Origin: a virus
Direction: 5' to 3' (one strand)
DNA: 52,283 nt
IMG/VR virus record: IMGVR_UViG_3300020171_000039
Coordinates: 1-52,283 of that record
In this document: piece by piece, positions 1 to 52,283 of the stretch
Layout: every line of letters starts with the position of its first letter
Position numbering within the stretch: the first letter of the stretch is position 1
Program-made: the position numbers and the translations under genes
The notes under the pieces: model-generated
Database searches by the model: none
What the model saw: the letters and a program-made list of their open reading frames with translations, nothing else
What the model was told of the DNA's origin: nothing

Positions 1-590
1 CGCTCCGTGACGAAGTCGGACAACTGGTGATACCCTCGAATCGCAGCGTCCTCATCCACGCAAGCGAGACGGATGGTCTGGTCGCCCTGGACGATGACGA
101 GGTCGTAGACGCTGCTGGACCGCTCGCCCAAGCCTGCTCTCATGGACTTCTTCTCGATCCGCAGCGTGAGCTTGTCCTCGGCGACCGGATGCTTCAGCGG
201 TTCGATGTCGAACCAGAGCTTACGCATATACGCGTCCTTCGCATCCCACACACCACGTCCCAACCCGCCCGTCAAAAGCCACCGGCTGTGCTCGTCGTAC
301 GCCTTGTCGGACGTGAACCGGTAGACGACCATCTCACCGCCTCGCTCGGGCTGGATGATCTGAAGGATCTCGACGTCACGAGTCTCGACGAGGCTGCGGA
401 GCTTCGAGATGACCTGCTCGAACTCGGAGATGTGGAAGTCGGAGAGGGTGTCCGGACCGTAGAAGAACGTGCTGAATGTCGTCTTGAAGAGCGACGTCGT
501 TCCTCGGACAGCCTGTCCATCACGCGGCCACGTATCGTCGATGAAGGAGAGCTTCCAATCTTCGTTGTTGCGCTTGTCCTTGGTATTCAT
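1..590 (-). CDS. Hypothetical phage protein, C-terminus outside window
   Basis: An open frame runs from ATG at 590 to the left edge without a stop, giving 196 codons; the 3' end lies outside the window. The start is supported by GGAGG seven bases upstream and a 2-base gap from the preceding stop. The protein is mixed alpha/beta with no signal peptide or membrane segment, and I recognise no family. It is the last visible gene of the replication-side operon, so an early or DNA-metabolism role is possible, but only context suggests this. Confidence 0.75.
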   Translation of the reverse strand, partial: MNTKDKRNNEDWKLSFIDDTWPRDGQAVRGTTSLFKTTFSTFFYGPDTLSDFHISEFEQVISKLRSLVETRDVEILQIIQPERGGEMVVYRFTSDKAYDEHSRWLLTGGLGRGVWDAKDAYMRKLWFDIEPLKHPVAEDKLTLRIEKKSMRAGLGERSSSVYDLVIVQGDQTIRLACVDEDAAIRGYHQLSDFVTE

Positions 591-592
591 GT

Positions 593-919
593 TCAGCCCT
601 CCTTCCCGAACGCTGCTTCGAACTCGGAGACGAAGTGCGCAGCGATTCCCTGCTTCTTGATCTCGGAGCACGGGGTCCAGGTCCCGGTCGTGTGACGGAC
701 GAACTTGATCAAGACCTGGAGCTCGTCCTTGGTCGCCGCTCCGAACCCGAAATTCGGCTGGACATACTCGTAGATGTTGAAGAACGACCGGATCGTATTC
801 AACGCCTTCGAACCCGAGACGAGCTTCGTGGCCTTGGCCGCGTCGACGGCGTTGTAACCGATCCCACAGTTGATCTCGATCCGGCCCTCGTTCTTCGTGA
901 ACTTCATCGTCGTCTTCAT
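593..919 (-). CDS. Hypothetical protein (108 aa)
   Basis: I place the start at ATG 919, not at the longer in-frame start at 967, because GGAGT sits five bases before it and the stop of a 40-codon ORF overlaps it as ATGA. The product begins MKTTMKF. It is a small soluble protein with an aromatic-rich centre (FFNIYEYVQPNFGFG) and no recognised domain. The next gene starts 2 bases after its stop, so the two are probably co-translated. Confidence 0.7.
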   Translation of the reverse strand: MKTTMKFTKNEGRIEINCGIGYNAVDAAKATKLVSGSKALNTIRSFFNIYEYVQPNFGFGAATKDELQVLIKFVRHTTGTWTPCSEIKKQGIAAHFVSEFEAAFGKEG

Positions 920-1038
920 GGTACACTCCGCAAGGTTGTCATGCTCGCCCAACGCGGACGAGTGCACGAGTTCCTTGCGAAGATCGGGCCAACTTCGTTG
1001 ATTTCGACGAATAATCGTACATTGATAAGAGACTTCAT
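916..1038 (-). CDS. Small ORF (40 aa), translationally coupled
   Basis: This 40-codon ORF starts at ATG 1038 behind GGAG six bases upstream, and its TGA overlaps the next ATG (919) as ATGA, the junction used throughout this genome. The product starts MKSLINVRLF, has no membrane segment and resembles nothing I know. It could be a small protein or a leader peptide controlling the 108-residue protein. The ribosome site and the overlap are the only evidence. Confidence 0.5.
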   Translation of the reverse strand: MKSLINVRLFVEINEVGPIFARNSCTRPRWASMTTLRSVP

Positions 1039-1102
1039 TGACTTCTCCAACGAAGTCAGAAGACGGACCCAGGGATTAACGGAATCAACGAGTAGGTAAT
1101 TA

Positions 1103-1129
1103 TTGCGTGGTCCGCAATTCTTGCGTGGT
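1103..1129. repeat. Short direct and inverted repeats in intergenic gap
   Basis: TTGCGTGGT occurs at 1103-1111 and 1121-1129, with CGCAA at 1113-1117 between them. CGCAA can pair with the TTGCG of either copy, so two alternative hairpins compete. The element overlaps the stop of the 67-residue gene and lies in the 90-base gap before the 40-codon ORF. It may be an operator or processing site. I see no convincing promoter in the gap. Confidence 0.35.
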
Positions 1130-1332
1130 TAGGCTTGGAGAAGTTCGAAGCGACGGAGCAGCAGTTTGTCAGCGGCCTTGCGAGCCAGAAGCCTCCCGAG
1201 GTTTCGAGCTCTGCGACTCAGCTCGTCCATGAACGCTTGCTCAAAGGACTGGATGTCCTCGGGTAACAGCTTCCCTTCTGCAACGAGCTTGTCAACGAGC
1301 GGTTTGATCCGCCGGTCCTTCTGCTCTTTCAT
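1129..1332 (-). CDS. Small basic helical protein (67 aa)
   Basis: The start ATG at 1332 overlaps the primase stop as ATGA, and AGGAGG lies five bases upstream inside the primase gene. The product is rich in Arg, Lys and Leu with predicted amphipathic helices (SRRARNLGRLLARKAADKLL) and has no cysteines or membrane span. Coupling to the primase suggests a replication accessory or nucleic-acid-binding role, but no family is recognised. Confidence 0.65.
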   Translation of the reverse strand: MKEQKDRRIKPLVDKLVAEGKLLPEDIQSFEQAFMDELSRRARNLGRLLARKAADKLLLRRFELLQA

Positions 1333-2360
1333 CTCAACCTCCTGATCTCATTCAACAAGCCCGCACACGAAGGAAGGCGACGATCCTGACGGGATGTATC
1401 TGACTTCTTAGACAAGGCCTCGAGACGAAGCCTTATGCTGACTTCCGAGAACGGGTCGTAACGCTCCCGGTTCTCGTACATCCTCCACAACTGAGCCGAG
1501 GTAACCGAGTCAGGATCGTCTCCTTTCTTCTCGAACCAGGCTATACTCGAAGACGCTCCACGAGCATAGAGCGTACGAGCAATCGCTACGGACACATCAG
1601 AAGCGTCGCCGTCGGCCATGGCGATGTACTCCGGGGCATCCAAGGCTACGAGCATATCGAACTGTTGACGGGTGACGTACTTCCCGTACGCTCCGACAAC
1701 GTTCCTGTTGAATACCCGGTCCGCTGCGATCTTCGAGATCGGACCTTCAACGATGACCACCGGCAATCTCGGGTTCAGTCGTCCGTATCCGAACAACTTC
1801 GAAGCCCTCGGGATCGGGACGTTGTAATACTTGTTCTTGTGACCCTTATAGGTCCGCGCAGCCCAGTAGTTCAGCACGCCGTCGTAGCCTTTGTCTGGAA
1901 TGACGATTCGACCTTGGAGGTAGAACTTCTGATCCGGATCGTTGTCTCCGTCCCTGATCCCGTACCACAAGATCTCTTCCTGTGTGAATCGCCTGCTGAG
2001 GAGGTACTGCTGAGCCTCTGCGGAGAGTTTGTCCCGGACCGGGGGGATCGGGCAAGGTACCTCCGCAGGCTCTTGGAGATCCGCGTAGAGTTCGTGAAGC
2101 AGCCTGTCCAGATCTTCGAGAGCATGCTCGACCGTGAACGGAAGGTGTAATGTCTTGAACAGGTACTCGAGATCGCCACCCTTGCGGCATCGTTGACAGA
2201 ACCACTTCCGGTTGTCGGTATTGACGTAGAGACAATGCTTGTGGTCACGCGAGGTGTGCTCGGAGTCGCAGAGCGGACACATGTACCGGATCTCGGTCCG
2301 ACCACCTGGAATCGGGTGTCCGAGTCTTGAGGTCAGCAGGTCTAACGAAGAGTCGCTCAT
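1329..2360 (-). CDS. DnaG-type DNA primase (zinc finger plus Toprim)
   Basis: The product should synthesise RNA primers at the phage fork. The N-terminal zinc-binding region has C28 and C31, then H42/C43, then C55 and C58. A basic-subdomain signature (NKYYNVP near 176-182) precedes the Toprim fold, whose acidic residues are E205 in VVIVEGPISK and D250/D252 in MADGDAS. At 343 residues it lacks the C-terminal DnaB-binding domain of full-length DnaG. I chose ATG 2360 over the upstream in-frame start at 2435 because it makes an ATGA junction with the preceding gene. Two genes separate it from the DnaB-like helicase. Confidence 0.85.
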   Translation of the reverse strand: MSDSSLDLLTSRLGHPIPGGRTEIRYMCPLCDSEHTSRDHKHCLYVNTDNRKWFCQRCRKGGDLEYLFKTLHLPFTVEHALEDLDRLLHELYADLQEPAEVPCPIPPVRDKLSAEAQQYLLSRRFTQEEILWYGIRDGDNDPDQKFYLQGRIVIPDKGYDGVLNYWAARTYKGHKNKYYNVPIPRASKLFGYGRLNPRLPVVIVEGPISKIAADRVFNRNVVGAYGKYVTRQQFDMLVALDAPEYIAMADGDASDVSVAIARTLYARGASSSIAWFEKKGDDPDSVTSAQLWRMYENRERYDPFSEVSIRLRLEALSKKSDTSRQDRRLPSCAGLLNEIRRLR

Positions 2361-2656
2361 AGCACGTTCCGGTCTCGGTGCTTGTACTGGCATCGAGCGA
2401 ACTCGGCTGACCTGAGCAGGCTGCACTGTTGACAATCGAACGAGGCTGGCATGTCGTCAGGAGGTCGGACCTTGCGCTCGTTGAGGAGGGTGTGGTAGAT
2501 CAGACAATCAGGCCAGTCTCGTTCCTTGTCCTCGGCATCACGAAGATCAAGACGACGGAACAGTTCCTTGCCTAGAGCGATCTGAGCAGCCTCGCCGAGG
2601 TCGTGAACCCGAGGCCATCTCTGCGACCTCCAACGGAACATCCCCATGAGAGTCAT
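2357..2656 (-). CDS. Hypothetical protein with Cys cluster (99 aa)
   Basis: ATG 2656 overlaps the helicase stop as ATGA and has AGGAGG five bases upstream. A candidate zinc site near the C-terminus has C75, C78, C89 and H93, with another cysteine at C51. The protein is basic. It sits between the replicative helicase and the primase, where a helicase loader or primase partner would fit, but sequence alone does not show that. Confidence 0.65.
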   Translation of the reverse strand: MTLMGMFRWRSQRWPRVHDLGEAAQIALGKELFRRLDLRDAEDKERDWPDCLIYHTLLNERKVRPPDDMPASFDCQQCSLLRSAEFARCQYKHRDRNVL

Positions 2657-3963
2657 GCTGCCTCCTGTTGTAAGACTTCACGAAAATGCATCCTCGGAAA
2701 GTCGGTACGGATCGTGAACAACTTGTACCTCTTCCCTTTCCTTACCTTGTCGACCCAGATCCGTGCAGTCCCTTCTTCGTACTCCTCAGGACACTGGTTG
2801 TAGGTGATGACGCCGTCGGCCTTGTGGGTCTTGCGCCACGAGTCTCCGATCATGTCTTGGGTGATGACCTGGTTGCGATTGACCGTGGTGAACCGCTGAG
2901 GCTGCGACGCGGTCCAGACCAGGCACTTGAAGTCATCAGCGATCTGCTTCAGGCCTGAGTAAACCGCTCCACCACCGGCGTAGTCGTTCTCTTCCTTGTG
3001 TAAGATCTCGTCGGCGTAGTCGATGATCACCAGACTAGGTCGGATCCCTTCAACGGCTCGGAGCTTCATCAAGTAAGCCCGGATCGTTTCCAGCGACGCA
3101 GCCTTGGACGAATAGTACTTGACTTGAAGACGGAAGCCTCGACTCCGAGCTACATACTCTGTGAATTCGTCAGACCCTGACACGATCTGATCGATCGGGA
3201 CACCTGACAGTCTCGCACAGTACCTGAAGAAGACTTCGTCCTCGTCGAGATCGCCGAGGGTGATGTGGACGACTTCGTACCCGGACTTGACCGAAACAGC
3301 TCCCATGTTCGTCAGCCATACCGACTTGCCTCCGCCCGGAGGTCCGATGATTGTCCACAGCTGACCCCGGGTCGGGCCTCCGTAGGTCAACCTGTCCAAG
3401 GTCGGCATGTACGACCGGATCCGGTGTTCCCTGCTCTGTCCCCGGTCTGCGATCTGGCGGACACGTTCAAGAGCGGTGTACACGTTCGTTCCGAGGTCGG
3501 AGGTGTCTGTGCCGGACAGAACCGCGTCTTGCATGATCTTGTAGATCTCGTCGGCGTCGCCGTCCTTCTTCAGGATGTCGACCGACTTCAGCAGCCCTTC
3601 CTTGACCGACTGGGTCTGTCCGAACTTGCGAACAGTCTCCTTGAGATACTTCGGATCGGGAATGTCGAGGCTGCACAAGTCAACAGTCTGCAACAGGATC
3701 GTGGATTGTTCAGTCGCTGGCATCCTGATCTTGACAAGGTAATCTTCGAGAGCGTTGCGCAGCGTGACTTGATCCGGTGCCTCGTAGTGCTCGTCGTAGT
3801 ACTTGAGAAGGACTCGGGTGATCGTTGACAACCCCGAGGACTCGAAGTACCCGGGCTTGATGATGTCTCTGTACGATCTCAGGAACGACGGATCCTGGAT
3901 CAGCAAGGCTACGATCCGGACCTGGAACTGGATGTCGTACGGGTATTTACCTTGTTCAGCCAC
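2653..3963 (-). CDS. DnaB-like replicative DNA helicase
   Basis: This is a RecA-fold hexameric helicase expected to unwind the phage fork. The N-terminal 150 residues are helical, as in DnaB N-terminal and linker regions. Walker A is GPPGGGKS at 207-214, Walker B is LVIIDYAD at 311-318, and a DnaB motif H4-like WTASQPQR lies at 350-357. The length (436 residues) fits DnaB and T4 gp41 relatives. The start is GTG 3963, sharing its G with the TAG stop of the upstream SF2 helicase. The close helicase and primase genes imply a primosome. Confidence 0.85.
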   Translation of the reverse strand: MAEQGKYPYDIQFQVRIVALLIQDPSFLRSYRDIIKPGYFESSGLSTITRVLLKYYDEHYEAPDQVTLRNALEDYLVKIRMPATEQSTILLQTVDLCSLDIPDPKYLKETVRKFGQTQSVKEGLLKSVDILKKDGDADEIYKIMQDAVLSGTDTSDLGTNVYTALERVRQIADRGQSREHRIRSYMPTLDRLTYGGPTRGQLWTIIGPPGGGKSVWLTNMGAVSVKSGYEVVHITLGDLDEDEVFFRYCARLSGVPIDQIVSGSDEFTEYVARSRGFRLQVKYYSSKAASLETIRAYLMKLRAVEGIRPSLVIIDYADEILHKEENDYAGGGAVYSGLKQIADDFKCLVWTASQPQRFTTVNRNQVITQDMIGDSWRKTHKADGVITYNQCPEEYEEGTARIWVDKVRKGKRYKLFTIRTDFPRMHFREVLQQEAA

Positions 3964-5396
3964 TACAACTCCACTCCTGAGGCCGTGATCGACCGGACTT
4001 GAAGACCTAAGTCCTTGTACAACTGGATCCTCTTCTCGCTATGGCGTTGCAAGTAGAAGTGCGACTCGTGTATGAAGTCGAAGACCGGGAACGTGCCAGG
4101 CGACTCAGATCCTTCCTCTTTACGCATCGCTCGTCCGATCCTCTGCACGACCCTGCGCGCCTTCTTCAGTCCACCACCCATGATCACAGCTCCGAAGTCG
4201 GGGATGTCAACACCTTCGTCCAGCACCGAAGTAGCTACCAGAGCAAGGCCATCGGTGAGGTTGATATACTCTCTGAGAGTTTCCAGATCCCAGGTACCGT
4301 CAACCTTCGAGTCTCCTACGTACCTCAGGATTCGACCACCTCCTGAGTACGCTGCTGCTTGGGTACACAAAGGTTGCATCAACGGGAGTAGCTGGTGCGC
4401 GTGGGTCGTGACACGGTTAACGAAGGTCAACGACTTCGTTCCTTCTTGACTGAGCTGACCTGCGATCTTGGCGATGATGTCGTTTCCTTCTTCGCTCTCA
4501 ACGATCCCGAGCTTGTAGACCTTGTCCCAGTTGCTCGACTTGATACGATCTCCTCGAATCCTAGCGATGTAGATGATCGGCTCAGGTAAGATCCCTCGTT
4601 GGATCAACACGCGCAACGGGACATAGATCAGGACAGGTCCGGTCAGACCGATCAACACCAAGTCTCGGATGCTGTACTCGCCGGGTTCATCGAAGACCGT
4701 GGCAGACAGTCCGAACCTGTACCTCGCCTTGGACTGGGACATGACCGTGGTCCACATTTTGGCTGGGAGGTGGTGGACTTCGTCAACGATCAAGACCTCG
4801 GAGTCTAGCAGGTCTACGACTCGTTCGTCGCCTTTCTTGATCCCGCTGTACAAGGACTGGATCGTGGCTGAGACAACATCAGGTCCTAGATCTTTCTCGT
4901 CGCCGTGATAGATCCCGACCTCGGGAACACCTCGCTTCAGGAACCTCTCTCTACCTTGAGTCGTGATCAGAGCTGACCCAGACAAGAACAAGACCCGGAG
5001 ACCGTGCTGTTCTGTGTACCATCTCGTCGCTGCTGCGGCGATCTCGGTCTTGCCTGACCCAGTCGGAAGTTCAACGAGGCCTCGTCCTTGCAAGAGCATC
5101 TTCTTGGTCGCTGCGATCTGGTAGTCGTATGGAACGATCCCTTTGAACAACGGGACCAAGTCTTCGGTCGAGACCTCGGCTCGGATCAGGTCGTCGGGAT
5201 ACTCGACCTCGACATCGTCCAATAGCTCCGAGACCAGCGGGATCAACCCTGACAAGATCTGTCCTTCATCTGTCGACATCAGCTGATCGGCTCCGGAAGC
5301 ATCCTCGGGGTCGAGGTTTAGCTTAGCTCTGAGATCGTTGAGCTCCCAGTACTCACCATCGATCTCTGATACCCGGTCTCCGTATTCGATCAGCAC
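3963..5396 (-). CDS. SF2 DNA helicase (UvsW / Rad25-like)
   Basis: A superfamily 2 ATP-dependent helicase. Motif I is PTGSGKT at 111-117, motif II is DEVH at 205-208, motif III includes SAT at 231-233, and motif VI is QRIGRAMR near 411. The first 80 residues form a variable acidic N-terminal region. T4 UvsW and related phage enzymes act in branch migration, R-loop removal and recombination-dependent replication; I infer the same here. The start is GTG 5396 with GGAG ten bases upstream, five bases after the preceding stop. Confidence 0.85.
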   Translation of the reverse strand: MLIEYGDRVSEIDGEYWELNDLRAKLNLDPEDASGADQLMSTDEGQILSGLIPLVSELLDDVEVEYPDDLIRAEVSTEDLVPLFKGIVPYDYQIAATKKMLLQGRGLVELPTGSGKTEIAAAATRWYTEQHGLRVLFLSGSALITTQGRERFLKRGVPEVGIYHGDEKDLGPDVVSATIQSLYSGIKKGDERVVDLLDSEVLIVDEVHHLPAKMWTTVMSQSKARYRFGLSATVFDEPGEYSIRDLVLIGLTGPVLIYVPLRVLIQRGILPEPIIYIARIRGDRIKSSNWDKVYKLGIVESEEGNDIIAKIAGQLSQEGTKSLTFVNRVTTHAHQLLPLMQPLCTQAAAYSGGGRILRYVGDSKVDGTWDLETLREYINLTDGLALVATSVLDEGVDIPDFGAVIMGGGLKKARRVVQRIGRAMRKEEGSESPGTFPVFDFIHESHFYLQRHSEKRIQLYKDLGLQVRSITASGVEL

Positions 5397-5400
5397 GAGA

Positions 5401-5592
5401 TCACTTCTCCTCCGCTTCCATCTCGGCGCGGGCCTGGGCTAGGTAGTGCCTGACCTTCTCTTCCGCTCCGGGATCGAATTTCTCGAAGCCCATGGCGACC
5501 AACGGACTGCACGCCATCTCCAATGCCCTTCTGGCCTTCTCTGCCTCCCCTCCAACTCCTCGTACGCGTCGGCCACGTCCTCGACGGCGCAC
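5401..5592 (-). CDS. 3' part of a frameshift-split small helical protein
   Basis: This frame ends at 5401. Its usable sequence (EAEKARRALEMACSPLV onward) reads as the natural continuation of the ORF at 5439-5705, while its own N-terminal residues before 5547 are Arg- and Gly-rich and look non-coding. Joining at the GGGG run (5547-5550) by a -1 shift or one extra G gives a smooth 101-residue protein of charged helices. I therefore regard it as the C-terminal half of that gene, not as an independent protein. Function is unknown. Confidence 0.5.
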   Translation of the reverse strand: MRRRGRGRRVRGVGGEAEKARRALEMACSPLVAMGFEKFDPGAEEKVRHYLAQARAEMEAEEK

Positions 5593-5705
5593 ACGAGATC
5601 GTGATCTGGCCGCATGAATTCAAAGGCGATAGCATGTGCCCTCAGTTTGTGAAGCGCCGCCTCACAAATCCGCCTCGCCTCGTCGCGCTCTGCCTGGGTC
5701 TTCAT
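5439..5705 (-). CDS. Small helical protein, 5' part (frameshifted)
   Basis: ATG 5705 overlaps the previous stop as ATGA. The first 53 residues (from MKTQAERDEARR) form a charged helical protein ending DAYEELEG. After codon 53 this frame becomes Arg/Trp-rich, whereas the -1 frame continues with EAEKARRALEMAC and stops at 5401. The switch is at a run of four G at 5547-5550. A sequencing or assembly indel, a real mutation or programmed slippage could explain it. No known domain is seen. Confidence 0.5.
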   Translation of the reverse strand: MKTQAERDEARRICEAALHKLRAHAIAFEFMRPDHDLVCAVEDVADAYEELEGRQRRPEGHWRWRAVRWSPWASRNSIPERKRRSGTT

Positions 5706-6055
5706 GGGGCCTCCAGTTGGGTGACTGCGTCCAGTGCATCAAGTGTCCGTTGCGTCTTCAGGCAGAGGAAGATCATCTGCAAAGCATCTTGCGGTACCCT
5801 CAGTTCACGGATGAAGTTCCCTGCGTTTCGTGCCGCATCCCGCAGCCTCTCCACCTCCCCCCTCGCCTCGTCCAGCTCGGAGCGGGGGATGAACTCGCAC
5901 AGGACAGCCCCGTGCGCATCTGCCATAGCGCTTGGGTCTGTGTCCACCGCCAGGAAAACCATGTCGGCCCCCATGGGTACCAGCTTTCCATTTACGTGGA
6001 CATACTCCACCCGCCCATCTGGCCACTTCCGCATCACCGCCCAAAGACTAGCCAT
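5702..6055 (-). CDS. Hypothetical protein (117 aa)
   Basis: I chose ATG 6055 over a longer in-frame start at 6223 because GGGAGG lies directly upstream and the longer version would translate the inverted-repeat element as Arg/Ser-rich sequence. The product starts MASLWAVMRKWPDGR, has a beta-rich first half and a charged helix around RSELDEARGEVERLRDAARN that may form a coiled coil. It is the first clear gene after the structured leader. Function is unknown. Confidence 0.65.
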   Translation of the reverse strand: MASLWAVMRKWPDGRVEYVHVNGKLVPMGADMVFLAVDTDPSAMADAHGAVLCEFIPRSELDEARGEVERLRDAARNAGNFIRELRVPQDALQMIFLCLKTQRTLDALDAVTQLEAP

Positions 6056-6086
6056 GGTTGCCTCCCAGCCTCCTGGATATGTACAC

Positions 6087-6197
6087 AAGAGAGGTCCTCT
6101 GGAACGTCTACTGGTGCGAAGAACTCGCTTTGGACTGGTCGAAAGGATCCGACGGGTTCGACCAGTCCTCCGTCGGTGACACCAGAGCACCTCTCTT
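6087..6197. repeat. Interleaved inverted-repeat element, candidate structured RNA
   Basis: Three sets of pairing arms interlock. The outer arms at 6087-6102 and 6182-6197 match over 15 of 16 positions. The inner arms at 6132-6143 (GGACTGGTCGAA) and 6157-6168 match over 12 of 12. A 7-base pairing between 6149-6155 (CCGACGG) and 6170-6176 (CCGTCGG) links the inner loop to sequence outside the inner stem, a pseudoknot or mutually exclusive fold. A small hairpin (GCGA/TCGC) lies at 6116-6128. It could be a 5' leader switch, a noncoding RNA or a DNA site bound by dimeric proteins. No known class fits. Confidence 0.6.
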
Positions 6198-6335
6198 ATG
6201 AATGAAGACGAACAACAATCCAATCTCCCCCTTCCTCAATAAGGCCGTAGGATCTACGGTGACAGCCTGTCGCCTGGTGAGCTCTGGTCTTCTTCGGAAG
6301 ACGAAACTAACCATTGGGCAGGAACTAGACTTCAT
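6108..6335 (-). CDS. Doubtful ORF (75 aa) across the structured region
   Basis: ATG 6335 has GAGGA six bases upstream and lies 22 bases after the preceding stop, as a real gene might. However, the ribosome site and start are buried in a perfect 9-bp hairpin, the frame runs through the outer and inner inverted repeats, and the product (starts MKSSSCPMVSFVFRRR) resembles nothing. Either it is a small gene whose translation is controlled by the hairpin, or it is chance. I lean towards chance. Confidence 0.3.
   Translation of the reverse strand: MKSSSCPMVSFVFRRRPELTRRQAVTVDPTALLRKGEIGLLFVFIHKRGALVSPTEDWSNPSDPFDQSKASSSHQ
6245..6302. other. Two hairpins, one closed by UUCG on the plus strand
   Basis: CCGTAG (6245-6250) pairs with CTACGG (6254-6259) around a 3-base loop. 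GTCTTC (6287-6292) pairs with GAAGAC (6297-6302) around TTCG, which on the plus strand is the very stable C(UUCG)G tetraloop. On the minus strand the loop is CGAA, which is unremarkable. The loop therefore hints at a plus-strand transcript, opposite to all genes. No terminator T-run follows. Confidence 0.4.
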
Positions 6336-6358
6336 GAGGATTCCTCATGAATAAGTTC
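6322..6358. terminator. Hairpin at the end of the structural block
   Basis: A perfect 9-bp stem, TTCATGAGG (6331-6339) and CCTCATGAA (6343-6351) with a 3-base loop, is extended by GAACT (6322-6326) pairing with AGTTC (6354-6358) across a small internal loop. On the minus strand it begins at the stop codon of the PC4-like gene. There is no U-tract, so it is not a classic intrinsic terminator. It could be a processing or stability element, or could mask the ribosome site of the doubtful ORF at 6335. Confidence 0.35.
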
Positions 6359-6615
6359 TAGGGATCAGACGGATCAGGGATCTGTCCGATCTTGACCAGG
6401 TACTCTCCAGCTTGAGAGAGTAACTCTACGAGCAGAGGCAAGTCATGAGGCTTGAGGTTCGTGCCTCGTCGAAACTCTCCGCCTTGTCGGATCCTTCGGT
6501 AGATCACGGTGTCGTAGTAGACCCTGGAGTCGATCTCGTTGCGATAGACAGCTACGAGGATCTGGCCCTTGCCGTAGGATCGTTCTCTGATGGAGCTACT
6601 CTTGGAGCGGTTCAA
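6358..6615 (-). CDS. PC4-like single-stranded DNA-binding protein
   Basis: This 85-residue protein has the layout of phage PC4/p15-type proteins: about 18 polar, basic residues, a strand run (ILVAVYRNEIDSRVYYDTVIYR at 19-40), a turn with GTN at 51-53, then a helix starting DLPLLVELLSQAGEYL at 58-73. Such proteins bind single-stranded DNA and can affect replication or late transcription. The start is TTG 6615, with GGAGG six bases upstream inside the portal gene, whose end it overlaps by 20 bases. The family call rests on pattern and is moderate. Confidence 0.55.
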   Translation of the reverse strand: MNRSKSSSIRERSYGKGQILVAVYRNEIDSRVYYDTVIYRRIRQGGEFRRGTNLKPHDLPLLVELLSQAGEYLVKIGQIPDPSDP

Positions 6616-8422
6616 CCGGATCCTCCGGACGAATATGGATCTTGGCTTCGGTCAACCTTCTGTCGTACTCGCCTCGGACCAGTCTTGTGGGTAACGGCTC
6701 TTTCTGTCCTGCAGCCATCACCTTCGACCTCCGGAATACCTCGTTCAACAACTTCCCGATCGGAGCAGAGGTCTCCGAAGCTAGTTGGTTCTTGACAGCT
6801 TTCTTGAACGTCGATGTCACGTCCTCGGTCAGATCCTCGGGCTTGGCTCGGATAATCTTCATGATCGAAGCATAATCAGGACCCGGTCCAGGTTCTTCGG
6901 GTACCTCGTCTTCTGGTTCCTCCGGCTCCGGACCAGGCTGCTCCGGCTCTGCAAACACCGGCGCAGGGGATTCTGAGCCTCCGAGGTCTGGGCCTTCTCC
7001 GGGCACGTCTTGGATCGGTCCGAATCTCTCGATCTCGTCGTCAGAGAATCCGAGTAGCGACTTGAGGAGATAGCCTCCCCACTCCTGCTGTCTCAGACCC
7101 AGAGCTGTCCCGACGTCCAACGACCGCTCAATCACATCCAACGTAGTCTGCATCACCTCAAGTCGTTGGAGCAGCTCGATAGGAGACGGTGGGACCATGC
7201 AGACCTTGAACGTTCCTTTGCTCACGGACAAGTCAAGCAAAGCCAGGTGGATCTGGAGGATCCTCGAGATCCCTGCCATGACGTCACGTTGTAGCCTCGA
7301 AGCCTGACGACCGAACTGTACCGATCTCCACGAGAATGCTCTGCCACCTTCCTCTGCTGACTCCCCGAACCCGAACCACTCCTTCTTCGCTCGCATCGAA
7401 GCGTAGAGCTGGTCGTAGAACAGGTCCATGTCGTAGGCTGCGTAGATGTTCGGCATCCCCGGCGTCGTCTCGATTCGTGACTGCGACCCGTCCCATGTCG
7501 GCCAGATCAGATCTTCGGTCAGGCCCAGCGGATTCCACATCACATCGAACTCGCCCGAGTCGGGATTCTTGTAGACCGTGCGTCGCATCGCTGCTTTCCA
7601 ACGACCGAGCTTCTGGAACATCTCCATCTCGGTCGAACGGGTCCCGACGTCGACCATGATGTTTCGACGATCCAGAGTGTTCGATAGTCTGTAGACCATC
7701 AACATGTCCGAAGCGGTTCGGACCTGTTTCAGCGGACGTTGGGTGTTCTTCAGGATCGAGGTTCCGTAGAGTTCGCGAGTGTCTCGTTCCCGGTCTCGAG
7801 TCGTGACTGTTGTACGTCTGAGTCTGATGTGAACAAAGTCCCAGGGCTTGTACAACTCTTCGAGGTCGTCGACGTCCCAGCTCCGTCGCAATCCTGTGTC
7901 GTCGTAGAAGTGACCCAGGAGTGTCCCGTCTTCGGTCTCGACACGCTCGTAGTTGCGGGGATGCTTCCACTCGACCGCTGTGACTCCAACTCCGGGCTCG
8001 CCATGGACCCGAGCTGGGAGGTCTCCTAGGGTCGCCGAGTCTCGGATGATCGCGTAGATCTCGTCGTTGATCTCGAGGTTCTCGAGACACGTGTTGAGGA
8101 CGGACTGGATCCCTTCGTCTGGAGCCTCGACCCAGATCGACAACCCCGAGTCAGGATCTTCCTGAGTCGCTTCTTCTGCGTAGGCGTCTAACACGCCGGA
8201 AACCTCGGGCCAGTTGTCGAGTTCTTCGTAGACCTCGTACAACTCACGACGTTTGTCTGCCTGGTCCGCCATGAATCCGCGGTACCTCTCGACTCTGGAC
8301 TTGATCTGCTCGACGTCGTAATCTCCGAGCTCCTTGTCCTGAGGAGTCCTGATAGCTCTTGAGGCGCTCGATGGAGCGAATAGTCGAGCTAATCGAGCTC
8401 TGAAAGTGTTGTTCGAGAGCAT
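6596..8422 (-). CDS. Portal protein (T4 gp20-like)
   Basis: The predicted portal forms the dodecameric ring at the packaging vertex. The 608 residues include T4 gp20-like stretches: helical EQIKSRVERYRGF near 38, EELDNWPEVSGVLDAYAEEA near 66, PWDFVHIRLRR near 194, and LYGTSILKNTQRPLKQVR with YRLSNTLDRRNIMVDVG in the 220-265 region. A Pro/Glu-rich linker near 485-520 precedes a charged C-terminal tail, a likely flexible extension. A GGAGG ribosome site precedes ATG 8422. It is far from the protease and capsid genes, an unusual position. Confidence 0.85.
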   Translation of the reverse strand: MLSNNTFRARLARLFAPSSASRAIRTPQDKELGDYDVEQIKSRVERYRGFMADQADKRRELYEVYEELDNWPEVSGVLDAYAEEATQEDPDSGLSIWVEAPDEGIQSVLNTCLENLEINDEIYAIIRDSATLGDLPARVHGEPGVGVTAVEWKHPRNYERVETEDGTLLGHFYDDTGLRRSWDVDDLEELYKPWDFVHIRLRRTTVTTRDRERDTRELYGTSILKNTQRPLKQVRTASDMLMVYRLSNTLDRRNIMVDVGTRSTEMEMFQKLGRWKAAMRRTVYKNPDSGEFDVMWNPLGLTEDLIWPTWDGSQSRIETTPGMPNIYAAYDMDLFYDQLYASMRAKKEWFGFGESAEEGGRAFSWRSVQFGRQASRLQRDVMAGISRILQIHLALLDLSVSKGTFKVCMVPPSPIELLQRLEVMQTTLDVIERSLDVGTALGLRQQEWGGYLLKSLLGFSDDEIERFGPIQDVPGEGPDLGGSESPAPVFAEPEQPGPEPEEPEDEVPEEPGPGPDYASIMKIIRAKPEDLTEDVTSTFKKAVKNQLASETSAPIGKLLNEVFRRSKVMAAGQKEPLPTRLVRGEYDRRLTEAKIHIRPEDPVEPLQE

Positions 8423-8432
8423 CTAGGTCCTC

Positions 8433-11400
8433 CTAACGAGTCAAGCGGGCGACTGCCACCGCTGAGATCGAACGACTGAAGATATCGAACGTGCTACCAG
8501 TGCTGGTCATATACACTCCGATAGAGTGCTCTCCTGGAGCGAGCTCTACGACTCCAGAACCTGCAACAGGCTTCTTCTCATTGGCTGTCCCGAAGTTCAG
8601 AGACCCGTAAAGTCCTGTCGTGTCTTGGATCTCACCGTCAACAACAAGTCCGTAGGTGAATGTGTTACCGGTCGCAGCATCCTCTTCCACGATGAAATGG
8701 AAGTTGACCAAGTACGCTGCAGGCTCTTCGTTGACGACGGTGATCCAGCAGTCGAACATCGCAGCGTCAACGGTCGAATCGAAGTTCGCTACTTCGACGA
8801 GATTCCCAGACCAAGCACTGGAGTTGTTCTCGCGCTCAGGCGCAGGTAGGTAGCTCGGGAGCCTCTGATACGCTCCTTGTCCGACGAAGTCGTTACGCGG
8901 GATCCGCTCATCCAATAGGGCTCGATAGGTCGAACCCTTGTTGATCCTAACGTCGTAGCACTCGACGATAGTTGCCACACCAGGCCCGGTCTGGCGAATC
9001 TCGATCGTCGTCCAGTCGTAGAAGGACGGAGGAACAATAATCGTATTGAAGGTCCACGCTGTCGCAGCTCCGTTACGATAGATCGTCGCAGTCCCTAACG
9101 TCCCTCGAATCACTAGCTGAGTGACATCCCCTGGAACCTGGAAGAAGATCGAAGCGACGTCGGTAAGCTGGATTGCTACCCCTGCACGGTATGCTGGATT
9201 GAACGATGCAACCGCATTCACTCCTGAGACAAACATAGACTTGTAGTGGAACCGGGTCCAGCCTCGTCCAGGATCCTTGGGATCGTTCGCTAGGTGAATC
9301 AAGTTCTCTCCATGACGATCCATGACAGCTAAAGCCAACTCGTCTACGACCTCGGAGTAGTCTTGGGTATAGACTGTGAATCCTTCGAGGACGAACACAA
9401 GATTCGAACCGACATACGGAGCTGCGGACGATTCGAGCTGGATCGTGTGGTACCCCATCGGAAGGTCTCGACAGACGCGGAGAGCTCCTCCTCGAATTTG
9501 AGCCAGCGTATATGTCCCGACTGTGTAACCATCGATCCAGACGTTGAACGGCTCGATGGTGGTAGCGTCGTATTGCGAGGCATACGGGACGTGGATATCC
9601 ATCCCGGTCCCGTAGAATCCGATCCGGATAAAGGCTCCTGCAACATCGAAGAGGTTCACCATGAACTTCCCGAGAGTCGTATCGTAAGTCCCTTCGACGT
9701 CATTGCAAACTAGGATCGTCGAGTCGTCGGATGATACGTACGAACAGTCTCCGACAGTGTTGATGTCAAGATCTAGGACGTCCTCGAACGGTGACGCGTT
9801 CTCTTGTCCCGACGCCATTGACATCAGATTGAACGTCCTCTTCCGGACTCGGATCTCATTCATCGGCAGTCTGGTCAGGTAGGTCGCCCCGTAGTAATCG
9901 ACAGTGACTGCTCCGTTGTACCCGATGTTAGCATCAGTAGTTACCGACGTCGGAGTCATCGCCTCGATGTATCTATAGACCTGGTTGCCTGTTGCGACCT
10001 CCTCAATCACAAGCATATCTCCGTAGCGGTAGCCTTCCTGCGCTGGATCGAGAGACGTCGCTGTCACCGTAGGAGAAGCTGCAGCTGCTGTCCCCGAGAT
10101 CTGAGTCTTCTCTGCAACAGGGTACAGATGAGATTTGATCAACGAATCCTTACCGATGGCGAAGACATTAGATCCGCCCTTCCACGAAGCAACCCCTCCC
10201 AAGGCCAGAGCCTTGTCGGTAGCTGCCAGCGTCACCTTCTTCCCGTCAATATACCCGGTCCCGGGTGCCATGAACCCGTAGGATGACCCGTAGTAGGTAT
10301 CTCCTAGGATTCTGAATCCTGCGAGGTAGAACAACCCTGTCCCAGCTGACGAAGCTACAACGATACGAATCGTATGAACTCCGAGAGACAACGGACAGAA
10401 CGCTCCGAGTAACAACGTCTCAGCATTCTCGATCGGAGCTTCTTGGACATACCTGTCCAATTTTCCATCGAAAATTCCTGAGGTCGAAGCGACTGAATAA
10501 TCGGTCTGGACCCGGCGTCCATCGATCCAGACGACGAGATCAGCCATCCCATTCGAGTCTCCTCGAACCAACGGGATAGCTCCTCGTCCCCAGAACGTGA
10601 ATTCGACGAATGATCCTCGCCCTGCAGCGTCGTCCTGGAACTTGATATACCCGGCCTCGGACTTGATATACCCTCCGTATAGAAGACGTTGGTCCCGTGG
10701 ATCTTGGTACAACGGCTCGCCTCCGTAGACTCCGGAGACTCCGTCGCGATTCATCTGTGAAGGATCCCAGACTCGGGAAGGAGGATTCACGTAGACTCGG
10801 TCGTCCTGACCGATCGTCCTAAGATCCCCGAGATTAAGGCCTCGGGGATTGTTGTCTGTCGTGATCATACCATCGTTCGAAGTTGCAGGAGGCTCGTCTT
10901 CGATCTGCTCTTCGTAATCGAAGACTAACACATCTCCGGTGTCTTTCCCGAGGATCCTGTGAGGCTCTCCCGCTGTGTCCCAGAAGAGGTAATGAGTGTA
11001 CGCTGACTCATCAACCATCGGGATATCAACGGCTCCGGCGAAGGTAACAGCGCACCACCTGAACTCGTAGGTCAACCCTGCCAGAGCGGCAGGGAACGCT
11101 CGATCAAGCGTCACCGTCGTTGCATTGACAATCGCTACGACACGGTAGACCCCGTTCGAACCAGGAGCGACTGCATCGTTAAGGAACAGAATCGAACCGA
11201 CAAGGACAGCTAGACCTGCGGCATCGCTGAAGTCGGTGACCACAGCTCCGGCTTGTGTTACTCCGGCGATCCCTCCTAGAGTTGTTCTAGCAGCTGTGAA
11301 CACCGTGACCAACGAGTTTACCCAATGGAGTTCTCCTCGAACAATCGCACCTTGCCACTTCGTAGCGAATCCTACAGTTAAGTCCGAGTTCCTCGCAACG

Positions 11401-14400
11401 TCTAACCAGTCTCCGCCGTCATTAACAGTCCTGATCCTGTGACGTTTACCCGCTCCGTCGATGAACACGTCATCGACTTCGACGCCCGAGAAGTCGACAG
11501 GACCCGCGAACTGGACACGACCTGAAGCCGCTGTGTAGACATACCCTACGAGAGCGAGATTGACGAAGATGACCTGGGGATTCTCGGAGATCGTGCTTCC
11601 TTCCCCGATCCAGTCTCCGAGTCCTGTTGTCCACGCCTCCTTAGCACTCGTAGCCAGGCTCTCGTAGACCACAGAACCTAGAGGAGGCGGAGTTGTCCCG
11701 AAGCTTACAGCCTGGCCATCCTGGATCGATGCTCCGTCGCAAAGATAGATCCGGTCCCCGATCCGGACAGCAAGGATCAACACATCGTGACCTTCTACCA
11801 ACGGAGTCGCCTTCGAGACTATTGTAGGAACTACATCTATGATCCCTGCTGCAGTCCTGACCAAAGAGACAACGACTCGGTCGCCATTGATCATCGGAGT
11901 CATCGGCGACGCTGTCGACAGGATCCGGTTGTACCCTGTAGTGAATGGGAGATCAATCAGGAGATCGACATCCCACGACAAGGTCTGTGTCGCCAGATCC
12001 CACGAGATCAGAGCTTCAGACCCGTACCTCAAGTTCCTGTCCTGGTTCTCCTTCGATCTGTCACGGATCCCGAGGAAGATCGTAGAGTCGTCTAAGGTAG
12101 AGTCGAGAACAACCCCTCCGAAGGCTTGATAGGCCTGGACCACGACGGAGGTTGAGCCTACAGCGATGTCAATTAAGGTTACATCTAAGCGACCAATCGA
12201 GATCTGAGAACCTCCATTGATCGTGAAGGTCGTATCCAGTAACGACAAGACCCGACCGAACGCGAAGTTTATCCCATCGACAACGATGTCTATCGGATTC
12301 GCTGATTGATTCACTCCGAGGAGCTCGTCGATCGTAGCGTCTTGTGTCCCAGTGAACGTCAGAGTCGAGACGCCTGAACCAGGAGGGGAGATCGCTAAGA
12401 TCCGGTCGAATCTTGAGTACATCTCGCCTCGCCCAGGGAACTGAGCGAGGCCTCCGACAGAACCTGCCAGGAGCTTGTAGTGATTCGCCAGACCAGGTCC
12501 GAAGTCGGACAAGTCAATAGCTGTCAACGCACTCCAAGTCCAACCATCAACTCGAAGATCGAACTCACTGAGACTGTTCTGCTTGAACACGATCCCGGTG
12601 TCGGAGCTGAGTTGGATCTTGGCACGCTCGACGTGTTCGACTTCGACTCCGGCTCCGACAAGAGCCAAGTTCTCGGCTCCGTTACGCTGCTTGATGACCC
12701 GGATCGACCCGGTATCGTCAGCGATGTTGTACGTATTCAGCAGTACAACTGAGAACGACCACGCGTTGACGACGTAGACCCATCCTGTGAACAACGTACC
12801 TGCAACAGCTGCATAGAGCTCGACCTTGTCTCCAGCAACGAACCTACAGTTCGCAGGATCAGTTCCGATCTGGTACGGAGCTGTGATAGCAATCGTGTAC
12901 AAATTGTAACCTAGAGGAAGTCCTGGAGGAGCTCCCGCGATTGCTGCTACCCAGGTCTGGGCGATGTGATTGCCTACGATTGCTCTTCCTGAGAAGATCA
13001 GAGTATCTCCAGTCTCTGATACAACCCGACCAGGTCCTCGGAGTGTCGTCATTGACGGGATCCAGAAGTCTTCATAGATCGGCTGATGTCCTTCGACGAA
13101 GACGTCGATCTCGGGATTGGCTTCGACAATCGTAGCTGCTCCGAGAACAGCACCTCTGCGACGAAGATACCAAGTCACCCACTCCATAGCATCTTCGAGA
13201 GCGGTTGCTCCGAAGAAGTCCCCGGGCATCTCAGTTCCAAGGAGGTCTCCGCGCTTGGCTCTGACCCTGACCCTACGATCCGATGATACAGCGAGGTAAG
13301 GCCTTGTTTCGATCACGGAATCGTCGACATAGATCTCGCCGAGCACAACCACGTCCTGGCTCTTGTAGTACCTATCGTCAAGAGCATTCAGAGCCGTCAA
13401 GATCTGCGACATCGTCGGAGCGACGGGATCATTGGCTACGATCGCTGGAATTCCTCCTACCAGCACGGTCTCAAGTTGAGCAACCTCGAGCTTCGAGTCC
13501 CAAGGACGGATCATCACCAACGAATCGATCCGGTGCTGACCAGCCGCTGCAAGAGCTGGAACTGCTGCAGAACCGATTTCTACCTCGGACCTGAGCAAGG
13601 TACCGGCTGGAGTGATCGCTGTCCCTGGAGGAAGGTTGATAGTCCCTGGAGCTCCGAAGTCTTGGTACATGTGCAGACCAGACAAAATCCCTGCCTGGAA
13701 CTGTCCTGGTTCATACTTCTGGACATCTTGGATCAGCTGCGAAGTCCTGTCGAAGTAACGGAACGTACAAGCTGTAACAGCAACAGCTCCGGCAGGAACT
13801 TCACAGGTCCCGATCCAGATATCGTTCGGAGTCAGCCCGGGGTAACGATACGTCGAGAATGCCCGATTGGTCCCTCCTACAGGGAAGAACTCATCTACTC
13901 GAAGTTCGTTGTCTGACACGATCTCGGTGACGGTGTACTCGCCGTTGTCACCAAAGTCGATCAGATCTTGGATCCGCAGGATATCACCCTGGGCGACGTT
14001 GGCTACGAAACCTCCGATCACAGAGGTCAGAGTTCTACCACTACACAACCCGTCAGCTACCCCGGCCCAATGTGTACAGCTCGAAGCGAAGTAGCTCGCT
14101 GCGTTAGGAGGCAACGAGGCGTTGTAGACGTAGCGGCAATAGATCAGATCCATCCGCCACGAGACACCACCAACGACTAGCAAGATCTCGTTATCCTGGC
14201 ACTCGTCCTCTTCTACTACGACACAATCTGTCGTCAGGATCCGACCGATGGCTTGGGTGATTCGGAAGTTTAGCAAGGTCAACGCTGGAACTGCCCAGTT
14301 CCGGTTGAGGTCGATGTTGTTATCGTTAACGACAACGGTCACGAAGTAGTCACCGTTGTTTCCTGAGTTAACAGGATCTGCGATCGTGACAACCATCCCG

Positions 14401-14654
14401 ACAGTGACACCTAACAAGAACCCACCAGCAACCGAAGTCAACCTGTTCGGAGCCGTAGCGACTCCGTCAATCCCTGTGAGTGATGCGAAGGTCTCGTCGT
14501 GGTCATGGAGGAATGCCAAGTTCATCCCTCCTAGACTTCCTGGAACGAACTTGTACCCCTTGTAGACTCCGTAGGGCTCGATGCCTCTGATCCGATTGTT
14601 CAGTAACAGCGTGGCATCATCGGCTTCGTAGTCGAACGTTCGAGTCTGTGACAT
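8433..14654 (-). CDS. Giant multidomain virion protein (2073 aa), probable tail fibre or spike
   Basis: The largest gene in the window, beta-rich throughout and without membrane segments. Copies of the shared beta module (GD-I-N-G-Y-V then FPVGG pattern) lie at about 70-132, 205-271 and 1120-1205, with a weaker copy further on. Around 480-600 the sequence suggests a right-handed beta-helix. Two related beta-sandwich repeats carry VWIDG and later LGVHTIRI or MGYHTIQL, like carbohydrate-binding modules, and the last 110 residues form a similar domain (VVDGE, ELAPGEHSIGVY). I infer a receptor-binding or decoration protein. GGAGG precedes ATG 14654. Confidence 0.7.
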   Translation of the reverse strand: MSQTRTFDYEADDATLLLNNRIRGIEPYGVYKGYKFVPGSLGGMNLAFLHDHDETFASLTGIDGVATAPNRLTSVAGGFLLGVTVGMVVTIADPVNSGNNGDYFVTVVVNDNNIDLNRNWAVPALTLLNFRITQAIGRILTTDCVVVEEDECQDNEILLVVGGVSWRMDLIYCRYVYNASLPPNAASYFASSCTHWAGVADGLCSGRTLTSVIGGFVANVAQGDILRIQDLIDFGDNGEYTVTEIVSDNELRVDEFFPVGGTNRAFSTYRYPGLTPNDIWIGTCEVPAGAVAVTACTFRYFDRTSQLIQDVQKYEPGQFQAGILSGLHMYQDFGAPGTINLPPGTAITPAGTLLRSEVEIGSAAVPALAAAGQHRIDSLVMIRPWDSKLEVAQLETVLVGGIPAIVANDPVAPTMSQILTALNALDDRYYKSQDVVVLGEIYVDDSVIETRPYLAVSSDRRVRVRAKRGDLLGTEMPGDFFGATALEDAMEWVTWYLRRRGAVLGAATIVEANPEIDVFVEGHQPIYEDFWIPSMTTLRGPGRVVSETGDTLIFSGRAIVGNHIAQTWVAAIAGAPPGLPLGYNLYTIAITAPYQIGTDPANCRFVAGDKVELYAAVAGTLFTGWVYVVNAWSFSVVLLNTYNIADDTGSIRVIKQRNGAENLALVGAGVEVEHVERAKIQLSSDTGIVFKQNSLSEFDLRVDGWTWSALTAIDLSDFGPGLANHYKLLAGSVGGLAQFPGRGEMYSRFDRILAISPPGSGVSTLTFTGTQDATIDELLGVNQSANPIDIVVDGINFAFGRVLSLLDTTFTINGGSQISIGRLDVTLIDIAVGSTSVVVQAYQAFGGVVLDSTLDDSTIFLGIRDRSKENQDRNLRYGSEALISWDLATQTLSWDVDLLIDLPFTTGYNRILSTASPMTPMINGDRVVVSLVRTAAGIIDVVPTIVSKATPLVEGHDVLILAVRIGDRIYLCDGASIQDGQAVSFGTTPPPLGSVVYESLATSAKEAWTTGLGDWIGEGSTISENPQVIFVNLALVGYVYTAASGRVQFAGPVDFSGVEVDDVFIDGAGKRHRIRTVNDGGDWLDVARNSDLTVGFATKWQGAIVRGELHWVNSLVTVFTAARTTLGGIAGVTQAGAVVTDFSDAAGLAVLVGSILFLNDAVAPGSNGVYRVVAIVNATTVTLDRAFPAALAGLTYEFRWCAVTFAGAVDIPMVDESAYTHYLFWDTAGEPHRILGKDTGDVLVFDYEEQIEDEPPATSNDGMITTDNNPRGLNLGDLRTIGQDDRVYVNPPSRVWDPSQMNRDGVSGVYGGEPLYQDPRDQRLLYGGYIKSEAGYIKFQDDAAGRGSFVEFTFWGRGAIPLVRGDSNGMADLVVWIDGRRVQTDYSVASTSGIFDGKLDRYVQEAPIENAETLLLGAFCPLSLGVHTIRIVVASSAGTGLFYLAGFRILGDTYYGSSYGFMAPGTGYIDGKKVTLAATDKALALGGVASWKGGSNVFAIGKDSLIKSHLYPVAEKTQISGTAAAASPTVTATSLDPAQEGYRYGDMLVIEEVATGNQVYRYIEAMTPTSVTTDANIGYNGAVTVDYYGATYLTRLPMNEIRVRKRTFNLMSMASGQENASPFEDVLDLDINTVGDCSYVSSDDSTILVCNDVEGTYDTTLGKFMVNLFDVAGAFIRIGFYGTGMDIHVPYASQYDATTIEPFNVWIDGYTVGTYTLAQIRGGALRVCRDLPMGYHTIQLESSAAPYVGSNLVFVLEGFTVYTQDYSEVVDELALAVMDRHGENLIHLANDPKDPGRGWTRFHYKSMFVSGVNAVASFNPAYRAGVAIQLTDVASIFFQVPGDVTQLVIRGTLGTATIYRNGAATAWTFNTIIVPPSFYDWTTIEIRQTGPGVATIVECYDVRINKGSTYRALLDERIPRNDFVGQGAYQRLPSYLPAPERENNSSAWSGNLVEVANFDSTVDAAMFDCWITVVNEEPAAYLVNFHFIVEEDAATGNTFTYGLVVDGEIQDTTGLYGSLNFGTANEKKPVAGSGVVELAPGEHSIGVYMTSTGSTFDIFSRSISAVAVARLTR

Positions 14655-14813
14655 AACCGCCTCCGGGTCTTCTTCTTTTGGGGGAACCCTTAAGGGTTTC
14701 CCTTTTCTTCTTTTAACGTCCTTATACTTGTCTTATCTTCTTACTTAGCTAGAGTAATACAAGAAGAACAGCATAAGACTTCTCTTCTCTCCCCATAAGG
14801 GGTTCTCTTCATT
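14655..14813 (-). promoter_or_regulatory. Intergenic region upstream of the giant gene
   Basis: This 159-base gap is A/T-rich and strongly polypurine on the minus strand. It holds a CCCC/GGGG hairpin (14791-14802) just after the upstream stop, a TATAAGGA-like box on the minus strand near 14719-14726 that loosely resembles T4-type late -10 boxes, and a palindrome centred on AACCCTTAAGGGTT (14685-14698). It is the longest gap inside the tail block, so a promoter for the giant gene is plausible. No good -35 element is visible. Confidence 0.3.
14680..14702. terminator. GC hairpin with T-rich flank on the plus strand
   Basis: GGGAACCC TTAA GGGTTTCCC forms a hairpin followed on the plus strand by TTTTCTTCTTTT, the form of an intrinsic terminator for rightward transcription. 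No rightward genes exist here, so it may stop antisense transcription or act as a protein site. On the minus strand it lies in the leader of the giant gene with A-rich flanks and would not terminate. Confidence 0.35.
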
Positions 14814-17405
14814 TCAACCAACGACTTTGAGGAACTGCGGTGAATGCAATTCGACTTGTCGTTGGATATACGACCAGATCTGGTCGGCACTTGGAACAGC
14901 CGGGATGATCAGGTACGAGACTCCGGCAGCCCCTCCTATAGGCCAATCCTCTGTGATGTCGAGAGTTCCAGGTCCTACAACCGAGTTAACAAGGTAGTCT
15001 CCGAGATCAACACTGTCTAGAAGACGAACCATATCCCCTGGGCGTACGCCTGCGGTCACGAAATTACCAGCGACTGTCGTTAACTGACGGACAGCGAACG
15101 CTGAAGTCACTCCGTCGACTTGACCTTCCATCGGATTGTCGTTATCATACAAGTCCATCGAGAACAACGCTCTCCGAGACTTGGCATTCCAGGTGTCGAA
15201 GTTGATTCCCGAGTCGAACGGGATCCCAGAATCGAAGTGGACCCGGGCAAGTGTCGTCTCCGTCTTCGCTCTGAGACCGTAGAACCGGATCAAGGCCTGG
15301 ATCGCTGCAAGGATCCCGACCTTCGGAGCTAACCAGGCCCGGAGCTGGGCATAGACCCTGACTCTGTCCACTGGGTAGGTCTCGAGAGTCCGGGGATTAA
15401 CGACCTCGTTGATGTCAGGGATTCCTAGCATCACCAACAGCTTCGACAAGACCGCTGGAAGCGCATCTGTCGTGGAAGCAGGGAGGACGTAGCGTTGCTG
15501 ATCCCGGAGTCGATCGAAGAACAACCCCAGCATCCTGAACAACCTCGCTGTGTCCCCTTGAGGATCCCCAGGGAAGTCTCGTCTCACAGTCTCCCCAGCC
15601 GAGGTGACAAGATCAGGCCCAGAGACCCACAACAGATCCTTGTTCTCCAAGATCGTCTCGGGAATCATTCGACTCGTCCCGAGGATGTCTCGGTAATGAG
15701 TCCCTGTGGTCTTGTCCGATCCCGACCAAGCTTCAGCTGTTCCAGCTCGGATCCAGGAGGTATCGAATGCGTAGATCGTATGCCTCGGTGCTGTCTGGAA
15801 CCTGATCTCGTCGACTTGCCCAGGCCACGATTGGACCCCGGCCATCTGAGCTCCCCAGGCTATCGAGTCGATCTGGCCCGGTGCGATCGGAGGCCCTAGA
15901 GGCCCTTGAATAGGCGGGTCTTCGTCGAGCTGGATAGTCAAGAAGCCTCCGACAGCGTCCCAGCTGACAACGATACGATGCCACAGCGCTGTATTCGGGG
16001 TCGGTACGACGACTGTGACAGGGCCTCCGCCTGCGTCATACGTGAGAACAATGAACGGGTCGAGCTTGGTCACGAGGATGTACTCAGGTCCTATCGAGTT
16101 CATCCCGTGAAACAACGTATAAGGGTTGGCATCGGTCCACACTCCGACAGGACACTTGACGAAGAACTCGACCTGACCGGTGTCGGAAGGGTAAGGTCCT
16201 ATAGCTGCTAACGGAGAGAAGTCGACCCAGTCAGCCGGTCCGGGAAGGTCTATGCAGTTCGAGAACTTCCCTCCAGCTACCACCGCTGCGGTTCCGTTAA
16301 GGATCCCAGGCGCACCTGCACCGGCTGTAGCGACTCCGAGAATCGCTCCGCCAATATCGGTCTCGGCATGGTAAAGTTCCAGAGTCTCTTGATCAACATC
16401 AGGCTTCTCTAGAACGAACAACTCGACGAGGAAGTCTCCGTCTAGTACTTCGAGACGACGAGCAGTTCTTCCGTCGTACCTGACCCCGTCGCGTGTACCC
16501 AACCACGCAGTCACGTGCAGCCCTAATCGAGCCGGAAGCGTCGAGTAGATCGTGGTGTTGATCGCATTGGCTGTGGTATCGATCGCGTAGATCCGATACC
16601 CCGAGCCTACATAGACCTCGGTCCAACCAGGATCAACCGCCAACCCGACGAGGTCATCCCCGAGGTAACCCCAGTCTAGAGTTCCTAAGATAGCTCCGGC
16701 GTTGTCAACGGCGATTAATGTCGAAGAGTTGTTATCGAGGACGTAGAATATCAACGGGAACCCTGCTCCATCCAGAGACATCACAACTCCGGTCGGCTCG
16801 ACGTTCTGGAGAGCAGTCTGTAACGAGTACAACACTTGCCCTTCAAAGATCCCGAAGACTTGATCTTGGGTCATGAAGAACTGAGTCATCTGTCCCGAGC
16901 CAGGGGGATAGTCGATCTCTCCGATAGCACACTTGATCCCTTGGGGTACGTTCGTATACATCGTCTCTGCAGAGACGTACCCTCGTTCGAGATCGTAGGT
17001 GATCTGCGAGTATCCCTGAGGACCTCGTCCTACGATCCTAACATATCCGGCTACTAAGCCTTCTTGGATCCCGTAGACCACGTAGAAGAACCGATCGACT
17101 CGGTGCCCTGTTACTAACGGGTGATGAATCGGGCGGTTGTACTCGCACCACGCTGCGTAGTAGTACCCGGTGTCGGCTGCTAACCCAGCGCTCTCTGAGA
17201 GGGCGTCAGGGAAGTTCGCGACCCACTCCCCTACCAAGGTACCCTCGGTCTCGGAAACAGCGTGGTGGAGAGCTGAGCGTCGCAGCCTCAACTTCTTCAT
17301 CACAACGGTCTCTCCGGAGTATTCGAAGGCGACGTTGATCTGAGGCGTCTCTAACGACGTCGAGGCTGTGAACAACGATAGAAAGTCTGGAACAGGGTAG
17401 CTCAT
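14814..17405 (-). CDS. Baseplate/tail protein with LamG-like and tail protein I-like domains
   Basis: The 863-residue protein starts at ATG 17405, overlapping the upstream TGA as TGATG with GAGGA nearby; GTG 17408 is an alternative. The first 330 residues are beta-rich and may form a propeller. Residues 340-540 look like a LamG/concanavalin fold (LWHRIVVSWD, VDEIRF). Residues 620-720 are helical and match the style of P2 gpI tail proteins (LFFDRLRDQQRYVLP, ALIRFYGLRA). A copy of the shared beta module lies at 765-833. P2 gpI and J work together at the baseplate edge, and here the two genes adjoin. Confidence 0.65.
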   Translation of the reverse strand: MSYPVPDFLSLFTASTSLETPQINVAFEYSGETVVMKKLRLRRSALHHAVSETEGTLVGEWVANFPDALSESAGLAADTGYYYAAWCEYNRPIHHPLVTGHRVDRFFYVVYGIQEGLVAGYVRIVGRGPQGYSQITYDLERGYVSAETMYTNVPQGIKCAIGEIDYPPGSGQMTQFFMTQDQVFGIFEGQVLYSLQTALQNVEPTGVVMSLDGAGFPLIFYVLDNNSSTLIAVDNAGAILGTLDWGYLGDDLVGLAVDPGWTEVYVGSGYRIYAIDTTANAINTTIYSTLPARLGLHVTAWLGTRDGVRYDGRTARRLEVLDGDFLVELFVLEKPDVDQETLELYHAETDIGGAILGVATAGAGAPGILNGTAAVVAGGKFSNCIDLPGPADWVDFSPLAAIGPYPSDTGQVEFFVKCPVGVWTDANPYTLFHGMNSIGPEYILVTKLDPFIVLTYDAGGGPVTVVVPTPNTALWHRIVVSWDAVGGFLTIQLDEDPPIQGPLGPPIAPGQIDSIAWGAQMAGVQSWPGQVDEIRFQTAPRHTIYAFDTSWIRAGTAEAWSGSDKTTGTHYRDILGTSRMIPETILENKDLLWVSGPDLVTSAGETVRRDFPGDPQGDTARLFRMLGLFFDRLRDQQRYVLPASTTDALPAVLSKLLVMLGIPDINEVVNPRTLETYPVDRVRVYAQLRAWLAPKVGILAAIQALIRFYGLRAKTETTLARVHFDSGIPFDSGINFDTWNAKSRRALFSMDLYDNDNPMEGQVDGVTSAFAVRQLTTVAGNFVTAGVRPGDMVRLLDSVDLGDYLVNSVVGPGTLDITEDWPIGGAAGVSYLIIPAVPSADQIWSYIQRQVELHSPQFLKVVG

Positions 17406-19093
17406 CACGCATCCTCTTCCGCATAGACAACATCAATACCGAAGTCCGAGTCTTGTCGGAAGTACTGGTACTCGTCGTCTCTGAGTACAATGTTCCCGAG
17501 GTAGGGAGACACAACCAAGTCGTACTCGTCACCGACCTGGAGTGTGTCGACTGTCGTTCCGATGGTGAATGTCAACCCTCCGGACGTGTAAGGAACTCCA
17601 ACGGTCCCCAGGGCCTGGAGCGTGGCACCTCCGACCGAGACGAAGTACTGAGTAGCGTCGAATGCTATGACCAACCAAGACTGAGCCGTGGTCAATGCTG
17701 TACCAACGAGGAAGTTGTAGACGTCAGGAGCCCCGATCCGGTTCTTGATGAACCTCGGTTCACGAGACAACTGGAGGATGTCGGCATAGTCGATATAGCC
17801 ACCATCTCCGATCTCTTCGATCAGCTGGGCGATATCTGACATCTTCTGTCCTCGTCCGATCGCAACGGTCTGGTATTCGATGTCAGCAGCCAACGCGTCC
17901 CAGACCATCCGACTGATCGTACCTCTTGAAACCCGAGGACGACCTGTGGCTAGGACAACTCGGGCAGCTCCGATCATCGGGACCGGAGTCAATGAGAAGC
18001 ACTCGACAACAAGACCTTCGAGTGCAATCCCTTGGAGATACGATTCGAGGTTGGTCAAGAGCGTGAGCGAGGCTGTACCACCTCCGTCTGGCATGACGTA
18101 GACAGCTAGGTGCGAGGCTCGTTCAGCCCGGACCTTGACCTTGTAGACCCCGGGATACGCTTCGGCCAAAGGCTTACAGTCTGTGACATTCCTTACGTAC
18201 CCGTACGAGAGGTAATGCCCAGGAGCTTCGTCCTTGATCTCTTGGACTGTGGGACTGTAAGCTCCGTTAGTCGAAGCAGCGATCTGCGTGAACGACAACG
18301 TCGACGACAACGCTCCGATGATTGTCCGGTACTGGTTCTGGGACATATCGAAGTTGCCGACCTTACCTTCGCACACGACCCAGTCTGCGGTGAGGACATC
18401 CCCGATATCAGGAGGCTTGCCGTAGGTACCATCAGGGAACTCCAGTGTGAGGTATCCTTGGTAATCATAGACAGCCTTGCAGACAAGTTCAGTGTCGTCG
18501 TAGTCCTGGAAGTCGTCGGCTACAGGGATCGCTACGGCGTTGACGTAGACAGCTAGATAAGCCTTGGGAATGTACCTCGTAGCAATCGGATAGGATTGGT
18601 ACGGGCCTCCTGTGGCTACACCTAGAGCTTGCGCTGTGTACCTCTGGCCTTGAATGATCCCGACTTCGACCGAAGTCTCACCGACACCAAGGACCGCTGC
18701 GTCGGCTGTGATACCTTGGAGTGTCGGAGACCCGGTAGTCTTCAGGACGGTGTACTGAGGAATCGGGACAGGTGCTACAGGAGCAGCTCCGAGAGGTTCG
18801 AAGATCCCTTGCGAGGTTGCAGCAGCAGGCCCGGGGTTTTGATAGTTGATTACCGATACGACTCTGAGAGCGTGTTCGACTTTGGTGACGTCCTGCAAGT
18901 TCGACTGACGGAACCTAAAGTCGAGCCCGAAGTGGTTGGTCTCGACCAGGGTGATCAAGTACTCGACCAGCTTCCGGCCTGTCGCAGTCATCGGCAACGA
19001 CTTGATCTTGTCGATATAATAGAGCAGGTACTCCAGAGCTTCGGTCTTAAGCTCTGACAACGTCTGGGTAACCAGGCGAGGTCTCTCAGTCAT
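17405..19093 (-). CDS. Baseplate wedge protein J-like (T4 gp6 family)
   Basis: A 562-residue baseplate J-like protein, a component of the inner wedge ring that controls sheath contraction. The key signature is LEFPDGTYGKPPDIGDVL near 217-234, the usual F-G-D-G-x-x-G-x-x-P strand-turn of J-like proteins. Residues 280-420 fit the alpha/beta domains of the family. The N-terminal 90 residues are helical. It follows the gp25-like gene by one base, matching the conserved gp25 (W)-J-I order of P2-like baseplates. Confidence 0.75.
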   Translation of the reverse strand: MTERPRLVTQTLSELKTEALEYLLYYIDKIKSLPMTATGRKLVEYLITLVETNHFGLDFRFRQSNLQDVTKVEHALRVVSVINYQNPGPAAATSQGIFEPLGAAPVAPVPIPQYTVLKTTGSPTLQGITADAAVLGVGETSVEVGIIQGQRYTAQALGVATGGPYQSYPIATRYIPKAYLAVYVNAVAIPVADDFQDYDDTELVCKAVYDYQGYLTLEFPDGTYGKPPDIGDVLTADWVVCEGKVGNFDMSQNQYRTIIGALSSTLSFTQIAASTNGAYSPTVQEIKDEAPGHYLSYGYVRNVTDCKPLAEAYPGVYKVKVRAERASHLAVYVMPDGGGTASLTLLTNLESYLQGIALEGLVVECFSLTPVPMIGAARVVLATGRPRVSRGTISRMVWDALAADIEYQTVAIGRGQKMSDIAQLIEEIGDGGYIDYADILQLSREPRFIKNRIGAPDVYNFLVGTALTTAQSWLVIAFDATQYFVSVGGATLQALGTVGVPYTSGGLTFTIGTTVDTLQVGDEYDLVVSPYLGNIVLRDDEYQYFRQDSDFGIDVVYAEEDA

Positions 19094-19094
19094 C

Positions 19095-19487
19095 TCAGCT
19101 TCCTCCCAACGGGAAATTGGCGCTCTTCTTCTCGCCGGTTCTCAAGATCTGATATCCAACAGTCGCTGTGACAGTATGGCCTTCTGCCGTACAAGTCACT
19201 GAGATCCCGGTGATGAAATCGGAGTACTGTTGGAGCCGTACCGGAAGGAACACGATGACCAGCCCCATCAGTTCTTGAGTGTCGTACTGACCCACGGCAT
19301 CGTCCAACCCAGGCCATCCGTCTTCTGCTCCGAACCATTCGTTCCCTGCTACCAGAACAGCGTCCCAGATCCATTGATTGATCAGCTCGTCATCGGACAC
19401 GAACTTCAGTTCTCCGTCAGCCAAGAACTCCAACGGAGAACTCAGGCCTTGCAACGACCCTTTGAATCCTGGAGGTTTCGCTACCAT
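19095..19487 (-). CDS. Baseplate wedge protein gp25-like (GPW family)
   Basis: The 130-residue length and layout fit gp25/GPW proteins, which join the J-like wedge to the sheath. Strands at VIVFLPVRLQQYSDF, ISVTCTAEGHTVTATVGYQI and a polar C-terminus match the family pattern. The classic EPRI motif is not clear here, which lowers confidence. ATG 19487 has AGGAG five bases upstream. Its position directly before the J-like gene is the conserved order and the main support. Confidence 0.6.
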   Translation of the reverse strand: MVAKPPGFKGSLQGLSSPLEFLADGELKFVSDDELINQWIWDAVLVAGNEWFGAEDGWPGLDDAVGQYDTQELMGLVIVFLPVRLQQYSDFITGISVTCTAEGHTVTATVGYQILRTGEKKSANFPLGGS

Positions 19488-19495
19488 CTCAGCTC

Positions 19496-20566
19496 CTATG
19501 ACGTCGCTGTGACAAGGCCATCGGCAGACGTCGTGCTACCTGGTACAGCAGACTCGAACAAGGACTTGAAACTGTAGACGTTCGAGCCTTCGGCAAGGAG
19601 TACGAGACCTCCGAAGTACATGTCGATCGTCCACTCCGTTGCAGGCTTCGATGCAAGGATAGCCTGTTTCAGATTCGAGACACCTGACGTACTGAAGGCA
19701 TACAACATATAGAATCCTGAACTCAGGATCTGTTGCAGATTCAGAGCGTAACTAACGACCTCGTCAACGATCCGGAGCAACTCCTGGATCTTGATAATGT
19801 ACAGTTCGAGCAACTCAACAACAGCATCTTCGATGTTGGCAGCAGGTTCGAGCATCTCGGCCAGCTTGTTGATCCCTTGATCAAGCATCGTTGCCAATCC
19901 TGGCCAGACGTCTCGAATTGTCCAACCTGCCCAGTCCGGAGGCGTCGAGTAGGTCTTAGGTGCTGTAAGTACCGAACCGTCGAGGAGCTCGATCTGGGTC
20001 AGGATCCCTTGCATCTCGGCAACATTCGGGACCAAAGCTAGAAGCTTCCTGTAGGCTGCTCCTAGTTCTCCGAACGATGGAGCAGCTGCTGCTAGTACGA
20101 TAGCCACGACAGGGCCTGAAGTCACGGGTCTGTCCAGGTCTCCGAGATCATCAAACGAGTTCCCGAGATCAGACATGAAGTCGTTGTACGACGCTTGTCG
20201 ATTCGACTCGTGATAGAACCTTTTCCCTGTTCGGAGGAAGTGGAGATAGTCCTTCACAGGATACTCCCACATAGGCAATACCTTGATGCCCGTTCCTAAG
20301 AACTCGTCCTTGATTTGGTCAGTAAGGAGTACGACTGCATCCAAAGCATTCGGAAGCTTCCCGACTGCGGAAACAATCGTCTTCATCTGAGACAGCACAG
20401 TCTGGACTACTCCGAGGCTCGCTGAGACAGCCTTGGTCACAGCCTCGGCTCCGTCAAGGATATCGTCGACCTTCGCTCCAGTCGCTCCGAGTAATGACGT
20501 GCCCGAGGCCTCGAACCACTGAGTACCTGTCACTCCGTCACCCCAGATGATTGGACTCGTAGGCAT
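19496..20566 (-). CDS. Virion-associated protein of unknown function (356 aa)
   Basis: The protein is alpha-helical and hydrophobic in places (VVAIVLAAAAPSFGEL near 152, IIKIQELLRIVDEVVSYALNLQQIL near 262-287) with Gly/Ala/Thr-rich ends, and it could be membrane-active or a bundle-forming baseplate component. It lies between a LamG fibre gene and the gp25-like gene, 7 bases from the latter, so a baseplate or fibre-attachment role is likely from context. No family is recognised. Confidence 0.6.
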   Translation of the reverse strand: MPTSPIIWGDGVTGTQWFEASGTSLLGATGAKVDDILDGAEAVTKAVSASLGVVQTVLSQMKTIVSAVGKLPNALDAVVLLTDQIKDEFLGTGIKVLPMWEYPVKDYLHFLRTGKRFYHESNRQASYNDFMSDLGNSFDDLGDLDRPVTSGPVVAIVLAAAAPSFGELGAAYRKLLALVPNVAEMQGILTQIELLDGSVLTAPKTYSTPPDWAGWTIRDVWPGLATMLDQGINKLAEMLEPAANIEDAVVELLELYIIKIQELLRIVDEVVSYALNLQQILSSGFYMLYAFSTSGVSNLKQAILASKPATEWTIDMYFGGLVLLAEGSNVYSFKSLFESAVPGSTTSADGLVTATS

Positions 20567-20576
20567 CTACTACTCC

Positions 20577-22196
20577 CTACTCATAGCTTCCACCGATCAC
20601 CACGAAGTCCTCGTGGTCTGCCGGATAGACCACGTCTGGGTGATAGGCCATGTCAGGGTCTGGACCGTTGCTGCTCGCCCACGTGGTCCTGGCTCCGTCC
20701 GAGCTTCTGGTCGCCCGGTTGTGGACGAACGTCCGAACGACGTGAGCCCACGGTCCCTGCCATGGAGTGAGGACGATGTCGTCCGCTGTCACAGCCGTCG
20801 TCGTGCCATGATTTGTGCCGACTTGGTCAGGTACGTCGTTGGCTCCTGGGATGGCTGGATAGTCCGGGAGCCATCCCCACAAGGACACGAGGTTCCCGAA
20901 TGCAGAGGACTCCCTGGGATCCAGCGGGTCCACTGCCCCATGAAGTTCTACGATCTCGGCAAGGGAGAGGACCTTGTTGAAATAGAACATACAGGCTTGC
21001 TTGGAGTCGAGACTTAGGTTGCACAGAACAGGCCCCGTCCCCGCATACAGGGCGTTGACCACGGAGTTCTCGGTCTTCGTCCAGTTCGTGATCTCCACGG
21101 CGTTGAGGTAGAACTTGGGGTCGTTCACACCGAAGGTGAGTGCCCAACGGTACCACGTGCTCGGAGAAAGAATGGCGTCGATGGACCGCCATATCTTCCT
21201 GTTCCCCGGGGCTCCAGTCGCCGCGTTCGTCAGGTACAACTCAATCTTCGTCACGGCCCCAGACGGGACAATGACCTGCCACCGGTTCTGTAGGGAGTTG
21301 TAGTCTCTGAGGATCGTACCGGAAACCCCCTCGTGGTAATAGAGGCCGCCGACCGTGAAGTTGACTGGGTCTTTGAGGCTGATGTCGCTCCCAAAAGAGA
21401 TTCTGTTCCCCAAGATGTTCGTGAAGTGCAGTGCTCTGTAGTTCCACTTGTCCTTCGGCCCAAGCCACGGGGTATCAACCACGTCTGCTGCGTCCATGTT
21501 ATACGTCGTTCCGTGGTTGCTCCCGAACCTGTCAGGAACGTCGTAGGCACCAGGGACGAGGAGCATCTCGTCGTCCCAGATCCAAGACGACACAAGAGCG
21601 GCGCTGCCTGTCGGCGTCCACAGGAGCGGATCACCTGGAGCCCCTCCGAGACCTCCGTTGTGGAAGTAGGTCACGTCGGCGGCGGACGGCAGTTCCGTGT
21701 CTGTGATGAACGGGTTGTAGATCATGCCCGCCCACCCTGCCGACGACCTGCCGAGTCGGAGTCGTGCAGCCGGGGCAGCATTGAGGGTAAGGATCGGCGC
21801 GTTGTAGGTTATCGTCCACGCAGTGATCGCGACGTTATTCACCTTGAGCGTAACGGCTCCGGTATCAAACCCGAGGTAGATATGAGCCTGTCCTGACGCG
21901 GGGAGGACTTGGTCAGTCGTCTCCCAGTGGATTGCGTGGGCCGCATCGTAGGTGCCGTTGTCGGTCAAGAATATCGTGAGTTTGCGGGCGTGTGTTAGCC
22001 CTGCGATGATCGCCCACGACTTATCTGTACCACCATCCCAGCGGGCGATGATGTAATCCACCGCGCTCTGCGCTCCGCACTCCACCCAGATCGACACGCC
22101 AAGTTTATTCGTGATCTGCAACGACGCCGGAGCAAGAAAGTCGACCATGTCGTTGACGCCGTCGAGAACCAGCCCTTTCTTGTACCACCTAGCCAT
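20577..22196 (-). CDS. Tail fibre/adhesin with two LamG-like domains
   Basis: The 539 residues contain two concanavalin-like beta-sandwich repeats: residues 1-190 (starts GLVLDGVNDMVDFLAPASLQI, with IYLGFDTGAVTLKVNNV) and about 255-430 (ALHFTNILGNRISFG, WYRWALTFGVNDPKFYLNAVEI). Each is followed by a related segment (PGAYDVPDRFGSNHGTTYN and PGANDVPDQVGTNHGTTTA), so the whole unit of about 200 residues is duplicated. LamG folds in phage fibres bind surface sugars, and I infer receptor binding. The gene appears more GC-rich than the tail genes, hinting at exchange of host-range modules. Confidence 0.7.
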   Translation of the reverse strand: MARWYKKGLVLDGVNDMVDFLAPASLQITNKLGVSIWVECGAQSAVDYIIARWDGGTDKSWAIIAGLTHARKLTIFLTDNGTYDAAHAIHWETTDQVLPASGQAHIYLGFDTGAVTLKVNNVAITAWTITYNAPILTLNAAPAARLRLGRSSAGWAGMIYNPFITDTELPSAADVTYFHNGGLGGAPGDPLLWTPTGSAALVSSWIWDDEMLLVPGAYDVPDRFGSNHGTTYNMDAADVVDTPWLGPKDKWNYRALHFTNILGNRISFGSDISLKDPVNFTVGGLYYHEGVSGTILRDYNSLQNRWQVIVPSGAVTKIELYLTNAATGAPGNRKIWRSIDAILSPSTWYRWALTFGVNDPKFYLNAVEITNWTKTENSVVNALYAGTGPVLCNLSLDSKQACMFYFNKVLSLAEIVELHGAVDPLDPRESSAFGNLVSLWGWLPDYPAIPGANDVPDQVGTNHGTTTAVTADDIVLTPWQGPWAHVVRTFVHNRATRSSDGARTTWASSNGPDPDMAYHPDVVYPADHEDFVVIGGSYE

Positions 22197-22197
22197 G

Positions 22198-23349
22198 CTA
22201 CGACCTCACCAGTTCGACGGACCCGAAGTGGGCCGTGTCGGTGTTCCAGACGCCGCCGATCACATCCATGCGGACCTCGTAGAGCTTCTTCGTGTCCTGG
22301 AGGTTGCCAGCCGCAGAGCCTACGGTGAGCGCAGCCGACTCCACCTCGGTCTCCGAGAGCGCTGTCGTCGTCAGGTCAGCCCCGGTCACGTACTCGTTGT
22401 CGGTGAGGTTGAACAACCTCACCCGCGCAGTGATCGGGATCGTCGGCCCCGATGTCCACCCAACCATCCGGAATGTCCAGGTCCCGGTGGAGTAGGCCCC
22501 GGCATTGATCGGAGTGGCACCGTGAGCCAGCGTGCTGCCGATGTCGTGGGGCACAAGCTGTCCGGTGGCAAAGCGGAAGACCAGATCCCCACCGAGCACT
22601 GCTGGCTTGCCGGTCACTGCGGCCCAGGCCACGGCGAGGGCGACGTCTGCCGAAGCTGCGTCAGCGACCTGGGAGGTGATGTCGCCGCCTCCGTGGGTGT
22701 GTGCCGCTGCCGCTGCCCCGATGTCCGCTGCCGCAATGGCGTCAGGTTGTCCAGTAGCGTGGCTGGCTGCGTGCGCCGTTGGCGTCCTGGCGTCACTGTT
22801 GCGGAGGTCGGCGTCGGTTACGTACTTGTTCCCAGCTCCGGGAGCGCCTGAAGTCCCTGGTAACGCAGCCTTCTCTCCTGCGGTAGGAAGGTTCGCGTGG
22901 GCGTATGTCCCTTCGTGGGCACCGACAGCCGCTGCTGCTTCACCTGACTGGTCGTAGGTTGCGGGGAGGGCTCCGCCGAGTTTCTCAGCGTTGAGGGCCG
23001 TGTCAACCTTCGTAGCTGACGCAGTGGCGTAGTCGGCCTTGAGCATGTCTCCGCCGAGCACCGGAGCTCCGATCACACCTGTCCAAGGAACCGTATCAGC
23101 GTAGTCTGCGGTCGCTGCCGAGTTCGCTCGATCTGCTAGTGTAGCGTAGTCTGCAATCGCTGCATGATCAGCATCGTCTACAATTCCATCGTCGTTGGTG
23201 TCGTAGGTCTCTTGGACTCGACCGAGGACGACGTCGAGGATCTGTTCCCAAGATGGCCAGACCAGCCCCATCTCAGAGGATGTCAGACTTTGGATAGCTG
23301 CAAGGACACTCTTCGAGAGTGTCTCCAATCCTTGTTTAATCGACGCCAT
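22198..23349 (-). CDS. Tail fibre protein with dockerin-like calcium loop
   Basis: I start this at ATG 23349, overlapping the spike-gene stop as TGATG, rather than at 23400. The 383-residue protein has a short helical N-terminus, an EF-hand/dockerin-like loop (DTNDDGIVDDADHA near 50-63) and Ala/Asp-rich repeats ending ADYAT or ADYAD, as in fibre shafts. It also has fibre motifs LGGALPATYDQS, AHTHGG and GKPAVLGG, then a C-terminal beta domain. It lies between the spike and LamG genes and probably trimerises into a fibre. Sample GC is high: 43 of 60 bases at 22621-22680 against 33 of 60 at 28441-28500. Confidence 0.7.
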   Translation of the reverse strand: MASIKQGLETLSKSVLAAIQSLTSSEMGLVWPSWEQILDVVLGRVQETYDTNDDGIVDDADHAAIADYATLADRANSAATADYADTVPWTGVIGAPVLGGDMLKADYATASATKVDTALNAEKLGGALPATYDQSGEAAAAVGAHEGTYAHANLPTAGEKAALPGTSGAPGAGNKYVTDADLRNSDARTPTAHAASHATGQPDAIAAADIGAAAAAHTHGGGDITSQVADAASADVALAVAWAAVTGKPAVLGGDLVFRFATGQLVPHDIGSTLAHGATPINAGAYSTGTWTFRMVGWTSGPTIPITARVRLFNLTDNEYVTGADLTTTALSETEVESAALTVGSAAGNLQDTKKLYEVRMDVIGGVWNTDTAHFGSVELVRS

Positions 23350-24869
23350 CAGACCAGCACCTTCGGGTTCAAGCCGTGGACAACCCCAGCGAACAAGCAA
23401 TTCGGAAGATTGTTACAAGGGAACTGGAGGCCTGTTGCTGTCGGCATCAGGATCGTTCCATCAGGAAGCATCGTGATCGTGTCTGCTGGGGTTGTTCCTC
23501 CGATCGTCGTAATCCCTGCCGGAGTTAGCTTGATCGACTTCCCTGCAAGGTTCGAGATCGTGACATTTCCTACCGAGTCGACTTCGACCGAAGCCGAGAC
23601 ACCTAACAGGCCAGCTCCGATCTTAAGAGATCCTAGAATCGTATTCAACGAGAACTTCCCTGCGAGAGATTCGAACAAGACGTTCCCTGTGACGACCCTG
23701 GTCACCCAGCCGTTTACAGCGACACCGGATAACGAAGCATTCATGACCACCGATTGGAATGCTCCTTGGATTGTCTGAGTCATCGACGATCCAGAGCTCA
23801 GAGCGAGGTTCCCTAGAGCTGAGATGAACCGGTTCCCGAGGACTCGTTCTCTGAGGTTCCCTAAGAACGTGACCTTGCGATTACGTCTATAGGTCTCTTC
23901 GGTCTCTCCGTCTGCTTCAATCGAATAGTTCCGAGCAGCTCTGACAGCGACGTCGCCATTCTTGGACATCACCAACGCGGAGCCTGACAACGACCTCAAC
24001 ACCAGCTGCTCGTCTCCCCAGGCCGAGGATGTGATCGTGTTCCCTACCGCATCGGTCAAAGAGAACCCGTCAGCGCCCAGAGCTGCACTGAGAACGAGTT
24101 TCTGCTCTCGGATCCCGGCCCGGTCCCGGGAGATGATCGAGATGTTCTCGTGGCCATCTCGGGCGTCTAACAAGATCGTCTGACCTGACAGGTCTGTGAT
24201 CTTCACGAACCCGCGACGTGAGACCATCTTGTCGTGTCCGACCTGGTTCCCCTTGGTCACATCACGAGTACCTCGTTGCTCTGCATTGTCAGCGTTTGCA
24301 ACGACCTGGACAGGACACGACATCTCGATGATCTGACCTGCTCGGTCAATGATCTTCAAGAACTCTTCGCCATCACGGTCCTCGACGAGGATCGTGTGCC
24401 CTTTGTAGCTCTTCTTCCACGCTGTCCTGGTCGGGTGCTTGTCGTCGCTGTGATCCTCGAACACGTCCTTGGGGTACGTGGTTCCCTCAGGAGCTATCCA
24501 AGTCTGGCCCTGTCCTTGACCCCTGGTCGTGATCATCTCGATCGGTAACGACGCGATCCCGTGGAGGCCTCCGAGGACTACAGGGTAGCTAGGATCGCCT
24601 CGGTTCAAGAACCCGCAGAGAACATCGTCTCCGTTGATGAACTCGGACGAAGGACCGTGATCGTGCCCTGCTCCTCCGTCGACCTTGACCATCGCCCAAG
24701 GCAACGACTCCAACGGAGTGTCTTCGACGTCACCGTGTATAGCCCAGATCCGGACACGGACACGTCCGATCTTCAACGGATCTTCGACATCTTCGACTCG
24801 ACCAGGTTCGTTGCACCCTAGCCAGTTCCCTGTTGCAGCATCGTTAGATAGTTTGAGGATGTCAACCAT
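23349..24869 (-). CDS. Baseplate spike, gp5/VgrG-like with OB fold
   Basis: The protein should form the trimeric cell-puncturing spike below the hub. Residues 20-105 match the gp5/VgrG OB fold (KIGRVRVRIWAIHGD, LPWAMVKV, GDDVLCGFLNRGDPSYPVVLGG). Residues 150-460 are repeated short beta segments fitting a triple-stranded beta-prism (ILLDARDGHENISIIS, LRSLSGSALVMSKNGDVAV). No lysozyme domain is inserted, unlike T4 gp5. It starts directly after the hub gene, the conserved D-V order. Confidence 0.8.
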   Translation of the reverse strand: MVDILKLSNDAATGNWLGCNEPGRVEDVEDPLKIGRVRVRIWAIHGDVEDTPLESLPWAMVKVDGGAGHDHGPSSEFINGDDVLCGFLNRGDPSYPVVLGGLHGIASLPIEMITTRGQGQGQTWIAPEGTTYPKDVFEDHSDDKHPTRTAWKKSYKGHTILVEDRDGEEFLKIIDRAGQIIEMSCPVQVVANADNAEQRGTRDVTKGNQVGHDKMVSRRGFVKITDLSGQTILLDARDGHENISIISRDRAGIREQKLVLSAALGADGFSLTDAVGNTITSSAWGDEQLVLRSLSGSALVMSKNGDVAVRAARNYSIEADGETEETYRRNRKVTFLGNLRERVLGNRFISALGNLALSSGSSMTQTIQGAFQSVVMNASLSGVAVNGWVTRVVTGNVLFESLAGKFSLNTILGSLKIGAGLLGVSASVEVDSVGNVTISNLAGKSIKLTPAGITTIGGTTPADTITMLPDGTILMPTATGLQFPCNNLPNCLFAGVVHGLNPKVLV

Positions 24870-26159
24870 CTAAGCTCCTGCCTCGGTCAGCGTCGTGATC
24901 TTCTTGACCTGGGCATCGATCGTGTACGAGTTCTCGATCCGATGCGAGGCCTGGGCGACTCTCCAGTATCCCGATGTCCAATGGACTCGTCCATTCGGGA
25001 GTTCGACGATGTAGTGATGATGATCGCCTCCGACCATACCCAGGGTCTTAGGTGTCCCGTAGAACCTCGTAGTCCCTGAACGCATCCTCCAGTACAACTC
25101 TTCCCAGGCTTGTTTACCTAGTCGTTCCGCTTCGGCTAGATCAGTGTTCAAGAAGGCGTAGCGGAGCTTCGTAGCGAACTCGACACGCTCACGGGCTTCT
25201 TCTTCTGAGATCTTGTCCGCGTCTGCTAACGCCTTGACCGTGTCCAACGGGACTTCTCCGGTCTTGGACCAGATCTGCTGAGACAGCGGATCGTCAATGA
25301 CCAACTTAGATCCGATCGGAGACGATACCATCTTGCGATACTCTTTCACTAGAGGGTTGTACGCCCGCATCACCGCTCCGGTCCCGGCGAGGTTGCCTAC
25401 AGCGAACGCATCGATATCAGGAGAGAAGTCAAGGATCTCAGGGCTTTGGCGTACAAGCAACCTGAACTCAGACGAGGCACCCGGAGCATGCAGTACCGGT
25501 CCGAAGTATAGCTTCCTCCCGTTCCCTCGGAGAGTAAAGGCATACCCTCCTGTGTACTGTTTCAGAGTCGACTCCGCTCCTGGTAACAGCTGCTCGACGA
25601 CGTAGTCCCAATGATCCTGCGACGGCGTCATCGCAGGCCATTCTCGAGGGTCGTCATTCGTGTCCCAGATCTCAGGGGTCTGAAGCTCTGCGTGGAACTC
25701 CGCGATTGTCTTGACAACATCAGATCGTCTACCGAAGAACGACGTAGGCATCGGCTTCGGAGCGATGTGTCCGATCTTTCCTTCGATCGACAACAAGATC
25801 CCGGCATTGGTAATTCGAGGCAACGCTCGGAGGATGTGACCGTAATACCAGTCTCCGTCATCGTGCCCGGGGTTCCACAGGTCGTGCTCAGGGAATCCGA
25901 AGCGGAACTGGAACCTGGCGTAGTCAGGGCTGGTACTGATTGGGTTCGCTTGTTGTGAGATCTGACGACGGACCAGATCCATCAACTCCAACTCCAAGTC
26001 TCCGAATGTGGGATCGATGAAGTTCAGCTGGAACGTCGAGATCGAAGTCTGGGACGAGTTCAGTACAAAGTTCTTGAGGTACTTCGGAGGTATCCTAGTC
26101 AGGAGCTGTCCTCCGATCGAGACTTCGACCTGGGGATGAGCACTAGTTAACGACGACAC
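24870..26159 (-). CDS. Baseplate hub protein, gpD/gp27-like
   Basis: The 429-residue protein matches the late-control D / gp27 group, a trimeric hub that connects tube and spike. Support includes the N-terminal strands (VEVSIGGQLL, LKNFVLNSSQTSISTFQLNFIDP), a WYYGHI strand with LSIEGKIGH, the helical DHWDYVVEQLLPGAESTL segment followed by GYAFTLRGNGRKLYFGP, and the late YWRVAQASHRIENSYT strand. The gene directly precedes the spike gene. Confidence 0.7.
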   Translation of the reverse strand: MSSLTSAHPQVEVSIGGQLLTRIPPKYLKNFVLNSSQTSISTFQLNFIDPTFGDLELELMDLVRRQISQQANPISTSPDYARFQFRFGFPEHDLWNPGHDDGDWYYGHILRALPRITNAGILLSIEGKIGHIAPKPMPTSFFGRRSDVVKTIAEFHAELQTPEIWDTNDDPREWPAMTPSQDHWDYVVEQLLPGAESTLKQYTGGYAFTLRGNGRKLYFGPVLHAPGASSEFRLLVRQSPEILDFSPDIDAFAVGNLAGTGAVMRAYNPLVKEYRKMVSSPIGSKLVIDDPLSQQIWSKTGEVPLDTVKALADADKISEEEARERVEFATKLRYAFLNTDLAEAERLGKQAWEELYWRMRSGTTRFYGTPKTLGMVGGDHHHYIVELPNGRVHWTSGYWRVAQASHRIENSYTIDAQVKKITTLTEAGA

Positions 26160-26472
26160 CTCTAGACCTCAGTACGTTGACGACCCGCTCCTTGAGCGGG
26201 ACAAGAACCACCAACCCAGCAGTCAGTCCGACTATTGGATCGGAGATCCCATTGACCATAGGGATGACCCAGAACAGATCCGAGAGACCGTAGGCGACCC
26301 TGGCCAGATCGTACGGACGATGCGCCAGAGCCGCAGGAACTCGCTTGACCCGGTCGGTGTAATCAGGTTCGATCAAGAGCATGTTCACAGGCCAACCAGT
26401 CCAAGTCCCAGATACCGAGTCGAAGAACCTGGTCCTCAGCGGACCTATTGACATCGTGCTTGTGCTACCCAT
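26143..26472 (-). CDS. Baseplate protein, gp53/LysM-like
   Basis: The core PYDLARVAYGLSDLFWVI, then VNGISDPIVGLTAGLVVLVP, is the pattern of LysM-like baseplate proteins such as T4 gp53 and P2 gpX, which clamp wedges at the hub. The start is uncertain: ATG 26472 overlaps the previous stop by 8 bases; ATG 26454 and an in-frame start at 26517 are alternatives, none with a strong ribosome site. Length is 109 residues from 26472. It ends inside the start of the hub gene, overlapping by 17 bases. Confidence 0.6.
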   Translation of the reverse strand: MGSTSTMSIGPLRTRFFDSVSGTWTGWPVNMLLIEPDYTDRVKRVPAALAHRPYDLARVAYGLSDLFWVIPMVNGISDPIVGLTAGLVVLVPLKERVVNVLRSRGVVVN

Positions 26473-27082
26473 TAGCTTCGTACCATTCCCAGTTCTTGAT
26501 CGGTTCAACCCCGGCAAGGTTCGGTTTCGTGACTCTCAGAGTCGCTGTGACCTTGCAGTGGAACGGGACACCTCCCTGGAGTTCGACGGGTCCGGTCTCG
26601 TCGAATGACAGGTTCTTGAATACTCCGTACCATGCCCGTTGCTGTGTGACAGTATAGGTCTCGGTTGCTTCAGACCCGGACCCGAGCATCACCAACACCG
26701 GAGGAGGTGGTTGAAGGAACAGACCTTGATCATCCATCTCAGGCAACAGCAGCTTCTCGAACCAGATCATCTCAGCGAGGACATCCGCAGGGGTCCTGTC
26801 GTCACCTTGGTCCATCGAGGACTGGAGACCGAATACGAAGTCGATCTCTTGTCCTGTTGTGAACGCGTATCCGAGGTGAGGATCAACAGTCCCTCGGAAC
26901 GGCTCTTCTTGCCACTCGGCGCTACGGTTCCGGCGAGGAGGCTCAAGCAGTAGAGGAGAGACATAGGAGTTCTCTTCGTACTCGATAGTTCCGACGACTG
27001 CGAGTACGTTGTCTACTACCGATCCTAACCCGGAAGGAACCATCTGTCCGAACAGCCGCATGTTGTATACCGTACACAGCAT
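26465..27082 (-). CDS. Tube initiator / CIS tube-like baseplate protein
   Basis: Residues 128-190 (PPVLVMLGSGSEATETY, WYGVFKNLSFDETGPV, FHCKVTATLRVTKP) match the pattern of tube-initiator proteins in contractile injection systems, which link hub and first tube ring. The N-terminal 60 residues are variable with a Val-rich strand. ATG 27082 has AGGAG five bases upstream. Placement between tape measure and LysM-like gene fits the conserved order tube-chaperone-tape measure-initiator-hub. Confidence 0.55.
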   Translation of the reverse strand: MLCTVYNMRLFGQMVPSGLGSVVDNVLAVVGTIEYEENSYVSPLLLEPPRRNRSAEWQEEPFRGTVDPHLGYAFTTGQEIDFVFGLQSSMDQGDDRTPADVLAEMIWFEKLLLPEMDDQGLFLQPPPPVLVMLGSGSEATETYTVTQQRAWYGVFKNLSFDETGPVELQGGVPFHCKVTATLRVTKPNLAGVEPIKNWEWYEANG

Positions 27083-27083
27083 C

Positions 27084-27161
27084 TCAGCTCCTGTGTACGC
27101 CGAGTTCGATACCGAGGGGTCCCCAGGGCATCAGGTACTTCGAAGTCTCGGTAGGCGTCAT
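27084..27161 (-). CDS. Tiny ORF (25 aa) between tape measure and tube initiator
   Basis: ATG 27161 lies one base after the tape-measure stop and behind AGGAG; the TGA is followed one base later by the next ATG (27082). The product starts MTPTETSKYLMPWG. It exactly fills a gap between two tightly coupled genes, which suggests translation, either as a small structural peptide or to pass ribosomes onward. No family is recognised at this size. Confidence 0.5.
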   Translation of the reverse strand: MTPTETSKYLMPWGPLGIELGVHRS

Positions 27162-27162
27162 C

Positions 27163-29898
27163 CTAGTCTCCTGTGTGGGTCCGGTCTGGACGGATCAAGG
27201 GATTGACGGGTCTTGGCTCTGTGAGGGTCGGACGCTTGGGATCGGTCTGACCAGCAACCTTGTTCAGAGACTTGAGCATCTCGGATAAGAGCCACACAAC
27301 CTGAGGATCGGAACCTCCTTCTGCTCCGAGTGTCCCTAGATTGATTCGGAGCTTCTTCGCCACGTCTTCAGCTGTCTTGATCTTGAGCTGCATCAACCCG
27401 TACGCACCTGCGCGAGACTTAGCGTTGGGGTTGTTGTAACTCTCCGAAGCTGCAACAGCTCGAATCAACTCTTCAGAGAGTCCGAACTCTTGAGCAGCAG
27501 CAGCATACAACGGATCGAACGGTGAACCCTTCAGAGCCGCTCGGCTAACCTTACCTCGGCGGTCCTCCCCTGCCTCTGTCGAGATCGGGACAGCGTAGTT
27601 AGCTCCGAGAGCATTAGCTCCGGTGAGGATGTCTCTAGCGTACCCTGTTCCAGGTGTCGAGGTCGAAAGCTTCCCGGACTTGAGGACCTTGTCGAGATTA
27701 CCCATTCCCCAGTTGTACGCCATCAACGCTAGCTGGGTATTCCCGTCGTACTTCTTGATCAGATCTGCGAGATACTTTGCTCCGAGACGCACGTTGGTCT
27801 TCGGATTAAGGATACTCTCCTCTTGATTATAGGAGAACGATCCCTTAGGACTCCCCTGGATCTTCTCTAGCCTTCGTGCTGTCCTATCGAGCATCTCCGA
27901 TAGGATAACCGAAGTCATCTCATTCGGAGACATCGAGGTCCCTCTCAAGGTCTCTAGAGTCGACAACCTGTACTTCTTCGTCGTAGCAGGGTCTCTGAAT
28001 GCCGTGGTCAGGTCAGTCCCGATCACGTCTCTATAGACATCTGAGAGGCCTTCAACGACAGCGTCTCGTATCTTCTGGTCAGTCTCAGGAGAGAATAACG
28101 ACGTAGCTCCGGAGATCAGCTCCTTCTCTATGACTTTGAAACTATCTTCGAGAGAGGAAGACCGTTCTCCAGTTTCCACGAAGTTCTTCAGATCAACAGA
28201 CTCTAGCAGATCCTTCATACTAGTTCCTAACGATACGAGCAAGTTCTTCGCTCCCTCTGTATCGATCTGATTCATAGGTTCTAGTACTCCGAGGTCTTCA
28301 AGAACCTTCCGGATCTCTGATCCAGCAGTCGACCAAGTATCAGCGAGCCATCTCCCCATCCTCGTATCGACCCAATCGAACATCTCTTCCCAAGCAGCCT
28401 CCCAACCGTCCTGCATCCCGGACCAATCCCAGTTAGCTGGGTTGATCTGGGCTAGCTCGAGTTTCAGATCCTCGAAGTCCTTGACGATCCCGCTAGACCC
28501 GTCCCAGATCCCATCGACCATGTCAGAGATAGCATCGAGCCCGAGTCCTAAAGCCTGCGCAGGTAATCCTCGATTCTCTCGGAGAAGCTTGAACATCTCG
28601 TTCATAGGTCCTTTCATCTTCCCCTGGAACTGGTCAAGCATCACTTCTCCGAGCCCGATCCACATCATCCTCAGTTCTTTATCGAGCTTGGCATAGGCTT
28701 CGGTTGTGTCATCTACAGTCTTGTGAGCAGCGTCGCGATGCTTGGTAACTCCCTTGGCTCCGGCTCCGAGCGTGTCTGTCACGAAGTCGGAGATATCTCC
28801 TTCGAACCTAGCCATCCTCAGCGCTTCTTCTCTCGAGACACCAAGACTCTCAGCCAGCTCCTTCCTCCGCATCTGGGAGTAGTAGTCCATCCCTGATCCG
28901 ATCTCTTGCATCGCTTGGACACCGACTTTGACGAACTCGTCAGGCGAGTCGGTGATCATCTTCCTGAGATCGCCGACTCCTCGCCTCGTGTACCTCGCCA
29001 CGACCTCGATAGCCTCAAGGCCTTGTTCGTCGGTCAGGTCCAACAAGTCGGTCATCTTCTTCAGCATCCCGTCCGCTGCGATCCCGCCTTGTCCCAAAGC
29101 CCCTGCGACTGCGAGAAGCCTTTGGGTGTACGGGACCAACGAAGTGCCGCTGTTCCGAGCGAGTTCTAACAGCTCGGACTGGGAATCGACTAACTGGACC
29201 AGCTCTCCGTGCGTCAACACGGTCTCGTCGCCGACGTACTTGATCGCTGATCCGATGCGATAGAGTTGCTTGTCCGGGACTCCGTGGATCCGGGTAAGGC
29301 TGTTGTACAGCTTACCGATCTCGGCTGTGCTCTCGCCTGTCGCACGAGCCAAATAGAGAGTCTCATCGGCCCAGGTCCGCATGTTCTCTGCGGCATCCTT
29401 AGACTTCGATGCAAGGGTTCCGAGTTGTAGTCCTTCTCTGACGACTGCAATAACTTCTTCCCGGGTGTATCCCAAGGTAGCCCACCACTTCTCGACAATC
29501 CCTGTAGCGACTCCCATCTGACGCCCGTTCATGTCCATGCTCTGATTCATCAACAAGATCTCGGACCGGTACTGCGAAGCGGCCTTAGCAGCGTCTAACA
29601 ACCCGAGCTCATAGAGAGCCCAGAGACCTACTCCGAGCTTGACGAGATTCTTAGTCTCCGAAGCTACCCCACCTAGAGCCTTTGTAACCTCTCCGACCCC
29701 GGCTTGGACCGAACCTGCGACCTTGGTACTCTCGAGCGCTCCGTCGTAGAAGCTCGACCATGAACTCTTTGATACCTGCTCCAAGTCCCCGACCTGTGCA
29801 ACGAACTTTGACTGGAGCTTGTCGAGGTTGATCAACGGACCCGACGTCCGATCATCCAGCTCGACTAACCACCTCAGAGGGAGCAGTTCAGGTTCCAC
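27163..29898 (-). CDS. Tape measure protein with a rearranged lytic transglycosylase domain
   Basis: This 911-residue helical protein sets tail length and probably enters the cell envelope. Residues 60-110 have Gly/Ala-rich hydrophobic helices, followed by long amphipathic helices. The C-terminal 215 residues hold transglycosylase parts in swapped order: the usual C-terminal half first (NPKTN at 698-702, then LGAKYL, AYNWG at 727-731, YARDIL), then the usual N-terminal half (AVAASES with catalytic Glu at 819, GLMQL at 834-838, TAEDVA). The start is GTG 29898 with AGGAGG eight bases upstream. It follows the tail-chaperone genes. Confidence 0.8.
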   Translation of the reverse strand: MEPELLPLRWLVELDDRTSGPLINLDKLQSKFVAQVGDLEQVSKSSWSSFYDGALESTKVAGSVQAGVGEVTKALGGVASETKNLVKLGVGLWALYELGLLDAAKAASQYRSEILLMNQSMDMNGRQMGVATGIVEKWWATLGYTREEVIAVVREGLQLGTLASKSKDAAENMRTWADETLYLARATGESTAEIGKLYNSLTRIHGVPDKQLYRIGSAIKYVGDETVLTHGELVQLVDSQSELLELARNSGTSLVPYTQRLLAVAGALGQGGIAADGMLKKMTDLLDLTDEQGLEAIEVVARYTRRGVGDLRKMITDSPDEFVKVGVQAMQEIGSGMDYYSQMRRKELAESLGVSREEALRMARFEGDISDFVTDTLGAGAKGVTKHRDAAHKTVDDTTEAYAKLDKELRMMWIGLGEVMLDQFQGKMKGPMNEMFKLLRENRGLPAQALGLGLDAISDMVDGIWDGSSGIVKDFEDLKLELAQINPANWDWSGMQDGWEAAWEEMFDWVDTRMGRWLADTWSTAGSEIRKVLEDLGVLEPMNQIDTEGAKNLLVSLGTSMKDLLESVDLKNFVETGERSSSLEDSFKVIEKELISGATSLFSPETDQKIRDAVVEGLSDVYRDVIGTDLTTAFRDPATTKKYRLSTLETLRGTSMSPNEMTSVILSEMLDRTARRLEKIQGSPKGSFSYNQEESILNPKTNVRLGAKYLADLIKKYDGNTQLALMAYNWGMGNLDKVLKSGKLSTSTPGTGYARDILTGANALGANYAVPISTEAGEDRRGKVSRAALKGSPFDPLYAAAAQEFGLSEELIRAVAASESYNNPNAKSRAGAYGLMQLKIKTAEDVAKKLRINLGTLGAEGGSDPQVVWLLSEMLKSLNKVAGQTDPKRPTLTEPRPVNPLIRPDRTHTGD

Positions 29899-29903
29899 AG
29901 AGT

Positions 29904-30113
29904 CTACCTCCTGTTCTTCGAGTCAAGAAGGCTTTGCTTCTGCGCGTTCTCATCCTCGAGACGACGGATCGCTCGCTTCAGGAAGTACCAGAATTCCCAA
30001 GGAGGCATCGACTCCAACTCAGATCTGGAATACCCTTCTCGTCGTTGTAGAAAGTCCATGGAATCAATCAACACCTTGGGGTCAGGGATCTTCGAATCAA
30101 ACAGGTCTTGGAC
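29904..30113 (-). CDS. Tail assembly chaperone, frameshift-encoded extension
   Basis: This 69-codon open frame begins where a +1 shift at UUU CGU (30117-30112) would place it and ends 6 bases before the tape-measure start. Its sequence is clearly protein-like (DFLQRREGYSRSELESM, WEFWYFLKRAIRRLEDEN). It lacks a ribosome site for the internal ATG 30059 or GTG 30074, so translation by frameshift from the upstream gene is most likely. That mirrors the G/GT chaperone pairs preceding tape measures in many tailed phages. The fusion would have 327 residues. Confidence 0.65.
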   Translation of the reverse strand, partial: VQDLFDSKIPDPKVLIDSMDFLQRREGYSRSELESMPPWEFWYFLKRAIRRLEDENAQKQSLLDSKNRR

Positions 30114-30888
30114 GAAAGAACCGATCAGAGATCGGCAACCTCATCGGACCATTCAACCATCCACAGTGCTCGCAAGGGAGCCCGTCGACGATCAACCTGT
30201 ATCCTGCTCTGACATCTTCGAAGGCTGACCGCAGAGTCAACTCATCCATCCCTCTGAGGCTTTCGACGAACTCGACCTTCTCGTCTAACGAGACCTCGGA
30301 ATCTTGATCCAACGAGATGATCCTTCGGGCCGTTCTGTACGAGTACTCCGGATCGCCTTCTTGGGTCCGCTGCTGAGGCTTGAGACGGCGGAGTGATTGT
30401 TCTCCGTACTTCCGGATCGCTTGGTCATCCGAACCTGATAACAACCCCCACTCAACCACCTTCCCATTCGGAAGCTCTGTGATGAACGGGTAACGTGCGT
30501 CATCTGTTCCGAGGACGTCTTTCTCGAGATCCCTGAGCGTGAAGATCGTCCTATCATCAACGAAGGGACGGAGTCCAATTGTCTTCTTGTCACAGTCGGA
30601 ACACTTGTAGAAGAACTCGTACTCAGGACCCCAGGACAAGACTCGGAGGTCTAGCAACAGCGCGAACCTGTCCGGGATCTTGAGGTCCATCGGGTTAAAG
30701 TCTGTGGGCCAGTTGATCACGTTCGACCTGGCGAGACGGTTCAACTTGGCCTGGGCTTCCATGTTGGTCGCTGAGAAGATCTTCATCTCCCCAGTCCCCA
30801 AGGCTAGAAGTTGTAGATCACCGTTGAGGACCGGATCGTCGTAACAAACGGCACAAGGAAGTCGTGTGGTACCTTCGTAGCCTGCCAT
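30097..30888 (-). CDS. Tail assembly chaperone / T4 gp26-like baseplate assembly protein
   Basis: The 263-residue protein has three CxxC pairs (C12/C15, C96/C99 in FFYKCSDCDKK, C239/C242 in CEHCGW), suggesting bound zinc, and a helical centre. It lies between tail tube and tape measure, the usual place of tail assembly chaperones and T4 gp26-type proteins. Near its 3' end TTC TTT CGT C (30120-30111) allows a +1 shift after F258 into the next ORF. GGAGG lies upstream of ATG 30888. It probably coats the tape measure during tube assembly. Confidence 0.65.
   Translation of the reverse strand: MAGYEGTTRLPCAVCYDDPVLNGDLQLLALGTGEMKIFSATNMEAQAKLNRLARSNVINWPTDFNPMDLKIPDRFALLLDLRVLSWGPEYEFFYKCSDCDKKTIGLRPFVDDRTIFTLRDLEKDVLGTDDARYPFITELPNGKVVEWGLLSGSDDQAIRKYGEQSLRRLKPQQRTQEGDPEYSYRTARRIISLDQDSEVSLDEKVEFVESLRGMDELTLRSAFEDVRAGYRLIVDGLPCEHCGWLNGPMRLPISDRFFRPRPV
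30111..30120 (-). other. Predicted +1 programmed frameshift site (UUC UUU CGU C)
   Basis: In the zero frame the ribosome reads UUC UUU CGU. Slippage of Phe-tRNA from UUU to the overlapping UUC moves it +1 onto GUC CAA and so into the open frame ending at 29904. UUU CGU is also the shift core of the influenza PA-X +1 site. The zero-frame stop follows five codons after UUU. The +1 frame has UGA codons further upstream (in the stretch GGT TGA ATG GTC CGA TGA), so entry must occur after them. Confidence 0.55.
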
Positions 30889-30944
30889 AATTACCTCCAG
30901 AGGAATTGACGTCGGCAGACGCTAGTTGTGAGAGAGCGGAAGAA

Positions 30945-31472
30945 CTAGATCTGGGTCCACTTGAGCTTGTCGACGACGAACGGCATCTCCATGTCGATCG
31001 GCTCGGTGTTGTCCATCGAGAACCCGCCCGGAGGATCCGCAGGAGGCCAGATCCCGAAGAGCTTGCACTTGCGCTGGTTCCCGCCTCCGGGGTCTGAGAC
31101 GATCGCTGTGGCGATCTTCTTGTAGGCGCTGGCGAGGCCCATCGCTCCGGTGTCGACGTTGTAGACCAGCGTCCTCCACTCCAAGAGGAGCTTGCGAACA
31201 TCCTGGTCGACGTAGTCCCGAAGGGTCAGACTGAAGTCTTCGACATCGTGCCCGCCAGCGACCTTCTTGGTCGTGTTACCGTGCTTGATGCGGTGGACTT
31301 CGTTCCTACCGACCGGGAGAGAGAACGCTCGCATCGCCAGCTGGATCATCGTGGGATCAGAAGAGAACCCAGCCCCACCCAGAGCGACAGAGATCACGAA
31401 GTTGTTGCCTCGCTGAGGCTCGAATCCGCCATCAGCTGAAGCGATGTGGTCTGCACTGAAGTCAAGGGCCAT
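30945..31472 (-). CDS. Tail tube protein (T4 gp19-like)
   Basis: The 175-residue protein has the tube layout: an N-terminal strand after GNNFVISVALGG, SLPVGRNEVHRIKHGNTTKKVAGGHDVED typical of the beta-hairpin loop, DFSLTLRDYVDQDVRKLLLEW, and a final FVVDKLKW strand. Tube hexamers stack under the sheath. It follows the sheath gene by 11 bases with AGGAGG before ATG 31472. A 56-base gap after its stop shows no clear hairpin or promoter. Confidence 0.8.
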   Translation of the reverse strand: MALDFSADHIASADGGFEPQRGNNFVISVALGGAGFSSDPTMIQLAMRAFSLPVGRNEVHRIKHGNTTKKVAGGHDVEDFSLTLRDYVDQDVRKLLLEWRTLVYNVDTGAMGLASAYKKIATAIVSDPGGGNQRKCKLFGIWPPADPPGGFSMDNTEPIDMEMPFVVDKLKWTQI

Positions 31473-31483
31473 GGTAGTCCTCC

Positions 31484-33781
31484 TTAGAACTCAAGGCTCT
31501 CGGACAGCTCTTCGATCGAGCTCCCCGAAGGTGTCACGATGAACTTGATGTAGATCTTCTCCCCGGTCTCAGGGAACTGGAACCAAGCGTAGGCCTGGGA
31601 GGAGTTCGTGGAAGGAAGAACCGCAGACGCGTTGGTCCCGGCATCGCAACGGACCCGGTAGTCAGCCAGCGCTCGCTTGCCCTTCATGAACTCTGCCGGA
31701 CCGATGACGTAGTTCTCGATCTGGTCCCAGAGGATCTCGTCCGAAGGCTCGCCGACCTCGTCCTCGACACCGTCGAGAATCAGCTCCTTGAGCACGCACA
31801 GGTTCAACCGGTTGTTCATCCGGTTCAGCGAGGATTCGGCACGGAGACCAGTCTTCTGTCCCCAGAGAGCAGTCCCCTTGCCAGCCTTGGTCCGGATCGG
31901 ATTTAGGATGGCATTGGTCGTGCCGTACATCGCTTCGCGCTCGTCGTTGTCCGGAGAGATCCGAGTGTCGGTGACCTGAGGCAAGATCCCGCGCTTCCAT
32001 CCCATCGGAGCGCGGAACACGCCGGTACCGATCGATTTGGCGATGACGTACATCTGGAACCCGGAAGGAGGAACCCAAGCAGCGACATCGTTCCAGTCGT
32101 CGTAGACCTCTTGCTCGGCCCAGCAGGTCGAGAAGAACGAAGAGCTGGTGTTCTGTGTGTGAGCTGTGATCCAGGCCAGGGCCTCGGCAACGGTATCCAC
32201 AGTCGCCCACGCGTCGATGTCCAGCAGAGCTACGCAGTCACCTCGGGCATCTGCGATCTCAAGCATTCGGGCCTGGACTGCGTCGACGATATCCCCAGGG
32301 AACGCCAGAGTCCTGATCCGGACCTGCTCCGGATCCTTGAACAGGTTGACAGCCGTGAGCTTGTCACCGGTCGAAGCTCCGTTGATCCCGTCCGCTCCAC
32401 CTTGGATCGTGACCGACGCGTCAGCATCAGAGATGAAGGTCTCGGGTCCGTAAGGAAGAGGCTCGGTCGTGTTCGCTACCACGGCACCGGCGTCGAGGAG
32501 CTTCATGAACACGTTGTCAACGTCGGTTCCAGCGTCGGTCCTGTTGGTCCCGAGGTGCTTGGCGACAACAACGCCGTTCTCGTAGACCCACAGATCCCAG
32601 TCTGTCGTGGTCGAAGCATTAGGCTTTACACGCATCGTGAAGTCGTCTGCACGAGTACCCTTGTAGTACCCTTCGAGCCTGACCGACGCGGGGTAGATGT
32701 AGTAGTCCAGATTCGCTACACACGTCGCTGCGAAGTTCCGGTTCACTGTGAGAGCATTGGCAGCGACGGTGACGATCGTGTACGTCCCGTTGCAGTCTGT
32801 AACGATCCCGTCGTTGATCACCAAGATGTCCCCGGCAACCACCCCGGACTGGACAAAGTCGAGGTTAGCGATCCCGGCATCGGTGAAGTTGACAGTCGTG
32901 ATCGTGGTTCCGCCGATACCCGTACCCGAGGCAGGTAGACCACCAGCAGGGAGGCTATTGACGACCTTCTTCGACTTGTAGATCGTGTAGTCCAGATTAG
33001 CCAGACCCCCGACCGGGAAGTCGCGGTCGACCGTTACCCTGGTAGCGAGGTCGACCGACGTGATGTAGTAGACACCATTGTCTCCCGTCGATCCAGGAGC
33101 AGCTTCGGAGATCTCGAGGATGTCACCGACAGCGACATTCCAGGTCGTGAACACCGACGCAGCTGATGTGAACTGTCGAGTCGCTGCGACAGACGTGGCA
33201 CCGTTGATTCCCGTGGCGCACATCGAATCAAGGACCTCGAAGACATCCCCGGTATCCCCGACAGGGAAGTTCGGAGTCACTGTCAGCTGCGTCGGAGCTG
33301 GGACTGCTATGATCCGGTACAGCCCGACATCACCCGATCCGACACCTGAGGTGATCTGGAGGTACATCCCTACATCGATCCCGTCGGCAGGGAAGTTCGC
33401 TGCGACAGACGAGAAGTTCCCGGTACCGACAACGGACACACCGTTGATCCCTGTCGTCATCGATGTGGATCTACCACCTCGCAACGACCCGGTTGAACGG
33501 ACAGCAGGGTTGGCGGTCGAATTGTGGCGAGCAAGGTATGCGTTGCCGACCTTGCGGAAGGCTTCGCGCCAGCCCAGCCAGGACTTGGCTTCCGAGGCTG
33601 TGGACGACGGAGGCCCGAAGGTCTCCAGGAACCCGTCGAGGCCCGAGACCAGAGTTCTGGCTCCGATCGGTCCCCAGGTCGCAGCAACCACTCCGCCTGG
33701 TACGTACGGTAGCGAGTTCGCCGTTGTGTAACTCTTGTCGATTTCCTGGCCGTAGGCTCCAGGTGACAGCTCTCCTGACAT
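31484..33781 (-). CDS. Tail sheath protein with three inserted beta modules
   Basis: The 765-residue contractile sheath has the typical N-terminus (SPGAYGQEIDKS, YVPGGVVAATWGPIG) and a conserved C-terminal domain (ENYVIGPAEFMKGKRALADY, EKIYIKFIVTPSGSSIEEL). Between residues 112 and 364 it carries three tandem beta modules (112-185, 192-270, 288-364), each with a VGD or AGD turn, NG-x-Y and a late NFP, DFPVGG or NFAA motif. These probably project from the sheath surface. AGGAGG precedes ATG 33781. The size fits sheaths with outer domains. Confidence 0.85.
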   Translation of the reverse strand: MSGELSPGAYGQEIDKSYTTANSLPYVPGGVVAATWGPIGARTLVSGLDGFLETFGPPSSTASEAKSWLGWREAFRKVGNAYLARHNSTANPAVRSTGSLRGGRSTSMTTGINGVSVVGTGNFSSVAANFPADGIDVGMYLQITSGVGSGDVGLYRIIAVPAPTQLTVTPNFPVGDTGDVFEVLDSMCATGINGATSVAATRQFTSAASVFTTWNVAVGDILEISEAAPGSTGDNGVYYITSVDLATRVTVDRDFPVGGLANLDYTIYKSKKVVNSLPAGGLPASGTGIGGTTITTVNFTDAGIANLDFVQSGVVAGDILVINDGIVTDCNGTYTIVTVAANALTVNRNFAATCVANLDYYIYPASVRLEGYYKGTRADDFTMRVKPNASTTTDWDLWVYENGVVVAKHLGTNRTDAGTDVDNVFMKLLDAGAVVANTTEPLPYGPETFISDADASVTIQGGADGINGASTGDKLTAVNLFKDPEQVRIRTLAFPGDIVDAVQARMLEIADARGDCVALLDIDAWATVDTVAEALAWITAHTQNTSSSFFSTCWAEQEVYDDWNDVAAWVPPSGFQMYVIAKSIGTGVFRAPMGWKRGILPQVTDTRISPDNDEREAMYGTTNAILNPIRTKAGKGTALWGQKTGLRAESSLNRMNNRLNLCVLKELILDGVEDEVGEPSDEILWDQIENYVIGPAEFMKGKRALADYRVRCDAGTNASAVLPSTNSSQAYAWFQFPETGEKIYIKFIVTPSGSSIEELSESLEF

Positions 33782-33791
33782 CGGTTCCTCC

Positions 33792-34211
33792 TCAGGTCAC
33801 GTAGTGCTCATCGAGAAGCTCCACTAGCTCGGCCTTGGACGACGTCGAACCGGGTTCGATCCCGGCCTGATTACACAACTCAACGAGCTCTTGTCTCTTC
33901 TTGTCTATCGAATACATAGGGATCTCGATCTTCTCTTCGGGTTCGGGAACCTGAGGTTCCTCGACCGTCTCAACTTCAACGAGATCTTCAACAAGGTCTT
34001 CGACGATCTCGAGTTCACGGTAGACCACGTGACCTTTGCGGATCAGAGTCTGGGTCCGAGCTGTCGTGAACGACCAGACGTGGTCAGCCTCAAGGACCTG
34101 ACCAGGTGCAAGATGCCACTCCTCTTCGCCTCCGAATCGATGGATCCGTCTCGAGACTGCAAGGAATTCCTTGGTGTTGTTCTCGATCTCGTATTTGATC
34201 TGCTCAGGCAT
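33792..34211 (-). CDS. Small protein with SAP/HeH-like C-terminus
   Basis: The 139 residues comprise a beta-rich N-terminal half (SRRIHRFGGEEEWHLAPGQV), an acidic Val/Glu/Pro linker (85-112) and a C-terminal helix-extension-helix segment (RQELVELCNQAGIEPG, SKAELVELLDEH) resembling SAP/HeH folds. Its place directly before the sheath gene suggests a sheath or tail assembly role, but the function is not known. Confidence 0.6.
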   Translation of the reverse strand: MPEQIKYEIENNTKEFLAVSRRIHRFGGEEEWHLAPGQVLEADHVWSFTTARTQTLIRKGHVVYRELEIVEDLVEDLVEVETVEEPQVPEPEEKIEIPMYSIDKKRQELVELCNQAGIEPGSTSSKAELVELLDEHYVT

Positions 34212-34213
34212 CT

Positions 34214-35110
34214 CTACTCCTCGACGAGGTATCCCGCCTTGACCTCGGTCAGATTATCGGGAGCTGTGTCGAACGTAACAGCGACCTCGCCAGTGACGTA
34301 GTTAACCGTCCCTGAAGTGATCCCTGTTCCTGCGATGTTACCGTCTCCATCGTCGAACCCGGTAACCTCGACCCCAGCAACCGTCCCGATAACCAGAACA
34401 GTCCACATCTGCAACGGAAGGCCATAGTTGTACGAGAACGTCGTGAGCAACCCGTCAGCGTCGCCCATGTATTGACGTCGAGGGTAATAGAGATCCTCGA
34501 CCAAGGTAGTCAACGCTGTATCAGAGTAGATCCGCAACCGGACCTGCCGCATCGTGTCGGTCTCGTAGACCGCAGGATCGAACACCCAGGCCTGGAGCTC
34601 GAATGGTAAGGTGTACCTGACCAGGCGTTGTTCTGAACGGCCTAGTGCTTCGAGGTTGGTGTTGTTCCCGATGGTCCCGCCGAAGTTGAGGTACGCAACT
34701 TTCCAACCGAACACAGTCCCGGCCCAGACTCGGAGCCACTCCGCATTCGATCCACCTAGCCAGACCAGCTCTTGAACCAACAGCCGAGCTTCGCGTGCGG
34801 TCTCGGCCCAGACGTCTAAGACATAAGGAATGTGTACAGGTACGGGGTGACGACCTTGACGAATCTTGAGCTTGTTCTGGGAGTATGCCTTGGAGTAGCC
34901 AAGCTTCCTGAGCTTGGCTGTCGTCGCCTTGTTCGCAGGAACTGGGATGTCCCCGGCTTGATATAATGAGACAATCGGAAGCTGAGGACGCTGGGTGTTG
35001 TTCTGGCGAACCGAGACCGTCTCCATCATAGCTCTGTCCGGAGGAGCGTAGATCACTTGGACGGCCTTGTCTAAGAGCCCCGAGACCTTGTCCCGGGTCC
35101 AGGTCAGCAA
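34214..35110 (-). CDS. Tail terminator/completion-like protein, start unusual
   Basis: The first standard start in frame is TTG 35110, with only GAGG two bases away. Upstream, in frame, the codons still look coding (ETAISIFDAYDEALLTW) back to AUC 35152, which has a perfect AAGGAG six bases ahead. The product is 298 or 312 residues. It contains YAPPDRAMMETV and a C-terminal Ig-like module (NIAGTGITSGTVNYVTGEVA) similar to one in the capsid protein. Context between neck genes and sheath suggests a tail-completion or sheath-terminator role. Confidence 0.6.
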   Translation of the reverse strand: MLTWTRDKVSGLLDKAVQVIYAPPDRAMMETVSVRQNNTQRPQLPIVSLYQAGDIPVPANKATTAKLRKLGYSKAYSQNKLKIRQGRHPVPVHIPYVLDVWAETAREARLLVQELVWLGGSNAEWLRVWAGTVFGWKVAYLNFGGTIGNNTNLEALGRSEQRLVRYTLPFELQAWVFDPAVYETDTMRQVRLRIYSDTALTTLVEDLYYPRRQYMGDADGLLTTFSYNYGLPLQMWTVLVIGTVAGVEVTGFDDGDGNIAGTGITSGTVNYVTGEVAVTFDTAPDNLTEVKAGYLVEE

Positions 35111-35155
35111 GGCCTCGTCGTACGCATCGAAGATGGAGATTGCAGTTTCGATGAC

Positions 35156-35605
35156 TTACTCCTTGGAGTTCTCTTCGAGGAGAGTTTCGACTTCTTCAGG
35201 AGTCTGGAACAAGGTGCGGCTATTCGGACCCGGTCCACGAGAATGGGGTCTGGCTACTTCCATGATCGCTTCCTTGACCAGGTTCTTGACGTGGTCGTCG
35301 TCTGCTGCGTCCATAGACTCGCTAGACAGAATCTGAGACGAGGAATTCATCGAGACCTTCCAGAGGCCCCAAGAGATCCCGGTACCCAACAGCATCGAAG
35401 CGAATACTGCTCCGGCGACCCAGCCTTTCCATCCTGCGATCTGGAGCTTGATAGCCTCGACGCCTTTCTGGTTCTCTCGAGCCTTCTTCATGACGTCCTC
35501 CGCTAACCGGTCCAACTTTGAGTGAGCAGGGCAGCGTGTCGGTATCGAGATCTCGTCGAACTCGGAGACATCACACTTCGGAGGTGGTTTGGTTCCTGAT
35601 CGCAT
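35156..35605 (-). CDS. Single-span membrane protein, holin-like candidate
   Basis: I chose ATG 35605 (AGGAG seven bases ahead) over TTG 35608, giving 149 residues. A helical segment (LAEDVMKKARENQKGVEAI) leads into one hydrophobic span near 65-86 (WVAGAVFASMLLGTGISWGLW), then a polar C-terminal half. This resembles XhlA-type or single-span holin-like phage proteins, but no lysin is adjacent. Its TAA is in the same frame as the next gene, so readthrough would fuse the two. Confidence 0.55.
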   Translation of the reverse strand: MRSGTKPPPKCDVSEFDEISIPTRCPAHSKLDRLAEDVMKKARENQKGVEAIKLQIAGWKGWVAGAVFASMLLGTGISWGLWKVSMNSSSQILSSESMDAADDDHVKNLVKEAIMEVARPHSRGPGPNSRTLFQTPEEVETLLEENSKE

Positions 35606-35645
35606 CAACTTGCTCCTACTACAGCATGTACCACAGCGTCAACGA

Positions 35646-36392
35646 CTAGTCTTCTTCGACGGGCTCGTCCTTCTCAGGCTCGGGTTCTTCCTCAGGATCT
35701 TCTTCGTCCTCGGACTCCGGCTCTTCTTCGGTCTCGGGATCGAAGTACAGATCGAGCTCATCATCGTAGATGATCAACTCCTCGACAGGGAACTCAGGGT
35801 CCTGCTCATCTACAGGCTCGTCCTTGTCATCAGAATCCGGATCTGGCTCTTCGTCAGGATCCGGTTCTTCCTTGTCGTCCTCGGGCTTGTCGTCCGCTTC
35901 GTCCTTCTTCTCAGGCTCGTCGAGAAGAACCTCGGGCTCGTCGTCAAGGACTTCGGGCTCTTCTGGCTGCTCCGAATCTGGAAGAGGCTCGACCGGGACG
36001 ATCACCAGCTTCAGACCTCCCTCTTCGTCTGCCTGGTCAACCGTTTGGATCTTGACTCTGGTCGCTGCGGGGATGTCACCGACTTGCTGGAGCAGGACGT
36101 ACGAGTAGTCTTGCTCGACAGCCTCGGTGATCTGACCAGAGTTGACCAGCATCCCGATAGCGGTCCGGATCCTGATGTCGTCGACGTACGGGAAGTTGTC
36201 GCGAATGTACGACTCGACTTCGGACGCGGTCGCCTTGATCTCTCCGATCCCGATCGCTGCCTTGACGCTGTCAAGGATCGGACCGACTCGGAGATCTTCT
36301 CCGAGGCTCATCAGCTTCGTCGCTGCCTGCTTCGGATCTTGACCTGCCTGGACCTTCTTGATCATCGCATCGATCACACGCTTGGTACTCAC
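35646..36392 (-). CDS. Protein with very acidic C-terminal half (248 aa)
   Basis: Residues 1-120 look like a compact helical domain, possibly winged-helix (EVESYIRDNFPYVDDIRIRTAIGMLVNSGQI). From about 135 onward the sequence is almost entirely Asp, Glu and Pro, low-complexity and probably disordered. GTG 36392 overlaps the previous stop as GTGA with GGGAGG six bases upstream. Neck-region context suggests a virion or assembly role; acidic tails can mimic DNA. The function is not recognised. Confidence 0.65.
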   Translation of the reverse strand: MSTKRVIDAMIKKVQAGQDPKQAATKLMSLGEDLRVGPILDSVKAAIGIGEIKATASEVESYIRDNFPYVDDIRIRTAIGMLVNSGQITEAVEQDYSYVLLQQVGDIPAATRVKIQTVDQADEEGGLKLVIVPVEPLPDSEQPEEPEVLDDEPEVLLDEPEKKDEADDKPEDDKEEPDPDEEPDPDSDDKDEPVDEQDPEFPVEELIIYDDELDLYFDPETEEEPESEDEEDPEEEPEPEKDEPVEED

Positions 36393-36784
36393 TGCTGTCC
36401 TCCCATCTCCCTCAGGAGAATCTTCTTGACGTCGTTCATGAATCCCCTCCAGGCCGGTCTTGGCGAGAATCCAAGGGACCCAGAACCATACTCGTAAAGC
36501 TGGGTCAATTGAACCAGCTTTGGATCAATCTCAACGAACCACCGACTTCCGATCTTCGAAGTCTTGATCATCTCAGGAACCAGAGCCGGATCGATCTTGT
36601 ACTCATCAGCTACAGTCGGATCGGAGAACACGTCCTGGACCTGCGGAACGGTCCTTGAGATCACGAGTTCGCGGTACCTCGAAGCGGTCTGCTCTTTCAG
36701 CGCAGGGTACTTTGTCCTCGCAACTTGAAGGCGCTTCTTCATCGCTCCGACCGGGTTCCCTGATACTCTGGAACGAGGCTTCAT
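36389..36784 (-). CDS. HK97 gp10-like neck/minor tail protein
   Basis: The 131-residue product ends in a pattern typical of gp10-like head-tail joining proteins: LYEYGSGSLGFSPRPAW followed by RGFMNDVKKILL. I start at ATG 36784, which overlaps the upstream stop as ATGA; GTG 36793 is possible. The neighbouring small genes would together build the neck. Family assignment is by motif only. Confidence 0.55.
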   Translation of the reverse strand: MKPRSRVSGNPVGAMKKRLQVARTKYPALKEQTASRYRELVISRTVPQVQDVFSDPTVADEYKIDPALVPEMIKTSKIGSRWFVEIDPKLVQLTQLYEYGSGSLGFSPRPAWRGFMNDVKKILLREMGGQQ

Positions 36785-37143
36785 CGTGTCCACGATTCCT
36801 TGGTTATCTTGTGGACATACAACGCTCGGAAGCCTTGGAGTCGTTGGATCTGAGTCTCTCGATCTTTGGAACCGAACCCCAAGTCCTGGAGGACCTTCTC
36901 GACATCTTCGAGCGTTGCTTCGAACTTGCCTGCTAGTGTCGTGATCGTGTACGTCCCTGTCATCCCTTCGCTGTACGGATCGTACACGAGCCTGATCAGA
37001 TCCTTGGGATCCACGCCTCGGAGCTTCGCAGCAGCACCTTGCTGGACGTCGTGCACAATCGCTGCCTGGAAGTCTTCTGCGACTGCTGTGTGACCGACTG
37101 TCACAGCGGACTCGTAGAACCTGTCCCAGTTCACAGGAGTCAT
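36781..37143 (-). CDS. Hypothetical neck-region protein (120 aa)
   Basis: ATG 37143 makes an ATGA overlap with the previous stop, so I prefer it to 37188. The product starts MTPVNWDRFYESAVTVG, is mixed alpha/beta (LIRLVYDPYSEGMTGTYTI, EATLEDVEKVLQDLGFG) and has no membrane span. It lies between two likely neck proteins and probably belongs to the connector or tail-completion set. Confidence 0.6.
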   Translation of the reverse strand: MTPVNWDRFYESAVTVGHTAVAEDFQAAIVHDVQQGAAAKLRGVDPKDLIRLVYDPYSEGMTGTYTITTLAGKFEATLEDVEKVLQDLGFGSKDRETQIQRLQGFRALYVHKITKESWTR

Positions 37144-37823
37144 GCGATCACGACGTTCTTGTGGGTCACGTCCGAAGCTCCGACCCAACGGAGCGGGACA
37201 CTCGAGTTCTGCCAGAAGTCTGCGGGTCTCATCTCTTGGATCTCGTGCTCGTTCCCTTGAGGATCCTTGAATCTGTCACCGATGTGAGGAGTGATTCCGA
37301 GATCAGTCAAGATCTTCGCAGACATGACCACGATCGCATCTCTGGCTCGATCGAATCCGTACTTCGTCAGTCGCTGTTCCGATGGATTGAGCATGACAAC
37401 GAACGGGAACGACGCGGTCTGGACAAAGGCTGGGGATGTCGCTGGGTCGTAGTGATGATCGTGGTAGTAGAACCTAAACGACAACCCTGTCAATGAACCC
37501 CAGGGCCAGACCCGGTCGACAACAACCGATCCTGTAGCTACAGAGATGACTTCGTAGTCACCGTTGTCTCTGACATCGGTCCCGTCTGCTGGTTCACGGA
37601 TCTGAAGGACCATCCCAGCCCTGGTGTTGGTCGTCGTGATCCCTGTGTCTGAGAAGGTCTTGGCAGCTGAAGCGGATGTGATCCCTGTGGTCCCTTCCCA
37701 CGGAGCTTGGACGACTTTCTGGTACAGTACCCGGGACGGACAATTCAGGCGATGATAGTCCTCGATCCTAGCCAGGTTGTACACAGCGTCCTGAGTATCT
37801 GTTCCGAAGGTCGGCTGGGCCAC
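37140..37823 (-). CDS. Neck/tail-completion protein with inserted beta module
   Basis: The 227-residue protein has a split core: residues 1-44, then 121-227 (FVVMLNPSEQRLTKYGFDRA, DLGITPHIGDRFKDPQGNEH, RPADFWQNSSVPLRWVG). The core reads as a phage neck or head-closure protein. Residues 45-120 are a copy of the beta module seen in the sheath (GMVLQI, DNGDYEV, VVDRVWPWG), interrupting the core. Such insertions usually sit on the virion exterior. Confidence 0.6.
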   Translation of the reverse strand: MAQPTFGTDTQDAVYNLARIEDYHRLNCPSRVLYQKVVQAPWEGTTGITSASAAKTFSDTGITTTNTRAGMVLQIREPADGTDVRDNGDYEVISVATGSVVVDRVWPWGSLTGLSFRFYYHDHHYDPATSPAFVQTASFPFVVMLNPSEQRLTKYGFDRARDAIVVMSAKILTDLGITPHIGDRFKDPQGNEHEIQEMRPADFWQNSSVPLRWVGASDVTHKNVVIA

Positions 37824-37832
37824 GACAGCTCC

Positions 37833-38840
37833 TTACTTCTTGAGGTTCTCGCGAATCCGCTCGGCATCGGTCTTCTTGGATTCAATCGTAGGTGCTGGAG
37901 TATTCAGAGCGGGAACCTCCGCAGGCATCTGCTCTGCAGTCCCGTACCACGCATACCCACTCAGCTCCGACCCGTCCTGACGAAGGTTGAACGACACCGG
38001 TCCCACGGTCTGCTTCAGCGTCGTCTCGTCAACCTTGGAAAGCTGGTCATCGGTCCCGTTCGACACGAGGTACAACTCGACCTTGTACAACTTCTCGGCA
38101 GGCACGACCCCTTCGGGAAGTACTGACACGAGCTGCTTGTACTCTTGAGTTCCTCGGAAGATCCGGGACGCAGACCAGGACGAGACATTGAGCTTGGCCT
38201 TGGGCGAGATCGCATCCGCCAGAGCTTGGCACACGTCTTCTTGCTGCTCACGGATGAGACGACGGGACTCGTTGATCTTGCGACCACGAGGCTTCTTGGA
38301 TTCGTTCTGCTCCCATCCCTCCTTGTAACCCCGGACGAACAGGTCGAGCTCGTTGAAGGCTACCTTGAGAGCCTCCTCAGGGCTGCGTCCTTCGGTCTCC
38401 ATCTCGTCATAGATCGCCTGGACGAAGGATCCCATCGCTTTGTCGAGGTCCTCCTCGGCATCCGATACCCGGAAGCCTTCGTTCTTGCGACGACCACGAG
38501 GCTTCTTCTTGGATTCGAAGTAGCCTCCGGTCTTCTCGGCATCGTCGACCTGCTCCCAGAACCCCTGGACGAAGGAGTCTAGCTCTGTACGAGCCGTCTT
38601 CAGCGCCTCTTCCCGGCTGAAATCTTGGTCGAGCAGCTCTTCGAGGACGGTGTCGAAGAACTCTGACATAGCCGAGTCAAGCTGCTCCTCGGCGGACATC
38701 CGGCTCTCGTTCTTACGACGACCACGACGAGGCTTCTTCTTGGATTCGACAAGCTTGGTGTTCACAGGGATCACAGTCTCTTGGTGGACCCGGGTCATCA
38801 GATCCATGAACTCGGCACCGACGTTGTTACGATCGTTCAT
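37833..38840 (-). CDS. Repeat protein with basic ESKK linkers (335 aa)
   Basis: Residues 32-108 and 109-179 are tandem copies of a helical domain, each opening with ESKKKPRxGRRKNE-type basic sequence (32-45 and 109-121) followed by an acidic helical segment ending in LDSFVQGFWEQ or LDLFVRGYKEGWEQ. A third basic motif is at 180-191 and a fourth (ESKKTDAERIRE) near the C-terminus. Similar basic motifs occur twice in the protease-scaffold protein, suggesting partners or shared processing sites. No known family fits. Confidence 0.65.
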   Translation of the reverse strand: MNDRNNVGAEFMDLMTRVHQETVIPVNTKLVESKKKPRRGRRKNESRMSAEEQLDSAMSEFFDTVLEELLDQDFSREEALKTARTELDSFVQGFWEQVDDAEKTGGYFESKKKPRGRRKNEGFRVSDAEEDLDKAMGSFVQAIYDEMETEGRSPEEALKVAFNELDLFVRGYKEGWEQNESKKPRGRKINESRRLIREQQEDVCQALADAISPKAKLNVSSWSASRIFRGTQEYKQLVSVLPEGVVPAEKLYKVELYLVSNGTDDQLSKVDETTLKQTVGPVSFNLRQDGSELSGYAWYGTAEQMPAEVPALNTPAPTIESKKTDAERIRENLKK

Positions 38841-38841
38841 C

Positions 38842-39489
38842 TCAGTTCTCCGTTGTAGTATGTACCGAGTTCTCTCGATATAGCTTGCTCCGTCTGGTCT
38901 TGGTCTCTAGAGGAACGTACAAGATCAGAAGCTTCGTGATCGCCTGGGCCAAGGGCTTGAGGTTCCCGCCAGCGTCCATCACGTCTTGACCTTCTCTGGT
39001 CTTGCTCCATCGAACCGTGAAGGAGCCCTGGGGATTGGCTACGGTGTAGGCGTGTCCGGTCTGGTACAGCAGCACCTGGGCTCGGGTCTTCTTGAAGTTG
39101 ATCACGACCTTGGTCCCGGCTCTCCGTGTCGCCTCGGGCTTGGTCACCTCAAACTCGGCTACAGCCCCGTCTTCCCACGGATTCCCTTGGATCTCGCCAA
39201 CGACGTTGTAGTTGTCTTGACTCAAGAACATGACCCACTCGGCGACGGCGTCGAGGTAGCCCGAAGTAGGAAGTTCAATCGGTGGTTCGTGTACGACATC
39301 AGATCCGAAGATCTCAGCTTCTGACAAGATACTCAGAGCTTGTTCGAACCCAGACCCTTGGAAGTCTGAGCCCAGGTCCGAAGTCTCGGGAGATCTGAGC
39401 TGAGAAGCTCGCAGGAACGCTACCTGAGTATTCTCAGACCCGGTCTCGACCGGTTCGAACTTGGCGACAAGTATGGACAAGTCCGACAT
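38842..39489 (-). CDS. Hypothetical virion-region protein (215 aa)
   Basis: ATG 39489 overlaps the previous stop as TGATG; the longer start at 39618 would overlap the upstream gene by 130 bases. The product has a beta-rich second half (AVAEFEVTKPEATRRAGTKVVINF, GSFTVRWSKTREGQD) and a basic C-terminus. It is one base from the next gene. A head-completion or neck role is likely from position only. Confidence 0.6.
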   Translation of the reverse strand: MSDLSILVAKFEPVETGSENTQVAFLRASQLRSPETSDLGSDFQGSGFEQALSILSEAEIFGSDVVHEPPIELPTSGYLDAVAEWVMFLSQDNYNVVGEIQGNPWEDGAVAEFEVTKPEATRRAGTKVVINFKKTRAQVLLYQTGHAYTVANPQGSFTVRWSKTREGQDVMDAGGNLKPLAQAITKLLILYVPLETKTRRSKLYRENSVHTTTEN

Positions 39490-40172
39490 CAATTGAACCA
39501 AACGTCGAACTCGCCGACTTCGTCCCCGGTCGAGATGTACAGGTTCAGCTGGAGGTTGAATGGAAGGAACGATCCCTTCTCGTCGGAGTAGTCGTACTTG
39601 TTGACTAACGAGGTCCACTTCCTGAGGACTACGACATCCTCGTCCGTGAACTTCTGCTTGTCCTTTCTCCGGACCGACACAGGAACATCGATCTCGACAT
39701 CGTAGTCATGGTCCCGGAGGTACTCGGGGTCGTCGACCTTGTCAGCGAAGCTCTCCCAGGCCACGTCGTAGTACTTCTCGATCTGATCCTTGAGATCCGT
39801 GTCCGAACCAGCCTCAGGTTCCCAGGAAGGCTCAGAGTCTTCGGGATCCTCTTCCTCAGGATCTTCCTTCGAAGCAGGCTCAGGGAACTGATCGAAGATA
39901 GTCTCAGACGCGTCGAGCAACACCTCTCCGGTCTCGTCGTTAATCACGTCCCACGGAGGCTTTGTATCCGCCGTCCACGTCTCCTTGGCCCAGGCTTCGA
40001 CCTCGTCAGCTCCAAGGTCGGTCTCGACAGACCCGCCGTACTTGTCGTTCCAGGTCATCCCTGGAAGCAGGTCGATTCCATCTGGGGTCTTAGCTTCGAC
40101 GAAGATCAGCTTGTTAGGCTCGGTCCTGAGCATCAGCCTCCTGAGATCGTCCTTGACAAACTGCATAGCCAT
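39489..40172 (-). CDS. Hypothetical protein with acidic central segment (227 aa)
   Basis: The N-terminal 95 residues are mixed alpha/beta (LRRLMLRTEPNKLIFVEAKT). An acidic Pro/Glu stretch covers about 97-125, and a helical/strand C-terminus follows (VSVRRKDKQKFTDEDVVVL, FNLQLNLYISTGDEVGEFDV). The start ATG is one base after the preceding stop. It sits among head-completion genes. I do not recognise the family. Confidence 0.6.
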   Translation of the reverse strand: MAMQFVKDDLRRLMLRTEPNKLIFVEAKTPDGIDLLPGMTWNDKYGGSVETDLGADEVEAWAKETWTADTKPPWDVINDETGEVLLDASETIFDQFPEPASKEDPEEEDPEDSEPSWEPEAGSDTDLKDQIEKYYDVAWESFADKVDDPEYLRDHDYDVEIDVPVSVRRKDKQKFTDEDVVVLRKWTSLVNKYDYSDEKGSFLPFNLQLNLYISTGDEVGEFDVWFN

Positions 40173-40173
40173 A

Positions 40174-40878
40174 TCAGACCCTCATCGGTACGCCGAGGTC
40201 TCCGGTACGTGACCTCAGTTCATTAGTCAGCTCATTGATCTCGGAGATCGACTCGGACAGCAAAGCTTCGCCATCCATCCGGAACTCTCGCTCCGAGCCT
40301 TGGACGCTGTTGAACTTGGATCGCATCCGGCCCAGAGGATACTTGGCTTGTGACAACGAACACCTTAAGAACCAATCCTCGAAGTCTGCAGGGACCTGGG
40401 CGATGGTGCGATCGATAACGTAAGTGTAGGCAACGGTGTGGGACGTGACCGGGATCGGAGTGATGTACAACTTCGCAGACTCGAGATCGAACTCCCAAGC
40501 GAACTCAGCAGACAACACTCTCCGGGCCAGGTTCAGGTGTGCCATGTCCGATGCGAACGTCCCTACATCGATCGGTTGCTGAACCGTTGACCACGGGTTG
40601 AACACATCGTACTGAGCCAACGAAGGTCGGATCGTAGGAGCAGGGACGCAGTTGACCAACCCTTTGCCGTAGTCGGTCAGTACATAGACCTGCTGACCCG
40701 AGTTGAGTCCGAGAGACGCTGTCAGCCGTCTGGGATGGTATCGATTGAACAGTCTCAGGGCTTGGGCGATAGACTCGTCTAGCTGACCTGTCGTGAGCTC
40801 GACACGGACACCTTCGGTTGCATCCTGCCCGAGCATCCTTTGGATATGGAGTTTGACAGATGCTTCCGACAGTGCCAC
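40174..40878 (-). CDS. Neck / head-completion protein (gp13-like candidate)
   Basis: The 234-residue protein follows the capsid gene. Its N-terminal region (EGVRVELTTGQLDESIAQALRLFNRYHPRRL) is typical of phage neck/adaptor proteins that begin with a helical bundle and an RY-x-P motif; the centre is beta-rich and the C-terminus helical (FEDWFLRCSLSQAKYPLGRM). T4 gp13 and gp14 close the filled head. The start is GTG 40878 with AAGGAG five bases upstream. Confidence 0.6.
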   Translation of the reverse strand: MALSEASVKLHIQRMLGQDATEGVRVELTTGQLDESIAQALRLFNRYHPRRLTASLGLNSGQQVYVLTDYGKGLVNCVPAPTIRPSLAQYDVFNPWSTVQQPIDVGTFASDMAHLNLARRVLSAEFAWEFDLESAKLYITPIPVTSHTVAYTYVIDRTIAQVPADFEDWFLRCSLSQAKYPLGRMRSKFNSVQGSEREFRMDGEALLSESISEINELTNELRSRTGDLGVPMRV

Positions 40879-40916
40879 TTAAGCTCCTTCAAGTCAGAGT
40901 CCTGCGATCCGTCAGC

Positions 40917-40948
40917 GGAGACCCCGGAAGTCGCCTCCCAGGGTCTCC
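40917..40948 (-). terminator. Strong hairpin after the capsid gene
   Basis: On the minus strand GGAGACCC pairs with GGGTCTCC, then a U.G pair, then GGGAG pairs with CUUCC, closing on a GCGA tetraloop (GNRA class). The stem of about 14 pairs begins 8 bases after the capsid stop. No U-tract follows, so it may be a 3' stabiliser or RNase site that raises capsid mRNA level, or a partial terminator. Confidence 0.5.
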
Positions 40949-40956
40949 TGGATCGT

Positions 40957-42381
40957 CTAGGCCGTGATCGTCCCGGTGCAGTAGAACCCGCCGTCCACAG
41001 GCATCCGCCCGTACCGGCTCCAGGTCCCCTTGCGGACGAGGAAGTCGGTCAGGGTGATCGTGGGGGTCTGGGTGAACATCTGGTACGGAGCGTAGATGTA
41101 ACCCGTGTCCCACATGTTGTCACCCTTGTGGCCCATGAGGTACGTGTCGGTGTTGATGTAGCTGTCCTTGTAGACCGTCCACTGGTTGTTCAGCACGCCG
41201 ATCTTGTGGACGCCGCGACCCTTGATGGCTCCGCCGGTCCGCTTGAACCCGGGCAGAGTCTCGATGACGTTGCAGACCCCGACACCGGCCACGATCCACT
41301 CGGCCTCGGCGCGCTGGGTCGTGGAGTAGATCCGGTTCTGGGCCTGGACCAGGCTGTCGAGGAAGGAGAGCTTGTGCTCGGTGTACGAGACACCAGCACC
41401 CACGGTCCGGGACCACGCAGGCTGGACGTTGGTCGAGATCCGGAACAGATCGTTGATGATCTTGTGGTCGATCTCGTACTTCATCTCGCTGACCTGGGCG
41501 GCAACGAGCTCGACCTCGGCATCGAGACCGTGGACGATCTTGTAGTCGGTCTGGACATCCAGCGACCACTTGCTCACGATCCGGTCGGCCTGGGCCGTCA
41601 CCGGACGCGAGGTCAGGACCATGTCGGTCTCGGGCTGGAGGTACGTGCCCTCGTTGTCGTAGTCGTACGAGGCATCGATGGTCGCTGCGGCAGTGATGTT
41701 CGCGGAGAACGTCACGTCGTATGCGCCAGTGGAGTAGTTGATGGTGTTGTTCCCGCCTGCATTGACGTCACCGATCAACGCGCCTGCGCCATCGTCGGTG
41801 ACCAACAGACCGTCAGAGGTCACGATCTGGAGACGGCCTGCCAGAGCCGGGACCCAGGCCAGGTTGCCGGTGTACTGGGCAACCGCACCGGTGCCGACAT
41901 CGAGCTGCTCCGAGTCGATCTCCTTCGAGGTGAACGACGTCGAAGGATTCTCGATGATGTCACGACCAGCAACCGCTGTACCTTTGGTCACGCCGTACAG
42001 GAACTTCAGGAAGAAGACCAGCGACGTCGGACCCTGCATCGGCTGGGTCGAGACGAGCTCATGTGCGATCAGGTTCGGGAACACTGCCCGGACGATCGGG
42101 AACGCCCACCGGTCAAAGGACCCGACGTACTGGAGCCGCGTGGTCTCGTCCAGGGCGTCGTAGTACTCTTGCTGGTTGTGCATCATCAGAGCGGTCATGA
42201 GCCGGACTTTCTCGTCCTTGATGCCTTCGAGCATCTCGCCCATGGTGTACCGCACCGTGGTCTTGGATCCGCGGCGCTCGTACGCCTTCTCGAACAGGAT
42301 CCGGTCCTTGGCCTTGGCGAGCCCTTCCATCAGCCGGGTCGCGTCCTCCATCCCTTTGTTCACGCCTTCACGAATGATCAT
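40957..42381 (-). CDS. Major capsid protein (T4 gp23-like)
   Basis: The 474-residue product resembles gp23-type HK97-fold capsid proteins: PIVRAVFPNLIAHELVSTQP and MQGPTSLVFFLKFLYG near 94-130, a central insertion (INYSTGAYDVTF) near 216, the long helical ELVAAQVSEMKYEIDHKIIN, and a C-terminal YIYAPYQMFTQ with RYGRMPVDGGFY. The N-terminal 50 residues are helical and charged, as in propeptides removed by the prohead protease. GAGGAGG precedes ATG 42381. The prohead protease gene is immediately upstream. Confidence 0.85.
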   Translation of the reverse strand: MIIREGVNKGMEDATRLMEGLAKAKDRILFEKAYERRGSKTTVRYTMGEMLEGIKDEKVRLMTALMMHNQQEYYDALDETTRLQYVGSFDRWAFPIVRAVFPNLIAHELVSTQPMQGPTSLVFFLKFLYGVTKGTAVAGRDIIENPSTSFTSKEIDSEQLDVGTGAVAQYTGNLAWVPALAGRLQIVTSDGLLVTDDGAGALIGDVNAGGNNTINYSTGAYDVTFSANITAAATIDASYDYDNEGTYLQPETDMVLTSRPVTAQADRIVSKWSLDVQTDYKIVHGLDAEVELVAAQVSEMKYEIDHKIINDLFRISTNVQPAWSRTVGAGVSYTEHKLSFLDSLVQAQNRIYSTTQRAEAEWIVAGVGVCNVIETLPGFKRTGGAIKGRGVHKIGVLNNQWTVYKDSYINTDTYLMGHKGDNMWDTGYIYAPYQMFTQTPTITLTDFLVRKGTWSRYGRMPVDGGFYCTGTITA

Positions 42382-42420
42382 CTTGTCCTCCTCGAAAGGA
42401 TGCTTGTTGGCTTCACCCGG

Positions 42421-44946
42421 CTACTTCACTACCGCTAGGAATCTAGCGAGTACGGGATCGGCGTCCTTGGTCTCATGGCGTCGTGGACGCCGGTCACGCT
42501 TCTTGGATTCATGAGCAGGCCCGTCGTCGAGGTCGATCATGTATCCGTTATTACGAGTGTACTCGAACTTCTTGATTCGGTATCCGAGCTGCTCCAAAGC
42601 CACCTCGATATCATCCGCCAGGTCTGAATCTTCCTCGACCTGGACGCCGATCTCAAGGATGTCACCGTTCCATTCGTACCCGATGGCGTCGGCGTTCTCG
42701 ATCTCGTACTTGTCCAGGATATCCTGGATCTTCATCGTAGCGGTATATTCGTTGACCTCAGCTTCGTTCTTGCGAGGCTTCCGAGTACGCTTCTTGGATT
42801 CGTCGTACCCAGGGTCCATCCACTTCCGGTAATCTCCGATCATCTCCTTGACGACAGGGAACTGGCGGAGGTGCGTCTCGATCTGGTCGACAGCGTTGGG
42901 ATTGATTGAGGACCACGCGTCTTCCTGGTCGAAGGTGTCAACCCAGCCCCGGACGAGCTGCTCGAACTGCTCCTGGACCGCTGCTCCGAGCTTGGTGTAC
43001 CCCTGACCGAACTGGAGAAGTTGCTCGATGTCCTCTTCCTCGTAGGCCTCCTTGAGCTTCTTCTCGGAGAGGCGTCCTCGAACCGTCGACTCCTTGACGG
43101 CCTTGGTCCACTTCTGGATCTTGGATTCGGGAAGGTCTAAGCCTCTCGCCTTGAACTCGTCCTGCATTCCTCCGAGAGCATTCCCAAGGCCATGCCGGTT
43201 AGGACCTGATTTCTCTGTCGAGAGCTTGATCTGAGTCTTATTGTACTCGGCCTTAAGATCTGTATCGGACAGATCCTTCCAAGGACGCTCGTCGACATCC
43301 GCAGGATCCGGACCTGCCGGAGGACGGAACCGAGCAGGAGGACTCCCAGAGGCCCACTCGTTGATCGCTGCGACAGCCTGCTGACGGGTCATGCTCTTGA
43401 AGTGCTCGGTCATCTGCCGGATCAACAGGCCCTTGAGCTGTCTCCGAGCCTTGGTCTTCGCCTCCTGGATGCCTGCGGTGGCCTTGTCGAGGAACTTGGA
43501 GTAGGCCTCGTACTCAGGCTCGTCGTCATGGATCGTCACTACCCCAGGGAACGTGATCCCGTACCGGCCAGCGTTGTCCAAGATCTCGACGACAAGCGAC
43601 TTGAGATTGCCTCGGACCTTCTGTGCCAAAGCCTCGTGGTTGGCAGAGAACCGATGACCGTAGAGGTACTGGTAGAGAGCTCCGAACATCGACTCGGCAG
43701 CTTCACCAGCGTACTCAGGAACAGACTTCGGTGCGACCTCGTTCACAGCCTCGGTCTCGACCAGCGTCGCCCACACACGCCTGACGTCCTTGAGAGTCTC
43801 GCACGCAGCGAGCATCTTCTTCGCCAGCTTCATGTGCGAAGGCTTGACCCGCTCGGTGACCTTGGAGATCAACGCCTGGCGCTTCGCAGCCTCTTTCTCG
43901 TCGAGGATCGCCTCGAACACCTGACGCAAGGCTCCGGCCTCGGTCTTGGACTTGCGCAGCTCTGCGATCTCGTGGACAGCTGCGGTCACGATCTTCTCAG
44001 CAGCCTCGGCCCGGGCTTCGGCATCGTCGTCGTACAGCTTGGTCACTGCGTCGTCCTTGGCTCCGCACTCAGGACACGCCATCGGACCACCCTCGGGCAG
44101 GCCCTTGCCACGCTTGAACTTCGCACCGCACTCAGAACACTTGTACGAACCCGAGTCCTTGGACATCACGAACTGCAGATCTTTCTGGACCGTGCCGAGG
44201 GTCTGCTCGATCCGACGAAGCTGGTCCTGCTGGGCTTGGGTGACGGGGTCGATCTCGTCAGCACGCTCGACAAGCTTCTGAGAAGCAGAAGCCACGAGAC
44301 CCCAGTCCGAGATCTCCCGGGCCAGGTCGACACACTTCTCCAACATCTGAGGCGACGTCGACACGGCTTCGACCAACTGCTTCAGGACGCTACCGGCCTG
44401 CTTCGATTCGATCGACTCGGACACACGTGAAGGGTACGCCCCAGGAGTCGAAGGGTTGATCACGAAGTCCCAGGTCTCGGCCTCGTAGTCATCCTGGACA
44501 CAGTCGGACCCGGACTCGTGCTTCACGGACCCGCGTCCTCTGGAGGAAGTGCCCAGGCGTACGCCTGCACGGAACATCGTCGCAGCGATCTGTCCGTGAG
44601 GGGTCTCGAGGATGTCGTAGGTAGCGTTGATCGTCCCGTCCGGAGCAAGGTCGACTTCGGTGACGATGTGCGACGTGAGCTCAGGACGCTCTTCGTCCTC
44701 GGGCTTGGGATGTCCGAGGTTGCCGACCATCTGACGAGAAGCTAACCGCTCCTTGAAGTCGACCGAACCAAGGACCTTCTCCCAGACCTTCCTGGGATAG
44801 ATCCGGTTGTTCTCGTTCTTGGTGTCACAGGCCTGGGACTTGCCAGCGACTCTCATCAACACACCGGACGGGAGTCGTGCCCGGTCTTCGGTGATGATCT
44901 CGTATTGCGTCGTAGGTCTGTAATAATCGATCAACATCTTGGTCAT
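42421..44946 (-). CDS. Prohead protease fused to scaffold-like region
   Basis: Residues 1-175 form a T4 gp21-type S80 protease: NENNRIYP at 44-51, likely catalytic His79 in LGHP and Ser134/135 in GTSSRG. The remaining 660 residues are long charged helices, suggesting scaffold or core function, with a zinc ribbon (C270/C273, C291/C294) inside. Basic ESKK motifs lie at 716 and 813 near the C-terminus. In T4 protease (gp21) and scaffold (gp22) are separate; here one 841-residue chain seems to hold both. ATG 44946 overlaps the previous stop as ATGA. Confidence 0.75.
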   Translation of the reverse strand: MTKMLIDYYRPTTQYEIITEDRARLPSGVLMRVAGKSQACDTKNENNRIYPRKVWEKVLGSVDFKERLASRQMVGNLGHPKPEDEERPELTSHIVTEVDLAPDGTINATYDILETPHGQIAATMFRAGVRLGTSSRGRGSVKHESGSDCVQDDYEAETWDFVINPSTPGAYPSRVSESIESKQAGSVLKQLVEAVSTSPQMLEKCVDLAREISDWGLVASASQKLVERADEIDPVTQAQQDQLRRIEQTLGTVQKDLQFVMSKDSGSYKCSECGAKFKRGKGLPEGGPMACPECGAKDDAVTKLYDDDAEARAEAAEKIVTAAVHEIAELRKSKTEAGALRQVFEAILDEKEAAKRQALISKVTERVKPSHMKLAKKMLAACETLKDVRRVWATLVETEAVNEVAPKSVPEYAGEAAESMFGALYQYLYGHRFSANHEALAQKVRGNLKSLVVEILDNAGRYGITFPGVVTIHDDEPEYEAYSKFLDKATAGIQEAKTKARRQLKGLLIRQMTEHFKSMTRQQAVAAINEWASGSPPARFRPPAGPDPADVDERPWKDLSDTDLKAEYNKTQIKLSTEKSGPNRHGLGNALGGMQDEFKARGLDLPESKIQKWTKAVKESTVRGRLSEKKLKEAYEEEDIEQLLQFGQGYTKLGAAVQEQFEQLVRGWVDTFDQEDAWSSINPNAVDQIETHLRQFPVVKEMIGDYRKWMDPGYDESKKRTRKPRKNEAEVNEYTATMKIQDILDKYEIENADAIGYEWNGDILEIGVQVEEDSDLADDIEVALEQLGYRIKKFEYTRNNGYMIDLDDGPAHESKKRDRRPRRHETKDADPVLARFLAVVK

Positions 44947-45773
44947 TTGAACGTCCTCCGTAGAAGCTCTCGTTCGTGATTGTCTACAGGCTCGTCAAGG
45001 AGCTGCTTCATGGTCACGCCGAGGTCTTCGTCGGATCCCCTCATTGCGTTGAACCGCGCTAGCTTCTTATAGAACGTCTTTCCCTTAGCGGAACGAGCGA
45101 ACTGTTGAATGCCCTTTTGTTGAGCAGCTTTGTTCTTCCTTGCGCTCTTCCTTGCAGCTGCTGACTTCGAGGCGTCGGGTCGTTCAGTGTCCCGTTTGTC
45201 CCGGTCTCGTTCGGGCTTGTCGATGTCTTCGTCGATTCTTGCAAGGAAGATATTCTTCGTGTTCGTTGACTCGAATTCAACAGGCCACCGAGGACGATAG
45301 GTCTTCTTGGCGAATGCAACAGTCCTGATCCTGTCGACAACGAACATCTTGATCGTGCTCTTGTTGTCGTCGTAACCGAAGAACACCACGGTCTTCTTCG
45401 GAGGCTTGTCGTATCCGTTGACGTGGATGTTCCTTACACGCAACGAATAAGGAAACACGGTCCTGTACACCTTGCGATCGTCGGTGACCTTGGGACGATA
45501 GAAGATCCGAACCGCCTTCCTTGATCTGGCTGCTCCTGCGATGAACTCGATGATCTCTTTCGATCGGCTGTTGAGGTAGCCCCAGACCGCTCTGGACTTC
45601 CCGATTGGACGACCTGGATCGACGGCTAGCAGATTCGAACGTTCCGGATCTGTGGTCATTGCTGTGTACTCAGCGAGGAACAGCTCTTCGATCAAAGCTT
45701 CTTCTACCCCGATCCCGATCTTCTCGCCAAGTCTCAGGCGCTGAGGGTATGTCAGTCTTGGTGTCTCAGCCAT
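44943..45773 (-). CDS. WYL-like domain protein with basic tail
   Basis: Residues 82-165 resemble a WYL-type SH3-like fold: AVRIFYRPK, RTVFPYSLRVRNIHVNG, then MFVVDRIRTVAF and a TYRPRWPVEF close. WYL domains usually sense ligands in bacterial regulators; no helix-turn-helix is seen here. The tail (about 190-225) is rich in Lys, Arg and Ala and could bind nucleic acid. The gene is coupled by ATGA to the protease-scaffold gene. Family assignment is tentative. Confidence 0.5.
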   Translation of the reverse strand: MAETPRLTYPQRLRLGEKIGIGVEEALIEELFLAEYTAMTTDPERSNLLAVDPGRPIGKSRAVWGYLNSRSKEIIEFIAGAARSRKAVRIFYRPKVTDDRKVYRTVFPYSLRVRNIHVNGYDKPPKKTVVFFGYDDNKSTIKMFVVDRIRTVAFAKKTYRPRWPVEFESTNTKNIFLARIDEDIDKPERDRDKRDTERPDASKSAAARKSARKNKAAQQKGIQQFARSAKGKTFYKKLARFNAMRGSDEDLGVTMKQLLDEPVDNHERELLRRTFK

Positions 45774-46335
45774 TGACGAACTCTAGGATCACGGCCTCGG
45801 GACTTGCACCTCGGAGGACTCTGTCGATCATGTCCCCGGCGTCGACAGGATCAATAGCCTTGACGACCTCGCCGTCTACCACGACCTTCACAGGCTTTCC
45901 CTTGTGATCGAAGAAGAACTGGTAAGCCTTGTTGCCTTTGTTGCCAGCGTACACGAATCCTTCCTTGGTCTTCTCGAAGGTCTTGTCGGATAGCTTCGCT
46001 ACTTGGCCTGCTCCGAATCCTAGTCCAGCGATGAGCAACGGTATCTCACGGACTATTGCAGCTCCGATCTGTGCAGTGATCCCTGCGAGCTTTCCCAGTC
46101 CCATGATGATCGGTGCCAGCAGCGCCGACTCGTCAACCACCTCCACGGTCTCGCCAAGGCCTAGACGCTTCTTCGCTATCCCGGTCACATACGACCACTC
46201 CCGATCTGTGAACTTCGACACAGGCTTCTTGAACTTGGTAGCAGCACTCTTCTTCGCTGCTGCCCAGTAGTCCTCTGCTCTGTCTGGTGTCTCTCCGGCC
46301 TGTCGAGCTAGTGCATATAGAACAGCAGCTGGCAT
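45766..46335 (-). CDS. Hydrophobic-core protein of unknown function (189 aa)
   Basis: The N-terminal 60 residues are helical and basic (DYWAAAKKSAATKFKK, YVTGIAKKRLGLG). A Gly/Ala/Ile-rich hydrophobic stretch follows at about 70-112 (LLAPIIMGLGKLAG, IPLLIAGLGFGAG), possibly membrane-interacting. A beta hairpin (KPVKVVVDGEVVKAID) leads to the C-terminus. It overlaps the WYL-like gene by 8 bases. A virion or membrane role is possible but unproven. Confidence 0.6.
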   Translation of the reverse strand: MPAAVLYALARQAGETPDRAEDYWAAAKKSAATKFKKPVSKFTDREWSYVTGIAKKRLGLGETVEVVDESALLAPIIMGLGKLAGITAQIGAAIVREIPLLIAGLGFGAGQVAKLSDKTFEKTKEGFVYAGNKGNKAYQFFFDHKGKPVKVVVDGEVVKAIDPVDAGDMIDRVLRGASPEAVILEFVNG

Positions 46336-46337
46336 CG

Positions 46338-46763
46338 CTACCTCCCTGAGAGAATCTGTTCGAGTTTGTTGATGTCGTCCTGGAGAGTCTCGATCTGTCG
46401 AGTGATCCGATCGATGTCGTAACGGTTCCTTGTACTGTCCTTGAGCTTCTCGATCATCAACTCCTTGAGGTTGCCAAGAGCTTTATCCATCGCTGTGAGG
46501 TTGGACTGGATCCTGGTCTTGAGGTCCCCGACCTTCTCAGCCATCTCTGCCTTGAGTTCGTCCTTGGTCTCTTCAAGAGCTGTGTCGAACTTGTCCTCGA
46601 CGGCCTTGTCGACTTCCCCGACCTGAACCCCTGACTCGGTCCATCCCGTGATCTCTGAGAGCTTAGGACCTCCGAACAATGCGAGGAGAACAGGCAACAG
46701 AATCGTGATCCAGTGCTTGACACTCTTGGGATCGAGTACGATCTTCCCGGTCTCGTCAGCCAT
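46338..46763 (-). CDS. Membrane-anchored coiled-coil protein (spanin- or holin-like candidate)
   Basis: From ATG 46763 (GAGGA upstream) the 141-residue product has one short N-terminal hydrophobic span (HWITILLPVLLALFGG, 17-32), then an unbroken charged coiled coil from about 50 to the end (EKVGDLKTRIQSNL, RITRQIETLQDDINKLEQIL). This is the layout of an inner-membrane spanin or a membrane tether. It overlaps the signal-peptide protein by 8 bases, as i-/o-spanin pairs often do. No endolysin is adjacent. Confidence 0.55.
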   Translation of the reverse strand: MADETGKIVLDPKSVKHWITILLPVLLALFGGPKLSEITGWTESGVQVGEVDKAVEDKFDTALEETKDELKAEMAEKVGDLKTRIQSNLTAMDKALGNLKELMIEKLKDSTRNRYDIDRITRQIETLQDDINKLEQILSGR

Positions 46764-46950
46764 CGTCTTCCTCTTCGTCAAGTTCCAAGTCGATATTGTC
46801 CAGCTCTTCCTGGATCTTGTCGAACTCTTGTTCGATCTGGAGCTGCTGGATCACCAGCTCTGTTTCTTCTAGAAGGGCTGTAGCTCTATCAACGAGAGAA
46901 GGCTCAAGAGGCGAGCCTGCTAAGACGAATAATAGAGACAGTATTCTCAT
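46756..46950 (-). CDS. Small secreted acidic coiled-coil protein
   Basis: I start at ATG 46950 (GAAGG six bases ahead) so that the product begins with a signal-like segment MRILSLLFVLAGSP; 46977 would bury it. The mature part is an acidic coiled coil (LVIQQLQIEQEFDKIQEEL) ending in DEEEDDG. There is no lipobox cysteine, so it is not a standard o-spanin. Together with the overlapping gene it may form an envelope pair. It has 64 residues. Confidence 0.5.
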   Translation of the reverse strand: MRILSLLFVLAGSPLEPSLVDRATALLEETELVIQQLQIEQEFDKIQEELDNIDLELDEEEDDG

Positions 46951-47025
46951 GGAGAACCTTCGTTGTGTCAGCTCCAAGAAGGCGCTTATGTGAGCAGGAG
47001 TTCTGTCGAGCGTAACGAGTAAGAG

Positions 47026-47433
47026 CTACTCGTACCAGCCCTCGAAGCCAGCGCTTACGATACCCGAGCCTCCAGTAGCATAGCTCCGGATCTCGATATC
47101 AGTACCAGCAACGAAGGACGGAGGCTCTTCGAGGATCCTCTGGAAGTTGGCGTAGGCGATCGACTCTCGTGACGAGATCTTCCAGGACTCTCCAGGAGGA
47201 CGGTACCACAACGCGAACCTCGTAGAGACCGACCCGGCTTCCGATCCCATCCACGAGGTGACGTACAGAGTCTTCCCAGCTGGGACAGTGTAGACCGCTC
47301 CATCCGCTGCTCCTTCCCCTGCTGGTATCAGCAAGAACGGACCGGAGGCTCCTGTATCTGCGATGGTCAACGCTCCGGCGTTCACCCCTCCAGTCCCGAC
47401 AGCGCTACACTCGACTCGGAACACTCGGAACAC
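47026..47433 (-). CDS. 3' part of frameshift-split virion-type protein
   Basis: The frame could start at GTG 47433 but has no ribosome site there. Its N-terminus (FRVFRVECSAVGTGG) and following beta-rich sequence (YTVPAGKTLYVTSWMGS, RFALWYRPPGESW) read as the continuation of the ORF ending at 47382, with a -1 join at 47436. It is probably the C-terminal 136 residues of a 529-residue beta-rich virion protein. YTVPAGKT is a motif I know from other phage structural proteins. Confidence 0.55.
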   Translation of the reverse strand: MFRVFRVECSAVGTGGVNAGALTIADTGASGPFLLIPAGEGAADGAVYTVPAGKTLYVTSWMGSEAGSVSTRFALWYRPPGESWKISSRESIAYANFQRILEEPPSFVAGTDIEIRSYATGGSGIVSAGFEGWYE

Positions 47434-48614
47434 TCGAGGTTACTTGTTGCCAGTGCCATCCCGTTCGTCGGGAAGGTGTCGCTCTGGAACGCTCCGGCTG
47501 CGTCCAGACCGTACAGCGTGACGCTATGACAGCCTGTTCCAGGAACACCAGCGCCCTTGGCAGGATCGTCCTCGACACTTCCGGAGATCACGGTGAAGGT
47601 GTCAGCAACTACCAGGTACGGCATCGGAGTCGAAGTATTCCTCACCGTCTCCCAGGTAGCTCCGACCGTAGGATTGTATCCCCACACGTGGAACGCGACC
47701 TTCCCAGGCACGAGGTTCTTCGCGATGCTATAGCCCCGAGGCTCTGCTGATACCATCAGACTTCCGCCGTTGATAGACCTGACATTCTGGAACAGTCCCG
47801 AGGTCGTGTCCATCGCTGCGATCACAGCCTTGACCAGTTCAGCATCGTCTTGGTCAACGATGCTATCATTAACCCGGTGACTCGACGCCTTGAATCCTTG
47901 TCGAAGCAGGGTCTGGATCACGAACGTCCCTTGTGCTACTGCCCCGTTGGTGTACGAGATCCTGTAGTATCGTGCGCTAGGAGTCCACGAATACACCTTA
48001 CCCGAAGCTCCGCCTGTCAAGGTGTACCAGTCCGAATCGATAACGGTCGTCTCGTCATGACTCCACTCTACCACGAGACCGTCAACCGCTGAATCCTGAT
48101 CTGAGACGACCCCGAGGACAACAATTCCATAGGCCAAGGTGTCAGCCCACTCTCCGACGAACGACTCACCTCCTCCTAGAAGCGTGGTCGTAGAGTTCTT
48201 CGCTACGACCACGCTCACTGCCCCGATCTCTGCAGCGCTGTTGTCGTAGTCGAGGTACTTGTCATCTACGGTACCTCGGACGCTGTAACGACGAGTAGCA
48301 GCGTCGTACGTGATCTCGCTGAAGGGGTTGTCGTCGAGTCCTCTTGTGCGGATCGTATAAGCATCATCCGCCTCAGATCCGGCATACGTCGCCAGGACCA
48401 GCACCGATCCAGTTGCTGACACGATCCGATCCACGACTCTACGAGTCTCGTTGTAGAACAGAGCTCCGACGACACTCGAAGGGAATGTCGTAGCAGCGTC
48501 GGTGACCTGCTCTGCTATCGCTGCGGTGACTGTACCTGCTTCAAGTTCAGTCCCGATGTAGGCTGCGAGAGCCTCTTCGTATGATGCGAATGATTCGTCG
48601 TATGCACGCTTCAT
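47382..48614 (-). CDS. Beta-rich virion-type protein, 5' part (frameshifted)
   Basis: ATG 48614 has AGGAGG four bases upstream; the longer start at 48635 is less likely. The 410 residues in this frame are mostly beta-strands (VVEWSHDETTVIDSDWYTL, GKVYSWTPSARYYRISYTNG, GKVAFHVWGYNPTVGATWE). The normal fold continues to about NGMALATSNL and then changes to Cys/Ser/Glu-rich sequence that looks non-coding, while the -1 frame continues naturally. A 9-base tandem repeat (47419-47436) marks the junction. Likely a decoration or fibre-type protein. Confidence 0.6.
   Translation of the reverse strand: MKRAYDESFASYEEALAAYIGTELEAGTVTAAIAEQVTDAATTFPSSVVGALFYNETRRVVDRIVSATGSVLVLATYAGSEADDAYTIRTRGLDDNPFSEITYDAATRRYSVRGTVDDKYLDYDNSAAEIGAVSVVVAKNSTTTLLGGGESFVGEWADTLAYGIVVLGVVSDQDSAVDGLVVEWSHDETTVIDSDWYTLTGGASGKVYSWTPSARYYRISYTNGAVAQGTFVIQTLLRQGFKASSHRVNDSIVDQDDAELVKAVIAAMDTTSGLFQNVRSINGGSLMVSAEPRGYSIAKNLVPGKVAFHVWGYNPTVGATWETVRNTSTPMPYLVVADTFTVISGSVEDDPAKGAGVPGTGCHSVTLYGLDAAGAFQSDTFPTNGMALATSNLECSECSESSVALSGLEG
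47419..47436. repeat. 9-base tandem repeat at a frame switch
   Basis: On the minus strand CGAGTGTTC occurs twice in a row, followed by CGAGTC. The repeat encodes RVFRVF in the downstream frame and coincides with the switch between the two ORFs. Duplication of 9 bases alone does not shift frame, so a further one-base change or slippage is needed. Confidence 0.6.
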
Positions 48615-48680
48615 GAGACCTCCTGATTGTACCACTACGGTTCAATAAGAAGGCACTTGTGTACAGGAGGATCAGGTCTG

Positions 48681-48836
48681 CTAGCCTCGGAGGTCTTCGT
48701 GGAACGGAGGGTATCTCGGATCTGAACTGAAGGTCTTGACTACGATCTTGATGGCCTTGACAAGGAATCGTTCACAGATCAGACATCGGGTCTCGGTGTC
48801 GTTGTAGTAGGCTCTGCAGTAAGGACAGGTCTTCAT
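48681..48836 (-). CDS. Small zinc-ribbon protein (51 aa)
   Basis: ATG 48836 is preceded by GAGG five bases upstream. The protein carries C4, C7, C18 and C21 (CPYC then CLIC), a four-cysteine zinc ribbon, followed by a helix (FLVKAIKIVVKTF) and a polar tail. Function is unknown; such mini-ribbons often bind nucleic acid or proteins. The next gene starts after a 66-base gap that shows only its AGGAGG site. Confidence 0.6.
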   Translation of the reverse strand: MKTCPYCRAYYNDTETRCLICERFLVKAIKIVVKTFSSDPRYPPFHEDLRG

Positions 48837-48859
48837 CCTTGCCTCGATTCTGAGAGGTT

Positions 48860-49363
48860 CTAGCCCGAGGCAAGGGCCTTCTTAGCCTCGCGTGGAAACT
48901 CGCGGTACACCTTGTCTGAGGCTGTCAACGGACCATAGTACCTGGCATCCTCGGGGTTGACGTACTCGACAACACCACCGAGTCTGTAGACAACCGGAAC
49001 GAACCTGACCCCTTTCCAGTCCCTGATCTTGGTGTAGATCTCGTACTCCCTGGTCTGGTTCTTCAGAGTGATCTCGACGAAGGGAGGAACGATGCCTCGT
49101 TCTCTGCGTCCTTCACGTTCGGTGAATCCGACCCAGAGCGTTACATGACCCGGACCTGGAACAGGATCCTGTTTCGGTTCAACCGGGGCTGAGATCTCGA
49201 GAGGAACAGAGACCAATTCAGGTCCTTGATACTCGTAGCCACAAGGGCACTCAGTTCTGGGATAGCCTCCTCCATGATCCAAGTTACCGCAAGCAGGGCA
49301 ACGCTTCGCTGTGTCGTCTCGCATCGCTAGTCGGTAGAACTCGTGACGGCTGCTCAGTCCCAT
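48860..49363 (-). CDS. Zinc-ribbon protein of unknown function (167 aa)
   Basis: An N-terminal zinc ribbon (C22, C25, C39, C41: CPACGN then CPCGYEY) is followed by a Pro-rich linker and a beta-rich domain (GHVTLWVGFTEREG, VVYRLGGVVEYVNP). The start ATG overlaps the previous gene by 10 bases. It stands in the accessory block upstream of the structural genes. No family is recognised. Confidence 0.6.
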   Translation of the reverse strand: MGLSSRHEFYRLAMRDDTAKRCPACGNLDHGGGYPRTECPCGYEYQGPELVSVPLEISAPVEPKQDPVPGPGHVTLWVGFTEREGRRERGIVPPFVEITLKNQTREYEIYTKIRDWKGVRFVPVVYRLGGVVEYVNPEDARYYGPLTASDKVYREFPREAKKALASG

Positions 49364-49866
49364 TCGTCATCATCTCCTTCGAGAGAAGCCAGAGCATCTA
49401 GAGCTTCGTCCTCAGGGATCACTCGGACTCGGTGGATGATCTCTTCCGGGATCTCGGAGAGACGAGAGAAGACGATCATACTATCCGGAGACTCGGTACG
49501 ATCCATGACGTGCCAGTCGTCGGTCCAGTAGAACCGTTCTTCCGGAGGATGCGCTTCGTTCCATCGACGGAAGTCGATCTTGTAGAGGACCGCGTCTCCG
49601 CTTAGATACTCATCTCGGTAGAGAACAGGAAGCCACTCGTCAGCATCCCCGATGTGAACGCCGTAGAATCCGGACAGAGCCTGATCGAACGGGTGCTCAA
49701 TCTTGAATGCTGTCTTCGGATCGGATCCAACGGCTACGAGTCGTTCTCCGTAGAAGTCTGCTTCGGGATACGCATCATCCCCAGTCCTGAGCTCGTTATC
49801 CTCGAACTCGACCGAAGTCGTACCCTCAGTTAAGGCTGCTCGTAGGAACTCTTCTCGGATAGTCAT
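49354..49866 (-). CDS. Hypothetical protein (170 aa)
   Basis: ATG 49866 makes an ATGA overlap with the preceding membrane-protein gene and has GAGG seven bases before it, so I prefer it to the start at 49932. The protein is acidic with a strand-rich centre (LPVLYRDEYLSGDAVLYKIDF, FYWTDDWHVM) and an Asp/Glu-rich C-terminus. It is cytoplasmic by appearance. I do not recognise it. Confidence 0.6.
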   Translation of the reverse strand: MTIREEFLRAALTEGTTSVEFEDNELRTGDDAYPEADFYGERLVAVGSDPKTAFKIEHPFDQALSGFYGVHIGDADEWLPVLYRDEYLSGDAVLYKIDFRRWNEAHPPEERFYWTDDWHVMDRTESPDSMIVFSRLSEIPEEIIHRVRVIPEDEALDALASLEGDDDEWD

Positions 49867-50114
49867 GTCAACACCTCGGCGAGAACCTGGACCAGTCGAA
49901 CAAGAGCACCTGCGACGATGACAGCGATACACCAGACCGTGAAGTATATAGTGTAGCCTTCGTTGCTACGATCGGCTACCATGTCCTGGAACAGCTCTAG
50001 ACACGATTTCCGTTCGACCTCGTCGCCAGCGTACTTGTCCAGGAGGTGCCCGGTGACGATGATACTGAGGAACGTCGGAAGAACCATCAAGGTGCGTAGA
50101 GCGGAACCGATCAT
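49863..50114 (-). CDS. Small two-span membrane protein, holin candidate
   Basis: From ATG 50114 (ATGA overlap) the 83-residue product has two hydrophobic spans, about 7-26 (RTLMVLPTFLSIIVTGHLL) and 55-78 (TIYFTVWCIAVIVAGALVRL), with a charged loop between. Size and topology fit a class II holin, but no lysin gene is adjacent and other membrane roles such as exclusion are possible. Confidence 0.5.
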   Translation of the reverse strand: MIGSALRTLMVLPTFLSIIVTGHLLDKYAGDEVERKSCLELFQDMVADRSNEGYTIYFTVWCIAVIVAGALVRLVQVLAEVLT

Positions 50115-50311
50115 GTCAGTACCGCCTGGATCCACTGCTTGAGCTCATCCACAACATTGCGTGTCTTCATCTGCTCAGCAGTCAAGAACTCGATCTCTCC
50201 CTCTGGAATCGAGGAGTCGAGGACGATCTCGAACTTACCAGGACGGCCTGGTGCTCGGACCTCTGAGCTCGGCAGCTTGATCTGGAACGGCTTGGTGCTC
50301 TCACAGACCAT
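50111..50311 (-). CDS. Small protein (66 aa), unknown
   Basis: ATG 50311 has AGGAG seven bases upstream; GTG 50314 is an alternative. The protein has a strand-rich first half (KPFQIKLPSSEVRAPGRPGKF has the tone of a beta hairpin) and a C-terminal helix (AEQMKTRNVVDELKQWI). It is coupled to the two-span membrane protein by ATGA. No function is apparent. Confidence 0.55.
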   Translation of the reverse strand: MVCESTKPFQIKLPSSEVRAPGRPGKFEIVLDSSIPEGEIEFLTAEQMKTRNVVDELKQWIQAVLT

Positions 50312-50320
50312 CACTTGCTC

Positions 50321-50974
50321 CTAGTTATATTTGGCAGCGAAGTCCTCGGAGGTGATCTCTTCGGCAGCAGCAGCATACGCCTTCTTGACCGCCGTCGCCA
50401 GATCCGGATCTTTCCCTGTTCCGAACTCGTCGTCACTGTTGTGCAGATCGACGATGAAGATCATCTCTCCTCGGACCTTGATCCAGATAGGTTGCTCGAA
50501 CTCTCCCGCATCGAGAATCGCTGTGTAACCGTCCCCGCTCTTGTGCTTCTTAGGTGTTCCGGCGAGCATCTCGTACTCGACGTCCGCTGCCTGGAGAGCC
50601 GTGACGATTTCCTCTGGAACCGGGCCACTCGGACCGGAGAGCTCCTGCCTCGGTCGTGTACTCCAGTCGTAGACCCTCCAGTAGAACTCGTCGACACCGC
50701 TCCGGATCCTGGAGCGTTTAAGGGTAACAAGATCCTCCCCTCGCTCGTCGGTCCAGGAGACGGAACCGGTCACGTCCATCTCAGCATCTGGAGCCTTCGG
50801 ATCCATCCCAAGCTCTCGGATCTTCTCCTCAGCGTCCTCACGATCATGGAAGGGGTAGTAGGTCACCATCCCGAGAGCGCTGTCCTTCGTCGGCTTCCCG
50901 TCGTAGGAGTCTTCCTCGCTGATCTGAGGCTTCCCTACCGCGGACTTGAACTCGTTCATCACCTTGTCAGTCAT
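50321..50974 (-). CDS. Hypothetical protein (217 aa)
   Basis: ATG 50974 overlaps the upstream stop as TGATG with AGGAG upstream. Two related halves carry strands such as DAEMDVTGSVSWTDE and EQPIWIKVRGEMIFIVDLHN, with a C-terminal helix (ATAVKKAYAAAAEEI). It is acidic and soluble. No known motif or domain is seen. Confidence 0.6.
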   Translation of the reverse strand: MTDKVMNEFKSAVGKPQISEEDSYDGKPTKDSALGMVTYYPFHDREDAEEKIRELGMDPKAPDAEMDVTGSVSWTDERGEDLVTLKRSRIRSGVDEFYWRVYDWSTRPRQELSGPSGPVPEEIVTALQAADVEYEMLAGTPKKHKSGDGYTAILDAGEFEQPIWIKVRGEMIFIVDLHNSDDEFGTGKDPDLATAVKKAYAAAAEEITSEDFAAKYN

Positions 50975-51324
50975 CACTTGCTCCTGTACCGATGTGACCA
51001 GTTACGAAGACCGAGGCCTTCCTTGGGATAGTACCTCGGGACAACGATACGATGAGGAATCAGGACCTCAGCAGGTTCGTAGACTTCCTCGTACGTACAG
51101 CACCTGCTACGAATGAAGTCCCAGTGCTCTACTCTCCGAGCTGCAGCCTTCATCGATCGGGTGAGATGACGAGACTCGTCGCAGAGGTCCGAACCTGTGG
51201 ACGAGATCGTGAACGTCGAGGCTCCTACGGCGTAGTCTGGGTACAGGAAGACGACGTTCCCTGTGACGTGGTGGATGGTAGCCGTGGAACTTGCAGGACT
51301 CCAGGCTTGAGTCGATGAGATCAT
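50974..51324 (-). CDS. Hypothetical protein (116 aa)
   Basis: The start overlaps the preceding gene by ATGA. A Ser/Thr-rich beta N-terminus (TATIHHVTGNVVFLYPDY) precedes a basic stretch with adjacent cysteines (RSRCCTYEEVYEP) and a C-terminus rich in Tyr, Arg and Pro. I see no membrane span and no recognised domain. Confidence 0.6.
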   Translation of the reverse strand: MISSTQAWSPASSTATIHHVTGNVVFLYPDYAVGASTFTISSTGSDLCDESRHLTRSMKAAARRVEHWDFIRSRCCTYEEVYEPAEVLIPHRIVVPRYYPKEGLGLRNWSHRYRSK

Positions 51325-52199
51325 TCAGCTCTCCTCATCTGGATCCGTGACGCTCCTGGTGTAGGAGTCGGGACGATCCTCACGATCTCCCAACGTTTCG
51401 TCTTGGTCCTGAGACCGGTCTTGAGACCGAATCCGAAGTCCTTCCCGTCGCAGTAGAGGAAGTAGTACGGAGCTTCGTCCTTGGTAGAGTAGCTGACGAT
51501 GTCACCTGGTTCGAGCCGGTCAGCGTCGGAGGTGGCTGCTGCTACCTGAACATCGTAGTCGAATGTCTGTTCCTTGATCGTGTCCTCGACACCGGTCCCG
51601 TCAGGATCGAAGAAGTCCACGTAGGACTGGATGGTCTTGACCTGGGCAGGTGTCCAATGGTACGACCGCTTCCCATCCCGGTCCTTGGGATTGATCAGTT
51701 CGGTCTTGTCGCCCTTGCACTTATCGAACCAGTCCTGGAGGCTCGTACCTTTCTCCTGCGACATCGCAGCCCAGTCACAGACCATCTCTGCCAGGTCCGT
51801 GTCGGACATCTTCTGGGGGTCGCCTAGAGCTTCGGGATGGTGGCTGTTGTCCTTGTTCTTGACGTGGTTCCCTGTTGCTCTGTCAACCTGGTCCTTGACA
51901 CCAGGAGGATACTCGAAGGTCTTCCCTTCGTCCTTGGACTTGTACCACCACGTCAACCAGACGTACGGTTCGATCTCGCCTTCGCTGTACTTCGAGGCAT
52001 CGTGTACGTCGGCACGATCCTTGAGTAGCTCCGCCTCGTCGACCAGACCGGAGGTTGCAAGAGCCTCGCAGTTCTGCTGGACCCTGGTGATGTGGTTGGC
52101 TGTACGACGGTGGTAGAAGTCGAGCATCTCTTGTGTAGGCTCAGGAAGGCTGTCTTCTTCCTGAAGTGCGAGCTTCGTGAAGATGTCTGCGGGATTCAT
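51321..52199 (-). CDS. HD-like (DUF5662-style) protein with C-terminal beta domain
   Basis: From ATG 52199 (GGAAGG seven bases upstream, ATGA overlap) the protein has 292 residues. Residues 30-125 form a helical domain with likely metal ligands H36, H66-D67 in DVHDASKYS, H112 and H120-H121 in HHPE, the spacing of small HD-like phage proteins. The C-terminal part (LEPGDIVSYSTKDEAPYYFLYCDG) is a beta domain. If active it would be a phosphohydrolase; the substrate cannot be inferred. Confidence 0.55.
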   Translation of the reverse strand: MNPADIFTKLALQEEDSLPEPTQEMLDFYHRRTANHITRVQQNCEALATSGLVDEAELLKDRADVHDASKYSEGEIEPYVWLTWWYKSKDEGKTFEYPPGVKDQVDRATGNHVKNKDNSHHPEALGDPQKMSDTDLAEMVCDWAAMSQEKGTSLQDWFDKCKGDKTELINPKDRDGKRSYHWTPAQVKTIQSYVDFFDPDGTGVEDTIKEQTFDYDVQVAAATSDADRLEPGDIVSYSTKDEAPYYFLYCDGKDFGFGLKTGLRTKTKRWEIVRIVPTPTPGASRIQMRRAE

Positions 52200-52283
52200 C
52201 GGATAGCCTTCCAATTGTCATCGAACATCATAGCCGGGTCGCTTCCGGTCCCACCGTAGCTTAAGATGTACTTCACGACACCT
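52196..52283 (-). CDS. C-terminal end of a gene entering from the right edge
   Basis: An open frame runs from the right edge to TGA at 52198-52196, which overlaps the next ATG as ATGA. The visible 28 residues (YILSYGGTGSDPAMMFDDN in part) have coding character but no recognised motif. The start lies outside the window. Confidence 0.55.
   Translation of the reverse strand, partial: GVVKYILSYGGTGSDPAMMFDDNWKAIR

Follow-up and report, generated by a model that had tools for sequence, protein, structure and literature searches.

A nested structured element between the virion and replication genes of a divergent T4-like phage as a putative leader RNA of orf117

What role, if any, should be assigned to an intricate set of inverted repeats that separates the virion genes of a phage from its replication genes? 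The repeats occur in IMG/VR virus record IMGVR_UViG_3300020171_000039, whose 52,283 bases were analyzed over their full length and are called the window below. The source is a divergent T4-like myovirus. All ORFs that match a protein family lie on the - strand, where the gene order is tail sheath, baseplate, capsid protein, head protease, T4-like portal (PF07230), and orf85, followed by a gap, two small ORFs, a UvsW-like helicase, a DnaB-like helicase, and primase (Table 1). A preliminary description had placed the element at the boundary between the virion and replication blocks, and it does fall between the last virion-block gene and the small ORF preceding the UvsW-like helicase, DnaB, and primase. 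That description read the + strand and left the choice of strand unsettled. Because the family-matched genes are encoded on the - strand, the RNA sense of the element is the - strand, and this orientation is used throughout.

Architecture of the element

The outer arms (6087-6102 and 6182-6197) pair at 15 of 16 positions, as originally reported, and can be extended to 19 nt (6084-6102 and 6182-6200), with Watson-Crick pairs at 17 of 19 positions (89%). One additional G-U pair is possible on the - strand only. Together with its inner extension, the outer stem forms a near-continuous duplex of ~22 bp. The inner arms pair at 12 of 12 positions around a loop of 13 nt, and the 7-base pairing between this loop and the adjacent flank is likewise present (on the + strand, CCGACGG with CCGTCGG), flanked by one-base linkers at 6156 and 6169. 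When the - strand is read, the partner of the loop lies 5' of the inner hairpin. The element ends 9 nt 5' of the tandem Shine-Dalgarno of orf117, which in turn ends 5 nt 5' of the ATG. A further 8-nt complement upstream (6281-6288 with 6181-6188) was judged likely to be due to chance.

Table 1. Positions of the element, its component helices, and neighboring features in the window
Feature	Positions	Strand	Remarks
T4-like portal protein (PF07230)	6596..8422	-	
orf85	6358..6615	-	Last conserved gene upstream of the element; kept in syntenic relatives
21-bp perfect palindrome TTCATGAGGATTCCTCATGAA	6331..6351	.	6 nt past the orf85 stop codon
Non-coding intercistronic leader with the element, ~300 nt	6056..6357	-	Folding z -4.7
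Outer stem, 5' arm in RNA sense, CAUAAGAGAGGUGCUCUGG	6182..6200	-	17/19 Watson-Crick with 6084-6102
7-nt alternative helix, 5' strand, CCGACGG in RNA sense	6170..6176	-	One base 5' of the inner hairpin
Inner hairpin, 5' arm in RNA sense, GGACUGGUCGAA	6157..6168	-	
7-nt alternative helix, 3' strand, CCGUCGG	6149..6155	-	Inside the inner hairpin loop
Inner hairpin, 3' arm, UUCGACCAGUCC	6132..6143	-	
Small third hairpin GCGA-GUUCU-UCGC	6116..6128	-	Between inner and outer arms; completes a three-way junction
Outer stem, 3' arm, CCAGAGGACCUCUCUUGUG	6084..6102	-	CCUCUC alternatively pairs with Shine-Dalgarno GGGAGG
Tandem Shine-Dalgarno of orf117	6061..6074	-	AGGAGG 6069-6074 and GGGAGG 6061-6066
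orf117	5702..6055	-	Small orphan ORF, next downstream; codon use is coding-like
UvsW-like helicase	3963..5396	-	First recognizable replication-block gene

The nested fold, consisting of the outer stem, the 12-bp inner hairpin, and the small third hairpin, lies in non-coding DNA and is far beyond chance. Sixty dinucleotide shuffles of the window yielded 10 hairpins of at least 12 bp, and the best outer 16-mer pair surrounding any of these matched at 11 of 16 positions, versus 15 of 16 in the real sequence. Folding z-scores are -5.6 for the - strand and -5.1 for the + strand. The genome-wide ranking rests on a folding-energy scan in 120-nt windows, among 2610 of which the element has the lowest energy (tied) on the - strand; on the + strand it ranks second. 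The 7-nt pairing is the weakest of the three and only suggestive, because a complement of seven loop nucleotides is expected in the flanks with P ~0.011 once the hairpin is given.

Several ready explanations were rejected. A coding role does not fit, because the ORF that runs over the element (6108-6335) is below background in codon usage, scoring -0.08 per codon; orf117, for which neither a relative nor a function was found, scores +0.08, the portal gene +0.10, and DnaB +0.15. The initial impression that no known RNA family has this arrangement was borne out by an Rfam covariance search, in which no family matched at gathering or relaxed thresholds and the best sub-threshold matches were chance-like; a known RNA family or ribozyme was therefore dismissed. 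No copies of the outer or inner arm sequences were found elsewhere in the window, nor was the exact inner-stem pattern found in IMG/VR, nor were host or prophage copies found in GTDB genomes.

Predicted gating of orf117 and the order of folding

All folds were computed without proteins or ribosomes. In a transcript carrying the whole element, the outer stem is predicted to form and to leave the orf117 Shine-Dalgarno partly accessible, with a mean unpaired probability for GGGAGG of ~0.44. When the 5' arm is missing from the transcript, the 3' arm of the outer stem is predicted to pair with GGGAGG and close the site; deleting or scrambling the outer 5' arm lowers the corresponding value to ~0.11-0.12, and GGGAGG stays as open in just 0.5% of the scrambles. 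From these predicted open and closed states we infer that the element would insulate and gate the translation of orf117, and probably also protect or mark the mRNA boundary.

Pairing to the Shine-Dalgarno is not rare by itself, since shuffled leaders close GGGAGG equally well in 8.7% of cases; in these models, what stands out is solely the change brought about by the outer arm. Our preferred reading, tentative at a probability of about 0.4, is that the element is a cis-acting structured leader RNA on the - strand, located between the virion and replication blocks, that insulates and gates orf117.

The preliminary description had also argued that the 7-bp and 12-bp stems cannot both form in full and that the element therefore looks like two competing folds. 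The steric argument is upheld; in the geometry of an H-type pseudoknot, a one-base crossing loop cannot span 12 bp. Prefix folding of the - strand agrees with the proposed competition, giving the 7-bp helix when the RNA ends at ~6149-6141 and the 12-bp stem from ~6133 on, while a functional switch and a kept pseudoknot stand as candidates only. By the same geometry, the two stems might coexist if the inner stem opened by three or four of its outer pairs; ViennaRNA puts this loss at ~8-11 kcal/mol, against ~12 kcal/mol that the 7-bp duplex would gain before any pseudoknot penalty. The 7-bp helix may thus form first during synthesis and be displaced by the 12-bp stem, or it may persist as a partial pseudoknot. 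In either case, it could be a folding-order aid. When 1.46 Mb of phage DNA was searched for the same topology of a hairpin with a loop-flank helix, no other stem of at least 12 bp with such a helix was found, and the cases present were mostly short or A+T-rich.

A more ambitious version of the leader RNA would have this transient or pseudoknotted helix set the folding order of the outer stem that opens the Shine-Dalgarno, making the element a virion-to-replication switch that possibly senses a ligand or a phage protein. We consider this the least probable of all the readings weighed here.

Syntenic relatives and alternative roles for the gap

Scans with single proteins found no relatives of this phage, and those described here were found via conserved-motif alignments of the capsid protein, helicase, and orf85. 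Identity to the window is 48% for portal, 41% for UvsW, and 42% for DnaB in L191, L192, and L193, and 29-37% for portal in L195, L111, L112, L113, and L198; L197 matches in orf85 and helicase, and its portal was not seen. The order of portal, orf85, and UvsW is kept, mostly with DnaB and primase as well. The slot after orf85 differs in every relative. It holds a hairpin followed by UAUUUUU in L111 or by CUUUU in L195. In L112 it is a structured gap of 262 nt (z -4.35), which contains a hairpin of 14 bp as well as TTGACA-18-TATAAA. TTGACA-18-TATAAC is present in both L197 and L198, and TTGACG...TGTGGTATAGA in L191; all promoter readings were made by eye from sequence. In L113, the genes overlap. 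The element of the window is in none of these syntenic relatives. A covariance model of the element matched only the window itself among the relatives' loci and 13 whole relative records; a model derived from one sequence has limited power to detect distant copies.

Other features were encountered in these genomes. The sole GTGGTACAAT in the window (48626-48635, - strand) is intergenic, lies just 5' of a Shine-Dalgarno, and resembles the GTGGTATAA motif that L112, L191, L197, and L198 carry at the orf85 boundary; it is therefore perhaps the promoter of this lineage. In relative G001 (L109, 2496-2537), a perfect 14-bp hairpin sits between the portal stop codon and a GGAGG site, adjoining both. 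The portal gene of L111 (2747-5557) is one 936-aa frame with an insert of ~330 aa that starts CITGDTKISLLDG, ends VFIHNS, and is HNH-like in the middle; its appearance is that of an intein within a portal protein of the T4 type.

The punctuation that relatives carry in this slot, namely the hairpins of L111, L195, and L112, favors a reading that ranks close behind the leader RNA, in which the element is mainly a terminator-like, RNase III-type, or 3'-stabilizing structure where the virion-block transcript ends or is processed, and in which the fine topology is irrelevant. The near-continuous duplex also counts toward this possibility, as ~22 bp is long enough for RNase III. However, outer arms 79 nt apart are superfluous for a plain terminator, and no T run accompanies the stems of the window on either side. 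In the usual sense, the element is not an intrinsic (rho-independent) terminator, because a T run directly after the GC-rich hairpin is missing (the - strand continues past 6084 as TACATATCC) and a terminator scan was negative there. The element shares with the intrinsic terminators of L111 and L195 its genomic slot and a GC-rich hairpin after orf85, but differs in having no U tract, in being nested, and in its length of ~117 nt.

An action at the level of DNA, as a binding or looping site or as part of a replication origin near the helicase and primase genes, seems unlikely. Strong folding on both strands, the replication genes nearby, the perfect 21-bp palindrome close by, and a palindrome upstream of the helicase gene in L191 would all suit such a role. 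That last palindrome (TATGTCCGCGGACATA, ~5040-5062) is perfect, lies near a GTGGTATAG motif, and is operator-like. On the other hand, the skew does not switch near 6 kb, the gap yielded neither iterons nor repeated boxes, and the one asymmetric pair favors RNA of the gene strand.

Somewhat more doubtful still is the proposal that the element arose by chance or is a decaying palindromic insertion without function, as part of a replacement of the gene that relatives have at this place. A conserved gene of 240-280 aa, absent from the window, comes next in several relatives. The element and its two following ORFs are missing from all relatives found, which mostly have this gene instead. Against this proposal, the arms are near-perfect, the nesting beats all 60 shuffles, a good Shine-Dalgarno lies just past the end of the fold, and a target-site duplication was not seen.

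Comparison with T4 leader structures

Regulation by leader structures is well represented in T4, where they hide or expose the ribosome sites of genes e, soc, 49, and I-TevI, where an intervening helix brings a distant ribosome site close in genes 25 and 38, and where gene 32 is regulated via a pseudoknot (PMC3014915). The putative leader RNA described here is like the e, soc, 49, and I-TevI leaders in placing mRNA structure beside a Shine-Dalgarno and in a predicted dependence of translation on the presence of the 5' arm in the transcript. In T4, however, the full structure closes the site and a short late transcript opens it, whereas the reverse is predicted for the element. Also in contrast to T4, no internal promoter for a transcript without the 5' arm was recognized in the gap of the window by a search limited to consensus promoters. 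The T4/T2 gene 32 leader (PMC3014915) offers a second parallel, in that an H-type pseudoknot may precede a gene of a T4-like phage. Unlike that leader, the element does not precede an SSB gene, lacks A+U-rich repeats, and has much longer stems and an enclosing outer stem, and its pseudoknot is only putative. By analogy, the element would work, if at all, like T4 leader structures, and its membership in any of these groups is putative.

Strong hairpins near other genes of the same phage, at 48181-48215 and at 40901 after the capsid gene, were counted toward the leader reading. The former is a perfect 13-bp hairpin directly 5' of AGGAGGAGG; GCGAAGAACTC occurs both in its loop and in the element's small third hairpin. 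A very stable nested hairpin, tied for the lowest folding energy on the - strand, separates the capsid gene from the gene that follows it (40876-40960). In a 10-bp hairpin elsewhere (48837-48875), the 3' arm lies directly against the start codon (ATG) of a small ORF rich in Cys (MKTCPYCRAYY...), and the AAGG ribosome site would therefore be sequestered, as in leaders of the T4 gene e type.

We regard the element as an orphan variant of phage leader RNA structure, a familiar kind, with no new class demonstrated. At present, it is a well-defined and testable orphan rather than a new class. If the leader reading is true, a very divergent T4-like lineage, whose closest relative found has a portal protein only 48% identical to that of the window, would gain a control point based on leader RNA. 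It would also mean that RNA punctuation at the boundary between virion and replication genes is rebuilt differently from phage to phage.
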